Source: an uncultured Nitrospira sp. (GTDB taxonomy: Bacteria; Nitrospirota; Nitrospiria; Nitrospirales; Nitrospiraceae). Taken from it: a DNA stretch of 55,537 bases. Positions 1-55,537 of the stretch are shown here, one piece after another; the first letter of the stretch is position 1; the number at the start of each line of letters is the position of its first letter. The stretch is taken from assembly GCA_902500755.1 (NCBI GenBank), contig CABVRV010000015.1, forward strand, positions 1 through 55,537, given 5' to 3'. The notes under the pieces are model-generated. The model saw only the letters and a list, made by a program, of their open reading frames with translations. It ran no database searches and was not told the DNA's origin. The translations under genes and the position numbers were made by a program.

Positions 1-329
1 TCCATGAAGTCCGCACCTTTCCATAGATCCGTCAGGGAGTCCACCACGCAATCCGCCTCAGGCACCCGAGTCTTGAGCCTTATACGCTGCCGCTTTCGAA
101 TGGAATAGAATTCCCACACCACCTCGAATCGCTCTTCGTCGTCGGGCCAATCCACGGAGCTCACGTGGACGATATAATCAAAATCCAACCAAGGATCCTC
201 GCGCAGGAATTGGGCAACCTCGTGAAGCTTGTCCCGTGAAACCGTCACGGACACATCGCCTCGCCACTCCGACAGGTCGATAATGCCAGCTGAAAAGGTT
301 TGCTGAATACGGTCAAGCAATGGATGCAT
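1..329 (-). CDS. nuoC: NADH-quinone oxidoreductase subunit C (partial, 5' part only)
   Basis: NuoC belongs to the peripheral arm of respiratory complex I, which passes electrons from NADH (or another donor) to quinone at the cytoplasmic face of the inner membrane. I read about 109 codons from the ATG at 329; the reading frame leaves the window, so the C-terminal half is missing. The visible part has the NuoC N-terminal pattern: a short lead (MHPLLDRIQ), a beta-rich block around FDYIVHVSSVDW (the YL-x-DL-T/S-x-VD-type element of the family) and the ERFEVVWEFYSI strand. It lies directly behind nuoB with a 7-nt gap, in the normal nuoABC order, which supports the call strongly. Whether nuoC is separate or fused to nuoD cannot be seen. 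Confidence 0.9.
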   Translation of the reverse strand, partial: MHPLLDRIQQTFSAGIIDLSEWRGDVSVTVSRDKLHEVAQFLREDPWLDFDYIVHVSSVDWPDDEERFEVVWEFYSIRKRQRIRLKTRVPEADCVVDSLTDLWKGADFM

Positions 330-336
330 GCGAACC

Positions 337-864
337 TCAGACTTTCAAATTAGTCTTGACCTGATCCGGCTGAGTCACAAACACGCGCTTTTGCATAATG
401 CGCTCTTGCAGTTTTAGGATGCCATCCAAAAGGGCCTCAGGGGTCGGAGGGCAGCCGGGCACATAAATATCGACTGGGATAAATCGGTCCACTCCCTGTA
501 CAACGGGATAACTGTCGTAAATGTTCCCAGAGGTGGCACAAGAACCCATCGCGATCACATACTTGGGTTCCGGCATCTGATCGTAGATCTTTCTAATGAC
601 CGGCGCCATCCGACGGCACACCGTACCGGCCACAATCATCAAATCAGACTGCCGCGGCGAACCACGAAAGACTCCCGCACCAAACCGGTCCATGTCGTAC
701 CGTGAAGAGACGGCGGCCATCATCTCAATGGCACAGCAGGCCAGGCCAAAAGTCATAGGCCAGAGGGAACCCTTTCGTGCCCAATTCACAGCCTTTTCCA
801 GGGATCCTGTAATGATATCCGGAACTCCGTCTTTTTCATGCCGCCCCAGCTGAATCAGCCCCAT
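337..864 (-). CDS. nuoB: NADH-quinone oxidoreductase subunit B
   Basis: NuoB carries iron-sulfur cluster N2, the last electron carrier before quinone in complex I. The 175-residue product shows the adjacent cysteine pair in [10 protein letters not shown], the third cysteine in AMGSCATSG and the fourth in [14 protein letters not shown], which together are the four N2 ligands. The start at 864 is preferred over an upstream in-frame ATG at 912 because GAGGA lies just upstream of 864, the product then begins like other NuoB proteins, and nuoA ends at 872, leaving a 7-nt gap; the ATG at 912 would overlap nuoA by about 40 nt. Second gene of the nuoABC order. Confidence 0.96.
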
Positions 865-871
865 ACAGTCC

Positions 872-1261
872 TCAATCCCACTCCAGCGCACCTTTTCGCC
901 AGGCATAAACATACGCCACGACGAATAGTCCGATAAAAATCATCATCTCGATTAACCCAATGACCCCGATCTGCTTGAAGACAACCGCCCACGGATAGAG
1001 AAAGATGACCTCAATATCAAAAATGACGAACAACATCGCAAAAATGTAATATCTGACAGGGAATGGCATACGAGCATCTGAAAATGGTTCGGACCCACAT
1101 TCGTAAGTCGTTAATTTTTCAGGCTCCGGGTATCTAGGTTGAACAAAATAACTGATGATCAACGTCACCATGCCAAAAGCCAAGGTCACAAAAATGAACA
1201 GAAGGATTGGGAAGAATTTCGTTAAATACGCAAGAAGAATTTCAGCTCCGTCCATCTCCAT
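872..1261 (-). CDS. nuoA: NADH-quinone oxidoreductase subunit A
   Basis: NuoA is a small membrane subunit of complex I that helps form the quinone-access region between the membrane and peripheral arms. The 129-residue protein has three predicted transmembrane segments (about residues 15-37, 70-90 and 97-118) and the family hallmark [10 protein letters not shown] followed by [19 protein letters not shown], where the cysteine loop and the acidic residues of helix 2 are conserved. It is the first gene of the minus-strand nuo operon. ATG at 1261 and an ATG two codons later are both possible; neither has a strong Shine-Dalgarno sequence. Confidence 0.96.
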
Positions 1262-1765
1262 CTTTTCTCACAAGGCATTGACCGGGAAAGGGTATTCCTC
1301 ACCGATGCTGGAATCTTAGTGCCCGTATCTCAGGGATAGCAAGAGAACAAAGGACCTAATTGCGGTCGACCCGAAAGCCCTAGGAATGAAAGACTGAGGG
1401 TAATCTTGAGGTCGTAAGTAGGTCGGTGAACTTATCCAGTCCAGCCCAGAGTTAGGCATCTGGCGTAGAATTACATTCGATGTGTCGATCAACCTGCGAA
1501 AGTTCGGTCCCGGATGGGCGAAAACCATCCCATTCAATTAGTAGCGGAGAAAAAATCTTAACCTTTCGGCGTCGGTGGATCTGTGTCTCGATTCGATCCG
1601 TCAGGCTGAGGTTCTTAGAGAGATGCTCTGACTTTACGTGACCATTCATAGTTTCATCGCTCAGCCAATATCCTCAGAGGGGAGGGAGCCATGAGACCCG
1701 CATGAATCTCAAGTTAACACTCAGAGGAAGCGTCGGTCAAATTCATATCAATCAAGCTCAAATTC
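1262..1765. other. gene-poor spacer between divergent nuoA and the OmpA-family gene
   Basis: About 500 bases with no convincing gene. Two short minus-strand frames (1316-1537 and 1452-1649) overlap each other, have no recognisable domain and lack good ribosome-binding sites. The segment must contain the nuo promoter on the minus strand, but I do not see a clear consensus promoter for it. The right edge holds the promoter of the gene at 1828. Confidence 0.5.
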
Positions 1766-1793
1766 TTGACAATACAGCGACTTTTGCTATGGT
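1766..1793 (+). promoter_or_regulatory. sigma70-type promoter of the OmpA-family gene
   Basis: A perfect -35 hexamer TTGACA (1766-1771) is followed after 16 bases by TATGGT (1788-1793). The bases TGC before the second hexamer make it an extended -10 element (TGnTATGGT), which offsets the weak hexamer and short spacer. The ATG at 1828 follows, with AAAGGA as ribosome-binding site at about 1815. Confidence 0.6.
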
Positions 1794-1827
1794 TTTGCAA
1801 GAGACTCTAGCCTAAAAGGAACAACCT

Positions 1828-3369
1828 ATGAAAACCTTGGCATGCCTTGTCGTGATCCTATGCGTGAGTATCGGCGTCTCATTCGGCGGGGCACTCGCCC
1901 AGGTATCAGACTTCGATTCCGTTCGGTTAGGAGACCGAGCGCTTGCGTTCGCCAGTGGGTCCATCCAGAAAACTTCCCCAATCGATGGGACCGTGAACTT
2001 GGTGACCGGTGATAATCAGTCCACGGGCAATCGAATGCTTTTAGGTAAGGGAGATTCGCTCTATCTCAGGCTAAACACCTCGACTAGCGTGGCGGTTGGA
2101 GATCTGTTTACGGTATACCGACGCGTTCGTAAGGTGTTTCATCCGGTGACCCAGGAATACCTCGGCTTCGTTGTGAATCGATCAGCGATTGTGAAGGTCA
2201 CAGCGGCCGATCATGCCCTGACCACAGCAGAAGCTGTTATCAGCTATGGGCCGATCTCTCCTGGCGACCCAGTGGTGAGATTTGCTGCTCAAACATCAGA
2301 TCTCGAGCCAAGCCCCGTGGAGACCGTTTCCAATCTCGACGGCATGATCATTGAGCTCCAGGCTGACCGATCTATGACACTGGTTGCACAATCTAACGTT
2401 GTGTACCTGGATCGAGGCAAGGAGGATGGAGTGAAGGCCGGTGATCTTCTCGATATCCAGCGTTACAGCGCAGGACTTCCTTCGCGAACAATCGGCAAAC
2501 TCAAGGTACTCACGACTGAACCACGCACCGCTGTGGCCAAGGTCATTAAAGCCAACACACGCGTTATGAAAGGAGATCGGTTCAGGCTCGTTGAGTCGGC
2601 TACGCCCATGCTTCAACCCCTCGCAACGGACGAGGAATCCCCTGTAGCGGTGGCCGGTGAACAAGCCAGTCATGTGGTCCCGGCTGATCTGGTAGCCAGC
2701 AAGCTCAAAGTACAGGATGCCTCTGGGCAAAGTCGCCTCAACCTTGGCGAGCTAGCCAAGTTTCTGCACTACGACTCAGGAGACGCAGCCATTAAGCCTG
2801 AAAGTTACACGATACTAGATCAGTTGATTGAATACCTGCACACAAGTGGCGATACGAGGCTGATCCGAATCGAGGGTCATACGGATAATGTGGAGATCGG
2901 CCCTTCCCTCAAGTCACGGTATCCTAGCAATTTGGAATTGTCCAAGGTGCGCGCAAGCGGTGTCCTTCGGTATCTTCTGGAGAAAGGTGGGGTGGAATCG
3001 TCTCGTATCAGCGCCGTGGGGCTTGGGGATAGCAAACCAGTCGGCACGAATACGGTCGAGGACGGTCGCACGAAAAATCGGCGCGTGGAAATTATTCTGT
3101 ACAGTCCAGGGACTGATACCTCGACACCTCAACCTAACGTTGAGACTCAAGCGCAGGGTGGCAACCTTTCCACCCTGAACGCGCGCGATACCAATGACCA
3201 GCAGACCCCCGCAGGCGCTGCTCTCTCCGACAGGGATGATTCCCCTCGTAGCGGAACCCTGTCAGTAGGAGATTCTTCACAGACTTCTGGAAGAGGTGGC
3301 GCAACGTCGACGGACACAAACCAGCAAGATCTGCCTCAACAACCGGCTGCTGGAACACCAGCAGACTAA
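1828..3369 (+). CDS. OmpA-family peptidoglycan-associated envelope protein
   Basis: Secreted envelope protein of 513 residues. Residues 1-25 form a signal peptide (hydrophobic core, cleavage near GALAQ). Residues 30-270 hold two similar beta-rich segments with LYLRLN..VAVGDLFTVYRR and VVYLDRGKEDGVKAGDLLDIQR; these resemble the small beta folds that in related proteins sit beside OmpA or LysM domains. Residues about 310-430 are an OmpA C-terminal domain: IRIEGHTDNV, LSKVRASGVLRYL and KNRRVEI contain the D and R that bind diaminopimelate in peptidoglycan. The last 85 residues are a Ser/Thr/Gln/Asp-rich disordered tail. The protein probably ties the outer membrane or a periplasmic complex to the cell wall; the specific partner is unknown. 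Confidence 0.85.
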   Translation: MKTLACLVVILCVSIGVSFGGALAQVSDFDSVRLGDRALAFASGSIQKTSPIDGTVNLVTGDNQSTGNRMLLGKGDSLYLRLNTSTSVAVGDLFTVYRRVRKVFHPVTQEYLGFVVNRSAIVKVTAADHALTTAEAVISYGPISPGDPVVRFAAQTSDLEPSPVETVSNLDGMIIELQADRSMTLVAQSNVVYLDRGKEDGVKAGDLLDIQRYSAGLPSRTIGKLKVLTTEPRTAVAKVIKANTRVMKGDRFRLVESATPMLQPLATDEESPVAVAGEQASHVVPADLVASKLKVQDASGQSRLNLGELAKFLHYDSGDAAIKPESYTILDQLIEYLHTSGDTRLIRIEGHTDNVEIGPSLKSRYPSNLELSKVRASGVLRYLLEKGGVESSRISAVGLGDSKPVGTNTVEDGRTKNRRVEIILYSPGTDTSTPQPNVETQAQGGNLSTLNARDTNDQQTPAGAALSDRDDSPRSGTLSVGDSSQTSGRGGATSTDTNQQDLPQQPAAGTPAD

Positions 3370-3379
3370 CCTCGACAGT

Positions 3380-3411
3380 AGCCAGGGATTCAAAGTGCTG
3401 AGTCCCTGGCT
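3380..3411 (+). terminator. hairpin after the OmpA-family gene, possible terminator
   Basis: AGCCAGGGA at 3380-3388 is the perfect reverse complement of TCCCTGGCT at 3403-3411, extended inward by a U-G and a U-A pair, around a 10-base loop. It lies 10 bases after the stop codon. There is no strong T-run after it, so it may be a weak terminator or an mRNA-stabilising stem. Confidence 0.5.
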
Positions 3412-3495
3412 TACTAAATCCTTCAACCAAACATCTTCCTCAAGTACGCCGGCATACCCGGTATTCTTCGTTGTGCTCCACTGATAAAATAGGGG

Positions 3496-5769
3496 ATGAT
3501 TTTCGATAGGAATTCCACCGCCATGAGGCGAACGGACGCACTCTATGCGGATGTGATTGTTCCACGTCATATCTCAAAGTCTTTCACCTATCTCGTGCCG
3601 CCTACCTTAGCTCAAGAAATTGGCGTCGGAAGCCGCGTCCTTGTCCCATTTGGACGTGTGATGCTGGAAGGAGCAGTCGTTTCGCTGGCCAATGAACTTC
3701 CAGCCAAGATACATGCCGCCTCCCTTAAGGCAATCTCTTCTCTGGTTCAAGACGACCAAGGCCCATTACTGTCTCCCGAGCTGCTCGAACTATCCCGCAA
3801 GATCGCTGATTATTACGTTGCGCCCTGGGGCCAATCTCTTCGGCTCGTCTTTTCTCCACCCACAACGCGAAAGACTAACACGACTCAATATATTGTCACT
3901 CCCCAGGGACGTGCAGCATTGGCGACCGGCAGCTGCCCCCACGACTTGCGACCGACTCTTCAGCGAATTGCCCGTCGAACAAAGGGAATCTTGTCATCGA
4001 CATTGGATCCGACTCGACGAGGGAGCGCCCGAAGGATAATCGATGCGCTCGTCACAAATTCGTGGCTAGCTCGCGCATCTTCGGACAGCGCCAACGCCGA
4101 TCACCGGAAACGGTCTGGGAAGCTCATGGCGTACGAAGGTGATGATGGAATACCGATGGATACCGCTCTGCTTACTGCGACCATTCCGGGCACGGATGTA
4201 TCGTGGAGAGCTCGCGTCACCCAATGTATTCACAGCAACCACATGCAAAAACTCGTTCTGCATGCTCCATGGCCCCATCGAATCAGAAGACTTGCCGACG
4301 CCATTCAGCAAGCGCACTCCCTGAACCGTTCCACCATTGTGATTGCCGGCGAAATCGCGAGAGCAACCTGGCTCAAGCAGCTGCTCTCAACTCTCACTGG
4401 ACTTCACATTACGCTTGCACACTCGTCCTTGAGATCAGACCGATTGGAACAGCGTCATGGTTCAATACCAGCGGTGGTCGTGGGAACCCGTTCCGCCATT
4501 TTTGCACCCATCAAATCGATTGGACTGATCTGGATCGAAGGAGAGGAAGACTCTGCCCTCAAAGAACCTCAGGAGCCTCGTTATCACGCTCGTGAGGTCG
4601 CAGGTCTGCGGGCCGAGAGCGAGCAGGCTCTCCTGGTACTTGCCTCCGCGCATCCATCCCTCGAGTCAAAATTCGACGCCGCGGCCGAGCACCACTACGT
4701 TTCGCACGATGTGGCCCTTCAACCAAAGATCGAGCTGGTTGACCTCCGCAAGGAGCCGGGAGGGACCCTATTCAGCCACGAACTGATCTCGGCGATGCAA
4801 GAAGCACTTGGAAATCATAGAACAATACTGCTCTTTCTCAATAGAAAAGGGTATGCAACGACCTTGGTGTGTCGAGATTGTAGCTGGGTGCCTCGCTGTG
4901 CCTCTTGCGCCGTGCCGTTCACCTACTACCAAGAGGCCGCCCGCCTGGCTTGTCGTTACTGCTGTAGCTCGGATGAGGTGCCTGATTCCTGTCCTTTATG
5001 CCATGCGTCCCGCGTGAGTCCCATAGGAGACGGCACTGAGCGAGTCGAAACCGAAACTCGTCGCTTGTTTCCACAGGCGAAGATCGCCCGGATCGATGGT
5101 GACACATTGCGTCGATCCGCGTCCGCCCCCCAGCTGTGGGAGTCCGCCAGGTCAGGGACCCGGGATATCCTGATTGGGACGCAAGCGCTGTTTCGTAGAG
5201 AACCACTCCCTCAACATGGACTGGTAGCAATTCTTCAAGCAGATTCCGGCTTGCATGTCTCTGATTTTCGCTCAGCCGAACGGACCTATCAACTGCTGAT
5301 CGATGCCGCAAGCTTGGCTTCTCCGGCATCGGGAGGAGGTCGAGTCATCGTCCAGACACGCTTCCCCACCCATCATGCCGTCCAAGCTCTGCTGTTGGGA
5401 AACCCCGATCACTTCTACGAAGAAGAGCTTGCGGCGCGCCGACTTCTGTACTACCCACCACTGTGCCACATCGCCGAGCTTTCGGTCATTGGAAAGAACC
5501 CTGAGATGGTCCAGGAAGCCGCGAAGCAATGGGCCGCAGAACTTGATCGGGGTGCCTGTGGCCATGAGTCTCTGATCGTGCTAGGGCCTGTACCGACCTT
5601 CAACAGACGGCCTCGAAACCATCATCACCGCTTGCTGGTAAAGGCAGCCGATTGCCGGACGCTGAGTCGTCGGGTCCATGATTCTGTTCAGAGTTTGGAG
5701 CAACAGTACCGAAGAGGACAGATCAAGTTTGTCATCGACATAGACCCGGTTGAAACTGGCCAAGGTTAG
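3496..5769 (+). CDS. priA: PriA-like primosomal protein with degenerate helicase motifs
   Basis: PriA restarts stalled replication forks by recognising fork structures and loading the replicative helicase. This 757-residue protein has the PriA layout: N-terminal DNA-binding domain (ADVIVPRHISKSFTYLVP, then ALGSRVLVPFG-type strand), two helicase lobes, and the zinc module (about residues 459-504) with CRDC, CASC, CRYC and CPLC. The motor motifs are lost: the Walker A region (about 253-265) reads HAPWPHRIRR instead of GVTGSGKTE, the DEEH box reads EGEED (348-352), and motif VI (about 604-615) reads DAASLASPASGGG with no arginine finger. RYHARE, IGTQ and DFRSAERTYQLL remain. It should still bind forks but is unlikely to hydrolyse ATP. 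The start is uncertain (3496 or ATG 3523). It overlaps the convergent gene by 4 nt. Confidence 0.88.
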   Translation: MIFDRNSTAMRRTDALYADVIVPRHISKSFTYLVPPTLAQEIGVGSRVLVPFGRVMLEGAVVSLANELPAKIHAASLKAISSLVQDDQGPLLSPELLELSRKIADYYVAPWGQSLRLVFSPPTTRKTNTTQYIVTPQGRAALATGSCPHDLRPTLQRIARRTKGILSSTLDPTRRGSARRIIDALVTNSWLARASSDSANADHRKRSGKLMAYEGDDGIPMDTALLTATIPGTDVSWRARVTQCIHSNHMQKLVLHAPWPHRIRRLADAIQQAHSLNRSTIVIAGEIARATWLKQLLSTLTGLHITLAHSSLRSDRLEQRHGSIPAVVVGTRSAIFAPIKSIGLIWIEGEEDSALKEPQEPRYHAREVAGLRAESEQALLVLASAHPSLESKFDAAAEHHYVSHDVALQPKIELVDLRKEPGGTLFSHELISAMQEALGNHRTILLFLNRKGYATTLVCRDCSWVPRCASCAVPFTYYQEAARLACRYCCSSDEVPDSCPLCHASRVSPIGDGTERVETETRRLFPQAKIARIDGDTLRRSASAPQLWESARSGTRDILIGTQALFRREPLPQHGLVAILQADSGLHVSDFRSAERTYQLLIDAASLASPASGGGRVIVQTRFPTHHAVQALLLGNPDHFYEEELAARRLLYYPPLCHIAELSVIGKNPEMVQEAAKQWAAELDRGACGHESLIVLGPVPTFNRRPRNHHHRLLVKAADCRTLSRRVHDSVQSLEQQYRRGQIKFVIDIDPVETGQG

Positions 5770-6188
5770 CCGAGTTTTTTCTTCTTAGTCGACCGTGATC
5801 CTAACAACGGGGCTGGGCGGTCTTTGGACGGGGCTGAATCGGCTTTGAGGGCTCGATTGAATAACCCATAAGAGAACGATACCCAAAACACAGATGAAAA
5901 GAGCCCCAGGACGACGGCGGATAGAATCGTTCCCATTTCGGCTTCAGGAACTGTGTCCGAGGCTCCCTTGAGTTCCACCATCAACACCAACGGCCACACA
6001 AAACTCTCGATGCCGAGCAACAGCGTCGACCACGCCCAAACTTTCGAGATGGAATCCGCCTTCACCCATAGAAACAGACCCACGATGATAGCCCATCCGA
6101 GCACGATGAACGGAGAAACACTTCCCCAGATCAGCCAAAACCCGACAGCAGCGACCGTAGTGCCAAGGACGAGATTCAGAAGTCTCAT
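5766..6188 (-). CDS. small integral membrane protein, four predicted TM segments
   Basis: A 140-residue protein of no family I recognise. Four hydrophobic segments (about residues 7-25, 25-43, 52-72 and 86-108) suggest an inner-membrane protein; a basic, Ser/Lys-rich tail ending in KKKK follows and should face the cytoplasm. Spacing of helices 1 and 2 is very tight, suggesting a hairpin. It sits downstream of the receiver gene on the same strand with a 92-nt gap and could belong to that transcript. Its 3' end overlaps the end of priA by 4 nt in a tail-to-tail arrangement. Confidence 0.7.
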   Translation of the reverse strand: MRLLNLVLGTTVAAVGFWLIWGSVSPFIVLGWAIIVGLFLWVKADSISKVWAWSTLLLGIESFVWPLVLMVELKGASDTVPEAEMGTILSAVVLGLFSSVFWVSFSYGLFNRALKADSAPSKDRPAPLLGSRSTKKKKLG

Positions 6189-6280
6189 GGTGAAAATAAG
6201 ACTGACACGAAAGGGCGGAGTCTGACGGGACGGATTCCTGATGTCAATGGCGAGAAAGAACGCGCGAGGAGTGTATGCGC

Positions 6281-6652
6281 CTAGTTCATCACTTCCGCAG
6301 CAACCGTATCCAGGAGAACCTTGAGATCGAAGGGCTTTTGTAGTGTCCCTGTAGCACCAAGCATTGTGGCAATCTCTAAGAAATTGAGGACGCCGATCGC
6401 TTCACATCCTCCTGTCATGGCTATCACACGAGCATCCGGAAATTCACGGCGGAGCGTGATAATTCCTTCTAACCCATCTTGTTCAGGCATCAGAATGTCT
6501 ATGATCACGAGATCCGCTGACTTCGTTCGATATCGCTCAAGCCCCTCTTTTCCATCGCGGGCTTCTTCAACCTCGTAACCCGCTTGCTCCAGGGTTTCTT
6601 TGATGAGGTGACGAACTTGGTCCTGATCGTCAACCACGAGGACCGACGGCAT
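6281..6652 (-). CDS. single-domain response regulator (receiver only)
   Basis: A 123-residue CheY-like receiver with no output domain. The phosphorylation machinery is complete: acidic pair DD in VLVVDDQDQVR, phospho-acceptor Asp in LVIIDILMPEQDG, the switch Thr in IAMTGG, and Lys in LQKPFD. A GAGG ribosome-binding site lies 7 bases before the ATG at 6652. The start lies 23 bases inside the end of the upstream PAS-HisKA gene, so the two are translationally coupled and very likely partners. Receiver-only proteins act in phosphorelays or by protein contact; which applies here cannot be read from sequence. Confidence 0.9.
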   Translation of the reverse strand: MPSVLVVDDQDQVRHLIKETLEQAGYEVEEARDGKEGLERYRTKSADLVIIDILMPEQDGLEGIITLRREFPDARVIAMTGGCEAIGVLNFLEIATMLGATGTLQKPFDLKVLLDTVAAEVMN

Positions 6653-8924
6653 CCGAGACCTCGATGGGTAACGTGGATGGTTCTTGGTCTACCGGCCTGG
6701 ATTCCGAGTAGGACGACGCGTGGTCTATGGCGCGACGAATCCGATGGGCTACCTCGCGCGCTTTTCGTCCCGCTGCGATCACTTGGACGAGATGGCGATG
6801 GGCTTTGGTCTCGGCGGGGATCAATGCCAGCGCCAACTCGCTGAAGCCCAGTACTGCCGTGAGACTATTGTTAAGTTCATGGGCAATACCACCGGTCAAA
6901 GTTCTCATGGTTTCCATTTCCTTCACGACTCGTACCACCATTTCGCTATGCACACGATCCGTGATATCAACAACCATTCCTATCGTACGCATGGATTTCC
7001 GCATGCTCCCTTCACCTTCAAATTGTGTGAGAGTACAAAGACTGATGTGCCGGATGGAACCATTCGGCCTGACGAGTCGATGCTCAACCGTGTACAGCCC
7101 CTCTCTCTTGGGACCAGGGGTACGCAAGGCCGAGCAGTGCATCCTCTCTCGATCACCAGGGTGAACCAGTTCCAGATAGCGCTCGAACGAAGGCGATTCT
7201 TCAGAGCTTACTCCATAGATCTCACGCAAGATCGGCGACCAGAGGTGCGTGTTCGTCCGGTGATCATATTCAAAGATTCCCACCCGTCCTGCCAGGACCG
7301 CCAAATCAAGTCGTGCCTCGATATCCACGAGCGATTGTTCGGCCTGCTCGCGAGTCGTGAGATCGATCATGGTGATTAAGATTGTCCTTCCTGTGGATAG
7401 ATGCACAGGGTGAAAACAGATTTTGACCGGGAATTCCGAACCATCCTTGCGAAGTCCATGCACTTCTTGACTGATGCTCGTGAGGCCTGATGCGATGGAT
7501 ACAAGGCAGGCGGCACGCGCTTCTCGCTGCTGCTCCCGATCTCGTGCTGAGAGCAAGCACTCGATAGGTCGCCCTAACAACTCTTCACGAACATACCCGA
7601 ACATTCGTTCGACGTTGTTATTGACGAGAGAAATGGTACCATCTTGCCGAACCATGAGCATGCCGTCGGGAGCCGACTCCATGACCGTTTTAAATTGAAG
7701 GTCTCGGTCATCCGCCATAGCCGCGATAAGCTTGTAGTCGGTGATGTCCTCTATTGTTCCTGACATCCGAATTGGTTGGTCTGAGGAACCGTGAATGAGC
7801 ACTCCGCGACAACGAACAAATCGAACATCGCCACCAGGTTGAATAATTCTACATTCGATATCATATGGGCGGTCTGAGCTGAACGTTTCCTCCACCAAGG
7901 TGAGAACGCGATCGCGGTCTTCTGGATGAAGAGCCTTTTTAAAAGTCTCATACGTTGCCGGGACCGAACCCGGTTCGTATCCAAAAACCCGGTAGTGCTC
8001 TTCCGACCAAATCTCGGCACCATTGCTGTTTACCCACCCCCAGTGTTCACTGTCCGCGATGGCCGGACCATGCCCCAACTGATGTCGGCCGCGCAGTGAT
8101 TGGGTTTCAGTTTGTCTCTGGCGAGAAATGTCCGAAAAACGGATTAGAACAGACTCCTTTCCATCCCACATGATTGGAGCCACAGACAGTTCAACAACAA
8201 CTCCCTGCCCATCACGTCGTAAGAATTGCGTTTCCAGTCGCCTGGTCGACTGACTTGATCCCACTGTCTGTACAATCCAGAGACGTACCGCCTCCTGCAA
8301 CTCACCGTACACGATATCGAGATACTGGCTACCGATGACTTGTTCGGCCGATTCGGCGCCGAGGATCTTCAGTCCAGTCCTGTTGACATAAACAACCTCG
8401 CACTCCGTCGTGACGAGCATGCCTTCAGAAGCGAGATCACACAGGAAGGTCGGAGAAGGCACTTTATGAACTCCTGTTTCCGCCTGCAGGAGACGGGACA
8501 CATCCCTCATCACCCAGATAACCGACCGCACACGTCCTGTCCGATCCTCAATCGGCGACAACGTCACCTCATTCCAAAACGACGTTCCGTTTTTTCGGTA
8601 ATGGCGCAACGACACGCGGCAGGCTCGTCCGTCTTGGAGCGCTAATGCGAGCTTTTCGATCGACGCGCGATCAGTTGAAGGACCGTTCAGTATCGTCGTG
8701 GTTTGGCCAACGACGTCATGTTCGGCATAGCCAGTCAACAACAGGAACGACGGATTCACATAGATGACGGGATGATGTGGGAGCATCGCATCCGTCACAA
8801 GGACACCGCAATTCGTCGCCGCGATGACCCGTGACTTCAACACATTTTCCCGGTGCTCTCGAATTGCGATCCAGAGGGAGAGACCCACGAGCAGCAGCAA
8901 CCCTAGGAAGAGACCAGCCGTCAT
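6630..8924 (-). CDS. membrane PAS sensor protein with HisKA domain but no HATPase domain
   Basis: A 764-residue sensor. The N-terminus has one transmembrane helix (LFLGLLLLVGLSLWIAI). Five PAS domains follow (about residues 30-150, 160-280, 295-410, 410-530 and 540-660), several ending in the typical D-[IL]-T motif. The C-terminus (about 675-745) is a HisKA dimerisation/phosphoacceptor domain with the H-box GGIAHELNNSLTAVLGF. The frame then stops after about 20 more residues: no N, G1, F or G2 box of the catalytic ATPase domain is present, and the next gene is the receiver. ATG 8924 is chosen because GGGAGG lies 9 bases upstream; an in-frame GTG at 8948 is the alternative. The histidine could be phosphorylated only in trans, if at all. 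Confidence 0.85.
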   Translation of the reverse strand: MTAGLFLGLLLLVGLSLWIAIREHRENVLKSRVIAATNCGVLVTDAMLPHHPVIYVNPSFLLLTGYAEHDVVGQTTTILNGPSTDRASIEKLALALQDGRACRVSLRHYRKNGTSFWNEVTLSPIEDRTGRVRSVIWVMRDVSRLLQAETGVHKVPSPTFLCDLASEGMLVTTECEVVYVNRTGLKILGAESAEQVIGSQYLDIVYGELQEAVRLWIVQTVGSSQSTRRLETQFLRRDGQGVVVELSVAPIMWDGKESVLIRFSDISRQRQTETQSLRGRHQLGHGPAIADSEHWGWVNSNGAEIWSEEHYRVFGYEPGSVPATYETFKKALHPEDRDRVLTLVEETFSSDRPYDIECRIIQPGGDVRFVRCRGVLIHGSSDQPIRMSGTIEDITDYKLIAAMADDRDLQFKTVMESAPDGMLMVRQDGTISLVNNNVERMFGYVREELLGRPIECLLSARDREQQREARAACLVSIASGLTSISQEVHGLRKDGSEFPVKICFHPVHLSTGRTILITMIDLTTREQAEQSLVDIEARLDLAVLAGRVGIFEYDHRTNTHLWSPILREIYGVSSEESPSFERYLELVHPGDRERMHCSALRTPGPKREGLYTVEHRLVRPNGSIRHISLCTLTQFEGEGSMRKSMRTIGMVVDITDRVHSEMVVRVVKEMETMRTLTGGIAHELNNSLTAVLGFSELALALIPAETKAHRHLVQVIAAGRKAREVAHRIRRAIDHASSYSESRPVDQEPSTLPIEVSDAVGPRG

Positions 8925-9076
8925 GCGGGACAACCTCCCGGTAGGCACAACCTGGTGACTTGCGACTACAACTACCCAGAGTTAGCCTATATGAATCGCG
9001 GGAGACTGCCCAGAGATGAAGGGCGTACGGCGAGTAGAATTTTGCCCCTACAATACTAGAGCCGAATGTTGTGGCC

Positions 9077-9739
9077 TCAGCCATGCCGCTTGACGAAGAA
9101 AGCGGCAGCCTGCGTGCGACGTGTGATGCGAAGTTTCTGAAAGACGTTCGCCAGATAGTTTTTCACGGTTTTGTCACTGAGCCCGAGGGCAACGGCAATT
9201 TCCTTGTTGGTCTTCCCTTCGGCAACCAATGCCACGACTCGTTCTTCCTGAGATGAAAGTTGGTCGGTCCCTGGAGTCGTCGGTAGATCGTGAAGTCCTC
9301 GCAGCCACCTCAGAGCCCGTTCGGTCACGGTAGAGTCTAAGATGGATTGGCCCTTGGCGACTGAACGGATGGCTTCCAGTAATCCCGGGGAATCGATCTC
9401 CTTCAGCACGTAGCCATGGGCGCCGGCGAGTACTGCAGCAAGCACCGAATCGTCATCTGCATAGGACGTCAGAAAAATGACCCTGGTGGCGGGAAGGGCC
9501 CCCAGAATCTCTCGGCAGGCATCGACACCGGAACCATCCGGGAGACGCACATCCATCAAGATGACGTCCGGTTTCAACTTCTGGGTCTGTTGAACAGCAT
9601 CCGCCATCGTGCCGGCTTCCCCCACCACAGTGATGCCCTGGTTTTGAGCCAGAACGGTCCGAAGCCCCACACGAATCACTTCGTGATCGTCGACAAGCAA
9701 GACACGAATGGTTTGAACTGGAGTCTTAGTTGTGAGCAT
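9077..9739 (-). CDS. NarL/FixJ-family response regulator
   Basis: DNA-binding response regulator of 220 residues. The receiver (about 10-125) has DDHEVIR, the phospho-acceptor Asp in VILMDVRLPDGSG, the Thr in FLTSYADD and the Lys in YVLKEID. The C-terminal LuxR-type helix-turn-helix (about 155-215) contains LSSQEERVVALVAEGKTNKEIA and LSDKTVKNYLANVFQKL. The start at 9739 has AGGA about 9 bases upstream and overlaps the 3' end of the giant kinase gene (stop at 9726) by 14 nt, so kinase and regulator form a cognate pair; NarX/DesK-type kinases with HisKA_3 domains usually pair with this regulator class. Upstream in-frame ATG at 9748 sits directly on the AGG and is less likely. Confidence 0.93.
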   Translation of the reverse strand: MLTTKTPVQTIRVLLVDDHEVIRVGLRTVLAQNQGITVVGEAGTMADAVQQTQKLKPDVILMDVRLPDGSGVDACREILGALPATRVIFLTSYADDDSVLAAVLAGAHGYVLKEIDSPGLLEAIRSVAKGQSILDSTVTERALRWLRGLHDLPTTPGTDQLSSQEERVVALVAEGKTNKEIAVALGLSDKTVKNYLANVFQKLRITRRTQAAAFFVKRHG

Positions 9740-12700
9740 AGTGACCATCCTTTGGAAGATCGAGTAAGATTTTCGTTCCCTTCCATGGTTTCGATTGGAG
9801 GGCAAACGATCCTCGGACCTTTTGAGCCCGTGCTGCCATGTTACCTAACCCGTGACCAACACCTTGAGCCGACCGCGTATTAAACCCGATGCCATCGTCA
9901 CGAATGGTGAGACGAATCGTGCGGACGAGTTCCCGGAGCGAGACCATGATCCGTGTGGCTCGGCTGTGCCGCAACGCATTACTCAGTCCTTCCCGAACGA
10001 TATTCATAATATGAAGTGCCTGTTCGGTTGATAGGCGACGTGCTGCCGCATCGTCGATCCGTATGACACATTTCGCCGGAGAAGAACCGGACATAGTTTG
10101 GACCATGGTTCGTAGTGCCGTTGGAAAGTCCCCGCCTTGGATAACCTGAGACTCAAGGCCAGCGATAAAATTACGAACCTCTCCCATCACTTGATTGAGC
10201 TGCCCAATCGCTTGATCGAGTGTTGTCATGAATGTCGACGCAATCTCTTCCGGCTGTTGCCGGATCATCGGCTTACAACCCTCTAACCCAAGCCCCACTG
10301 CATATAACGATTGGAGAATGCCGTCATGAAGATCCTGGCTGATGCGCTCCCGCTCTTCGAGCGCGACGCTTAAATCTCGTTCCCGCTGCAGCAACATCTC
10401 CTCCATCCTCTTGCGCTCAGTGATGTCGGTCGCCGCGCCAAGCACCATATGAACCTGCCCATCATCGCCGAAAATCGGCCTTTTGACCGTCTGCAACCAA
10501 CGAGTGTTTCCTTTCACATCGGTCAATTTCTCCTCCGGGATGAACCGATCCCGTCCGGAATTCATCACCTCAAAATCGTTCTCCTGAAAGAACTCCACCT
10601 TATTCGCGTGGATGTTGAAGTCAGCCTCTGATTTCCCGATCAGGTCATCCACGGTCGTCCCATACCAGTCGGCAACCGCCTTGTTGGCCACCGAAAACCG
10701 TCCTTCACGGTCCTTGGCGAAAATGAGGTCCGGGTCCGTATCGATGACTTGTCGCAAAAACGTATGGGAACGGCGAAGCTCCGCTTCGGCTCGTTTGCGT
10801 TCTCCGATGTCCCGCAAGATCGCACAACCATACTCTTTCCCGTCATACTGTAGATAATTAAAGGTGACCTCCATATCCAGTATCTTGCCGGTGCGCGACC
10901 AATATTTCGCCTCGAATGCCAATGCTCCCCGTTCCTTCAAGTGACCCCAATGCTCCGGCCATCGTTCGACAGGAAAATTAGGATCAATGTCATGCACCGT
11001 CATCAACATCAAATCTTGCCGTGAATACCCCAACATTCTGCAGGCGGTATCGTTGACGTTGAATATCCGAGCGGTCGGATCCAGCCACAAAATCGCTTCC
11101 ACTGCCTGATCAAAGGAGAACTGGGTCAGCCGCAGCGCTTTCTCCATGCGCTTACTCTCCGTGATATCATCCCCAACCGTGACTGAGCATTGCGTGCCGT
11201 TCAACATGATCAGTTCGGACGACAACAGACACTGGCGAACCTCGCCGCTTCTGCTCCGCAGTTTCACTTCCACGTTACGGACCGATCCCTGACGTTTCAA
11301 CAGCTCAAGATATCGGGCCCGTTCTTCCGCAGAATCCCAGAGCCCTATCTGTACTGTCGTTTTCTCCACTACTTCTTCTTTACAATACCCGAACATCTGA
11401 CACGCGGCATCATTGACATCGACCACTCGCCCAGTGTCCAGCTCACTGATGACGACCGGGTGGGGGCTGGCTTGGAACGCCTTGGCAAAGCGTTCTTCAC
11501 TATTGCGCAGCGCTTCCTCTGCTTCCTTTCGCTCCGTAATGTCGCTAGCGACGGTCACCACGCATAGCGTTCCATTGAGCTCCGCGAGATCAGCGGAGGT
11601 CAGAAAATAACGCACCGCGCCCGCTTTGGTCTTTAACGCAAACTCCATGTTGCGCAGCGGCTGTCCAGCTTTCAAGCGCTCAATGACCCGCACTCTATCT
11701 TCGAGATTCGGCCAAATCCCGAGCATCAACGTGGTCTTGCCGATCACTTCCTCTCGACGAAAACCGAACGCTTGCAAACAAGCATCATTCACCTCGATAC
11801 AGCGGCCCGTTGTCGCCTCTGTGATCCCGATTGGATGGGGACTTGTTCTGAAGGCTTTGGAGAATCGCTCCTCGCTTTCCCGAAGGGCTTGCTCCGCCTG
11901 CTTACGCTCAGTGATATCGTCGCACACGATCAGGGCCAATGATTCTCCAATCCGGCTGTGCAGCACACGTGCAAACTCACGTACCCACAGCACCGTGCCA
12001 TCACCTCGCACCTTCCGAAATTCCCATTGCACGACTCCTTCCGGGTGACAAAAGAACGCGTCTATCTCAGCACAGATGCGCGCTCGGTCTTCTTCGAAGA
12101 AGATGGCCACCACTGACGTCCCGACAAGATCTTCGACGCGATAACCCAAGTACTGCGCGCCGTACTGGTTGACAGACCTGATGATTCCCGTTTTATCCAC
12201 GGTGAAGTACATAGAGGGAGTCTCATCATAAAGCGCTCGGTATCGTTCCTCGCTTTGACGCAGGTCATCCAGGGCAGATTGGCGATCCAGCTCACCGCCA
12301 AGCCACCGTGCCATGAGTTGAATGAAATCTTTCTCGGTCTCGGTAAACTCTCTTTTCCTGGGTTCAACTCCTACAAAACACAGGGTCCCGTAGGTACGCT
12401 CTAATCCACTGATCACGGTGCCGATGTACGATTCCAACTTCAGTGCGGCATAGGCTGGGTGTCGCTGCCACTCCGCAGAAGCACCGGCATGTTCGAAGCT
12501 CAGCGGTCCGCCTCCGCGAAGAGTCTCACCGCAGTACGTCTTGCTCAGAGCCACGCGCATGCCCTCGTAGAAGACCGGACTGGGCGCGTTCACCTGCCTC
12601 ACCTCTAATTCATCGCCCCGGACAAAAGTCTCCATCCCGATCGGCAGGTCAAAGATACGGCAGCCGAGCTGAAGCATGGCTTCGACCCGATCCTTGAACG

Positions 12701-15700
12701 ACCGCCCCTGGGCGGACGAGATATCGTGAAGCGCCCGAATTGCTTGTTGACTCTTCCAGAGAGCCTGTTCCGCCTGTCTGCGTTTCGTAATGTCTTTGCT
12801 GAGTGTGATCATGCAAGATTTGCCGTGGTACTCGATCCGCTCTGCGGATACAAGGCAATCGCGGCGTTCCCCGTCGGCTGTTTGAAGGACAGCCTCAAAA
12901 TTTCGTATCGAGCCCTCCCGCTTCAATTTCTCTATGAAGCGGACCTGATCATCCGGCGTCAACCAACGCTCAATCTCGTCTCCCTTTCGCCCGACCACTT
13001 CCTCCCGAGTGTATCCCAGACCGGAGAGACAGGCGTCATTGACATCCAGCCATCTGCCGGAGTCAAGCTCCACCAACATCATCGGGTCAGGGCTGGACCG
13101 AAACGCTTTCGAAAACAGTTCCTCGCTGGCCCGCAGTGCTTCTTCCGCCTCCTTGCGTTCGGTGATGTCAACGGTCGCACCAATCAAGTTCGTCAAACGT
13201 CCGTTCTGGTCACGCACACCATGGCATCGAACATCGGTCCAAATCGTGGAACCGTCTTTCTTCACCATGCGAAGCTCGTAGTGGCACTCATCAGCTGCTC
13301 CACCTTGCATCAGCTCCCAATGCTTCATGGCAATCGGCTGGTCGTCCGGATGGACCACGTTCAACCAGGCAAAGGGATCGGTTGAAAGTTCATCGGAGGC
13401 ATAGCCAAACAGAGCTTTCAGATTGGCATCCCCGTGGTATTGCCCCTTCATAACATCTAATTCCCATACCCCGACTTTACCGATAGCGGTGGCACGCGCG
13501 TAGCGCTCCTCACTGGCCTGCAATTCAGCCGTACGCTCGATGACTTTGCGCTCCAGTTCATCATGTGCAAGGCGGAGAGCTTGCTCTGCTTGTTTACGTT
13601 CCGTGATGTCTTGAAACGTTCCGTAGGCCCGAACTGCTCGACCTTCCAGGACATCGACCTTGCCAGCAGCCCGAACCGCAATCCGACGTCCCTTTGTCGT
13701 GATGAGGTCCAATTCGAGATCCCAAGACACTCCCTGTGTCGCACCCTTTCCAAACGCCTCGGCAATGACGGGGCGGCTTTCTGGTGTATAGAAATCCAAC
13801 GCGCTTTCTACAGTCGGACAGTAGAGTTCCGGCGTCGTATCATGTAACTGGTACGTTTCATCACTCCACCGTAACCGGTTCGTCACGAAGTCTAGCTCCC
13901 ATCCCCCTATCTTTCCGATCGCCTCGGTCTGGGCCAGGAGCGCGATCTGCTGCTTATGATGCGTAATGTCCTCAGCAATACACGCAATCCGATGCTCCCA
14001 CCCCGCCATTCTGACCCTCCGGTCAGCGATCCAGCGTATGTAGCCATCCCGCCCCACGATCCGATACTCACAATGGAAGACCGTTGTTGCTCCCCCTGTA
14101 ATGAAGCGATCATGGTGTGCTTTCACTCGCTCCCGGTCCTCCGGATGGATCGAATCGAGCCATAGCGACCAGTTTCGACAGATTTCTTCACGCTCAATAC
14201 CCCAAATGAACGTGAAGGCGGCATTAACATAAACAACTTCCACATCATCGGGCCTAATATCCGCAATCAGAAAGGCTGAACCAACTGATTCGGCGAACTG
14301 CTGGAATCGCGCCTGGCTCTCCCGAAACGCCTCCTGTGCACGATTCCGCTCGGTAATATCGGTGGCAATGACGCCGATGGCTGAGAGGTGCCCAGCGGCA
14401 TCAGTCACAGGGAATTTCACCGCCAGACTGGTATGGGTCCCATCTTCCTGTTGCGTGACCTCTTCGAACTCCTGTCCTCGTCCACTAGCTAACACCTCTC
14501 GATCATGCGATTGAAACTGATCGGCTTGTTCGGGTGAAAACAGTTCCCTATCCGTCTTTCCTATGGCCATGCCTGGAGCCAGCCGGAACACCTCGTCGAA
14601 TCGTCGATTGGTATACAGATAGCGACCATTGTGATCCTTTAGGCAAGTGACGTTAGGCGCGTTATCGAAAAATTGCCGAAAGCGCTCTTCGCTCCGGCGT
14701 AATGCCTCCGTCCGGTCGCACACCTGTCGTTCTAGCGTGGTATTGAGCGTGGCAACCGCTTCTTGCGCCGCCTTGCGCTCAGTGATGTCGGAAAAGAGAC
14801 CCAGGATGGCGGGTTTGCCGTTCCACGTGATCCGTGCTGCTTCCACCTGAACCGGAACCGGTGTTCCGTCTAACTGTAGATAGATTCGCTCTGCGCTATG
14901 AACGGACACTCCTCCGCTCAATAGTCGTGTCACATTTTCGCGGACTTCCTGATGATAATCAGGATGGATGAATTCGAATGTCGGCCGGTCAAGAATCTCC
15001 TGCGCATCCGACGCCCCCATGAGCACTGCGCCGGTATGATTGACATAGACGGTTCGTCCTTCGCAGAAGACGAATACGCCCGAAGGGGAAAGTTCGACCA
15101 ACGTGCGGTATCGTTCTTCGCTCTCCCGTACAGCCTCCTCCATTCGTTTGCGATCGGTAATATCAGTATGCGAGCCGAGGAGGCGAACCTGTCTGCCATC
15201 TGCCTCCGTAACAAACGCAGCTCTGGCTTCAATCCATCGATACGTCCCGTTCTTCTGCCGGAGGCGAAATTCCTGCCGATAGTCTCCCTTACGGCTGGTG
15301 ACATAATTTCGCGCGTAGGCCAGCGCCCCATTGCGATCGTCCGGATGCAAGAGCATCGTCCATGCGTCAAAGGAATCTGCGATCTCCGTTTTCTCATATC
15401 CAAGCTGGCGCTTACATTCCTCGGAAAAGACCACCGCATTCGTTTCCGTATTCCAATCCCACAAGCCGGTACTTGACGCCCGCAGAGCTTGCCACAGCTT
15501 TTCCTGCGAGGTCCGCAGGGCCTCTTCGACGTGCTTGCGGTTGGTAATGTCGAGCATGCTGCCGGACATGGAAACCGGGCGACCGGTACCATCACGAAAC
15601 ACCTCGCCTCGGCAGTTGAGCGCTCGAATCTCACCGCTTGGACGGACAACGCGACATTCCACATCGAAGACAGCCCGTCCTGCCAGCGCATTGTTGATGG

Positions 15701-16523
15701 CATCTCGCACGTGGCTATGATCATCCGGATAGAGCGCGCGCAGGAACGTCTCGTGGGTTACTCTAACGGTTCCCGGTTCGTAGCCAAACAGCCGATATTG
15801 CTCATCTGACCACCACACGTCCCCACGATCTATATCCCAATCCCAGCTTCCGAGGTGCGCCAGAGCTTGGGATTCAATCAAATGACGTTGCTGATGATTC
15901 AGTTTGGTTTCCGCCTGGCGATGCTGGAGTTCGGCTCCGGCGCGCGATGCAAAAACCGTCATAAGCGATTTCAGTCGTTGGGTATCGCGCAAGGGCTTGG
16001 TATCCATGACCGCGAGAAGCCCAACGCCTGTGCCGTCTTTCGCACTGAGCGTCACCCCACAATAGCCCTCGACATGCAGTTGCTCCAATCGTTCGAATGT
16101 CGGAAACGAAGCACGTACGTCGCGCTCGAAGCACGCAAAAGAGCGTCTTAGCGCTGATTCGCAGGGTGTGCCGACCAGTGGATATTCGAAATTCTCGACG
16201 AGGGAGCCTCCTGAAGCAACGGCAATGGTACGAATGGTTTTGGCGGCCTCTGGTTGGACCTCTCCCACGATTGCGTACTGCACGCCAAGCACCGAGCACA
16301 GATGAAGCACTAACGTTTGAAAAAAGTCTTCACCGGTCGCCGCTGCGGTGCCAGCGACGATAGCACGAAGCATCTCGGATTGCTCGCGCAGGCCTTGTAG
16401 CTCATCGTCCAGCTGTTGGTTTTGATGGCGGAAGGCCTGGTCCCGTTCGGTCAATTCACGTGCTAAGTCGGTAACCTGCTTTCGTAACAGCTCTAGTTCA
16501 GGAGGATGGCTTGTCGCACTCAT
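9726..16523 (-). CDS. giant soluble hybrid-sensor histidine kinase: 13 PAS, 2 GAF, HisKA_3, HATPase
   Basis: A 2265-residue cytoplasmic sensor kinase with no transmembrane helix. The N-terminal 50 residues form a coiled coil (LRKQVTDLARELTERDQ); a GAF domain lies at about 55-205. Eight PAS domains follow, a second GAF at about 1255-1395, then five more PAS domains. I count 13 linkers of the form DITERK..EEALR..SEE. The kinase core starts near 2020 with a HisKA_3 H-box (RERISQDLHDGILQSLYAVG) and ends with an HATPase domain (REGLSNALRHSRATRI, DDGIGFN, GHGLGNMAARA). Members of this class sense redox, light or small ligands through PAS/GAF cofactors; none can be assigned here. It overlaps the downstream NarL regulator. 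AAGGAGTCT lies just before the ATG, as for the paralogue at 19118. Confidence 0.93.
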   Translation of the reverse strand: MSATSHPPELELLRKQVTDLARELTERDQAFRHQNQQLDDELQGLREQSEMLRAIVAGTAAATGEDFFQTLVLHLCSVLGVQYAIVGEVQPEAAKTIRTIAVASGGSLVENFEYPLVGTPCESALRRSFACFERDVRASFPTFERLEQLHVEGYCGVTLSAKDGTGVGLLAVMDTKPLRDTQRLKSLMTVFASRAGAELQHRQAETKLNHQQRHLIESQALAHLGSWDWDIDRGDVWWSDEQYRLFGYEPGTVRVTHETFLRALYPDDHSHVRDAINNALAGRAVFDVECRVVRPSGEIRALNCRGEVFRDGTGRPVSMSGSMLDITNRKHVEEALRTSQEKLWQALRASSTGLWDWNTETNAVVFSEECKRQLGYEKTEIADSFDAWTMLLHPDDRNGALAYARNYVTSRKGDYRQEFRLRQKNGTYRWIEARAAFVTEADGRQVRLLGSHTDITDRKRMEEAVRESEERYRTLVELSPSGVFVFCEGRTVYVNHTGAVLMGASDAQEILDRPTFEFIHPDYHQEVRENVTRLLSGGVSVHSAERIYLQLDGTPVPVQVEAARITWNGKPAILGLFSDITERKAAQEAVATLNTTLERQVCDRTEALRRSEERFRQFFDNAPNVTCLKDHNGRYLYTNRRFDEVFRLAPGMAIGKTDRELFSPEQADQFQSHDREVLASGRGQEFEEVTQQEDGTHTSLAVKFPVTDAAGHLSAIGVIATDITERNRAQEAFRESQARFQQFAESVGSAFLIADIRPDDVEVVYVNAAFTFIWGIEREEICRNWSLWLDSIHPEDRERVKAHHDRFITGGATTVFHCEYRIVGRDGYIRWIADRRVRMAGWEHRIACIAEDITHHKQQIALLAQTEAIGKIGGWELDFVTNRLRWSDETYQLHDTTPELYCPTVESALDFYTPESRPVIAEAFGKGATQGVSWDLELDLITTKGRRIAVRAAGKVDVLEGRAVRAYGTFQDITERKQAEQALRLAHDELERKVIERTAELQASEERYARATAIGKVGVWELDVMKGQYHGDANLKALFGYASDELSTDPFAWLNVVHPDDQPIAMKHWELMQGGAADECHYELRMVKKDGSTIWTDVRCHGVRDQNGRLTNLIGATVDITERKEAEEALRASEELFSKAFRSSPDPMMLVELDSGRWLDVNDACLSGLGYTREEVVGRKGDEIERWLTPDDQVRFIEKLKREGSIRNFEAVLQTADGERRDCLVSAERIEYHGKSCMITLSKDITKRRQAEQALWKSQQAIRALHDISSAQGRSFKDRVEAMLQLGCRIFDLPIGMETFVRGDELEVRQVNAPSPVFYEGMRVALSKTYCGETLRGGGPLSFEHAGASAEWQRHPAYAALKLESYIGTVISGLERTYGTLCFVGVEPRKREFTETEKDFIQLMARWLGGELDRQSALDDLRQSEERYRALYDETPSMYFTVDKTGIIRSVNQYGAQYLGYRVEDLVGTSVVAIFFEEDRARICAEIDAFFCHPEGVVQWEFRKVRGDGTVLWVREFARVLHSRIGESLALIVCDDITERKQAEQALRESEERFSKAFRTSPHPIGITEATTGRCIEVNDACLQAFGFRREEVIGKTTLMLGIWPNLEDRVRVIERLKAGQPLRNMEFALKTKAGAVRYFLTSADLAELNGTLCVVTVASDITERKEAEEALRNSEERFAKAFQASPHPVVISELDTGRVVDVNDAACQMFGYCKEEVVEKTTVQIGLWDSAEERARYLELLKRQGSVRNVEVKLRSRSGEVRQCLLSSELIMLNGTQCSVTVGDDITESKRMEKALRLTQFSFDQAVEAILWLDPTARIFNVNDTACRMLGYSRQDLMLMTVHDIDPNFPVERWPEHWGHLKERGALAFEAKYWSRTGKILDMEVTFNYLQYDGKEYGCAILRDIGERKRAEAELRRSHTFLRQVIDTDPDLIFAKDREGRFSVANKAVADWYGTTVDDLIGKSEADFNIHANKVEFFQENDFEVMNSGRDRFIPEEKLTDVKGNTRWLQTVKRPIFGDDGQVHMVLGAATDITERKRMEEMLLQRERDLSVALEERERISQDLHDGILQSLYAVGLGLEGCKPMIRQQPEEIASTFMTTLDQAIGQLNQVMGEVRNFIAGLESQVIQGGDFPTALRTMVQTMSGSSPAKCVIRIDDAAARRLSTEQALHIMNIVREGLSNALRHSRATRIMVSLRELVRTIRLTIRDDGIGFNTRSAQGVGHGLGNMAARAQKVRGSFALQSKPWKGTKILLDLPKDGHYAHN

Positions 16524-16694
16524 GATCAGACTCCTTGCTGGGCACCATCGACAAATAGGACGAGAATCGCTTGGCTCACGGGAGTGGCCTGGCTCACGTC
16601 TCCAAACACTGATTGAGAGTGGCGTTTGCCAAGAAAACGACTTCGCCCAAAGTCCAGCTACTGGTTCCTAAGAAAAGGTCCCAATGAGGAGATT
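16524..16694. other. 5' leader of the giant kinase gene
   Basis: About 170 bases without a gene between the ATG of the giant kinase and a conserved upstream motif. It contains the ribosome-binding site AAGGAGTCT just before the start codon. No terminator or RNA element is obvious. Confidence 0.4.
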
Positions 16695-16732
16695 AGTGTC
16701 CTATGAGAGTGGATGAAAGTCTAGATCCGAAT
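16695..16732 (-). promoter_or_regulatory. conserved upstream motif, copy A (before giant kinase)
   Basis: On the plus strand this reads AGTGTCCTATG, 9 bases, then GAAAGTCTAGATCC followed by GAAT. The same two blocks, with a 10-base gap, occur at 19281-19319 before the paralogous kinase. Both copies lie 163-172 bases upstream of the respective ATG. The surrounding leader is much less alike, so the motif is probably a promoter or a binding site for a shared regulator, perhaps the NarL-type regulator of this block. Function is inferred only from position and conservation. Confidence 0.5.
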
Positions 16733-16826
16733 GGCCCAGGGCCTTCAAGATATGGGTGCCCGAGGCGGGATGAAACATGATGCCGAGGATGGGTTTGACC
16801 CCACAGGGCCTTAGCTTCACCATCCC

Positions 16827-19118
16827 TCACGTGTTCGTGTGCGTTGGGGTCACTCTGGTATCTTTTTGAAGATCGAGCAAAATTCTTGTCCCTTTACCAG
16901 GTTCCGATCGTACGGCGAACAACCCGCCAATTTTTTGGGCCCGCGCTGCCATGTTCTCCAACCCATGGCCAACGCCTTGGACCGACTTTGGATTGAAGCC
17001 GATGCCGTTGTCGATAATGGTCAGACGGATAGACCCGATGAGCCGTCCCAATGACACGGTAATGCGTGTGGCACGGCTGTGACGGAGAGCGTTACTCAGC
17101 CCTTCCCGCACGATATTGATGAGATGGAGCGCCGATTCGGTGGAGATATAGTGCCCAGCCTCGTCGTCGATCCGCACCCGGCATGTGGCCGAGGAAGACC
17201 CGCACATGGTTTGGACCATGGTCCGCAAGGCAGTTGAGATGTCACCACCTTGCATGAGATGGGACTCAAGGCCCATAATGAAATCCCGTACCTCTCCCAT
17301 CACGTAGTTGAGTTGTCCAATTGCCTGATCCAGTGTCATAACAAGACTATCCGCGATGCGTTCCGATTGTTGCGCGATCAGTAGCTTACATGTCTCCAGC
17401 CCGAGCCCTGCCGCATAGAGAGATTGGAGAATGCCGTCGTGGAGGTCCTGGCTGATCCGTTCCCGCTCCTGAAGTGCGGCGCTCAGATCTCGTTCCCGTT
17501 GTAGGAGCATCTCTTCCATCCGCTTGCGCTCCGTAATATCGGTCGCCGCACCAAGCACCATGTGGGCCCGTCCCTGGTCATCGGCAATCGGCCGCCTGAT
17601 CGTCTGCAACCAGCGCGTCTTTCCAGACCAATCTGTGATCTTTTCTTCAGCGACAAAACAGTCCTGCAAAGAATTCATGGCCTGGAGATCCTTCTGGCGG
17701 ATGAATTCTACCTCCTCCACGTTGGGGTTAAAATCAGCGTCCGACTGGCTGATGAGGTTCTCCACCGTGCTTCCGTAACAATCTGCGACTGCCTTGTTGA
17801 CCATCGTAAACCGCCCTTCGCGATCCTTGGCGAAGATAAAATTCGGATCGCTATCGATCACCTGTCGCAAGAAGGTATGGGATCGGCGTAGCTCGTCTTC
17901 AGCCCGCTTTCGATCGGTGATATCATTCCCGACCGTCACACTACAGTGCTTGCCATTTAACTCGATCAGTTCGGAGGACAGGAGGATCTGGCGAATTTCG
18001 CCGTCTTTGCTCCGCAGTGTCACTTCCATGTTACGGACCGACCCCTTCCGCTTCAAGACATCAACAAACCGTGTCCGTTCCTCGACAGAACACCAAATTT
18101 TCATCTCCAGCCATGTGGCAGGCCCCTTAATTTCTTCCCTGCTATAGCCCAACAGCTGATGTGCGGCATCATTGACATCCACCAGCCGACCAGTTCCTAT
18201 CTCACTGATGACAATGGGATGGGGGCTCGTTCTGAACACCCTGGCAAACCGTTCCTCGCTAGCACGCAGCGCCTCCTCAGTCTGTTTACGATCAGTGATA
18301 TCCGACACAAGGCCGATGATGGCGGGTGTGCCGTTCCACGTGATCCGCGCAGCCTCAACCTGAACCGGAACCGGTGTTCCGTCTTTTTTGAGATAGATCC
18401 GTTCCGCGCTATGGACGGACGCTCTCCCGACAAGTAAGCGCTCCACGTTCTCACGGACCTCTTGGTGAAAATCTGGATGGATAAATTCGAACATCGGTCG
18501 CTCGAGAATTTCATGGGGGTCATTCGCTCCCATGAGAATGGCGCCTCTGTGGTTGACATACACGGTCCTGCCTTCACAGAAGACGAAGACTCCGGAGGGT
18601 GATAGTTCGACCAACGTTCGGTACCGGTCTTCACTCTCCCGCACCGACTCCTCCATCCGTTTTCGTTCGGTGATGTCCTGAACAGACCCAGACATGCGAC
18701 GCGGTGTTCCATTGTCGTCACGCAGGACCTCGCCGCAGCAATGAATCGTCCGCACGTCGCCATTAGGACGAACGATTTTGTACTCCAGATCCAACGGCGC
18801 CTTTCCGCCTAGAGCATCATTGATTGCAGTGACGACCCGGTCGTGCTCATCCGAGAGAAGTGCCGAGACAAACACCTCAAAGGTCATGGGGTGTAATCCA
18901 GGATCACGGCCGAAGATGCGATATAGTTCATTCGAACATCGAACCTCGCCGCTTTCGATTTCCCAATCCCAGCTACCCAAATGCGCCAGCGACTGAGCAA
19001 CACGGAGGTGCCGAGTGCGTTCGTGCAACACACTATCCCGTTCGGCCAGTTCACGCTCGAGATCTGCGACCCGCTTGCGCAGCAGATCCAACACAGAAAG
19101 GTTACAGGTAGAGATCAT
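16827..19118 (-). CDS. soluble PAS sensor histidine kinase (4 PAS, HisKA_3, HATPase), paralogue of the giant kinase
   Basis: A 763-residue soluble sensor kinase. An N-terminal coiled coil (DLLRKRVADLERELAERD) is followed by four PAS domains (about residues 50-165, 175-290, 295-405, 410-525), HisKA_3 with RISQDLHDGILQSLYAAG (about 540-615) and an HATPase domain (REGLSNALRHSRATRI, DNGIGFN, GHGLENMAARAQK). PAS 2 and the whole region from the last PAS to the C-terminus are nearly identical in sequence to modules of the giant kinase, so the two arose by duplication and PAS-module shuffling. ATG 19118 is chosen over 19175 because AAGGAG lies 6 bases upstream, as in the paralogue. No regulator gene follows directly; it probably shares the regulator at 9077-9739. 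Confidence 0.92.
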   Translation of the reverse strand: MISTCNLSVLDLLRKRVADLERELAERDSVLHERTRHLRVAQSLAHLGSWDWEIESGEVRCSNELYRIFGRDPGLHPMTFEVFVSALLSDEHDRVVTAINDALGGKAPLDLEYKIVRPNGDVRTIHCCGEVLRDDNGTPRRMSGSVQDITERKRMEESVRESEDRYRTLVELSPSGVFVFCEGRTVYVNHRGAILMGANDPHEILERPMFEFIHPDFHQEVRENVERLLVGRASVHSAERIYLKKDGTPVPVQVEAARITWNGTPAIIGLVSDITDRKQTEEALRASEERFARVFRTSPHPIVISEIGTGRLVDVNDAAHQLLGYSREEIKGPATWLEMKIWCSVEERTRFVDVLKRKGSVRNMEVTLRSKDGEIRQILLSSELIELNGKHCSVTVGNDITDRKRAEDELRRSHTFLRQVIDSDPNFIFAKDREGRFTMVNKAVADCYGSTVENLISQSDADFNPNVEEVEFIRQKDLQAMNSLQDCFVAEEKITDWSGKTRWLQTIRRPIADDQGRAHMVLGAATDITERKRMEEMLLQRERDLSAALQERERISQDLHDGILQSLYAAGLGLETCKLLIAQQSERIADSLVMTLDQAIGQLNYVMGEVRDFIMGLESHLMQGGDISTALRTMVQTMCGSSSATCRVRIDDEAGHYISTESALHLINIVREGLSNALRHSRATRITVSLGRLIGSIRLTIIDNGIGFNPKSVQGVGHGLENMAARAQKIGGLFAVRSEPGKGTRILLDLQKDTRVTPTHTNT

Positions 19119-19280
19119 CTGAGACTCCTTGCAGAGTGATAGGGGCAGCGGATCGAAGAAAAGTTGAGGTCGCACAAGTGAATGAATCTAGCCGCGATAA
19201 GAGGGCAGGAGGCAGCTGGGGATGAGGCGATCTCATCACGTATCACTCAGGCGCGTGAAGATTAGGCACAAGGCGGGACC

Positions 19281-19319
19281 AGTGTCCTATGGGATAGGGC
19301 CGAAAGTCTAGATCCAAAT
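19281..19319 (-). promoter_or_regulatory. conserved upstream motif, copy B (before the 4-PAS kinase)
   Basis: Second copy of the two-block motif seen at 16695-16732: AGTGTCCTATG, a 10-base spacer, then GAAAGTCTAGATCC followed by AAAT on the plus strand. In this copy the segment CCTAT-CCC-ATAGG on the minus strand is a perfect short palindrome, which copy A keeps only in one arm. Located 163 bases upstream of the kinase ATG. Confidence 0.5.
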
Positions 19320-19367
19320 AACGATGGACTGGCTTAGCGGGAGACTTCCGTCTAGAGGTCAAAACGA

Positions 19368-19451
19368 TGGTGCCGAAGGCGGGACTTGAACCCGCACGGC
19401 TTTCGCCACACGCCCCTCAAACGTGCGTGTCTGCCATTCCACCACTTCGGC
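19368..19451 (-). tRNA. tRNA-Leu (anticodon GAG), CCA encoded
   Basis: The minus strand gives a class II tRNA: acceptor GCCGAAG pairs with CTTCGGC, anticodon stem CACGT/GCGTG encloses loop TTGAGGG (anticodon GAG), there is a long variable arm (TGGCGAAAGCC) and the T-arm GCGGGTTCAAGTCCCGC. Discriminator A and CCA are genomically encoded. The order and loop sequence match leucine tRNAs. Confidence 0.97.
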
Positions 19452-19559
19452 ACAAAGCGTGACGCGTTACTCGTGAAACGTCGTTCGTCGGAATTCGTCG
19501 CGGACAGCGCTTCACGAGACACGCCTTCCGAACCACGATCGACGCCTGAGGGAGTGCGC

Positions 19560-19589
19560 ATTATAGGAGTAGGGTAAAATTGTTGTCAA
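19560..19589 (-). promoter_or_regulatory. consensus sigma70 promoter of tRNA-Leu(GAG)
   Basis: Read on the minus strand: perfect TTGACA (19589-19584), 18 bases, perfect TATAAT (19565-19560). The tRNA 5' end is about 100 bases downstream, so the precursor should carry a long 5' leader. The -35 side abuts the start region of the divergent HAD gene. Confidence 0.8.
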
Positions 19590-19646
19590 TCAACCGAACC
19601 TCCGGTAGAATCAGCACCTGATTTTTTGTGCCTGAGTCGCACTTCC

Positions 19647-20327
19647 ATGATACGGACGGAACAACGGGGGCTCTCCTCCTCCATTGCTGCATTCTTCGAC
19701 GTCGACAATACCATTCTGCCCGGCGAAGCGAGCGAAGTGCGATTTTTTCGCTGGCTGTGGCGACGTGGTGTCGTCGGTTGGCCTGAAGCCCGAGAGAGTG
19801 TGTCTTGGCTGCTGCAACATGTTCCACCGCTCTCTCTGCACCCGCTCCGATCGCGCAAGCTGTACCTTGCCGGCAAACCTTCGCAAGTGATCCAACCGTT
19901 GGGCGAAGAATTCTGTCGAGAGGAATTATGTCCTCGTGTCTCAGCCTCCGCCATGCGGAAGCTTGAAGAGCATCGACAAGCCGGCCATGCCATCATTTTC
20001 GTGACCGGGTCCATCGATTTCTTGATTGCTCCCGTCGCAGATGCTCTTCGCGCCGATCGATGCTTCGCCAGTCGGTTGGAGCAGATGAACGGCCTCTATA
20101 CCGGTTTTCTGATACCCCCGCTTCCGTACGGACAAGGGAAACGCCAACTGATCGAGCGGTTGACCCATGACCTGACGTTGGATCTATCTCAATGCTATGC
20201 CTACGGAGACAGTCCTGGTGATCTGGACCTGCTTCGTGCCGTGGGTCACCCGACAGTGGTGAATCCCATTCGTGGAATGGCCTCCATCGCCCGACGCAAG
20301 AACTGGCCGGTTGTCAAATGGCAATGA
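19647..20327 (+). CDS. HAD-superfamily IB phosphatase (SerB-like)
   Basis: Cytoplasmic phosphohydrolase of 226 residues. HAD motif I is FFDVDNTILPG (nucleophile and acid Asp), motif II IIFVTGS, motif III the basic region around PYGQGKRQLIERL, and motif IV YAYGDSPGDLDLL. The helical cap between motifs I and II (about residues 30-100) and the HAD-IB pattern match the family of phosphoserine phosphatase-like and 1-acyl-sn-glycerol phosphate-linked HAD proteins. Substrate is not predictable: phosphoserine, a phospholipid precursor or another small phosphate ester are all possible. An in-frame TTG at 19626 would extend it by seven residues; ATG 19647 is preferred. Confidence 0.85.
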   Translation: MIRTEQRGLSSSIAAFFDVDNTILPGEASEVRFFRWLWRRGVVGWPEARESVSWLLQHVPPLSLHPLRSRKLYLAGKPSQVIQPLGEEFCREELCPRVSASAMRKLEEHRQAGHAIIFVTGSIDFLIAPVADALRADRCFASRLEQMNGLYTGFLIPPLPYGQGKRQLIERLTHDLTLDLSQCYAYGDSPGDLDLLRAVGHPTVVNPIRGMASIARRKNWPVVKWQ

Positions 20328-20405
20328 GCGTCGGTTTGGGCCAGGACACACTGTTTCCTCAGCTAGTCATCCGATCAACACACCTGTGAGCATGGCATCT
20401 TTCTT

Positions 20406-21041
20406 ATGCGCGTGACGGAGATTTTTCACAGCGTGCAGGGTGAATCGACCTTTGCCGGGCTGCCCTGCGTATTTGTGCGGCTGACCGGTTGCCCACTCCG
20501 CTGTACCTGGTGTGACACGGAATATGCCTTCTTCGGAGGATCGGAGTATTCCTTCGATGATATTCTTGGAAGGATACGATCCTATGGTTGTCCGTTGGTA
20601 GAGGTAACGGGGGGTGAGCCTCTAGCCCAGACGGATATCGACATCTTACTCCGCCGCTTGTGCCAAGAAGGATTCACGGTCCTTCTTGAAACGAGCGGGG
20701 CAATGGATACCGCTCTGGTCGACCCATCGGTTCATATAATCTTGGACGTCAAATGTCCGGGAAGCGGCATGACGGATCGAATGCACTGGCCTAATGTCGA
20801 ACGCCTAAGGCCGCAGGACGAAGCAAAATTCGTCATCCAAGACCGGCTCGACTACGACTGGGCTAAAAGCGTTCTGGCTCGCTTCCGGCTGACCGAGCGC
20901 TGTTCAGTCCTTTTTAGTCCGGTGTTCAACACTTTGGATCCTCGTCACCTGACAGAATGGATATTGGCAGATCAACTCCCAGTCCGTCTTCAATTGCAAA
21001 TGCATAAGTACATCTGGGCACCCGACATGCGGGGAGTATGA
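20406..21041 (+). CDS. queE: 7-carboxy-7-deazaguanine synthase (radical SAM)
   Basis: QueE converts 6-carboxytetrahydropterin to 7-carboxy-7-deazaguanine, the ring contraction step on the way to preQ0, preQ1 and the tRNA base queuosine. The 211-residue protein has the QueE opening EIFHSVQGEST, the radical SAM cysteines CPLRCTWC (C-x3-C-x2-C), the SAM-binding EVTGGEPL and a C-terminal LQLQMHKYIW that matches the family ending. No other queuosine genes are nearby; it lies 78 bases after the HAD gene and 61 bases before pepA on the same strand. The start has no clear Shine-Dalgarno sequence. Confidence 0.93.
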   Translation: MRVTEIFHSVQGESTFAGLPCVFVRLTGCPLRCTWCDTEYAFFGGSEYSFDDILGRIRSYGCPLVEVTGGEPLAQTDIDILLRRLCQEGFTVLLETSGAMDTALVDPSVHIILDVKCPGSGMTDRMHWPNVERLRPQDEAKFVIQDRLDYDWAKSVLARFRLTERCSVLFSPVFNTLDPRHLTEWILADQLPVRLQLQMHKYIWAPDMRGV

Positions 21042-21102
21042 GGGAAACCACCTGCGAGTGACAGATGCCGGTTATTGGTTGACGCATCATAAGGAGAACT
21101 GA

Positions 21103-22623
21103 ATGAACATCATGCGGATCAAGCCCAAACAGGGGCGAGTGGATACAGAAATCGCGGATGGACTTGTCCTCCTGCATTGTGAAGGTGAGGGACTTTCGAA
21201 AGAAGACACAGTGCTGATGGATCGACCTCTCGGTGGAGCGCTCCGCGAACTCCTCCACTCGAAGGAATTTGAGGGAAAGGCCAACGAAGTCGTGCTCTTT
21301 CATACGCACGGGAAAATTCCCGCGAAACGGCTGATTCTTGTTGGCCTCGGTAAGAAGACCACCTTGGGTCTTGATCAAATCCGGCAGGCCATGGGTCATG
21401 CCGTCAAACGGGTACGCAGCGCGAAGTCCCGCGCTTTCGCGGTCGCATTTCCGGGCTTCGCTCCTCGCGACTGTTCGCCATTGGATATCGCACAGGCGAT
21501 GGCTGAGGGAGCCATCTTGGGGAGCTATCACTTCACCACGTACCGGAGCGATGCTTCGACGACTAAAGACTTGACGGCAATGACGGTCTTGACCCCACAC
21601 AACAGTGAACTGGGTCAGATATCGGAAGGCATTCGCCGTGGCGTCGCTACTGCCGAGGCCACGGTGTTTGTCAGAGATCTGTCCAACCATCCATCCAATG
21701 TGATGACTCCGACGAGGGTAGCCCACGAAGCAAGGGCCGTCGCGAAGGAGACCGGCATCAGCCTGAAAATCCTCGAACAGAAAGACATGGAAGCTCTCGG
21801 GATGGGTGCGTTGCTGGGAGTCGCCAAAGGCAGCCACGAGCCGCCGAAGTTCATTATTCTCCAGTACCGCGGAGCCAAAAAGAAAGATGAACAGCCGGTG
21901 GTCCTTGTCGGAAAGACCATCACCTTTGACACTGGAGGAATCTCGCTGAAACCGTCGGAGAACATGGAGCAGATGAAAGCTGATATGACCGGCGGGGCCG
22001 AGGTGCTGGCCACAATACGCGCAGCCGCCCGTTTGAAACTCCCATTGAATCTGATCAGCATTCTTCCGGTCGCCGAGAACATGCCCGGGGGTCGAGCGAT
22101 GAGACCCGGTGATGTCGTCAAGACGCTCTCCGGCAAAACGGTGGAAGTTCAAAACACCGACGCCGAAGGTCGTCTGATCTTGTCCGATGGTCTTGCCTAT
22201 GCCACCCGATTCAAGCCAGCCGCTCTCATCGACATCGCCACGCTGACAGGGGCCTGTGTCGTCGCGTTGGGCCAATTCGCCATCGGAATGTTTGGCACTG
22301 ATACGAAATTGAAAGAAGCGATTCGTCAGGCAGGTCTTCGGGCAGGAGAGCGTGTTTGGGAGATGCCGCTGTGGGAAGACTATTTCGAACAATTACGCAG
22401 CGATGTGGCCGACATGCGCAATATCGGCGGACGTGGGGGTGGCATGATCACTGCTGCGCTGTTCCTCAGCAAGTTTGTCGGCGATTGCCCATGGGTACAT
22501 CTGGACATCGCGAGCACCGACTGGAGCGAGCGGGAACGAGCATATATTCCCAAAGGACCAACCGGCATTGGGACTAGGCTGTTGATCCAGTTCCTCGTCA
22601 ATCGCTCACTACTAAAGGCATGA
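21103..22623 (+). CDS. pepA: leucyl aminopeptidase (M17, cytosol aminopeptidase)
   Basis: PepA removes N-terminal residues from peptides using two metal ions and usually forms hexamers; in some bacteria it also acts as an architectural DNA-binding protein for Xer recombination. The 506-residue product has the N-terminal macro-like domain (about 1-170) and the C-terminal catalytic domain with the family signature NTDAEGRLILSD, metal ligands in KTITFDTGGISLK and MKADMTGGA, and the bicarbonate-site region around GGRAMRPGD. AAGGAG lies 7 bases before the ATG. It overlaps nagZ by 4 nt, so the two are translationally coupled in peptide and cell-wall recycling. Confidence 0.96.
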   Translation: MNIMRIKPKQGRVDTEIADGLVLLHCEGEGLSKEDTVLMDRPLGGALRELLHSKEFEGKANEVVLFHTHGKIPAKRLILVGLGKKTTLGLDQIRQAMGHAVKRVRSAKSRAFAVAFPGFAPRDCSPLDIAQAMAEGAILGSYHFTTYRSDASTTKDLTAMTVLTPHNSELGQISEGIRRGVATAEATVFVRDLSNHPSNVMTPTRVAHEARAVAKETGISLKILEQKDMEALGMGALLGVAKGSHEPPKFIILQYRGAKKKDEQPVVLVGKTITFDTGGISLKPSENMEQMKADMTGGAEVLATIRAAARLKLPLNLISILPVAENMPGGRAMRPGDVVKTLSGKTVEVQNTDAEGRLILSDGLAYATRFKPAALIDIATLTGACVVALGQFAIGMFGTDTKLKEAIRQAGLRAGERVWEMPLWEDYFEQLRSDVADMRNIGGRGGGMITAALFLSKFVGDCPWVHLDIASTDWSERERAYIPKGPTGIGTRLLIQFLVNRSLLKA

Positions 22624-23723
22624 CGTTCTCTCGCGACCAGATCGGCCAGCTTTTTATGGTCGGGTTCGACGGGACCACCGTTTCGTCAGATCTGGCCGCG
22701 TTTATGAGGGAATATAAGCCGGGTGGAGTCATCCTCTTCGCAAGAAACCTCGAATCGGCTGAACAAATCGTTGCCTTAACAAACGAGCTTCAGCGCTGCA
22801 GTCCGCATGTCCCACTCCTGATCTCGATCGATCAAGAAGGCGGCCGTGTCTCACGGTTGCCCAAAGAATTCACCATTTTCCCCCCGTGTGAAGTTCTGGG
22901 GCGATGTCATTCTTCGGAATTGGCCTATGCGGCGGCGGCCACGACGGCGAAGGAGCTCAAAGCCGTAGGCATCAATATGAATATGTCTCCTGTGCTGGAT
23001 GTAAACAGCAACCCCTTGAATCCGGTGATCGGCGATCGGGCATTCGGCACAGATCCTCATATGGTATCTGAACTGGGATTGGCTACTGTGGGAGGGCTTC
23101 AGGACAATGGTGTCATAGCCTGTGGAAAACACTTTCCTGGACACGGTGACACCAACGTGGACTCCCATAAGGAATTGCCCACCGTGACGGCGGACCGTGT
23201 GCGGCTCGAGCACATCGAGTTTCCTCCCTTTCGACACGTGGTTGCGAACGGTGTGGCCACATTGATGACCGCCCATGTCGTCTATCAGGCTTTGGACGAG
23301 ATCCGTCCAGCGACGCTCTCTCTAACGATCATCGGGAGGTTTCTTCGTGAGGAGTTATATTACGGCGGTGTCGTCCTGACGGACGATCTCGAGATGCATG
23401 CCATTATCGATCATTATGGTATCGGAGATGCCAGCGTGCAGGCCATCCAGGCCGGCTGCGACATGCCATTGATCTGCAAAGATCGTAACAGAATCGTCGC
23501 TGCCTTTGACGCCGTTGAGAAGGCCGCGACATCCGGTGACCTTTCTGAAGGACGACTGGCACAATCCTTCGCTCGGATCCGACGATTAAAAGAGCGGTTC
23601 TTGCGTTCCTATCGACCGGTGACGATTTCTGATGCGAAACTCATAGTCGGCTGCCGAAGCCATCGGACTCTCTTACGTTCCATCCGCCAAGCTCGAGAAC
23701 GACTCGGAAAGACCGACGTCTGA
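22620..23723 (+). CDS. nagZ: beta-N-acetylhexosaminidase (glycoside hydrolase family 3)
   Basis: Cytoplasmic enzyme that cleaves GlcNAc from GlcNAc-anhydroMurNAc peptides during cell-wall recycling. The 367-residue protein has the GH3 barrel with DQEGGRVSRL, KHFPGHGDTNVDSHKELP (catalytic His in the family-specific GHGDT loop) and LTDDLEMHAI carrying the nucleophile Asp. The C-terminal 40 residues are a basic extension past the barrel (LLRSIRQARERLGK). Translation is coupled to pepA by an ATGA overlap. No signal peptide, consistent with a cytoplasmic location. Confidence 0.94.
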   Translation: MTFSRDQIGQLFMVGFDGTTVSSDLAAFMREYKPGGVILFARNLESAEQIVALTNELQRCSPHVPLLISIDQEGGRVSRLPKEFTIFPPCEVLGRCHSSELAYAAAATTAKELKAVGINMNMSPVLDVNSNPLNPVIGDRAFGTDPHMVSELGLATVGGLQDNGVIACGKHFPGHGDTNVDSHKELPTVTADRVRLEHIEFPPFRHVVANGVATLMTAHVVYQALDEIRPATLSLTIIGRFLREELYYGGVVLTDDLEMHAIIDHYGIGDASVQAIQAGCDMPLICKDRNRIVAAFDAVEKAATSGDLSEGRLAQSFARIRRLKERFLRSYRPVTISDAKLIVGCRSHRTLLRSIRQARERLGKTDV

Positions 23724-23870
23724 TCACCTATTCACCTATCTCTTCTTTATTCCCCAAAACCTGAGATCAAACTCGTAGGATCAACACATCCCCAGCAACG
23801 GCTACTTCTCCGGCAGCCTTGCCCCTTTGTCATCTCTTATGGCATCATGAGCATTCCTTGGGAGGGCCTT

Positions 23871-24332
23871 ATGGCCTCATTGCTCGAGTACGTCGGATCC
23901 GTCCATATTTTTCTTGGACCCTACAGGGGTAATCCAATCGCATTATATTTGCGACGTACGGAATCCGAGTGCCAGATTGGGCCTAAGGTCTACCCTTGGA
24001 ACGATGTCATGGGAATCGGCGAAACACCCAACAAAGCCGCTGCTGATTTTGAAGAAAAATGGAAAACCAATGGTTTAACAACAACCATGTATTCAGGCCC
24101 GGCGTGGGAAAAAGGGATTAAACCCGAAAAACCTGCTCCACCAAAGCCAGCGACACCCCCGCCAAAGCCTACCACTCCGTCAGCACCCGCAGCTGCGCCG
24201 GCATCTGCCGCTCCCGCGCCACCGACTCCGGCTGCGTCTGCCACAACGGAGGCGGCAACCACACCCCCTGTTGCAGACGCGACTATCACCGCTCCTACTT
24301 CTGCGACACAGCCGTCCGGAAAGCCAGTCTAG
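23871..24332 (+). CDS. unknown protein with small N-terminal domain and Pro/Ala-rich tail
   Basis: A 153-residue protein of no family I recognise. Residues 1-80 look like a compact domain (VHIFLGPYRGNPIALYLRR, then PKVYPWNDVMGIG, then KAAADFEEKW, which is typical of a short cytosolic module). Residues 85-153 are almost only Pro, Ala, Thr, Ser and Lys and should be disordered. The start at 23871 is chosen because GGGAGG lies 5 bases upstream; an ATG at 23847 has no ribosome-binding site. It stands alone, convergent with the permease gene, with no promoter that I can define. Confidence 0.7.
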   Translation: MASLLEYVGSVHIFLGPYRGNPIALYLRRTESECQIGPKVYPWNDVMGIGETPNKAAADFEEKWKTNGLTTTMYSGPAWEKGIKPEKPAPPKPATPPPKPTTPSAPAAAPASAAPAPPTPAASATTEAATTPPVADATITAPTSATQPSGKPV

Positions 24333-24359
24333 CTCACTCTCAGGAAGCTCATGCACAAC

Positions 24360-25808
24360 TCACCCATTCGTTGAATCACGGTTGGCAGCCTGGACAGCCA
24401 ATCTGCTGTGTTTCATGCCATAGCCCACGTAGACGAGAATGCCGATGACAGTCCAGACCACAAAGCGGATCCATGTCACCTGCGGCAATCCAGCCATAAG
24501 GTAGAGACACGCTGCTATGCTCAAGATCGGTACAAGAGGCATAAACGGAAGCCGAAAGGGACGCCCTTGATCGGGTTTCGTGTATCGAAGCAGCATGACA
24601 CCGAAACTGACCAATACAAAGGCGAAGAAGGTGCCGATGTTGGTCATATCGGCCGCTTCCCCGATTTGAAAGAACGCAGCCAACACTGCGACAGCCACCC
24701 CAGTCAGAATAGTCGCACGATGCGGGGTCCCGAATGTCGGATGAACTTTGGATAACCCTGGACTCAGAAGTTGGTCACGTGACATCGCAAAGAACACACG
24801 GATTTGTCCAAGCATCATGACGACCAGCACACCCGTAATGCCTGCCACGGCCCCAATCGCCACAATGGCAGCGCCCCATTTAAATCCAACGAGACTCAGC
24901 GCTTCGGCGACCGGAGCGTGAATGTCAATTTGGCTCGCAGGGACCAAGCCGGTAAGGACGGCGGCGACAGAGATATAGAGCACCGTGCACACAGCCAATG
25001 AACCCAGGATCCCTAATGGAACATCTCGCTGGGGGTTCCGAGCCTCCTCGGCGGCAGTCGACACGGCGTCGAACCCGATGTATGCAAAAAAGATAATCGC
25101 GGCGGCGGAGCGAACTCCCTCAAACCCATTCGGCATGAAGGGGGTCCAATTCTCGGCACTTACCGCAGGAGCCCCGACGGCGATAAAAAACAGGATCACC
25201 CCAAGTTTCAAGATGACGATCACGCCGGCGGCGCGAGCACTTTCTTTAATTCCCATGACGAGGATGGCGGTGACCAACAACACGATGATCGCAGCGGGGA
25301 AATTCGCGATGCTCCCTTCAGGCCCTCCAGCCCAATGCGGCGGGTTGGTCGCCCAATACGGCAGCTCCAGGCCTGCAAGCTTGAGCAAGTTGTTAAAGTA
25401 ACCGGACCAGCCGATCGCGACCGCAACGCAGGCCACACCGTATTCCAGGACCAGATTCCACCCCGTCAGCCAGGCGAGAAACTCCCCAAGCGTGGCATAG
25501 GAAAAGGTATAGGCCGACCCGGCTACCGGGATCATTGCTGAGAACTCGGCGTAGCAGAGGGCGGCTAATGCGCACGTGAAACCGGATAGGACGAAGGACA
25601 GTACAATCCCAGGCCCCGCTCCTGGGCGGAGCGAGTCACCGACTATGGCCGTACCGACTAGAACAAAGATGCCGGTCCCGATAATCGCACCGATTCCCAG
25701 CGCGGTCAGGTCCCAGGCTGTTAGCGCTTTCTTGAGGCGGTGTTCTGGTCGGTCGGCATCCGCGAGAATTTGATCAATGGATTTCGTCCGAAAAAGAGGA
25801 TTGCTCAC
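24360..25808 (-). CDS. APC-family amino-acid permease (cationic amino-acid transporter type)
   Basis: Inner-membrane secondary transporter of about 482 residues with 12 or more hydrophobic segments. The N-terminal part has the APC signature LTALGIGAIIGTGIFVLVG (helix 1 with the unwound Gly-rich stretch), then FSAMIPVAGSAYTFSYATLG and the helix 6 segment IIFFAYIGFDAVSTAAEEARNP. These match the cationic amino-acid transporter (YfnA/CAT) group, although the substrate is unproven. GTG 25808 is preferred: GGGAG lies 5 bases upstream and a promoter is well placed. A TTG at 25826 is the alternative. Confidence 0.9.
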   Translation of the reverse strand: MSNPLFRTKSIDQILADADRPEHRLKKALTAWDLTALGIGAIIGTGIFVLVGTAIVGDSLRPGAGPGIVLSFVLSGFTCALAALCYAEFSAMIPVAGSAYTFSYATLGEFLAWLTGWNLVLEYGVACVAVAIGWSGYFNNLLKLAGLELPYWATNPPHWAGGPEGSIANFPAAIIVLLVTAILVMGIKESARAAGVIVILKLGVILFFIAVGAPAVSAENWTPFMPNGFEGVRSAAAIIFFAYIGFDAVSTAAEEARNPQRDVPLGILGSLAVCTVLYISVAAVLTGLVPASQIDIHAPVAEALSLVGFKWGAAIVAIGAVAGITGVLVVMMLGQIRVFFAMSRDQLLSPGLSKVHPTFGTPHRATILTGVAVAVLAAFFQIGEAADMTNIGTFFAFVLVSFGVMLLRYTKPDQGRPFRLPFMPLVPILSIAACLYLMAGLPQVTWIRFVVWTVIGILVYVGYGMKHSRLAVQAANRDSTNG

Positions 25809-25851
25809 GGTCGCTCCCAGGCCCAAGATGTGAGAGTTCGATCTGACCGAA

Positions 25852-25881
25852 TCAATAGCCGGAAGATTTTCACCAGGTCAA
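25852..25881 (-). promoter_or_regulatory. probable sigma70 promoter of the permease gene
   Basis: On the minus strand TTGACC (25881-25876), 18 bases, TATTGA (25857-25852). Transcription should begin near 25845, giving a leader of about 37 nt before the GTG start at 25808. Confidence 0.5.
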
Positions 25882-25941
25882 TATACGGCAAGGGAATGGT
25901 GCTACAGATTGGTGATGATGGCGTGAAGTAGTCAACACGGC

Positions 25942-26682
25942 TCATGGGCGAGTCCGACGAGCCGCCCGTAACAGGGCTTCAAACAACCGACGATGAGCAC
26001 TATGTCTCTCGAATAAGAATTCGGGATGCCATTGAACCGCAAGCATGAATCGATGGGCAGACGACTCGATCGCCTCGACGACCCCATCGGGTGCCAGGGC
26101 GCTTGCGATGAGTGATGGTGCAACCTTCTTGACCGATTGATGATGTGAGCTATTCACCATCAGGGTGTTACTTCCGATCACCCTTCTCAGCAGGCTCTTG
26201 GGTGCGATCGTGACCGCATGAGCGATATGGATCGCCTTCGTCTTCTGACGATGGTCCATCGCGCTCGGGACTTGTGCGGGAATATCCTGAAAGAGACTCC
26301 CCCCGCACGCGACATTCACTGTCTGCATTCCTCCGCAGATCCCCAAGAGTGGAAGGTCCCGCATCCTGGCCTGACGCACCACCTCCAGTTCGAAATCGGC
26401 GCGACGCTCGCTGACTATCGGAAACTTGTAGCGCGTCCTTTCACCGTAGAGCCTTGGTGAAAGGTCCGGCCCGCTCCCTGTGAGCAGAAGTCCATCAACG
26501 CCATCAAGAAGCCGTCGTCGAGCAGCAGGATGAGCTACGAGGGGCAGGATCAGAGGAATGCCACCGAGTTCTTCGACGGCTCGAATGTACCGAGCTCGCA
26601 GGAAGTAGGTGGGTTCCGGTCCACCCATATCCTTCCTGTCACCAGCATGGAAGTCTGGTGTCACGCCGATGACAGGCTTCAT
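25942..26682 (-). CDS. gamma-glutamyl hydrolase / class I glutamine amidotransferase-like (PuuD type, C26)
   Basis: A 246-residue peptidase C26 family protein, in which a Cys-His-Glu triad hydrolyses gamma-glutamyl amides such as gamma-glutamyl-GABA. The nucleophile is in LLGICGGMQTVNV, the His-x-Glu pair in AVQWHPEFLF, and the oxyanion region in LLTGSGPDLSP. HHQSVKKVAP is typical of PuuD-like proteins. The start at 26682 (MKPVIGVTPDF) is preferred because it follows the upstream stop by one base and gives the usual family N-terminus. No polyamine genes are close, so the physiological substrate is open. Confidence 0.9.
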   Translation of the reverse strand: MKPVIGVTPDFHAGDRKDMGGPEPTYFLRARYIRAVEELGGIPLILPLVAHPAARRRLLDGVDGLLLTGSGPDLSPRLYGERTRYKFPIVSERRADFELEVVRQARMRDLPLLGICGGMQTVNVACGGSLFQDIPAQVPSAMDHRQKTKAIHIAHAVTIAPKSLLRRVIGSNTLMVNSSHHQSVKKVAPSLIASALAPDGVVEAIESSAHRFMLAVQWHPEFLFERHSAHRRLFEALLRAARRTRP

Positions 26683-26683
26683 A

Positions 26684-27076
26684 TCACTGCACGGGTTCGT
26701 ACGGTGAAGACGGTGTGCCTGACATCCCCTCATGTTCAGCGGCAACGCCGAGGAAGCGAACCGGTCTATCACCGGTCAAGTGCTCGGGGGTAATGAGATA
26801 GGTACCGTACACGCTGGGCACCCAGATATTCATCGCCGTTGGTTCGCTAAAACCTGAAAACACGTAGGCGAGGCCACCCACAAGCCCACCACCGATGGCA
26901 AAAGCAGCTTTAAAGGGGAAGTACAATATGGTGGCGGCCGCAGAAGCTGCTCCCATGCCGGCTCCGGTCGCCGTCCCTTGCTGTTGGTCAACGGACGAGG
27001 ACTGGCTCCATGCTGGAGCCACGAGCATTGAACAATAGGTCATGACAACGACAAGAATCACCATCGCAAGTCTCAC
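26684..27076 (-). CDS. secreted Gly/Ala-rich small protein of unknown function
   Basis: A 130-residue protein. Translation starts at GTG 27076, with a strong GGAGG eight bases upstream. A signal peptide with cleavage near PAWSQS occupies residues 1-26; then a Gly/Ala-rich hydrophobic stretch (ATGAGMGAASAAATILYFPF and AFAIGGGLVGGLAYVFSG) resembles a glycine-zipper membrane hairpin, followed by a polar C-terminus. Glycine-zipper proteins of this type often sit in the outer membrane or periplasm. It is one base upstream of the amidotransferase-like gene and is probably cotranscribed, but a functional link is not evident. Confidence 0.75.
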   Translation of the reverse strand: MRLAMVILVVVMTYCSMLVAPAWSQSSSVDQQQGTATGAGMGAASAAATILYFPFKAAFAIGGGLVGGLAYVFSGFSEPTAMNIWVPSVYGTYLITPEHLTGDRPVRFLGVAAEHEGMSGTPSSPYEPVQ

Positions 27077-27202
27077 GTGATGCCCCTCCTTCCTCTCATG
27101 TCCATAAGCTGAGTCACCACATGACCAATCATGCGGCGGCAGTACCCACATGCGTTATAACAAATTGGGATGTGATTGCAAGCCCTCTTGCTGATTTGCA
27201 CA

Positions 27203-27688
27203 TCAAAGGGATGATGACGGGCAACTTGGGATCAGATCCAGCTCGCTTAAGATGGAAGCGAGGATTTCCTTGGTGCGGGCGCAGACCTCCTCGTTCAATT
27301 CATCCCTCAATTCATCGGCTTCCATCCGTTGATTCCCTTGAGGAAGACCGGACCGCAATCGCAAATCCAGTTTGCACCGACAGAGGGCTTGTGCGAAGAC
27401 ATCTAGCATACGCTCTTGGTAGTGTGGGACCTCATATGGGTCGACCGTTTTCAAACTTGCCGTCAGCCGATCATTCAATTCCATGGTTTTTCGAAGTGCC
27501 GTCAGCTGACTCGTGCCAATCTCGACAGCGACCTGAATGCCTGCCTTCCAACTCCGTTTTTTGACGTTGAACACGCAGACTACCGCATCGGTTTTGCCCT
27601 CGACCGGCTCGGGCCCAAAGAACAATGTGACTCGAAAGGCGGTGGCGTCTCGCGTTGCTTCTGACATCATGAATGGCCATTGTACCAT
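27203..27688 (-). CDS. unknown cytoplasmic protein
   Basis: About 161 residues in the chosen form, with no recognised family. It has a beta-rich first half (FRVTLFFGPEPVEG, AVVCVFNVKKRSW, GIQVAVEIG) and a helical second half (LRKTMELNDRLTASLK, then RDELNEEVCARTKEIL). The start is unresolved: ATG 27688 keeps clear of the divergent peptidase gene, whereas ATG 27772 has a better GAGGA ribosome-binding site but would overlap that gene's 5' end by 21 bases. No signal peptide or membrane segment. Confidence 0.6.
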   Translation of the reverse strand: MVQWPFMMSEATRDATAFRVTLFFGPEPVEGKTDAVVCVFNVKKRSWKAGIQVAVEIGTSQLTALRKTMELNDRLTASLKTVDPYEVPHYQERMLDVFAQALCRCKLDLRLRSGLPQGNQRMEADELRDELNEEVCARTKEILASILSELDLIPSCPSSSL

Positions 27689-27751
27689 GATCCATGCGGA
27701 GTCAGTCGATTGATTGACGCCTTTCAACCCCCAAGGATAAGATGACACTTC

Positions 27752-28954
27752 ATGAAGAGCGGTGCGCATCATAGCCGGATCCTCGCCATTCAAGAGGCCC
27801 TTCGAGATCTGCCGACGGTCGACGGATGGCTGTTCTACGACTTTCGGGGCAGTGACCCGCTCGCCTATCGCGTGCTGCTGCTTGACCCAACTCGGCACGT
27901 CACTCGTCGCTGGTACTATTGGATACCGACAACCGGAGATCCTGTCAAACTTCTTCACAAGATCGAACCATACGTCCTAGATGAGCTGCCCGGCCAGGTT
28001 CAGGAGTATGTGTCATGGGAGCAGCAACGGATGCTCTTGGCCTCCCTCTTGCGCGACCGACGACAAATTGCCATGCAGTATTCACCGTTTAACGCGGTTC
28101 CATATCTGTCACGGGTCGACGCCGGTACCGTCGAGTTGATTCGAAGCTTTGGGCTCCAGATCGTCACCTCAGCCGATCTCGTACAACGATTTGAGGCAGT
28201 TTGGACGGATCAACAACTGGAATCCCATCAATACGCTGTCGTCATGCTCAGAAGCATCGTCGATGACGCCTTTTCTCATATAGCCTCTTGTCTTACTCGA
28301 GAACGTCCGCTGACAGAATACGACCTGCAACAATTCATCCTCTCCCGCATCCGCGACGCAGGCTTGACAACATCCAGCCCTCCGATTGCCGCTGTGGACG
28401 CTCATAGCGCCGATCCCCATTACAGCCCCAGCGAATTCGGATCCTCCCTTATCACTCGTGACAACTTGATACTGATCGATCTATGGGCGAAGCAGACTCT
28501 CCCGGGGTCCGTTTACGGCGACATCACCTGGACAGGCTACAGCGGTAAGCATGTGCCGTCTAGGTACCGGGCAATTTTTGATTCTGTGCGACGCGGGCGC
28601 GATGCAGCTCTCTCGTTTGTCCAAGAGAAGGTCCTGGCAGGGCTATTTCCCTGCGGATGGGAAGTCGATGATATCTGCCGAAAAACCATTTGTGAAACCG
28701 GCTACGGTGACTTTTTCATCCATCGAACAGGCCACTCTATCGGTGAAGACGTCCACGGCAATGGAGCCAATATCGACAACCTAGAAACGCAAGACAATCG
28801 CCGACTCATGCCGCGCACCTGTTTTTCGATAGAGCCCGGCATTTACCTTCCGGGAGAATTCGGAATCAGGAGCGAGCTCGATGTGTATGTCTCAGATCGA
28901 GAGGCCGTGGTGTATGGCTTGCCTCTTCAGACCGAGATCGTGCCTTTTCTCTAG
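27752..28954 (+). CDS. M24-family metallopeptidase (Xaa-Pro aminopeptidase-like)
   Basis: A 400-residue pita-bread fold peptidase. The N-terminal creatinase-like domain spans about 1-165 and the catalytic domain about 170-400. All five metal ligands can be read: Asp in LILIDLWAK, Asp in YGDITWTG, His in HRTGHSIGEDVHG, Glu in FSIEPGIY and Glu in IRSELDVYV. Family members remove N-terminal residues before proline or act on related peptides. The substrate is not evident. A ribosome-binding site is weak (AAGGA lies 14 bases upstream). Confidence 0.88.
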   Translation: MKSGAHHSRILAIQEALRDLPTVDGWLFYDFRGSDPLAYRVLLLDPTRHVTRRWYYWIPTTGDPVKLLHKIEPYVLDELPGQVQEYVSWEQQRMLLASLLRDRRQIAMQYSPFNAVPYLSRVDAGTVELIRSFGLQIVTSADLVQRFEAVWTDQQLESHQYAVVMLRSIVDDAFSHIASCLTRERPLTEYDLQQFILSRIRDAGLTTSSPPIAAVDAHSADPHYSPSEFGSSLITRDNLILIDLWAKQTLPGSVYGDITWTGYSGKHVPSRYRAIFDSVRRGRDAALSFVQEKVLAGLFPCGWEVDDICRKTICETGYGDFFIHRTGHSIGEDVHGNGANIDNLETQDNRRLMPRTCFSIEPGIYLPGEFGIRSELDVYVSDREAVVYGLPLQTEIVPFL

Positions 28955-28983
28955 TATCCGGTACATCTGCGCGTTCCGATTCC

Positions 28984-29013
28984 TTGACACGGTCTCTTTC
29001 CAGCAGCTAGATT
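28984..29013 (+). promoter_or_regulatory. sigma70 promoter of the tatA-like gene
   Basis: Perfect TTGACA (28984-28989), 18 bases, TAGATT (29008-29013). The tatA start codon follows 47 bases downstream with GAGGG as ribosome-binding site. Confidence 0.65.
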
Positions 29014-29060
29014 AATTTTCAATCGTTCTGGGTTAACAGGGTCTCTGCACGAGGGTACAG

Positions 29061-29861
29061 ATGTTCGGGACCATGGGCTTCTCTGAGCTCATTATCATTC
29101 TCATCATTATCCTGATCATTTTTGGCGCCGGCCGACTGCCACAGATCGGGGAAGGTGTCGGTAAGGCCTTGAAAGGGTTTCGGAAAGAGGTCAACGACTC
29201 CACCCAGTCCACACCAAATCAAGCCCAACAGGAAACTGAACAACCACGATTAGCTGAAGCTCCTCCTATGACAACAACTGGGGCACCCTCCGCTGCTCAA
29301 TCGTCCTCCACCCTGTCCAAAACAAATGTCCCTTATGTTCCAGGGCCTGAACTGACGCCTGGCACCACTGCATCGTTGCTTTACAATACCGCTCCCCATA
29401 CTCCACAAGGCTCGACCACTTCTCCGAATCCAGTTCCTACGTCTTCCGCAAGTCCTGTCATTTCGATGGAAGAACGGGCCACATCTCCTCCTCCGGCAGC
29501 TCGTGCCTCATACCCTCCATTGCCAGCAGCCACGTCCCGCGCGAAAGCCACCGAGAAACGCCCTTCAGCGATCGTCAATAAAGATGCTGTCGCCCGTGTG
29601 CAGGCACAACAAGCTGCGCTCAAAGCAAAAGCACCGGCTGCTGCGGGAATGTCGCCCGACGATCTGCAACATCTAGGGGAAGGCCTTGGAGAAGCCGTAC
29701 GAACATTTCGGCAGGCAGTGACCGATGTCCGAAATAGCGTGGACCCTCAGATGCAGACCATTCAAGCCGAAATAAATGCGGCTCAAAAAGAAATCCAGCA
29801 ATCTATTGAAGCGGCGAAGGAACCACCGCCAGTACAAGACGAGTCCCCAAAATCCTCGTGA
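29061..29861 (+). CDS. tatA: Sec-independent translocase TatA-family protein with long C-terminal extension
   Basis: TatA forms the membrane pore-like assembly that moves folded proteins across the inner membrane. The first 50 residues are canonical: short N-terminus, one transmembrane helix (IIILIIILIIF), the hinge FGAGRLP and an amphipathic helix (IGEGVGKALKGFRKEVND). Unlike the usual 60-90 residue proteins, this one has 266. Residues 55-200 are a Pro/Ala/Ser/Thr-rich linker. Residues about 203-222 (LGEGLGEAVRTFRQAVTDV) repeat the pattern of the amphipathic helix, followed by a long helix (QMQTIQAEINAAQKEIQQS). No tatC is in the window. It could function as TatB instead. The lipoprotein gene overlaps its stop. 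Confidence 0.85.
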   Translation: MFGTMGFSELIIILIIILIIFGAGRLPQIGEGVGKALKGFRKEVNDSTQSTPNQAQQETEQPRLAEAPPMTTTGAPSAAQSSSTLSKTNVPYVPGPELTPGTTASLLYNTAPHTPQGSTTSPNPVPTSSASPVISMEERATSPPPAARASYPPLPAATSRAKATEKRPSAIVNKDAVARVQAQQAALKAKAPAAAGMSPDDLQHLGEGLGEAVRTFRQAVTDVRNSVDPQMQTIQAEINAAQKEIQQSIEAAKEPPPVQDESPKSS

Positions 29862-30277
29862 TCCTCTTTTCGCAGTTCTCCATACTGTTGTCACATGCTT
29901 GCCGAACCCAATGGTTCCTCTTCACATCCCCATTGCTCATTTGCTTCTCTCTGACTGTCGGGTGCTACCAGGATAGCCCCTCGCCGGATCAACAAACGGC
30001 GGTTGACCTCCTGATCACGTTGCTAGATGACCGCGATACGTTCGTTCGACGTAACGCAGCGGAGGCTTTGGGAAAGATTGGAAATTTGAAATCGAAACCC
30101 TTCCTTCTGGCAAAGCTAGATGATTCGGAACCAGCCGTGCGTGAAGCTGCCGCTCGGAGCTTAGGCTGGTTATCAGGATTGGACTCTGAAACACGTTTCA
30201 AATTGACAATGCTCCTGCAGGATGCCGATATGTCGGTACAGCGAGCGGCCGCGCAAGCCTTGACGGGTAGATTCTAG
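29858..30277 (+). CDS. HEAT-repeat lipoprotein
   Basis: A 139-residue protein starting with GTG that overlaps the tatA stop by 4 nt. A hydrophobic leader ends in a lipobox-like SLTVGC (about residue 36), so a lipid-anchored envelope protein is likely, although the n-region is long for a signal peptide. The rest is two or three HEAT/PBS-like repeats: VDLLITLLDDRDTFVRRNAAEALGKIG, LLAKLDDSEPAVREAAARSLG, and LLQDADMSVQRAAAQALTG, a pattern of helical hairpins used for protein binding. Translational coupling to tatA suggests a linked role, but this is inferred only from position. Confidence 0.75.
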   Translation: MILFSQFSILLSHACRTQWFLFTSPLLICFSLTVGCYQDSPSPDQQTAVDLLITLLDDRDTFVRRNAAEALGKIGNLKSKPFLLAKLDDSEPAVREAAARSLGWLSGLDSETRFKLTMLLQDADMSVQRAAAQALTGRF

Positions 30278-30359
30278 ACGCCCACACGATTCAACCACCC
30301 ATCTTGAGGGTAAAGATAGAATCGATGGTTATTGAGCAGAGGACAGGATCTAAAGGGCT

Positions 30360-30878
30360 TCAGGATGGGTTTCGGTTTCGATTCAGAGCCTGGACCAGCC
30401 CGACCAGTTCTTCCTGAATCTTCTTATCCAACTCGATAAATTGAACACCCATCCCAGGAAACAGGAGGTATCGCTCGGGTTTGCTACGGACCCACGCGAC
30501 CTTTGCTTTAGCTTTGAGTTTTTCCAAGGGTTTATCCGGAATTGCGAATTCAACTGTCAATTCAGTGCCTGGTTTCAAGGGAGCACCGCTTTCAATAAAG
30601 AGCCCACCTCCACCGATGCCTCCGGTAAGACTATCGAACTGCTTTCCTTCCGGTGTCGTGTAACGGACCTTCAGGGCAAGAGGCGCACGCGGTTGGGTAC
30701 GGCAATGGGCAAATCGAGCATCTTCACCGCTGATAAGCACACGCTCGATGACCGCACCCCATGACACAGCACCCAACAGGTGATCTGAGGCATCGTGGAC
30801 GTTGATCGTTTCTTGGTCCAAATCAATGACGAGAGACTTACCTTGATGACCTGCAGTGGAAACAACAGGGAGTTTCAT
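30360..30878 (-). CDS. PilZ-like protein, second tandem copy
   Basis: A 172-residue protein with an N-terminal beta-rich region (about 1-65) and a PilZ-like domain (about 65-160). PilZ proteins are receptors for cyclic di-GMP through an RxxxR motif and a [DN]xSxxG motif. The first is present (R-T-Q-P-R), but the second position reads GGIGGGGLFIES, in which the acidic/Asn and Ser residues are replaced. It is paralogous to the protein upstream (30920-31438), sharing order and length. It may bind cyclic di-GMP weakly or not at all. Confidence 0.8.
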   Translation of the reverse strand: MKLPVVSTAGHQGKSLVIDLDQETINVHDASDHLLGAVSWGAVIERVLISGEDARFAHCRTQPRAPLALKVRYTTPEGKQFDSLTGGIGGGGLFIESGAPLKPGTELTVEFAIPDKPLEKLKAKAKVAWVRSKPERYLLFPGMGVQFIELDKKIQEELVGLVQALNRNRNPS

Positions 30879-30919
30879 AAACCCAATGCTCTTCCAAATA
30901 GGCTACATGAGAGGTGGAG

Positions 30920-31438
30920 CTAGGCCGCTTGGATCGTGTTCTGGGTCATATTCACTAACTCATGAATTCGATCCCGAATCTCTTCTGAAATTTCTGTGAA
31001 TCGGATTCCCATTCCAGGGCTGAACGTATATTGATCGGCCTTTGGGCAAACCCACGCGACACTCCCTTTAGCTGGAAGCCATTCTTCGGACTTTTCCGGA
31101 AGAGAGAATTCCATGGCGAGCTTGGTCCCTACAGGAAGAGGAGATTGGCTTTCAATAAACAACCCGCCTCCCCCGATACCTCCTGCGCGACTTTCAAATC
31201 GCATCCCTTCAGGGGTGTTGTATCGCACCCGAAATGCCAAGGAGATGCGTGGCTCGGAGCGGATCTCTTTTTGAACAGAAACCTTGTGGTATGCAAGAAT
31301 CTGGTCGATGACGAAGTCCCACGATAATCCGCCGATTGCCTCCCCATTAACCCCCGACAAGACAACCATTTCACGAGCTGCATCAAGCTCAAGGACCTTG
31401 CCTTTATGACGGAGACTTAAAGAAACGGGGTACTTCAC
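30920..31438 (-). CDS. PilZ-like protein, first tandem copy
   Basis: A 172-residue paralogue of the protein at 30360-30878. GTG 31438 is chosen because it aligns with the paralogue's ATG (VKYPV against MKLPV), gives exactly the same length, and has GGAGGG directly upstream. The RxxxR motif is R-S-E-P-R; the second motif again reads AGGIGGGGLFIES with the Ser and Asn/Asp lost. The tandem copies are separated by 41 bases and probably cotranscribed. Output partner unknown; many PilZ proteins act on motility or polysaccharide secretion. Confidence 0.82.
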   Translation of the reverse strand: MKYPVSLSLRHKGKVLELDAAREMVVLSGVNGEAIGGLSWDFVIDQILAYHKVSVQKEIRSEPRISLAFRVRYNTPEGMRFESRAGGIGGGGLFIESQSPLPVGTKLAMEFSLPEKSEEWLPAKGSVAWVCPKADQYTFSPGMGIRFTEISEEIRDRIHELVNMTQNTIQAA

Positions 31439-31618
31439 AAACCCTCCCTCCAACGACTGCACACGTGGAAAGTATAGCGCAGCGATTCAGCTTGTCGAGA
31501 TACGGATGAAGGTACTGTGGGCAGCGAAGCAAAAAGGTGTAGGTACGGGAATATGGACTGACCCGACCACGCAGAAAAGTCTGGGCTGGCAACGACTCTC
31601 TTTCTTTTTCCTTAGCTT

Positions 31619-32875
31619 TTACGCGGTTTTAGCGTCTTTGTCTTGTTCAAAGATACGAATCGGAGGATTTTTCCCCTGGATAGCATCCTCTGTAATCACT
31701 ACCTCGATGATCTGTTTCTGGGAAGGGGCATCATACATGACGTCGAGCATAACCTCTTCCAAGATCGCCCGAAGCCCCCGGGCGCCAGTCTTCTGGGAAT
31801 AAGCTTTTCGTGCAACAGCCCCCAATGCCCCTTCCGTGAACCGTAGCTTGACCTTTTCAAACGACAGCAACTTTTCGTACTGCTTCGTCAGGGCATTGCG
31901 TGGTTCGGTCAGGATTCGGATAAGGGCACGATCGTCGAGTTCTTCTAACGTAGCCACAACCGGCAAGCGTCCGACAAATTCAGGAATCAGACCGAACTTC
32001 AAGAAATCCTCAGGTTGCACCTTGGCGAGTAAATCGCCCAAGCGAATGTCGCTCTTGCCACGAATTTCTGCTCCAAATCCCATCGACTTTCGATTCAGAC
32101 GCTGCTCGATGATTTGCTCCAGGCCAACAAAGGCCCCACCACAGATAAACAGAATGTTGCTCGTGTTCACCTGAATGAACTCTTGATGCGGATGCTTTCT
32201 CCCTCCTTGCGGAGGGACATTTGCAATCGTGCCCTCAATCAATTTCAAGAGGGCTTGCTGCACACCTTCACCCGATACATCTCGAGTTATCGATGGGCTG
32301 TCACTCTTCCGGCTGATTTTATCGATTTCATCTATGTACACGATCCCACGCTCGGCTCGTTCAACATCGTAGTCAGCCGCTTGCAGGAGCTTCAGAATGA
32401 TATTCTCGACATCTTCGCCCACATAACCGGCCTCGGTGAGCGTCGTAGCATCGGCCAGGGTGAACGGGACGTCCAAATACTTGGCCAGAGTTTGAGCCAG
32501 GAGGGTTTTCCCTGTCCCGGTAGGACCAACCATGAGGATGTTGCCCTTCTGGAGTTCGATATCATCAACCTCTTTTTCCTTTGAAGAGATGCGCTTGTAG
32601 TGATTATGAACGGCCACGGACAAGATGCGCTTCGCACGCTCCTGTCCAATGACATACTGATCGAGGTGATGTTTAATTTCTGCTGGCTTCTTGAGCTTCG
32701 ACGAAATCTCTTCTTTGGCTTCTTCCCAGTCCTCGGCAATGATGTCATTGCAGAGATTGACACATTCATCACAGATATAGACCGTCGGTCCGGCAATCAA
32801 TTTTCGTACTTCATCACGGCTTTTGCCACAGAAAGAACATCGCAGGTGCCGGTCCATCTTTTCCTGTTTGGCCAT
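31619..32875 (-). CDS. clpX: ATP-dependent Clp protease ATP-binding subunit ClpX
   Basis: ClpX unfolds tagged or recognised proteins and feeds them to ClpP. The 418-residue protein has the N-terminal zinc-binding domain (CSFC and CDEC), Walker [17 protein letters not shown], Walker [14 protein letters not shown], the pore loop GYVGED and the AAA sensor regions. GGGAGG stands just upstream of the ATG. The stop of clpP is 13 bases upstream, so clpP and clpX form one transcription unit. Length is typical of the family. Confidence 0.98.
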
Positions 32876-32888
32876 GGATCCTCCCGTG

Positions 32889-33527
32889 TTACTTGCCTTT
32901 GGCCCCGTCCTTTGCTCCGTCGTGTGATTCCACTGCTTTCATAAATTTCGACGGTCGTGTGATGACCTCGTCGATAATCCCGTATCGCTTTGCTTCCTCA
33001 CCGGACATGAAGTAGTCTCGTTCAGTATCATGAGCAATCTTTTCGATAGGTTGTCCCGTGTGCTTGGCCATAATCTCATTGAGACGTTCACGAATCTTTA
33101 GTATTTCTCGAGCATGGATGTCGATCTCGGTTGCCTGACCCTGGAATCCACCTAACGGCTGATGGATCATCACTCGAGCATTCGGCAACGCAAACCGTTT
33201 GCCTTTTGTTCCTGCGGTCAAGAGGAGCGCACCCATACTCGCGGCCTGACCAAGGCAAATGGTGTTGATCGGAGGTTTCACATACTGCATCGTGTCATAG
33301 ATGCCTAATCCGGCTGTCACACTGCCCCCTGGAGAATTGACATAGAGATTGATATCTTTCTCAGGATCTTCCGCTTCGAGAAAAAGCAGTTGCGCGATCA
33401 CCAAGTTGGCAAACACATCGTCAATCGGGGCACCCAGGAAAATGATGCGATCCTTGAGGAGGCGTGAATAGATATCATAGGCACGTTCGCCTCGATTGGT
33501 TTGTTCAACGACGATCGGGACCAACAT
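32889..33527 (-). CDS. clpP: ATP-dependent Clp protease proteolytic subunit
   Basis: Serine peptidase that forms the double heptamer chamber used by ClpX or ClpA. The 212-residue protein has the active-site Ser in [11 protein letters not shown], the His in [15 protein letters not shown], the Asp in TERDYFMS, and the typical start [26 protein letters not shown] 33527 is chosen because GAGGAA lies directly upstream and because the sequence further upstream is not ClpP-like. It lies 67 bases after tig. Confidence 0.98.
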
Positions 33528-33594
33528 ATTCCTCAGTTCCTTTCTTCTAGAAGCCTCTGCCACTTGAGGCCATGTGCGTGACGAACGGCCGAAT

Positions 33595-34917
33595 TTATCC
33601 TTGAATGACCGCTTGGCGGTAGACAACATCCAGAGCTTTATCAGCCAAGATCCGTGCCCGTAATTCATCGATGGCATCCTGGCCACCTGCCTGGATCATC
33701 TTTACGAGGTCAGCTGTTGGAACTCTCAGTTCCGTAGCTAATCGAGTCACTTCGTTGTTCAGATCTTCCTGGCTGACTGACAAGCCTTCCTCCTCGGCGA
33801 TGGCTTCGAGTATCAATCCCGCCTTGACTCGACGACGCGCCTCATCACGATGTTCCTCGCGAATCTTCATCCGTTCTTCGTCATCTACCGCCGGGAGAGA
33901 ACCGGTAACGTTACTCCGATGCCGTGCTTGGAGTTTTTGACGAACGATCGTACTAAGCTCTCGCTCGACGAGTGAGTCGGGTAGGTCAAAATGATGGGTT
34001 TCGAGCAGGCGTTTGAGAAGTGTATCCTTGTAAGACTCTTCAATATCTTTCTTGAGAGCCTTCTCCATTTCACCGCGAAGCTTGTCTCGTAATTCTTGGA
34101 GTGATGCGTATGGTCCACAGTCCTTGGCAAACTCGTCGTCGAGCGCAGGAAGCTTCCTCTGCTTGACCCCCTTGATATCCAAGCGGAATCTGACAGTTTT
34201 TCCCGCAACTCGCTGGTCGGGATGGCTCACAGGATAGGTCTGAGGAATCTCTATGATATCCCCTTGCAGTCTTCCGATAAGGTGCCCATCAATATCGATC
34301 CCAAGCAAGGCTGCCTTTGACCCTACCCTATGGAGCTGACCTTCTTTCTTTGTCCCTTCCAGAGGGGTGCCATCTAAAAATCCTTCAAGGTCAACGATGG
34401 CATAGTCTCCTTCAGCTAACGCGGTACCCACTGGCGCAGCATCCAATTGAGCTTGTTGTTCGCGTAACACATCCAGGGCACGATCTACCTGCTCAACTGT
34501 AACGGTTCGCTTGTCGGCTGAAAGAGAAATAGGATTCGGCGTTTTATAACTGCGAAGCTCGATTGTGGGCTTTATCTCGACGGTCGCGGTAAAGGTGAAC
34601 GGAGAGTCTTTTTTGATTTTGACTCGATCTAAGGGTGGGATTTCCACCACCACTGGGCTGATTCCTGCTTTCTTAATGGCTCGATCATAGAAATCAGGAA
34701 CCAATTTTCGAATCACATCTTCTTCCACCGTTTTGGCATAACGCTTTTCTAGAATCGCCATGGGAGCTTTCCCTGGTCGAAATCCTGGAATCTGTACCTG
34801 ACGGTTGAGCTCTAGATAGGCACGTGAAAACTGTTGGGTTACTTCTTCGGCCGGCACCTCGATCTTCAAGGCGCGTTTCATCGGTCCCAGCTCCGTTACT
34901 TCCATTTTCATCGTCAA
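33595..34917 (-). CDS. tig: trigger factor, ribosome-associated chaperone and peptidyl-prolyl isomerase
   Basis: Trigger factor binds the ribosome near the exit tunnel and assists folding of nascent chains. The 440-residue protein has the N-terminal ribosome-binding domain with GFRPGKAP (about residues 45-52), an FKBP-like isomerase domain (about 160-245) and the long C-terminal helical arms (about 250-440). The start at 34917 (or an in-frame ATG two codons later) is close to tRNA-Leu(UAG), whose encoded CCA ends at 34951, only 33 bases away, so transcription probably runs on from the tRNA. First gene of tig-clpP-clpX. Confidence 0.96.
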
Positions 34918-34950
34918 GGTTCGGACTCCTAGTCAAGGGGATCGAAGTGA

Positions 34951-35033
34951 TGGTGCGAGAGGGGGGACTTGAACCCCCACGGTCACCCACGAGATCCTAA
35001 GTCTCGCGCGTCTGCCAGTTCCGCCACTCTCGC
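34951..35033 (-). tRNA. tRNA-Leu (anticodon UAG), CCA encoded
   Basis: Class II tRNA on the minus strand: acceptor GCGAGAG pairs with CTCTCGC, anticodon arm CGAGA-CTTAGGA-TCTCG (anticodon TAG), long variable arm (TGGGTGACCG) and T-arm GGGGGTTCAAGTCCCCC, then A and encoded CCA. Directly upstream of tig. Confidence 0.97.
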
Positions 35034-35222
35034 AACGGTGGAGAACGTCCGCGGAGCTACCCCCCTAGTGAGACAGCAAAAATAGGCAATGTCGTGTAGC
35101 TTTGTACCGTTGGACCCATGCAAGTGTCAACCCATACGACCGAGGGAACTTCAGCCCACTGTTCCTCAATGTCACCTCGAAAGATGAGCCCATGACCAAC
35201 AGAACTGTATGACCTGTTCGCC

Positions 35223-35251
35223 TTGCTGGTCATGCACACGCATGCTAAGAT
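35223..35251 (+). promoter_or_regulatory. sigma70 promoter of tRNA-Ser(GGA)
   Basis: TTGCTG (35223-35228), 17 bases, TAAGAT (35246-35251). Transcription would start about 15-20 bases before the tRNA 5' end at 35276. Confidence 0.6.
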
Positions 35252-35275
35252 ACTCCTCTTTGTACTTCTCGACGC

Positions 35276-35365
<90 letters not shown>

Positions 35366-35471
35366 TACTACACGTGGCATGTACCGCCCGCATCTTCTTT
35401 CCGTATCGTATTCGTGCGAGCGAACAGAGATCTTGAGTGCGGACTGAACTGGAGAGCCTCGTTTGAGAATA

Positions 35472-35572
35472 GGGGCTGGGCCCTGTGCAATAGAACCCTG
35501 TGAACCCCGCCAGGTCCGGAAGGAAGCAACGGTAAACAGTCAGTTCTGTGTGCCGCAGGATCACCTGGCCCC
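35472..35572 (+). ncRNA. ffs: signal recognition particle RNA (4.5S-type)
   Basis: About 101 nt. It contains the Ffh-binding core CAGGTCCGGAAGGAAGCAAC (asymmetric loop plus GGAA tetraloop) and the partner strand GTGCCGCAGGATCACCTGG. The 5' GGGGC and the 3' GGCCCC end pair to close the hairpin. The RNA is the scaffold of the SRP that targets membrane proteins to the Sec machinery. Its position between a tRNA and dnaX is common in bacteria. Exact ends are estimated from pairing. Confidence 0.93.
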
Positions 35573-35685
35573 ACTGCTTCTTTTCAAAGATATTGACGAA
35601 GAGACAGGACGTCTTCCCCGTGGACCTAGGCTCACACATCTCTGACACCCTGATATTATCTCTCACCGGAAGGGGATAAGGACCG

Positions 35686-37464
35686 TTGGATTACCAAGTC
35701 TCTGCTCGGAAATATCGCCCCGGCACATTTGATGATGTGATCGGTCAACCGCATGTCATCCAAACACTGATGAACGCGGTCTCGACGAAGCGAATCGCGC
35801 ATGCCTATCTATTTTCAGGCACACGAGGCGTGGGGAAAACGACCGTCGCGCGAATCCTCGCGAAGGCACTCAACTGTGAACGAGGACCAACGAGCCGCCC
35901 TTGCGACAGGTGCGAGAATTGCCACGAGATCGCTCAAGGAAGCTCGGTCGACGTCATCGAAATTGACGGCGCATCCAATACCAGCGTGGACGATGTCCGG
36001 GAGATTCGTGAGAACGTCAAGTTCACACCGTTTCGTGGTCAGTTTCGTGTCTATATCATCGACGAAGTTCACATGCTCTCCAACTCGGCGTTTAATGCCC
36101 TCTTAAAGACGCTTGAGGAGCCACCGGCGCATGTCGTCTTCGTTTTTGCGACCACGGAAATTCACAAGATCCCCGCGACGATTCTTTCGCGATGCCAGCA
36201 TTATAATTTTCGGCGCATCGCCAGGACCGAAATCATCGAGCGGCTTCGGCATGTGGCGGCTCAAGATCAGTTGACACTCGAGGACCGAAGCTTCGTCGCG
36301 CTGGCTCGGGCCAGCGAAGGAAGCATGCGTGATGCCCTGAGCTTGCTCGATCAGGCAGTTGCCTATAGTGGTAAGGCCATCCTCCACTCGGACCTGGAAG
36401 TACTCTTGGGAGCCGTACCTCAAGAGCTGGTGCAGGACCTCATCAGAGCTGTTTTGGCCCAAGATAGCCCAGCCGCTCTTGCCAGCTTAGCCCATTTGCT
36501 TGACCAAGGACATGATTTGCGGGCATTTTGCGCGGAAGTAGTGGAGCGCCTTCGCAATTTGCTTGTGGCGGCAGTCGTCTCTGGCACAACCGAGTTGCGA
36601 AGTTTGATTGAAACTGCGGAAGAAGATCTGAACCAGCTTTCAAGAGAAGCCAAAACGTTGACCCCTGAACAAATACAGGACCTATTGGCAATCTTCATTC
36701 AGGCGGAAGATTCACTCCGCTTCAGCTCCCACCCTCGTTTTGTGATAGAAACCGCAGCCATCCGAGCCACGCGATTGTTACGCCACCGAGACAGTCACAC
36801 AGCCCAGCCTGTACAAGCCGCACCACCTCCTTCAAACCAAAAGAATGCCATTGACTCAGAAGCGCGTAAGACAATTTCACCAGCTGCGGCTCCCCGTACT
36901 CGGCAGGATATACCTGTCGCTACAAAGCCGGCCTCTCAACCTAATTCCACTTCCAGGCCAGCTCTTTCAGACCCCGTCCCTACACCTGAAACCGATGCGG
37001 CGACAGCAACCTCAGCGACCATGCCAACTACCCCTGTTGATCCACACCCGACCTTGCATTGGGAATCGGTCCAAGAGGAGATCAATGCTTCATTTCCAAA
37101 CATGGCGCCATTCCTCGAGGCTGGTCGGTTTGTTGGAACGGAAGGAGGCTTCGTCACAATCGGATTTCCCAAGCAGGCGACCCTGGCCAGAGCCAGATTG
37201 GAGAAGGAAGAAAATCTTCTGGTACTCGCACGGCTATGTGAACAGCAAATGGGGCATCCGGTCCGTGTTCGCATCATCGAGCTGAGCGAGGCTCATCCTC
37301 CAGGGCCGACTATGGCCCAAATTCGAGCCGCCAAGGAACAAGAGCAGCGAATGGTGTTGTTCGAACGTGCAAAAGCGAATCCAACGGTGAAGCAGGCACT
37401 CGAAATCTTCGGCGTTGAGTTGGCCGAGGTTCGTACCATAGCCCAACAGGAGGCAAGCGAATGA
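35686..37464 (+). CDS. dnaX: DNA polymerase III subunits gamma and tau
   Basis: DnaX is the ATPase core of the clamp loader of DNA polymerase III. The 592-residue product starts with TTG and has the classic N-terminus YQVSARKYRPGTFDDVIGQ, Walker A GTRGVGKTTVARILAKAL, the zinc cysteines (CDRCENC following an upstream Cys), IIDEVHMLS and the sensor region. Residues 1-370 form domains I-III. A Pro/Ser/Thr/Gln-rich linker (about 375-455) and a C-terminal domain (about 455-592) follow. I see no A-rich slippery site like the one that makes gamma in E. coli. A GGAAGGGGA stretch precedes the TTG. It overlaps ybaB by 4 nt. Confidence 0.96.
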   Translation: MDYQVSARKYRPGTFDDVIGQPHVIQTLMNAVSTKRIAHAYLFSGTRGVGKTTVARILAKALNCERGPTSRPCDRCENCHEIAQGSSVDVIEIDGASNTSVDDVREIRENVKFTPFRGQFRVYIIDEVHMLSNSAFNALLKTLEEPPAHVVFVFATTEIHKIPATILSRCQHYNFRRIARTEIIERLRHVAAQDQLTLEDRSFVALARASEGSMRDALSLLDQAVAYSGKAILHSDLEVLLGAVPQELVQDLIRAVLAQDSPAALASLAHLLDQGHDLRAFCAEVVERLRNLLVAAVVSGTTELRSLIETAEEDLNQLSREAKTLTPEQIQDLLAIFIQAEDSLRFSSHPRFVIETAAIRATRLLRHRDSHTAQPVQAAPPPSNQKNAIDSEARKTISPAAAPRTRQDIPVATKPASQPNSTSRPALSDPVPTPETDAATATSATMPTTPVDPHPTLHWESVQEEINASFPNMAPFLEAGRFVGTEGGFVTIGFPKQATLARARLEKEENLLVLARLCEQQMGHPVRVRIIELSEAHPPGPTMAQIRAAKEQEQRMVLFERAKANPTVKQALEIFGVELAEVRTIAQQEASE

Positions 37465-37784
37465 AAAATCCTTTCGGCAACATGAACAACATCCTCAAGC
37501 AAGCCCAAGCCATGCAGGAGCAGATGGCCAAGATTCAAGAACAAGCGGCGTCGAAAACCGCCACCGGCACAGCAGGCGGCGGGATCGTCACGGTCACCGC
37601 GAACGGGGCGATGCAGATTGTCGGTGTGGCGATCGATCCTGAAGTTGTGAAGAGCGGGGATGTCGATATGCTCCAAGATCTGGTGGTGGCCGCGACGAAC
37701 GAAGCACTCCGTAAAGCCAAGGAATTGATGGAAGGTGAGATGAAAGCGCTGACTGGCGGGATGAAAATCCCGGGCTTGTTCTAG
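37461..37784 (+). CDS. ybaB: YbaB/EbfC-family nucleoid-associated protein
   Basis: Small DNA-binding protein of 107 residues with the family pattern: N-terminal helix rich in Gln and Met (MNNILKQAQAMQEQMAKIQ), the strand region GIVTVTANGAMQIVGVAIDPEVV and the C-terminal helix LQDLVVAATNEALRKAKELM. Family members bind DNA as tweezer-shaped dimers. The gene sits between dnaX and recR, overlapping dnaX by 4 nt and ending 2 bases before the recR start, the usual bacterial order. Confidence 0.95.
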   Translation: MKNPFGNMNNILKQAQAMQEQMAKIQEQAASKTATGTAGGGIVTVTANGAMQIVGVAIDPEVVKSGDVDMLQDLVVAATNEALRKAKELMEGEMKALTGGMKIPGLF

Positions 37785-37786
37785 TA

Positions 37787-38389
37787 ATGGCGGTCGATCA
37801 ACAAGGCTTGTTGGCAAGACTGATCAAGGAATTGGTCCGTCTCCCTGGAATCGGTCACAAAAGTGCACAGCGCTTGGCCTTTCATCTGATGAAAGCTGAG
37901 CGGGATGACGCCTTGCGATTATCGGATGCCATCCGGGCCGTAAAGGACGGGTTGGCGTTTTGCCGACAATGTCGAAATATCGCCGAAGGGGACTTATGCG
38001 AGTTTTGTCTGGACCCCAAACGCGATCAGACGAAGATTCTCGTCGTGGAGGAACCGAGCACCCTGTATGCCGTTGAACGGGCAGGCGCCTATCGTGGCCT
38101 CTATCACGTCCTGTTGGGAGCGCTGTCCCCGCTCGACGGCGTCGGTCCCGGAGATATCAAGGCGGATGAGCTGATCGACCGCGTGAAACTCGGTGGAGTT
38201 GAAGAAGTCATTCTCGCCACGAACCCCACCATAGAAGGAGAAGCCACCGCGATTTACCTCACTCGGTTGCTCAAGCCCTTCGGCGTCCGTGTTTCGCGCA
38301 TCGCCTATGGCATTCCAGTGGGCATGGACATTGAGTATGCAGACGAAGTAACGTTGTTGAAATCGATCGAGGGTCGCCGGGATTTGTAG
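37787..38389 (+). CDS. recR: recombination mediator RecR
   Basis: RecR forms a ring that, with RecO, loads RecA at gaps in the RecFOR repair pathway. The 200-residue protein has the N-terminal helix-hairpin-helix (LVRLPGIGHKSAQRLAFHL), the four-cysteine zinc site (CRQC and CEFC), and the Toprim domain starting ILVVEEPSTLYAVERAGAY. The start is 2 bases after the ybaB stop. Length is typical. Confidence 0.97.
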   Translation: MAVDQQGLLARLIKELVRLPGIGHKSAQRLAFHLMKAERDDALRLSDAIRAVKDGLAFCRQCRNIAEGDLCEFCLDPKRDQTKILVVEEPSTLYAVERAGAYRGLYHVLLGALSPLDGVGPGDIKADELIDRVKLGGVEEVILATNPTIEGEATAIYLTRLLKPFGVRVSRIAYGIPVGMDIEYADEVTLLKSIEGRRDL

Positions 38390-38486
38390 CCTCTGGTAGC
38401 CTCTGGTTGGGATTCCAACGCTCATTGACCCCCTCTCAGCGAGGTTGTTATAGTTCCCGTATTCCTTTGGATCGAGAGCCCTGGCT

Positions 38487-38936
38487 ATGAAAACACGTCC
38501 CCCTAAAAAACGGACTTCTTCCACGAAACATCCTAGCGCAGTACCTGCCAAACGTGCTGCGACTTCTCGAAAGAGAAGCCCCAAAACTGGAAAGTACCCA
38601 GATATTCGCCGTGATCTTGAGCGCCAGCGGGAGGCCATCCTTAATGAGACTGGGGAAGTCCTCACACATCGCGGTGACATCGAGGCATTTCCCGACGTCA
38701 GCGACCAAGCGTCCGCCGAGGTCGATCAGAACTTTTCTATGCGCATTCGCGACCGCGAACGGAAGTTACTCAAGAAGATTGACGAAGCTCTGGAACGGAT
38801 GGATGCGGCCACATACGGAGTATGCGAACGATGTGATGGAGACATTCCGTACAAACGGCTCAAAGCCCGCCCCGTAACCACGCTCTGCATCGAGTGCAAA
38901 ACCCTCCAGGAACAGGAAGAACAAGCTCGAGGCTGA
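38487..38936 (+). CDS. dksA: DksA/TraR-family zinc-finger regulator
   Basis: DksA-like proteins enter the RNA polymerase secondary channel and act with ppGpp to tune transcription. The 149-residue protein has a Lys/Arg-rich N-terminal extension of about 40 residues (disordered), a coiled-coil hairpin (about 45-110, with FPDVSDQASAEVDQNFSMR), and the four-cysteine zinc finger CERCDGDIPYKRLKARP...CIEC. The coiled-coil tip has an acidic residue near DVSDQAS. The C-terminal region matches the family closely. It may be a general DksA or a variant without ppGpp response. Confidence 0.88.
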   Translation: MKTRPPKKRTSSTKHPSAVPAKRAATSRKRSPKTGKYPDIRRDLERQREAILNETGEVLTHRGDIEAFPDVSDQASAEVDQNFSMRIRDRERKLLKKIDEALERMDAATYGVCERCDGDIPYKRLKARPVTTLCIECKTLQEQEEQARG

Positions 38937-38954
38937 GTTCTTTCTTTCCCTGCA

Positions 38955-39701
38955 TCAGAAGTGCAGCGCTACGCCACCCACTAGATGAATCGTCGACATG
39001 CTATACCGTTCCCAATAGGAGTCTGTTTCATATTTAAATGTGTGCCAGCCTTGCGTCCACTTCGCCTCGCCAAAGAGGGCCAGGTACTTAATCACAAAGA
39101 ACTTGATGCCTCCCAATGCCTGAATGGAAGGGGAAGTACTGGTCTCTTCATAGCCCTGTATCGATAGGCGAGCCCGTTGAGCACCCCCTCCGATGCCGAC
39201 ATAGGGATACCATCGACCCTGCGGCATGTCTTCTGTAGCCCAGATCGGATACCGGAACAGCAAATTGAAGGCCATATTGTCGACCGCGAATTCTGGCGCC
39301 ACGTTGAATATGACGAATCCAATCGGCGTACCAGTGCTCAAGAATGTCCCAAATCCCGGGAGTACCTGGCCTGCTGGAACATCGGCGGTAAACCTGGTCC
39401 AATCGATCTCAAACCCGATTTGCGGCTGCCAGCGGTATTTCTTCGGGAGATGCCAGACGGTGAGTTTGGCACCGAATGTGCCGGAATCTTCAAAACGAAG
39501 ATTGGTTGCTTTGGCATCGACCGGTTCTACCAGCCCCGTGGAAACGTTTACTAATTGGTTGTTTTGAAATGTTGTGTCGCCATGAAACGCCCATCCGCCG
39601 TATCCACCGATGGAAAATTCCCAGTTCCGCTCCGCAGCCGCCGGTGTTGTCACAATCAATAGGCACGAAACGGCAAGGCTCCACAGCACGGCTTGACGCA
39701 T
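38955..39701 (-). CDS. outer-membrane beta-barrel protein
   Basis: A 248-residue secreted protein. ATG 39701 is preceded by a strong GAGGAGG. A signal peptide (residues 1-23, cleavage near AAAERN) is followed by alternating hydrophobic and aromatic segments typical of a small barrel (WEFSIGGYGGWAFHG, PKYRWQPQIGFEIDWTRF, RWYPYVGIGGGAQRA, YLALFGEAKWTQGWHTF) and a final phenylalanine (LVGGVALHF), the usual signal for outer-membrane insertion. The small number of strands suggests an OmpW/OmpA-like barrel, but I cannot assign a substrate. Convergent with the dksA-like gene. Confidence 0.85.
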   Translation of the reverse strand: MRQAVLWSLAVSCLLIVTTPAAAERNWEFSIGGYGGWAFHGDTTFQNNQLVNVSTGLVEPVDAKATNLRFEDSGTFGAKLTVWHLPKKYRWQPQIGFEIDWTRFTADVPAGQVLPGFGTFLSTGTPIGFVIFNVAPEFAVDNMAFNLLFRYPIWATEDMPQGRWYPYVGIGGGAQRARLSIQGYEETSTSPSIQALGGIKFFVIKYLALFGEAKWTQGWHTFKYETDSYWERYSMSTIHLVGGVALHF

Positions 39702-39821
39702 GACAATCCTCCTCAGTGACAAGCAAGACTAGCGTCACTCTATCGGAAGGATGCGAAACGTCCAGAAATTAGTCGTTTTCTGCGAAATGGAGGCGGGAGG
39801 GTATTGCGGGCGGAATAGAGT

Positions 39822-40967
39822 CTACTGTTTTAAAGCCTTGATGCGTTCCTTCACGTGCGCAATCCGGGCAGCCTCTTCAGGGATGCCTTCCACGATAGCC
39901 AGGTAGGTTTCGTATTCCGAGAGCGCACGTTTGGGGTTCGTCGCTTCAGTCGCTTCGGCAAGGTTATAGCGGGCGAGCGCATAGTTGGGTCGGAGAACGA
40001 TGGCCTTTTCAAACAGGCTCAAGCCTTCGGCTTTATCTCCAAGTTGGATCTCGATCGTACCGAGGTTGTTGAGTACCTCGGGAATATTGGGCCTGAGTGC
40101 AAGTGACCGCAGTAACTCGGCCTTCGCTTTCTCACGTTGTCCTTTCGCCTGCCACGCGACGCCAAGCTTATGATGGGCTTCCGCAAGCCACACGGTATTT
40201 GTAAATCCGCTGGCAATAGATTTTTGATACGCATCCGCGGCAATGTCGTAGTTCTTCTCACCGCAGTACGCGAGTTGAGCGGCCTGGCCACGCGCAAATT
40301 GCTGCAATGATGAGAACGGTTCCTTGTCGTCGATCCCCTGACTTTCAATGTTCTGGCCCCCTTCGCCTCCCGACGGATTGCGAAGCCGATCGAGAAACTC
40401 CCGCCGATATGGTGAAAAAAGCCGTACGTACGGGTCGATGGTAAAGGAGGCCTGGAGCAGGATTGGACGTTCCCGAAGACTGGAAACCAGATACTGAGTC
40501 GTGCTTTTTTCATCGCCAGTTTCCAGCAGTGCACTACTCTCCATGTTCGTTCCTGTTTCCAATTGAGCCACATTCAAATAGAACTCGAGGGACGGTTTCA
40601 GCCGAGAGAGCGTGTGCCGGAGCACCGAATACGGGCGAAGATCCAGCCCTCTGGGAAACGTAAAGAGCGCTCCGACCAACACTCCGTCTTCATCGAAGAA
40701 ATAGGATTCCTCGCCGTGCGACGCACTCCGCTCGGTCGGAATCGTCAGCTCCTGTCCACTTCCCCAATCGCTCGCTGTATGCGTCGAGGAAGGATGTTTG
40801 CTCAAGAAGTCGGCCTTGCTCTCACAGAGTGCCGTCGAAACCAGCAACACGAGATCGGTTTCCGAGGGAGGAAGAGGGGGCCGGACCGGGGCATCCGAAC
40901 CACAGCCTACGGCTAAGCTTAGCGCGAGCACCAAGCCGGATGATGTCAGGGTCCTTGAGATGTTCAT
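39822..40967 (-). CDS. TPR-repeat lipoprotein
   Basis: A 381-residue lipoprotein. The signal peptide ends in the lipobox LAVGC (Cys at about 22), followed by a Pro-rich stretch. The middle section (about 35-195) is not recognised. The C-terminal 160 residues contain about four tetratricopeptide repeats (for example NTVWLAEAHHKLGVAWQAKG, PEVLNNLGTIEIQLGDKAEG, YALARYNLAEATEATN), which mediate protein contacts. GAGG is placed 8 bases before the ATG. It may assist assembly of an envelope complex; no specific partner can be named. Confidence 0.82.
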   Translation of the reverse strand: MNISRTLTSSGLVLALSLAVGCGSDAPVRPPLPPSETDLVLLVSTALCESKADFLSKHPSSTHTASDWGSGQELTIPTERSASHGEESYFFDEDGVLVGALFTFPRGLDLRPYSVLRHTLSRLKPSLEFYLNVAQLETGTNMESSALLETGDEKSTTQYLVSSLRERPILLQASFTIDPYVRLFSPYRREFLDRLRNPSGGEGGQNIESQGIDDKEPFSSLQQFARGQAAQLAYCGEKNYDIAADAYQKSIASGFTNTVWLAEAHHKLGVAWQAKGQREKAKAELLRSLALRPNIPEVLNNLGTIEIQLGDKAEGLSLFEKAIVLRPNYALARYNLAEATEATNPKRALSEYETYLAIVEGIPEEAARIAHVKERIKALKQ

Positions 40968-41029
40968 GCACGAAGCCTCTGAGAGGAACCATACACGATT
41001 TGAGGGAGGCTTCGCGAAGAGGAAAATGA

Positions 41030-41060
41030 AAGGCCCGCTCTTTACAAAAGAGCGGGCCTT
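41030..41060 (-). terminator. intergenic terminator between the small lipoprotein and TPR genes
   Basis: AAGGCCCGCTCTT (41030-41042) is the perfect reverse complement of AAGAGCGGGCCTT (41048-41060) around a 5-base loop: a 13-bp GC-rich stem. On the minus strand it follows the small lipoprotein gene (stop at 41083) and is followed by a T-containing tract (TCATTTTCC), consistent with a Rho-independent terminator; the plus strand would also form it. Confidence 0.8.
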
Positions 41061-41082
41061 ATCTTACAGCAGCCTGTCTTAC

Positions 41083-41424
41083 CTACTGGCGTTGTGCGTC
41101 CAACATGCTATCTTCAGCGGTATATCCGTGAAGATAGGGAGAGGTACCACCAAGCGTATACATGGGGCGATTAATCCCGTAATCAAACGCATGGCCGATC
41201 GGGTGCAGAATGAACCCGACCCAGCGAAGCGGATGATCGCTGATGGCCGATCCGGCGGCTGGGGATGAATAGACCAAGGCGGTGCTGTCCAGAATATTAT
41301 AAATACTTGTGGGAGGCATGTATTCTCGACCATCGGACTCTGCAGTTTGTTGGCGCATGGTGCTACAACCTGTTGCCACGAGAGCCAGCATCATGATTCC
41401 GATAACCGTCCACGTTGGTTTCAT
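41083..41424 (-). CDS. small lipoprotein of unknown function
   Basis: A 113-residue lipoprotein. The signal peptide ends in the lipobox VATGC (Cys at 20). The mature part contains TSIYNILDSTALVYS and LHPIGHAFDYGINRPMYTLGG, with a conserved-looking RWVGFILHPIGHA block, but I do not recognise a family. GAGG lies upstream of the ATG. It is the last chromosomal gene before the genomic island. Confidence 0.8.
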   Translation of the reverse strand: MKPTWTVIGIMMLALVATGCSTMRQQTAESDGREYMPPTSIYNILDSTALVYSSPAAGSAISDHPLRWVGFILHPIGHAFDYGINRPMYTLGGTSPYLHGYTAEDSMLDAQRQ

Positions 41425-41597
41425 AGCATAACCTCGCTTGGTTCGAGCCTCATCATGGAATCCTCAAGATCAGACGTGACACAAAGACAATCTGAAGTGT
41501 AGCCGACGACTCCATTTCTGTCCAGAATTTGGCGATCTGGCCAGCCTAAACAATGTCAGCGTTTCTAAAGAGATAGGGGGAGGAACGGGGTGAAAGC

Positions 41598-41645
41598 AGA
41601 TGGTGGGCGATACAGGTATCGAACCTGTGGCCTCTTCCGTGTGAA
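41598..41645 (-). repeat. left attachment site repeat (tRNA-Val 3' fragment)
   Basis: 48 bases identical to 49334-49381; starts in AGATGGTGGGCGATACAGG. It carries the acceptor 3' strand, T-arm and part of the anticodon arm of tRNA-Val but no 5' half, so it cannot make a tRNA. It marks the left chromosome-island junction. Confidence 0.93.
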
Positions 41646-42083
41646 TGTAAAAAGATAGGTTTTCCAAATGGCTCGCTGTTGCTATGGTTTCCCCTTTTAT
41701 CTGAGCAATTGCGCGGAGTTCGGAGCGTTCTATTTATTCTACTGAGTTCACTGCTTTGGGTGATTTCTGATCGGTTCTGGCACAAAAGTAGCCACAGTAC
41801 AAGTACGTATATTTGCAAGCGCGGAGAAGGTTCCTGACTCCAGGTACGGAGAGAAACGGCGTTTACATTGATTCCGACAGTGCTAACTAAATGGGAAGCA
41901 AAGCCGTGTCTAAATTTGGCTGCGACTTCACCACTTGTCTACGCGACGTTGAAGGACCGGCCGTTTACAAGTCACTGGAGGAGATTTAGAGGCTGCTCGC
42001 TGAGCCGTAACATGGGCACAACCGCACGGTCATTGCCCTACCGACTGGCCGAGAGGTTCTTGACGGATATCTGATTGTCTGAC
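41646..42083. other. left end of the island, no confident gene
   Basis: About 440 bases. A 68-codon plus-strand frame at 41868-42074 ends exactly before the next gene but has no recognisable motif. TTGACG near 42059 lies too close to the next start codon to serve as a typical promoter. The segment probably contains the cassette promoter and attachment-site arms, but I cannot define them. Confidence 0.4.
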
Positions 42084-42800
42084 ATGAATACAACAACCAT
42101 GATCGTGACTCACTATTCCACTCGGCCGGACGGTCTCTCACTTCGTAGGACAAAGATTGGCCCCGAGCAAGAACTCGTCGATTGGTTTCTTAACGAAGGA
42201 TGTCTTTCCGTTCGCCCTGGTGAGCGCTTGACCATCTTTCTCGAACCTAAATTACCATCCGGGTTCCCTGATATTGTCGCAGTCACTTGGCGAGAGCGTG
42301 TTACGGCAAAATGGAGAATTGCTAGGGCCAATCTGGAACCAAGTGATCTACGCTTGATGCATTTTTTGGTTACAGTCGGACATCCCTGCGAGGATTCATA
42401 TCTCCGCAGCATCTTCCAGCGAAGTGTTAAGCGGAGCCTTGAAAAGCTAATCAATGCCGGAATGGTGCGATACGTTTCTTCATGCTGGTATCCGGAATCC
42501 TTGACCAGATCGTTCGCCTTGACGAGGATCATAGCCGTGGAAGCAAAAATAGGTGCGTGGCGCGCTGCTCTCGATCAAGCGTATCGCAACACCTGGTTCG
42601 CCCCAGAATCTTATATTCTCGTCCCAACAATCAGGTCCAATTCTGTATTACTCGCTGAAGCATCCAACCGAGGAATTGGGGTCCTGAGCCGAGATAATAT
42701 GCATTGGAACTTGAATTCCCGTCTGACCGTTTTCCCCCGCTCATACGTGTCTTGGCTTTTCAACGAGTGGGTATGGCGAGTTTCCCATCTTGAGCAATGA
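42084..42800 (+). CDS. PD-(D/E)XK-type nuclease with inserted winged-helix region
   Basis: A 238-residue protein. The catalytic pattern of PD-(D/E)XK nucleases can be read: Pro-Asp in SGFPDIVAV (P62-D63), then Glu-x-Lys in IIAVEAKIGAW (E153, K155), followed by a Gln (Q165) in AALDQAYRN. Between the two halves, residues about 85-135 resemble a winged helix (DLRLMHFLVTVGH, then RSLEKLINAGMVRYV), suggesting DNA recognition inserted in the nuclease fold. Family members cut or nick DNA. The stop overlaps the kinase start by 4 nt (ATGA). ATG 42084 is preferred; an ATG at 42099 is also possible. First gene of the three-gene cassette. Confidence 0.72.
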   Translation: MNTTTMIVTHYSTRPDGLSLRRTKIGPEQELVDWFLNEGCLSVRPGERLTIFLEPKLPSGFPDIVAVTWRERVTAKWRIARANLEPSDLRLMHFLVTVGHPCEDSYLRSIFQRSVKRSLEKLINAGMVRYVSSCWYPESLTRSFALTRIIAVEAKIGAWRAALDQAYRNTWFAPESYILVPTIRSNSVLLAEASNRGIGVLSRDNMHWNLNSRLTVFPRSYVSWLFNEWVWRVSHLEQ

Positions 42801-43648
42801 CCATAGATCCCGAGTGGTTGCGATCAACGTTTCCAGATCTTTCGGACTTTCAGCCGCTGGTGCAAGGCGGTCAGAAGTTTGTCGTGGCCGCGAAACATCC
42901 ACAAGATGGGCAAGTCGTCATCAAGATTGTCCACCCTCAGACTGATGCTGAAACCTTCCGGCGCGAAATCCTTGCTGTACAAGCGGTGAATTCGTCTCGG
43001 GTTCCTCGTATAGCTGAGGTCGGACAGGCGACAACGCATTTAGGCGTGTGCTTTTGGTTGAGGGAGGAAAGGATCGCGGGGCAAACGCTGAGGCAAGTGC
43101 TTCAAGCTGGTCCTTTAGCAGCAAAGGAAGTTATCCGGCTCGGCCTGCAGCTCATGGAGGCATTGGAGCTTGCGGAGAACGCTCATATCGTCCATCGAGA
43201 TGTGAAGCCAGATAATATCATTATCGACAGCTCAGGCGATTTCTGGCTTCTAGACTTCGGCATAGCACGACATCTGAAGCTTGACTCCGTCACCGCTACC
43301 TCTTCACCATTTGGCAAGATGACGTTGGGGTATGCTCCTCCCGAACAGTGTCGTAATCTCAAGGGTGATATCGATTCGCGTGCCGATCTATTCGCTCTGG
43401 GTGTGACGATGTACGAATGTGCCACTGGGAAGAATCCGTTCCTGAACCCACCACCTCGCGATCAAATGGAGATACTGAAGCGAATAGAACGCGATGTTTT
43501 GCCGCCATTGCTACTTCCCATCAGAGAGAAGCACAGTTTCGGAGACTTAGTCTGTGCGATGACACAAAAAGACCGTGTTCACCGACCTCGGAATATTGCG
43601 CTCGCGCTTGACTGGTTACGCGACATCGCAAAGCACGAATCAATCTGA
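42797..43648 (+). CDS. serine/threonine protein kinase (Hanks type)
   Basis: A 283-residue soluble protein kinase made of the catalytic domain alone. Visible subdomains: a degenerate glycine loop (VQGGQKFVV), the ATP lysine in VVIKIVHP (K43), the catalytic loop HRDVKPDNI (H133-R134-D135, K137, N140), DFG (153-155), the activation segment with TLGYAPPEQC and a Ser/Thr-rich stretch before it (TATSSPFGK), and DSRADLFALGVTMYE. All catalytic residues are present. No transmembrane segment or PASTA domain, unlike PknB-type kinases. Translationally coupled to the nuclease and 18 bases upstream of the 401-residue protein, which are the plausible substrates or partners. Confidence 0.9.
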   Translation: MTIDPEWLRSTFPDLSDFQPLVQGGQKFVVAAKHPQDGQVVIKIVHPQTDAETFRREILAVQAVNSSRVPRIAEVGQATTHLGVCFWLREERIAGQTLRQVLQAGPLAAKEVIRLGLQLMEALELAENAHIVHRDVKPDNIIIDSSGDFWLLDFGIARHLKLDSVTATSSPFGKMTLGYAPPEQCRNLKGDIDSRADLFALGVTMYECATGKNPFLNPPPRDQMEILKRIERDVLPPLLLPIREKHSFGDLVCAMTQKDRVHRPRNIALALDWLRDIAKHESI

Positions 43649-43666
43649 CAACCGATAGGGGATCCG

Positions 43667-44872
43667 ATGGAGCTTTTTCTTCAGTTTGGATACGGGATGA
43701 TGGAGCATTGCAGGCACCTCATTAAATCATGGGGATCCGGGACAGTGATCCTCAGTCCTCGCGATCTCGATGCTGACCAACTCAAGCGGTTTGGCAATGA
43801 CATCGTCTCTCTTCCAGGTGGGCGATGCCTCTTGGATCCCCAATTCTACCTGCCGCATGCAGACCATGAGAAACTCTGCGAGCATCAGTTTTGGCCAAAG
43901 GATTACAGAACTGATACTTTTTTGTCGGATGGAGGACTGCCAAGACTGCTCAACCACCTGAAACAACTCAATGTAGAGATCGGCTGTGCGGAAGTCATTT
44001 TGCCTGGCCTGTTCGCTGAAAAAGTTGACGACGATTGGTTGAAGATTCAAACCAAGATTGTTGAAGAATCTTCTCGCGTAGAATTCGGCAAACCACTGGT
44101 TTCAACGATCGCGTTGAGTTCTGAATCAGTCCGGGACGAGAAGCAAATTTCAGCGCTGCTCGAATGGGCTGAATCAAATTCTTTAAAGGCATACTATGTT
44201 GTTTGCGAGCATCCGGATGGACAGTATCTTGTAGAAGACCCCATTTGGGTGGCAAATGTCCTGGATCTTTGCGCTGGCCTAAAACTCCTGGGCGCTCGCG
44301 TTATGCTTGGGTACTGCACTCACCAGATGCTGATTGCGAGCGTAGCAAAGGTAACCGCCATTTGCTCGGGCACGTGGATGAATGTACGCTCTTTCCCACC
44401 AGAGAAGTTTACGGTGGATTACGATGAGGACATTAGAACAAGAGCGTTATGGTACTACGCGCCTCAAGCTCTGTCAGAGTACAAACTGCAATATCTCGAC
44501 ATTGCCAAGCGTCAGGGTATTCTTGATCTGTTGGCGCCATCTCACGAAGTGGACGGAGGTTACGTTGGCAATCTGTTTTCCGGTGCACAACCAAGTTCTG
44601 TCGGATTTAATGAACAACCGGCCTTTCGGCATTACCTCCACGCGTTACGCAAGCAAGTAGAGCATCTTCCGCTAGATGGACTTGACAACACGGTCTCGGG
44701 GTATGAGAGTACCTTGAATGATGCAGAGGATCGCCTGACTAGGCTTCACCGGGTCGGCATTAAAGGTCAGAACCGAGACTTTAAGGACATAATTGACGCA
44801 CAGCGAGCGGCCATCGGTCTGTTTTTGTCTCTCCGAGGACCAATGCTACGTCGGGTGTGGCGTTCGCTGTAG
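43667..44872 (+). CDS. unknown 401-residue protein, possible alpha/beta barrel, third gene of the cassette
   Basis: I do not recognise this family. The sequence alternates beta strands and helices (GTVILSPRDLD, EVILPGLFAEK, VSTIALSSES, AYYVVCEHPDG, GARVMLGYCTHQMLIAS, KVTAICSGTWMNVRSF), which suggests a TIM-barrel-like fold, followed by a helical C-terminal part (about 320-401). Candidate active-site stretches are LDPQFYLPH and YCTHQ. No signal peptide or membrane segment. It begins 18 bases after the kinase stop with GGGGAT as ribosome-binding site. It may be the target of the kinase, an enzyme or a sensor; the cassette context is the only clue. Confidence 0.6.
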   Translation: MELFLQFGYGMMEHCRHLIKSWGSGTVILSPRDLDADQLKRFGNDIVSLPGGRCLLDPQFYLPHADHEKLCEHQFWPKDYRTDTFLSDGGLPRLLNHLKQLNVEIGCAEVILPGLFAEKVDDDWLKIQTKIVEESSRVEFGKPLVSTIALSSESVRDEKQISALLEWAESNSLKAYYVVCEHPDGQYLVEDPIWVANVLDLCAGLKLLGARVMLGYCTHQMLIASVAKVTAICSGTWMNVRSFPPEKFTVDYDEDIRTRALWYYAPQALSEYKLQYLDIAKRQGILDLLAPSHEVDGGYVGNLFSGAQPSSVGFNEQPAFRHYLHALRKQVEHLPLDGLDNTVSGYESTLNDAEDRLTRLHRVGIKGQNRDFKDIIDAQRAAIGLFLSLRGPMLRRVWRSL

Positions 44873-44951
44873 GCAAGATCCAAACAACCAATCCGTAGCC
44901 AGGGCAACGATCGACCGCTTGTTGCTCAGTATGAACTTCGCATCACTGGAA

Positions 44952-45923
44952 TTAAGCGATTGAGTCAATGACCTTGTGGATTCGCTTCACTAGGTCTGAC
45001 TTCGATTGAACACCTCCCAATACGTAAAGGCCTTTTTGGGTACTAGGCTGTCTCCAGGCCAAGCAGTAGGGGCTCTCTTTGATTCTTTCGAAGTCCGTAA
45101 ACAAACTCTCCACCCTATTGGATGGGACAGGGTGCCGGCTGACTAGGACAACGCAGTCCTTTCGACGAAGGGGCCTATAACGCTCCGCTAGCTTTCGCGA
45201 GAAGAGGTCCATGCAAGCCCATACTGTCCATAACCCCTTTATTTCCTTCTTAAGAAAGCTCTCGGCTGACCAAATAAAAAGGGTTGTAACATGATTTGCC
45301 TTCGCCCTATACCCGAGATAATGCGAATTTTGAGTGTAATGTTTTTCGCGATCTCGGTCGGCAATGAAGCCCGATCTCTTAGCGAGATTAGTAGCTGTAT
45401 TTATCATCAGTTCAACGCGCTTTTTGGGCGAGAGCCGGTTGAAGGTAGCGGCATCCTTAGCCGCCTGTTCATCCTGCATTAGTTGAGCAAGAACTCCCTG
45501 AGAGACTGCTCGCACGCGCTGCTGAAGCCGTTTGGAAAACGACCTGTCGGCAGCATTCGTCCATGCGACGATCGGCCTCTGGCGAACATCAAAATGGACT
45601 CGAAAATTGACTAGCCCACGATCCGTCAGGTGATCAGCTCGGCATGTGTAAACGACGGGGATGCCCTTCTTCTCGCCGTAGCCAGCTTCAAAATATACCG
45701 AAGGCCGTTCGTTGGTCAGATCCGCAACCATGAGGTCGCTTTTGTCGATCTCTTTAAGAATCCGGGAATCTATGTTCTCAAGGTGATGTATCTCATCAAT
45801 ACGAAATGCGCGGATGCCAAGAACTCTCAAGGCTGGCTTTAACTGAGCAAAATACATTCGATTTGTATCAGACCGAGGTGCAATAGGCATGGCAACAAAG
45901 CAGCGAAGTTTCGTTCTGATCAT
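44952..45923 (-). CDS. nucleoside deoxyribosyltransferase/TIR-like domain protein
   Basis: A 323-residue protein. Residues 1-120 have the pattern of the nucleoside 2-deoxyribosyltransferase/TIR-like fold: RCFVAMPIAP, FRIDEIHHLENIDSRI, KSDLMVADLTNERPSVYFEAGYG and IPVVYTCRAD, with D68 and E79 at the usual active-site positions. Related domains in defence systems cleave nucleosides or NAD. The C-terminal 200 residues (helical, with LSPKKRVELMINTATNLAKR and a basic stretch) are not recognised. ATG 45923 fits the fold; TTG 46013 would add 30 non-conserved residues. No Shine-Dalgarno sequence is visible for either. Convergent with the cassette, 79 bases from its last gene. Confidence 0.65.
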   Translation of the reverse strand: MIRTKLRCFVAMPIAPRSDTNRMYFAQLKPALRVLGIRAFRIDEIHHLENIDSRILKEIDKSDLMVADLTNERPSVYFEAGYGEKKGIPVVYTCRADHLTDRGLVNFRVHFDVRQRPIVAWTNAADRSFSKRLQQRVRAVSQGVLAQLMQDEQAAKDAATFNRLSPKKRVELMINTATNLAKRSGFIADRDREKHYTQNSHYLGYRAKANHVTTLFIWSAESFLKKEIKGLWTVWACMDLFSRKLAERYRPLRRKDCVVLVSRHPVPSNRVESLFTDFERIKESPYCLAWRQPSTQKGLYVLGGVQSKSDLVKRIHKVIDSIA

Positions 45924-46117
45924 TTGACTAATAGCCCGTGAACGTACTCCCACCAATCCTTGTGCTCGTACAGGTCCGGCCGTTGCTGAAACCGTGATGG
46001 ATCGTCCCACCAACTCGTGAACGCTTGCTCACAGTGCCGAGAAGATAATCTGGGACATTGTGATCTTCAGAGGCCATGCTTCCCAATCCTACTAACTACA
46101 AAGCCAGCGTCCCAAAG

Positions 46118-46435
46118 TCATAGTTCAAGCACGAAGCGAAGAGCGTCTTTGACCTTAGCCATCGTGGCAGCGGACAGCTGCCCCAGTTTGCGTTCGAGCC
46201 TGGGTTCGATCAAAGACCCAATCCCTTGGACGTTGACCACAGATATTTGGTGCAGAAAGGGAAGGTCGCCGAGCTGGATTTCGTACCGGCTACCCCGATA
46301 TTGCGTGGTCAGCGGGAGGTATGTGAGGAGCGCGCGGGGAGCGTCAGGATCGAAACGAGACATGATGAGAACGGGGCGGGTCTTGGCTGCCAACCCCAAA
46401 TCGGCCAGCCAGATGTCACCCGGCTTGGCGTTCAT
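46118..46435 (-). CDS. mazF: MazF/PemK-type mRNA interferase toxin
   Basis: A 105-residue toxin of the MazF/PemK/CcdB fold, whose members cut mRNA at short sequences. The family opening KPGDIWLADLG, the strand RPVLIMS, and SVVNVQGIGSLIEPRLERKLGQL are recognisable. The start overlaps the antitoxin by 20 nt, the usual coupled arrangement with the antitoxin first. Such modules stabilise islands or act in abortive infection; which applies here is not known. MazF function has not been shown by sequence alone for the weak catalytic positions. Confidence 0.82.
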   Translation of the reverse strand: MNAKPGDIWLADLGLAAKTRPVLIMSRFDPDAPRALLTYLPLTTQYRGSRYEIQLGDLPFLHQISVVNVQGIGSLIEPRLERKLGQLSAATMAKVKDALRFVLEL

Positions 46436-46601
46436 CGAGGGTATCGAGCACTTCTTGCACGACGGCTCGCGAAGGCTGCAGATCCAGGGTATCGGTGTCG
46501 GCCAGTTCGATCACGTCGGTGACGATTTGCTCCACTTGAGCCGCCACCTCCGGTCGCCAGGAGGCGAGCTTTTTGTCGAGTTTCTGGGCGAGCTGTGTCA
46601 T
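46416..46601 (-). CDS. antitoxin of the MazF-type module
   Basis: A 61-residue protein ending in DTLDERQAG, located directly before and overlapping the toxin. It is rich in acidic and Gln residues (AAQVEQIVTDVIELADTDTLD), consistent with an antitoxin that wraps the toxin, but it lacks a clear DNA-binding domain in this form. The in-frame upstream extension to 46856 is not antitoxin-like; the ATG at 46601 is chosen by family fit and size, although the ribosome-binding site is poor. Confidence 0.65.
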   Translation of the reverse strand: MTQLAQKLDKKLASWRPEVAAQVEQIVTDVIELADTDTLDLQPSRAVVQEVLDTLDERQAG

Positions 46602-46992
46602 GCGGTGACGGTACCACGTTTCACCCTCCCCCGCAAGATTTCCGGCTTCTGACATCGGGCCCGAGACTCGGCAGGGATTACAGGTCCTCAAACAGTTACC
46701 GTACTTCTCTCCTGCCGAATGATTTTTTTCAGACCATTCTCGAAATTCCTCCTTGTTCATCCCCGTACAGACGCACTGGATCAGCGCAAAGCCATGCCAG
46801 GAAAGGCTCTTCAGCGTTTGACAGAGCATTCTATGAGTCGTCTCCCTACGAACCAAGTGACCACTCCTGACCTCTAGAGGACCTCTCCTGTCCCTTCCTG
46901 CCTAATTTCCTTTCATCGCTCAGTCCGCTACGCTCGCCCCTGGCGGCACACAGGTTTTGTTGTTCCATACATCCTAGTTACGGAGGAGGAAC

Positions 46993-47283
46993 ATGAAGAG
47001 GACATCTCACGATCATCGTGTTTCCGTTCGAGAATTGGCTGCACTCTTGCGGGTCAGCACCGATACCATTCGACGAGCCTACCGGAGAGGCGACCTCCCG
47101 GCGATCCGCGTGAAGACCGCGCTCCGGTTCGACCTGGAGGAAGTCCGTCGCCTGATGCAACGCCAGGTGGAGGCCTACTGGAGCGCCCGGCGATGCGCCG
47201 CGAGCGGCGCACGCCGACCGCCTATCAAGGCACAGCCCCCGCTTAGTCAAACGGGGGCGCTATTTCCAGGCACTAAACCATGA
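46993..47283 (+). CDS. excisionase-like helix-turn-helix protein
   Basis: A 96-residue protein with a strong GGAGGAGG before the ATG. Residues about 8-50 form a MerR/excisionase-type helix-turn-helix (SVRELAALLRVSTDTIRRAYRRGDLPAIRV, then RFDLEEVRRLM), the same pattern used by recombination directionality factors. A basic, proline-rich tail follows. It overlaps the zinc-ribbon gene by 4 nt. It may control excision or expression of the island. Confidence 0.78.
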   Translation: MKRTSHDHRVSVRELAALLRVSTDTIRRAYRRGDLPAIRVKTALRFDLEEVRRLMQRQVEAYWSARRCAASGARRPPIKAQPPLSQTGALFPGTKP

Positions 47284-47741
47284 GGCTTTCCAAGCGGATA
47301 GACCAAAACCCTGCTCGCTTGAGAGTACTCCTATCGGGAAGTGAACGGCCTGGCAGCCTGAACCAGCACCGTTGTGACCGCTGCGGCAAGGTGTGGTGGC
47401 CCCGCCAACCACGAAAGCCGGTTCGGTGTCCCGGATGCAAGAGCCCCTACTGGGACAAGCCTCGGCGCCTGAGGCACACTGTCACGCCTCCGAGCACATC
47501 CGTGAAGAAAGAAAAGTTGGCCCACAGCCTCAGCCAGACGCTCAATAAGGCCTTCAAGGCCTTCGGGAGCGAGGATGCCGGCCACCAAGGAGATCAGCGC
47601 AACCGCTCCCTAGCACACGTCCTCACCGTGCTCAAGGAGATGAAAGCCGCGGGACGAACCTGGCAGGAGATGGCCGATCGGCTGGAACGGGAATTCGGGA
47701 CCAAGCTGGAGAAAGACCAACTGAAGGCCCTCGTCCGGTAA
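47280..47741 (+). CDS. zinc-ribbon protein of unknown function
   Basis: A 153-residue protein. Residues about 30-60 form a zinc ribbon (CDRCGKVWWPRQPRKPVRCPGC), a fold often used in DNA or RNA binding. The C-terminal 50 residues look helical (LTVLKEMKAAGRTWQEMADRLEREFG), similar to small DNA-binding or plasmid partner domains. I do not recognise the family. It is translationally coupled to the HTH gene and belongs to the integration module of the island. Confidence 0.65.
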   Translation: MRLSKRIDQNPARLRVLLSGSERPGSLNQHRCDRCGKVWWPRQPRKPVRCPGCKSPYWDKPRRLRHTVTPPSTSVKKEKLAHSLSQTLNKAFKAFGSEDAGHQGDQRNRSLAHVLTVLKEMKAAGRTWQEMADRLEREFGTKLEKDQLKALVR

Positions 47742-47751
47742 CTCAACACAA

Positions 47752-47784
47752 TTCCCTGCCCCTACCACCAGTCCGGGCAGGGAA
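47752..47784 (+). terminator. hairpin after the zinc-ribbon gene
   Basis: TTCCCTGCCC (47752-47761) is the exact reverse complement of GGGCAGGGAA (47775-47784) around a 13-base loop, starting 10 bases after the stop codon. There is no T-run, so it may be a weak terminator or an RNA-processing or regulatory hairpin. Confidence 0.5.
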
Positions 47785-47923
47785 CCACAATCCCGGTCGC
47801 GGAGCGCAGCGCCTTGCAGGAGGCAAACCTGGATGCGGCAGGAGGGTTGGTCCGCTGCTCCTCGCGAAGCTCAGCCGCCACTGAACCGCTGGCGTTCTGA
47901 CGCTAGCACGAAATGGGGGGACA

Positions 47924-47945
47924 GGGGGTGTCGCAAGACGCCCCC
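47924..47945 (+). other. GC-rich hairpin with GCAA tetraloop before the second HTH gene
   Basis: GGGGGTGTC pairs with GACGCCCCC around the GNRA tetraloop GCAA; one pair is a G-U wobble. It ends 13 bases before the ATG at 47959, in the region normally occupied by the ribosome-binding site, which is itself weak. It could repress translation or be the remains of a terminator. Confidence 0.45.
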
Positions 47946-47958
47946 AGTTGATTGAGAT

Positions 47959-48273
47959 ATGCTATTGACAATCAAAGACCTGTCACGCTGGCTCAACATC
48001 AAACCCTCAACGCTCTACCTCTGGGCTGCTCAAGGTAGGATTCCCAGTCAAAGGATTCATGGCTTGGTCCGGTTCGAGCGCGTGAAAGTGACGAAATGGT
48101 TGGAATCGTTTGAGCGTAACTCACTGCAATCAATCCCGCGCGCGTCACGGGTGAGCCACCACGATCTGGATCGCATCATTGAAGCGACCAAGCGAGACGC
48201 CTATACTCCGCCCCCGGGGAAACCATCGACAGCGAGCCCAAAGGGAAGGGAGGTAGACCGTGGGGCTCGTTAA
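47959..48273 (+). CDS. AlpA/excisionase-like helix-turn-helix protein
   Basis: A 104-residue DNA-binding protein. Residues about 5-50 are an excisionase-type helix-turn-helix (LTIKDLSRWLNIKPSTLYLWAAQGRIP, then HGLVRFERVKVTKWL). The rest is basic and probably disordered. It overlaps the integrase by 14 nt and so is translationally coupled, which strongly suggests a directionality factor or regulator of the integrase. ATG 47959 has a poor ribosome-binding site and lies just after a GC-rich hairpin. Confidence 0.82.
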   Translation: MLLTIKDLSRWLNIKPSTLYLWAAQGRIPSQRIHGLVRFERVKVTKWLESFERNSLQSIPRASRVSHHDLDRIIEATKRDAYTPPPGKPSTASPKGREVDRGAR

Positions 48274-49380
48274 ACGAGGGAATGTCTGGTGGATGAATTT
48301 AATTTTTGAGGGTCAGCGGATACGCCGGTCCACAGGGACGGCGAATCGGGCCTTGGCTGACTCCATCATGGCCAAGGTCAAGGTTCAGCTGATCGAGGGA
48401 CAGTATTTTGATCGCCTCGAAGAAAGGACTCGAACGTTCGACGAAATGATGGATCGTTTCGAACGGGAGCATCTCGTGAAGTTGGCAAGCCAGCAGGTAT
48501 GTCAGGTCTTCGTAAAGCGCTTCCGTTCGTTCTTCGGAGGTCGGACCTTGGCAGAGATCACACCCCGACTGATCGTGGACTATAAGAGCACACGCTACGC
48601 GGCTGGGGTGCAAGCCGCCTCGATCAATCGAGAGCTCAGCTGTTTGAGAAAGGCCTTCAACCTCGCCAAGCGGGAGTGGGAGTGGTGCCGTGAGAATCCT
48701 GTGAGCCGCGTGTCCCTCGAAAAGGGCGCGAACAAGCGGGATCGCTGGTTGACAGAAGACGAGGAGGCGCGATTGCTCACCGCCTGTCCGTCGTGGTTGC
48801 GGGACCTCGTGGTGTTCGCGCTGCATACCGGGATGCGGTTGGGTGAAATCCTCTCGCTGACGTGGAGTGCAGTGGATCTGTTCCGGAGAACGGTCACGGT
48901 CTTTCGATCCAAGAATGGAGAAAGGCGCACGGTGCCGTGAATCAGACCGCGATGACGCTCCTTACGGAGAAGGCCAAGGTGCGCCACCTAAAAACAAGTC
49001 TCGTGTTTCCAAGTCAGGCTGACACACGTCTCGATCCCAACCATCTGCGACGGGCCTTGCGGCCTGCCATGGCGAAGGCTGGGATCGTGGACTGTCATTT
49101 CCATGACCTCCGGCACACCTTCGCGACGAGGCTGGTGCAATCAGGGATCGATCTGTACAAGGTGCAGCGATTGCTCGGGCACGAGTCTCCGATCATGACG
49201 CAACGATATGCCCATCACTACCCGGAGAGCTTACGGGATGGGGTGGAGATCTTGGATCGCCAGAAGCGCTGTGACACAAAATCGACCACAGTGCGGAGGA
49301 TCTCGGAGAGCGTCGTCGCGGAAGTGCTTGAAAAGATGGTGGGCGATACAGGTATCGAACCTGTGGCCTCTTCCGTGTGA
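48260..49380 (+). pseudogene. tyrosine integrase, disrupted by a frameshift
   Basis: Phage-type integrase that should insert and excise the island at tRNA-Val. Frame 1 (48260-48940) gives 226 residues: N-terminal arm-binding domain, core-binding domain, and the first catalytic residue Arg in HTGMRLGE (R193); it stops at TGA at 48938-48940 right after KNGERRTVP. Frame 2 then continues from the same point (NQTAMTLLTEKAK) to 49380 with the remaining catalytic residues: His-x-x-Arg in FHDLRHTFAT, His in LLGHES and Tyr in QRYAHHY. Addition of one base between 48937 and 48938 restores one open frame (..RTVPLNQTAM..). The 3' end lies in the right attachment repeat, so the last residues are encoded by tRNA sequence. 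Confidence 0.88.
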
Positions 49381-49381
49381 A
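49334..49381 (-). repeat. right attachment site repeat (within tRNA-Val)
   Basis: 48-bp identical copy of 41598-41645. It includes the 3' part of the tRNA-Val gene and the last codons of the integrase. The element therefore supplies the 3' end of the tRNA, keeping it intact. Confidence 0.93.
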
Positions 49382-49411
49382 GGAAGCGCTCTACCACTGA
49401 GCTAATCGCCC
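49337..49411 (-). tRNA. tRNA-Val (anticodon CAC), CCA encoded
   Basis: Class I tRNA on the minus strand: acceptor GGGCGAT pairs with ATCGCCC, D-arm GCTCAGTGGTAGAGC, anticodon arm CTTCC-TTCACAC-GGAAG (anticodon CAC), T-arm CAGGTTCGATACCTG, discriminator A and encoded CCA. It reads the valine codon GUG. This is the integration target of the island. Confidence 0.96.
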
Positions 49412-49421
49412 GACCGGCTGG

Positions 49422-49451
49422 AGTCTAGCACGGGATTTCAGCCCGGTTCAA
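49422..49451 (-). promoter_or_regulatory. sigma70 promoter of tRNA-Val(CAC)
   Basis: On the minus strand TTGAAC (49451-49446), 18 bases, TAGACT (49427-49422). The tRNA 5' end is only about 10 bases downstream, so the precursor has almost no leader. The promoter is on the chromosomal side of the junction. Confidence 0.65.
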
Positions 49452-49525
49452 TGTGGCCGTTCTCCTTGACTTCACTAAAACACCGTTTCTAGAATAAACT
49501 CCTTTCCTCACAAGGACGATCGATC

Positions 49526-50842
49526 ATGAGAGATGACGTGGTCATCATCGGCGGGGGTCTGGCTGGGTCGGAAGCGGCTTGGCAAGCGGCGAATCGCGGC
49601 GCCAAGGTCACGCTCTATGAGATGCGCCCGAAGGAGATGACGAAGGCGCACAAGACCGGCGGGTTGGCGGAACTCGTCTGCTCGAACTCACTGGGGTCTC
49701 TCGATCCGCTGAATGCGCCCGGCATTTTGAAAGAGGAGATGCGGCGGCTCAACTCGCTGATCATCGCTTCTGCCGAGCAGGCTCGCGTGCCGGCCGGGTC
49801 GGCGCTGGCCGTTGATCGTGACCAGTTCTCCCAACACATTACCCGCGCACTGGAAGGCCACCACAACATCAGAATTCTCCACGAAGAAATTGCGGGTATC
49901 CCGACAGATTGCCTCTGCATCATCGCCACGGGGCCATTGACGTCGGACAAACTGTCACAGGCCATTCGTGCCGCGACGCAATCCCAACACCTGTATTTCT
50001 TCGACGCGATCTCGCCGATCGTCGATGCGGACTCGATCAACATGGACATCGTCTTTCGCGCCTCGCGCTACGACAAGGGCGGGGATGATTATTTAAATTG
50101 CCCCATGACGGCAGAGCAGTACAATGCGTTCTACGACGCCATGATGGCTGCGGAAAAAGTCCAGCCGAAGGAATTTGAGAAGACGCCTTATTTTGAGGCC
50201 TGTGTGCCGATTGAGGTGCTCGCTGAGCGCGGCCGCCAGACCATGCAGTTCGGTCCGATGAAACCAGTGGGCCTCAAAGATCCTAGAACAGGGATGGAGC
50301 CAGCAGCAGTCGTACAATTGCGAACGGAAAATATCCATAGGACCTGCTACAACGTGGTGGGCTTTCAAACCAAACTCACCTATCCGGAGCAGAAGCGGGT
50401 GTTTCGCATGATCCCGGGCCTCGAACAGGCCGAGTTCCTCAGGTATGGAAGCTTGCACCGCAACACGTTCATCAATTCTCCTCAGCTCTTGTTGAACACG
50501 CTACAATTCAGAGCTCGGGGCACTCTCTTCTTCGCTGGGCAACTAGTCGGCGTGGAAGGCTACACCGAATCAGCTGCCATGGGAGGTCTGGCCGGTATCA
50601 ATGCGGCTCGGGCCCTGGCCGGCGAACCATTGATCACACCACCCCCTACGACGGCACACGGCTGCTTGATTGCGCATGTTACTGCCTCGGATCCGCGTCA
50701 CTTCCAACCAATGAACACCAATTTTGGTCTGTTCCCGCCCTTGGCAACTCCTCCACGGGATAAGGACAAGAAGCGGCGTTCATTGAGCCAACGAGCTCTT
50801 GAGGATTTCGACGTATGGACGAAGCGATCAAAACTTTCGTAA
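49526..50842 (+). CDS. trmFO: methylenetetrahydrofolate-tRNA (uracil-5-)-methyltransferase
   Basis: TrmFO makes 5-methyluridine at position 54 of tRNA (the T of the T-loop) using methylene-THF and FAD. The 438-residue protein has the FAD-binding GGGLAGSEAAWQAA at its start, the catalytic-cysteine region ELVCSNSLGS (C52), a second cysteine in PYFEACVPIEVLAERG, the tRNA-binding and NAD(P)H-like region, and the family block PMTAEQYNAF. It overlaps xerC by 28 nt. First gene of trmFO-xerC-hslV-hslU, an order also found in other bacterial phyla. Confidence 0.97.
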   Translation: MRDDVVIIGGGLAGSEAAWQAANRGAKVTLYEMRPKEMTKAHKTGGLAELVCSNSLGSLDPLNAPGILKEEMRRLNSLIIASAEQARVPAGSALAVDRDQFSQHITRALEGHHNIRILHEEIAGIPTDCLCIIATGPLTSDKLSQAIRAATQSQHLYFFDAISPIVDADSINMDIVFRASRYDKGGDDYLNCPMTAEQYNAFYDAMMAAEKVQPKEFEKTPYFEACVPIEVLAERGRQTMQFGPMKPVGLKDPRTGMEPAAVVQLRTENIHRTCYNVVGFQTKLTYPEQKRVFRMIPGLEQAEFLRYGSLHRNTFINSPQLLLNTLQFRARGTLFFAGQLVGVEGYTESAAMGGLAGINAARALAGEPLITPPPTTAHGCLIAHVTASDPRHFQPMNTNFGLFPPLATPPRDKDKKRRSLSQRALEDFDVWTKRSKLS

Positions 50843-51747
50843 TGTACCTCCAAGTGGAACGCAATGCCTCACACGAAACCATTCGTAACTACCGATCCGA
50901 TCTTCAACAGCTAAGAGGGTTTCTCCGCCGCACGGAAACCGCTCGCCCTCGAGTCGATGTGATCACCAGTGACGATATCCGGGCCTATCTGCACAGCCTG
51001 GATCAACAAGGCGACAAGGCGTCTTCGTTGGCAAGAAAGCTGGCGTGCCTCCGGAGTTTCTTTCGGTTTCTGGTCCGCGAGGGAGTCCTGCGCACGAACC
51101 CGGCTGAGGACTTGAAAAGTCCGAAGTTACCAAAGCCGCTTCCTCGAGTACTGACCAAAGGCGATGCGGCGGCGCTCATGGAGTTTCCGACTGGGCCATC
51201 GCCGCTCTCCTTACGCGATCGTGCCCTGCTGGAAACCTTGTACTCGACCGGTGCCCGAGTGAGTGAGGCCGTGGGGATCAACCTCGGCGACCTCAATGAG
51301 ATGGACGGACTCGTGTGCCTGCGAGGAAAGGGCCGCAAGGAACGGGTCGTTCCGATCGGAGACGTGGCACTCCAGGCGATTCAGGACTACCAGAAGTCGC
51401 TGCGTGCGCCACGCCTCGGCGCCCAGCTGTCGGCTCCATTGTTCTTGAACCATCGAGGGGGTCGGCTCACGACACGAAGCGTCGCTCGCATGGTCTCGCG
51501 GTATTCCAGTCGCCTCGTTGGTGGAGCGGTGAGTCCGCATGCCTTGCGGCATTCGTGCGCGACACACTTACTAGACGAAGGCGCAGATCTCCGGTCCATA
51601 CAGGAAATGCTCGGTCATGCGTCGCTGAGCACCACGCAAAAATATACGCATGTGGCGACGGATCAGCTCCTGGCGGTCTACGATCGAGCCCATCCTCGCG
51701 CACGAGCAAACGGCACCCTTTCAGGAAAGGATCGGAAATCGTCATGA
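50815..51747 (+). CDS. xerC: tyrosine recombinase XerC/XerD
   Basis: Xer recombinases resolve chromosome dimers at dif. The 310-residue protein has the N-terminal SAM-like domain (about 1-90) and a catalytic domain with Arg in [12 protein letters not shown], Lys in RGKGRKER, His-x-x-Arg in [12 protein letters not shown], His in [10 protein letters not shown] and the nucleophile Tyr in KYTHVA. All catalytic residues are present, in contrast with the island integrase. It overlaps trmFO at its start and hslV by 4 nt at its end (ATGA). The C-terminal tail past the Tyr is slightly extended and basic. Confidence 0.93.
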
Positions 51748-52285
51748 TCATTCGATCAACCACCATTCTCTGTGTCAGACGCGATGGACGAGTGGCCATG
51801 GGCTGCGACGGCCAAGTCACCGTTGGAACCACGGTGATGAAGCACAACGCCAAGAAACTTCGCCGCCTGCATCATGACCAGATATTGGCGGGATTTGCGG
51901 GAGCCACCGCCGACGCGTTTACGCTGTTCGAGAAGTTCGAAAGCAAACTGGAGGAGCATCGAGGCAATCTGACTAGGGCAGCGGTCGAGCTGGCGAAAGA
52001 GTGGCGGACGGACCGGGTGCTTCGACGTTTGGAGGCCCTCCTTGCCGTCGCCGGATCGGAACACTCGTTCATCATTTCTGGAACAGGCGATGTCGTAGAA
52101 CCGGAGGATGGGATTCTGGCCATAGGCTCAGGTGGACCCTATGCCCTCGCAGCGGCCAGGGGCCTGTTACGACATTCCCAACTCGATGCCTCGGCGATCG
52201 TGATGGAAGCCATGCATATTGCCGGTTCTATTGACATTTACACCAATCAACAGATTATTGTTGAAGAACTCGAGGATAAGGCACG

Positions 52286-52289
<4 letters not shown>
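51744..52289 (+). CDS. hslV: ATP-dependent protease subunit HslV
   Basis: HslV is the threonine peptidase of the bacterial HslUV proteasome-like protease. The 181-residue protein starts [13 protein letters not shown]; after processing a Thr (in STTIL) becomes the N-terminal nucleophile. The residues [12 protein letters not shown] and the [16 protein letters not shown] stretch match the family. Translation is coupled to xerC by an ATGA overlap and to hslU by another 4-nt overlap. The N-terminal in-frame extension upstream is not HslV-like and is excluded. Confidence 0.97.
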
Positions 52290-53686
<1,397 letters not shown>

Positions 53687-53757
53687 GGGGCATTGGACGT
53701 CATTCATCAAGCATCCGTCAGCTCTGGACGCGAGCAGCCGATTCTCAGGAGTTGCGC

Positions 53758-54654
53758 ATGAACAGATTGATCAAGAAGGCGAGCGTCCTCATTGAGGCCC
53801 TTCCGTACATTCGGACGTTTCGAGGAAAAACCGTGGTCGTCAAATACGGCGGCCACGCGATGGCCGACGCATCCCTCAAGGAACGGTTCGCGCAAGATGT
53901 GGTGTTGCTCAAGTATGTGGGGATCAACCCGGTCATCATTCACGGCGGTGGACCCCAGATCGATAAGATGCTTGATCGCCTCGGCATCCCAGCCAAGTTC
54001 CGGCACGGCGTTCGCGTTACCGACGCCGCCACGATGGAAATCGTCGAAATGGTCCTGGCGGGGAAGATCAACATGGAACTCACGGACCTCATCACCCGAC
54101 ATGGCGGCAGCGCCGTCGGCTTAAGCGGGAAAGACGGTGGGTTGATCCTGAGCAAACCGTTGACGGCCAAGGCCTGGGCGGAAAGTCTCGATCGTGATTT
54201 GGAAGGAGAAGATGGAGAAGGTGACTTCGGATTGGTCGGTGATATCGAAAAGGTCGATCCGGGCTTGCTCCGGAACCTCCAGGAGGATCATTACATTCCG
54301 ATCATCGCTCCCATCGGAACGGACCGCGAGGGCAACACCTATAATATCAATGCCGATCTCGTCGCCGGGTCGATAGCGGGAGCCTTGCGGGCAGAGAAAC
54401 TGTTGATGATGACCGATATCAAAGGGATTCGCGATGCCAATGGGCGCCACCTGTCGACCGTGTCCCGCAAAGATGTACAGCGCATGATGAAGAAGGGGAC
54501 GATCACCGAGGGCATGATCCCGAAAGTTCATGCCTGCCTCGACGCGTTGGCCGAGGGAGTCCAAAAGGCCCACATCATCGATGGCCGCATTCCCCATGCC
54601 GTTCTGCTCGAAATCTTCACGCGGAAAGGAATCGGCACCGAGATCGTCACCTAA
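53758..54654 (+). CDS. argB: acetylglutamate kinase
   Basis: ArgB phosphorylates N-acetylglutamate, the second step of arginine synthesis. The 298-residue protein has the ATP-binding glycine motif VVVKYGGHAM, IHGGGPQI, the Asn/Gly-rich DKMLDRLGI region, the substrate-binding NINADLVAGSIAGAL, and the lysine in the kinase C-terminal part (MTDIKGIRD). An N-terminal helix (LIKKASVLIEALPYIR) typical of arginine-inhibited hexameric enzymes is present, so feedback by arginine is likely. ATG 53758 has AGGAG four bases upstream; the TTG at 53752 is rejected. No other arginine genes are seen. Confidence 0.96.
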   Translation: MNRLIKKASVLIEALPYIRTFRGKTVVVKYGGHAMADASLKERFAQDVVLLKYVGINPVIIHGGGPQIDKMLDRLGIPAKFRHGVRVTDAATMEIVEMVLAGKINMELTDLITRHGGSAVGLSGKDGGLILSKPLTAKAWAESLDRDLEGEDGEGDFGLVGDIEKVDPGLLRNLQEDHYIPIIAPIGTDREGNTYNINADLVAGSIAGALRAEKLLMMTDIKGIRDANGRHLSTVSRKDVQRMMKKGTITEGMIPKVHACLDALAEGVQKAHIIDGRIPHAVLLEIFTRKGIGTEIVT

Positions 54655-54680
54655 TCGTTCCGCATACGGAACCCAGCTCC

Positions 54681-55537
54681 GTGCTTACTGATCCTAACCG
54701 GCTCGAACAAGATCTTCATGCTCTGGTGGGGGAACGACATCCGCTCACCTCACCAACCCACCTACAGCAGGTAGAAGCGTACCTGTATCGCCAATTCTCG
54801 GAAGCGAGTCTTACTGTCACAACGCATTCATTCCACGCCTTAGGCGGCACTTATCGCAACGTCATTGGAACAACACCTCAAGCCCCCGCGCACGGCCCAC
54901 TGCCACCACTGATCCTCGGCACGCATTTCGATACCGTAGCAGGTTCTCCGGGCGCCGATGATAATGCGAGCGCGCTTGCCGTGATGCTCCATGTCGCTCG
55001 CCAAGTCCAGCACATGAAACTGGTCAGGCCGATTCGTTTCATCGCCTTCAACCTCGAAGAAGAGAACTTGCTTGGTAGCGCGGCCTATGCCTCGTTCCTC
55101 AGCGGGACCAGTGAGGCCATCCATGGAGCCATCATATTGGAATGTGTCGGCTACGCGAGCCATCAAGAGGGGTCGCAGAAGATCCCTCCCGGTATACCCA
55201 TCACGGTTCCTACGACGGGAGATTTCCTTGCCGTCATCGGCAATGAACGGTCACAGGCCTTGACCGGCTCCGTCACCCACGCGATGACATTGCATCTCCC
55301 GATCGTTCCATTGATCGTGCCGGGTAATGGAGAGCTGTTACCAGATACGAGACGCAGCGACCATACTTCGTTCTGGGAGCAAGGCTTTCCAGCCGTCATG
55401 CTGACCGACACCGCGAATTTTCGTAATCCCCACTACCATCGGGCGACCGATACCATCGACACATTGAATCTCGACTTCCTTGCTTCAGTCGCTGAGGGGG
55501 TCACAGCAGCGGTCATGGCATTGGCCGGTCAGCCGAC
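54681..55537 (+). CDS. M28-family zinc peptidase (partial, 3' end beyond window)
   Basis: The frame starts at GTG 54681, 26 bases after argB, and runs off the window with about 285 codons read. M28 peptidases are binuclear zinc aminopeptidases. Metal ligands can be read: His-x-Asp in GTHFDTVAG, Asp in PGADDNASA, the Glu pair in FNLEEENLLGS, Asp in LTDTANFRNP, and His in NPHYHRATDTIDTL. No signal peptide is visible, so a cytoplasmic enzyme is likely. Substrate unknown. The last codons, including any stop, are outside the window. Confidence 0.88.
   Translation, partial: MLTDPNRLEQDLHALVGERHPLTSPTHLQQVEAYLYRQFSEASLTVTTHSFHALGGTYRNVIGTTPQAPAHGPLPPLILGTHFDTVAGSPGADDNASALAVMLHVARQVQHMKLVRPIRFIAFNLEEENLLGSAAYASFLSGTSEAIHGAIILECVGYASHQEGSQKIPPGIPITVPTTGDFLAVIGNERSQALTGSVTHAMTLHLPIVPLIVPGNGELLPDTRRSDHTSFWEQGFPAVMLTDTANFRNPHYHRATDTIDTLNLDFLASVAEGVTAAVMALAGQP

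Follow-up and report, generated by a model that had tools for sequence, protein, structure and literature searches.

A three-gene nuclease–kinase–TIM-barrel cassette on a tRNA-Val island of an uncultured Nitrospira is a candidate anti-phage defence module

Protein kinases recur among described defence systems, and PD-T4-6 and Stk2 are single-gene kinase systems. A defence protein that carries a NERD nuclease and tandem kinases in one large polypeptide is described in the accessible part of PMC12839542, as is the occurrence of tRNA-guanine transglycosylases (TGTs) in Dpd and in BREX-related BRC systems. KKP is presented in the accessible part of PMC11341870 as a kinase–kinase–phosphatase toxin–antitoxin defence. 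We analysed a 55,537-nt stretch of DNA from an uncultured Nitrospira sp. (contig CABVRV010000015.1, hereafter the window), in which a nuclease gene, a kinase gene and a gene for a 401-residue protein (here called C) stand together. No description of this nuclease–kinase–C trio was found in the literature searched. The original prediction, which knew of no named system with these parts, is supported: genes 1 and 3 match no family in PADLOC, Pfam or NCBIfam, ruling out a known defence family for these two.

The three genes form a tight plus-strand unit, as had been proposed (Table 1). The gene 1 stop and the gene 2 start overlap as ATGA, and an 18-nt gap separates genes 2 and 3; the open reading frame listed for gene 1 begins at an in-frame TTG (42075), and its 238 residues are counted from the ATG. 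The trio lies inside a 7.7 kb island with a 48-bp repeat at both edges, the two copies being 100% identical and 7736 nt apart. The right copy is almost wholly within tRNA-Val, in keeping with the tRNA-integrated island first suggested. The G+C fraction is 0.50–0.51 in the trio, 0.53–0.55 to the left of the island and 0.55–0.60 to its right. Profile matches also recovered the remaining cargo foreseen (a toxin, a deoxyribosyltransferase-like protein and integration genes), namely a PemK/MazF-like toxin, a deoxyribosyltransferase/TIR-like protein, two excisionase-like HTH proteins and an integrase. The division of this integrase over two frames adds to the earlier description; its first piece matches Phage_integrase (E 7.1e-12) and its second matches tyrosine-recombinase models (best E 1.6e-17).

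Table 1. Coordinates of the cassette and of the island features in the window.
Feature	Position	Strand	Basis
Gene 1, PD-(D/E)XK-type nuclease with winged-helix insert, 238 aa	42084..42800	+	ORF from ATG
Gene 2, Hanks-type Ser/Thr protein kinase, 283 aa	42797..43648	+	Pkinase PF00069
Gene 3, C protein, 401 aa, predicted TIM barrel and C-terminal helices	43667..44872	+	AlphaFold model
attL-like copy of 48-bp direct repeat (part of tRNA-Val), left island edge	41598..41645	+	Repeat search
attR-like copy of 48-bp repeat, overlapping tRNA-Val 49337-49411 (minus)	49334..49381	+	
Excisionase-like HTH protein	46993..47283	+	HTH_17 E 1.8e-9; TIGR01764 excise 31.9 bits, cut-off 28.8
Excisionase-like HTH protein	47959..48273	+	HTH_17 E 5.8e-10; TIGR01764 31 bits, cut-off 28.8
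Tyrosine integrase, two overlapping frames (48260-48940, 48862-49380)	48260..49380	+	

By its sequence, gene 2 encodes a Hanks-type Ser/Thr protein kinase with the catalytic K, E, HRD, N and DFG elements present. It matches Pkinase PF00069 at E 6.1e-29 (101.7 bits against a cut-off of 31.7), with no extra domain, and its best PADLOC match is the PD-T4-6 model (E 1.5e-42). Residues K43, E57, H133-R134-D135, N140 and D153 are kept in all 66 scorable kinase copies, which agrees with the minimal, catalytically complete kinase of the original prediction, where D135 was rightly named.

Gene 1 probably encodes a PD-(D/E)XK nuclease, to judge from an E...D...E-x-K motif and a predicted topology on an alpha-beta core. 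The AlphaFold model (pLDDT 89.5) places, in order, a helix at 27–38, a strand, a strand from 64, an insert, a strand with E153-x-K155 and a helix. The active-site set comprises E28, D63, E153, K155 and Q165; E153 and K155 are kept in 66 of the 66 copies with letters at these positions, and E28 and D63 in all but one of 67, namely L022, whose open reading frame starts in another frame. D63, E153 and K155 had thus been correctly assigned. Two lines of evidence support the proposed winged-helix insert: profile positions about 71–141 match regulators of the Lrp/AsnC and MarR types (best E 5.8e-6), and the model has helices and strands at 79–137. Gene 1 had no family match in PADLOC 2023, Pfam 2025 or NCBIfam 2026; against PDB sequences, the window nuclease alone gave one chance match, and a sequence profile of eight members that lack the winged helix matched no PDB chain.

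C had been described as a protein of no nameable family, and the searches concurred. No Pfam, NCBIfam or PADLOC family matched the window protein above chance, nor did any Pfam or PADLOC family match 36 members of the C family; PF01702 was absent from all of these, PADLOC searches of the 36 up to E 1 returned only one type I specificity match (E 0.012), and PDB sequence searches with C and with a divergent C set gave nothing useful. The AlphaFold model (pLDDT 92.5, pTM 0.92) predicts a TIM barrel. Foldseek gave 60 matches with E no higher than 0.001, and among the 50 listed the TGTs have the highest TM-scores (TMq 0.46–0.51). This match is loose, with an rmsd of 7–9 Å; DpdA reaches TMq 0.37, the other listed barrels 0.31–0.39, and the best two E-values belong to homocitrate synthase chains. 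Comparison by hhalign with a profile built from three genuine TGTs gave probabilities of 0.5% and 0.8%; on profile evidence C is rejected as a genuine TGT, while the loose fold relation is kept, and a genuine TGT is encoded elsewhere in the source genome. The conserved residues D57-P58-Q59, S30-P31 and N239 lie at strand ends. C also has a conserved polar pocket, which could equally be catalytic. A zinc site of the form CxCxxC...H, a pattern noticed first and counted afterwards, is absent from 67 of the 69 C proteins of trio loci and from five of eight solo relatives; it is present in L142 and L156, two trio members that have kinase parts fused to them, and in the other three solo relatives, with a CxCxxC-to-H spacing that differs in all five from that of the three genuine TGTs. 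The solo relatives are eight remote Acidobacteriota proteins (E 5e-16 to 7e-5) encoded with neither kinase nor nuclease. At the two loci read (L150 and L154) their neighbours look like fatty-acid genes, so the C fold is not specific to defence. The TGT-like barrel, the kinase fusion in one lineage and the eight solo relatives are additions to the earlier description.

One reading of this fold is modification and restriction, in which a TGT-like C would carry out base exchange on DNA or tRNA of the host, the nuclease would cut unmarked or foreign-marked DNA, and the kinase would tune the pair. We consider it unlikely, since such a pair needs no kinase and C has no TGT profile match (hhalign below 1%), and since the top TM-scores that favour it come with the large rmsd, the low DpdA score and the better E-values of homocitrate synthase. 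Similarly, the zinc motif of the two kinase-fused members and three solo relatives speaks for base exchange, whereas the zinc cysteines are missing from the other 67 of the 69 trio C proteins; the conserved strand-end residues would suit an enzyme, and TGTs have the defence precedent noted above (PMC12839542, in the part accessible).

A locus collection was begun from C alone, with kinase and nuclease scored beside it. It holds 69 distinct places in 62 clusters at 90% identity (L143 is 100% identical to L023 and is counted once), with a median pairwise identity of 21% across the clusters. Whether the genes stay together elsewhere was the test set by the original prediction, and they do: the kinase stands beside C in 67 of the 69 places and the nuclease likewise in 67. 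Both nuclease-less places are contigs that stop at C; at L139, where nuclease and C are present, the kinase was looked for and not found. Conservation of all three genes across the 62 clusters rules out chance open reading frames, and nuclease, kinase and C almost certainly form one conserved three-part unit. The genes occur in three orders. One genome encodes kinase and C as a single 670-aa fusion protein whose end is overlapped by the nuclease gene, a form not found in 21 genomes of the phylum, a set to which the fusion's own genome does not belong and which therefore says nothing about its spread.

Record titles place the trio in Nitrospirales, Acidobacteria, Planctomycetes, Bacteroidia, Flavobacteriia, Proteobacteria, haloarchaea and IMG/VR contigs, and the comparisons indicate that the cassette is mobile, moving as a unit. 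L042 and L043, from two genera, are 98.7% identical over 3333 nt, with the cassette alone common to both, and L027 and L028, both labelled Methylotenera, share a cassette-sized 3320 nt at 94.3% identity. Five IMG/VR contigs carry the trio, and in the one examined a tail tape-measure gene adjoins it; the window C had no relative among INPHARED phage records. Two places are plasmid-borne, one haloarchaeal and one in Polaromonas, and a plasmid search with the L003 form gave no match. The C searches confirm at least 39 of 104 pattern matches.

The trio also keeps company with defence genes. In three genomes from two phyla (L024, L037 and L132) it is embedded in BREX operons, between the methyltransferase and helicase-PglZ, and elsewhere it adjoins type I, type IIG or AbiE genes (AbiE at L015 and L016). 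PADLOC scans of 124 flanking proteins matched 359 families (25 of them listed), against four, all of housekeeping type, for 114 control proteins from the same genomes; the unit of these tallies is the family rather than the gene, and a single methyltransferase accounts for matches to dozens of families. The flanking proteins were hand-picked before annotation from 192 listed, mostly the nearest, with one 1671-aa protein (L031) left out for size. The controls are 114 of 120 proteins, six from L083 having been left out before the scan because their stretch is close to a trio in a BREX locus; in Pfam they matched 151 families, of which 25 are listed. Twenty flanking proteins, hand-chosen by size and closeness, were scanned singly, and PADLOC had no match for five of ten large ones and for one of ten in the other batch. 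The trio is found beside or within restriction, BREX and AbiE loci, unlike the control genes.

In six of eight haloarchaeal loci a phosphoesterase gene directly follows C, as an antagonist of the kinase would. This gene, the transfer of the trio as one small cassette and the AbiE and PemK/MazF neighbours would all be expected of a phosphorylation-based toxin–antitoxin or abortive module, in which a toxic nuclease or kinase is checked by C until a phage product breaks the check, as in KKP (PMC11341870, in the part accessible). In haloarchaea the phosphoesterase would share the checking role of C. Such a module seems doubtful here, as PADLOC, Pfam and NCBIfam place neither enzyme in a toxin family and the phosphoesterase is found in those six loci only. 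That the trio is a selfish or regulatory stress cassette merely accumulating in islands with defence genes, as a mobile-element setting that by itself draws such genes close and the metabolic look of the solo C relatives might suggest, is improbable in view of its place inside BREX operons of two phyla, the near-absence of PADLOC families among same-genome controls and its presence on IMG/VR contigs.

Since the three genes move as a set among bacteria, archaea and phage-like DNA and frequently have defence genes around them, they are very probably a self-contained immune module directed against phages and other mobile elements. The best explanation overall, held with moderate confidence, is that C senses infection, the kinase switches and the nuclease cuts. 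C, with its conserved polar pocket, would be the sensor or ligand-binding subunit. It would sit on the kinase as a bound partner, or in one lineage as part of the same polypeptide, much as sensor parts do in other defence kinases. Infection would cause C to release the kinase, which would then phosphorylate the winged-helix-bearing nuclease, or a host target, and phosphorylation would let the nuclease cut the DNA of the invader or of the cell itself. The sequences support a single conserved unit, conserved active sites, mobility and a defence-gene neighbourhood; from these we infer protection of the cell, sensing by C, action of the kinase on the nuclease and the target of cleavage. More tentatively, C may be a TGT-derived barrel that has lost the zinc site and the transglycosylase role, reads a nucleobase-type signal and arms the winged-helix-guided nuclease through the kinase, with which it sometimes forms one protein. 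Such a signal might be, for example, a modified base or a nucleotide of phage DNA metabolism. If this were true, a widespread immune system of bacteria and archaea would link the sensing of nucleobases with protein phosphorylation. If the trio is defensive at all, it is a system missed through its window genes 1 and 3 by PADLOC 2023, Pfam 2025 and NCBIfam 2026 despite its wide spread, it would introduce a fold resembling that of transglycosylases to kinase signalling, and it would offer a small three-gene unit for a direct test of phosphorylation control of a nuclease.

Compared with described systems, the trio shares single features with several. Its kinase matches MAD6 models of MADS (PADLOC E 3.2e-39), but the NCBIfam score of 101.8 bits falls well short of the cut-off of 460 bits, and PADLOC has no model that fits gene 1 or gene 3; membership of MADS (MAD1 to MAD8) was rejected, the resemblance being confined to the kinase and an HTH (24 and 35.3 bits against a cut-off of 80). 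BREX membership was likewise rejected, with no PglZ or PglX match among the ten window-island open reading frames scanned. Dpd and TGT-carrying BRC systems have a TGT, whose fold C may loosely share, among their defence genes (PMC12839542, in the part accessible), but C has no profile relation to TGTs, lacks the zinc cysteines in all but two trio members and, in the 36 proteins searched, matches no PADLOC Dpd model, which excludes membership of Dpd. KKP is also a small phosphorylation-based prophage module, and the haloarchaeal phosphoesterase strengthens the likeness; as far as the accessible part of PMC11341870 describes it, KKP instead has two kinases and a phosphatase, with no nuclease and no barrel. 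The NERD-kinase protein, in the part of PMC12839542 accessible, likewise unites a PD-(D/E)XK-type nuclease, a Hanks-type kinase and winged-helix and sensor parts in defence loci, whereas the trio consists of three small proteins with a nuclease of no matched family and a TGT-like barrel. PD-T4-6, the best PADLOC match of the kinase, and Stk2 share its Hanks-type domain, but the trio kinase, at 283 aa, consists of the kinase domain alone and has two constant partners; it is found next to C at 67 of the 69 loci collected with C.

The window comes from a 3.8-Mb draft genome, and its nuclease, kinase and C genes (the trio, C being the 401-residue third protein) lie on a 7.7-kb island flanked by two identical copies of a 48-bp direct repeat, one of them overlapping tRNA-Val. 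ORF calling bore out the packing, coupling and spacing of the three genes in the original prediction, and repeat, tRNA and family scans bore out the small tRNA-linked island with toxin, deoxyribosyltransferase-like and integration genes. The other cargo, from Pfam, NCBIfam and PADLOC scans, comprises two excisionase-like HTH proteins, an integrase, a PemK/MazF-like toxin and a deoxyribosyltransferase/TIR-like protein. The latter matches a PADLOC TIR effector model (E = 3.4e-7) and, below the cut-off, Nuc_deoxyrib_tr (E = 0.0057), and is perhaps a second defence gene. The possible antitoxin ORF has no family match, and the integrase was either disrupted recently or is split by an error in the draft. 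The G+C content of the trio (0.50–0.51) is lower than that to the left (0.53–0.55) and right (0.55–0.60) of the island. In several genus relatives (e.g. G050, G200, G289), tRNA-Val and the gene that follows it (49526–50842 in the window) are ∼3 to 4 kb apart, which suggests that tRNA-Val is a recurrent integration site.

Features of the trio and its island in the window
Feature	Position	Strand	Basis or remark
Trio, three closely packed genes	42084–44872	+	ORF calling
Gene 1, nuclease-like, 238 aa	first of trio	+	ORF calling
Gene 2, kinase, 283 aa	ATGA overlap with gene 1	+	ORF calling
Gene 3 (C), 401 aa	18-nt gap after kinase	+	ORF calling
353-aa protein with deoxyribosyltransferase/TIR-like part	44952–46013	-	convergent with trio
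PemK/MazF-like toxin and preceding possible antitoxin ORF	46118–46435 and 46416–46856	-	toxin E = 1.3e-12
Integrase in two overlapping frames	48260–49380	+	

Relatives were sought with C alone, which makes the presence of the partner genes an independent finding. Among 296 genomes of the phylum, a protein search turned up two distant relatives (23–24%) from another family, IMG/VR held three contigs with C at 56–60% (an alignment query kept these and added two at 39–40%), one Natribaculum and one Polaromonas plasmid carried C, and a scan of genome contigs with C gave at least 39 loci. In this first set of 48 places, with the window counted in and re-fetched copies out, the kinase is the immediate neighbour of C, in the same orientation, in all 48 and the nuclease is present in 46, the exceptions (L051, L052) having C at or nearly at a contig end. 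A profile of C matched in 4 of 396 genomes of the window's phylum, 8 of 292 of the haloarchaeal class, and, in samples, 11 of 294 planctomycete, 14 of 297 acidobacterial and 1 of 289 alphaproteobacterial genomes, the last being the seed itself. These draws supplied a second set of 29 new places (L143, the L023 contig, being left out), with the nuclease in 21 and a recognisable kinase in 19 of those 21; a kinase C-lobe is fused to C in L142, and no kinase was found at the nuclease-bearing locus L139. Leaving out eight solo acidobacterial relatives of C, the genes stay together across 69 distinct places (62 clusters at 90% identity of C, median pairwise identity 21%), with kinase and nuclease each in 67.

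The catalytic residues named beforehand for both enzymes are conserved. The kinase keeps K43, E57, H133, R134, D135, K137, N140, D153 and G155 in all 66 copies with letters there, while the nuclease keeps E153 and K155 in 66/66, E28 and D63 in 66/67, and Q165 in 65/66. With these active-site residues kept, both enzymes look selected for activity. In C, D57 (67/67) and P113 (69/69) are invariant, Q6, G8, S30, P31, Q59, Y61, G235 and N239 are kept in 61 to 66 of 67 or 68, and the conserved polar residues lie at strand ends of the predicted barrel.

Gene 2 has an ordinary Hanks-type kinase domain (Pfam), with PD-T4-6 and mad6 as its closest PADLOC models. For gene 1 of the window, scans of Pfam, NCBIfam and PADLOC gave no match up to E = 1. 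Gene 3, described from the outset as belonging to no nameable family, matched Pfam and NCBIfam entries no better than chance (E = 0.13 and 0.068, well short of the cut-off) and no PADLOC family; among 36 C proteins, four Pfam families were each matched by one protein (E = 0.045–0.095), and there was a single PADLOC match (E = 0.012).

Gene order varies, with the nuclease first in 51 of the 69 places, last on the same strand in six (L041, L050, L133, L134, L142, L156) and convergent in ten (L040, L048, L136, L137, L138, L139, L141, L145, L157, L158). Convergent nucleases, of which eight of the ten were aligned, leave no space for a winged helix, which makes this insert accessory. At L090/L156, kinase and C form a single 670-aa protein whose end is overlapped by the nuclease gene, strong sequence evidence that kinase and C act together. 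Between L042 and L043, from two genera (98.7% identity over 3333 nt), and between L027 and L028, both labelled Methylotenera (94.3% over 3320 nt), identity spans the trio and little else, and the trio thus moves as a cassette.

In L024 (Deltaproteobacteria), L037 and L132 (planctomycetes), the trio sits between a methyltransferase and a helicase-PglZ pair, which places it inside a BREX operon, at the same position each time. L132 was drawn separately from L037, their C proteins are 94% alike, and that of L037 is split over two ORFs. Type I restriction genes adjoin the trio in L023 and L047 (by similarity L145 and L137), type IIG enzymes in L051 and L052 (by similarity L046), and AbiE in L015 (by similarity L016). 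Hand-picked flanking proteins (124) matched 359 PADLOC families (E up to 1e-10) versus four for 114 control proteins taken from 19 stretches elsewhere in these genomes, the tallies being of families, not genes; the four were a glycogen-branching model, matched by 3 proteins, and three RtcR models. At the gene level, the 124 include N6_Mtase (5), Eco57I (4), N6_N4_Mtase (3), PglZ (2), AbiEii (2), HSDR_N (2) and integrases (5), none of which is among the 25 control Pfam families listed of 151. In one PADLOC scan, five of ten large flanking proteins had no match. In L009, of which L011 is a 91% relative, the gene before the trio has a tape-measure match (E = 3.3e-8); L010 has repressor and endolysin matches, and two genes tested in each of L012 and L013 gave no structural phage hallmark. 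A phosphoesterase-like gene of ∼230 aa directly follows C in six of eight haloarchaeal loci (L039, L044, L046, L127, L128, L129) and is a possible fourth component.

Two further arrangements were observed. At L045:4624–6108, a second, larger defence-type kinase (mad6/PD-T4-6-like) lies upstream of a trio. A ∼14-kb element with the trio and identical C is common to L031–L034, labelled Flagellimonas, Cytophaga, Maribacter and Euzebyella (L031 to L032–L034, 93.5–93.7% DNA identity; L033 equals L034 over 17 kb), where a 1671-aa protein resembling a methyltransferase-helicase fusion adjoins the trio.

AlphaFold predicts C with confidence (pLDDT 92.5, pTM 0.92) as a TIM barrel that carries a helical tail. 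Among the 50 PDB matches listed, tRNA-guanine transglycosylases (TGTs) had the highest TMq (0.46–0.51, versus 0.31–0.39 for other barrels). Against a TGT-like fold speak their rmsd of 7–9 Å, the two best E-values, which were to homocitrate synthase, and the TMq of just 0.37 for DpdA, the DNA-modifying TGT. A CxCxxC...H motif lies behind the barrel in L142 and L156, trio members with fused kinase parts, and in three of eight solo relatives; it is shared with the three genuine TGTs compared, although the spacing to H differs, and shuffling four of the C-type proteins bearing it reproduced it 7 times in 8000. Profile comparison gave no alignment between C and genuine TGTs. C is likely, though not proven, to be distantly related to the TGT superfamily, its main branch having lost the zinc site. 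TGTs bind nucleobases, and C may do so too. That C itself carries out base modification seems improbable to us.

The eight solo relatives (L148–L155), weak matches from the acidobacterial sample (E = 5e-16 to 7e-5), have neither nuclease nor kinase nearby. By eye, neighbours in L150 and L154 include a thiolase, an acyl-CoA synthetase or hydroxyacyl-CoA dehydrogenase, a cupin and a TonB receptor, and the eight look like what is probably a solo metabolic branch. When five of them were combined with the two fused forms, the resulting profile aligned with C over 347 columns (hhalign 99.4%), and this barrel family could reveal the ligand of C.

The sequences themselves show that the three genes form one unit with conserved active sites, that this unit is mobile, and in which surroundings it lies. 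For the trio, we infer at each step a scheme to which we give an even chance, in which C would be the sensor, the kinase a switch acted on by C, and the nuclease the effector downstream. Sensor domains of defence kinases fuse to the kinase, and C is the part so fused here; the nuclease is placed as effector because its position and strand vary and it carries a DNA-binding insert. The whole unit is also small and mobile, which argues for the sensor-switch-effector reading; a toxin-antitoxin scheme for the same three genes is doubtful.

According to parts of a 2026 BREX survey, BREX loci can contain stand-alone PD-(D/E)XK nucleases, whereas TGTs belong to a different system, and the trio is not described in those parts, the accessory-nuclease section included (PMC12839542). 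As originally predicted, no named system with exactly these three parts emerged from searches of the open-access literature or of PADLOC, Pfam and NCBIfam models; supplements, most preprints and subscription papers lie outside this scope, so a listing elsewhere is possible. We rate the trio as probably belonging to a known kind, kinase-linked nuclease defence, with which it shares a kinase and a nuclease, and from which it differs by its new element, two protein families for which no model was found in Pfam, NCBIfam or PADLOC.
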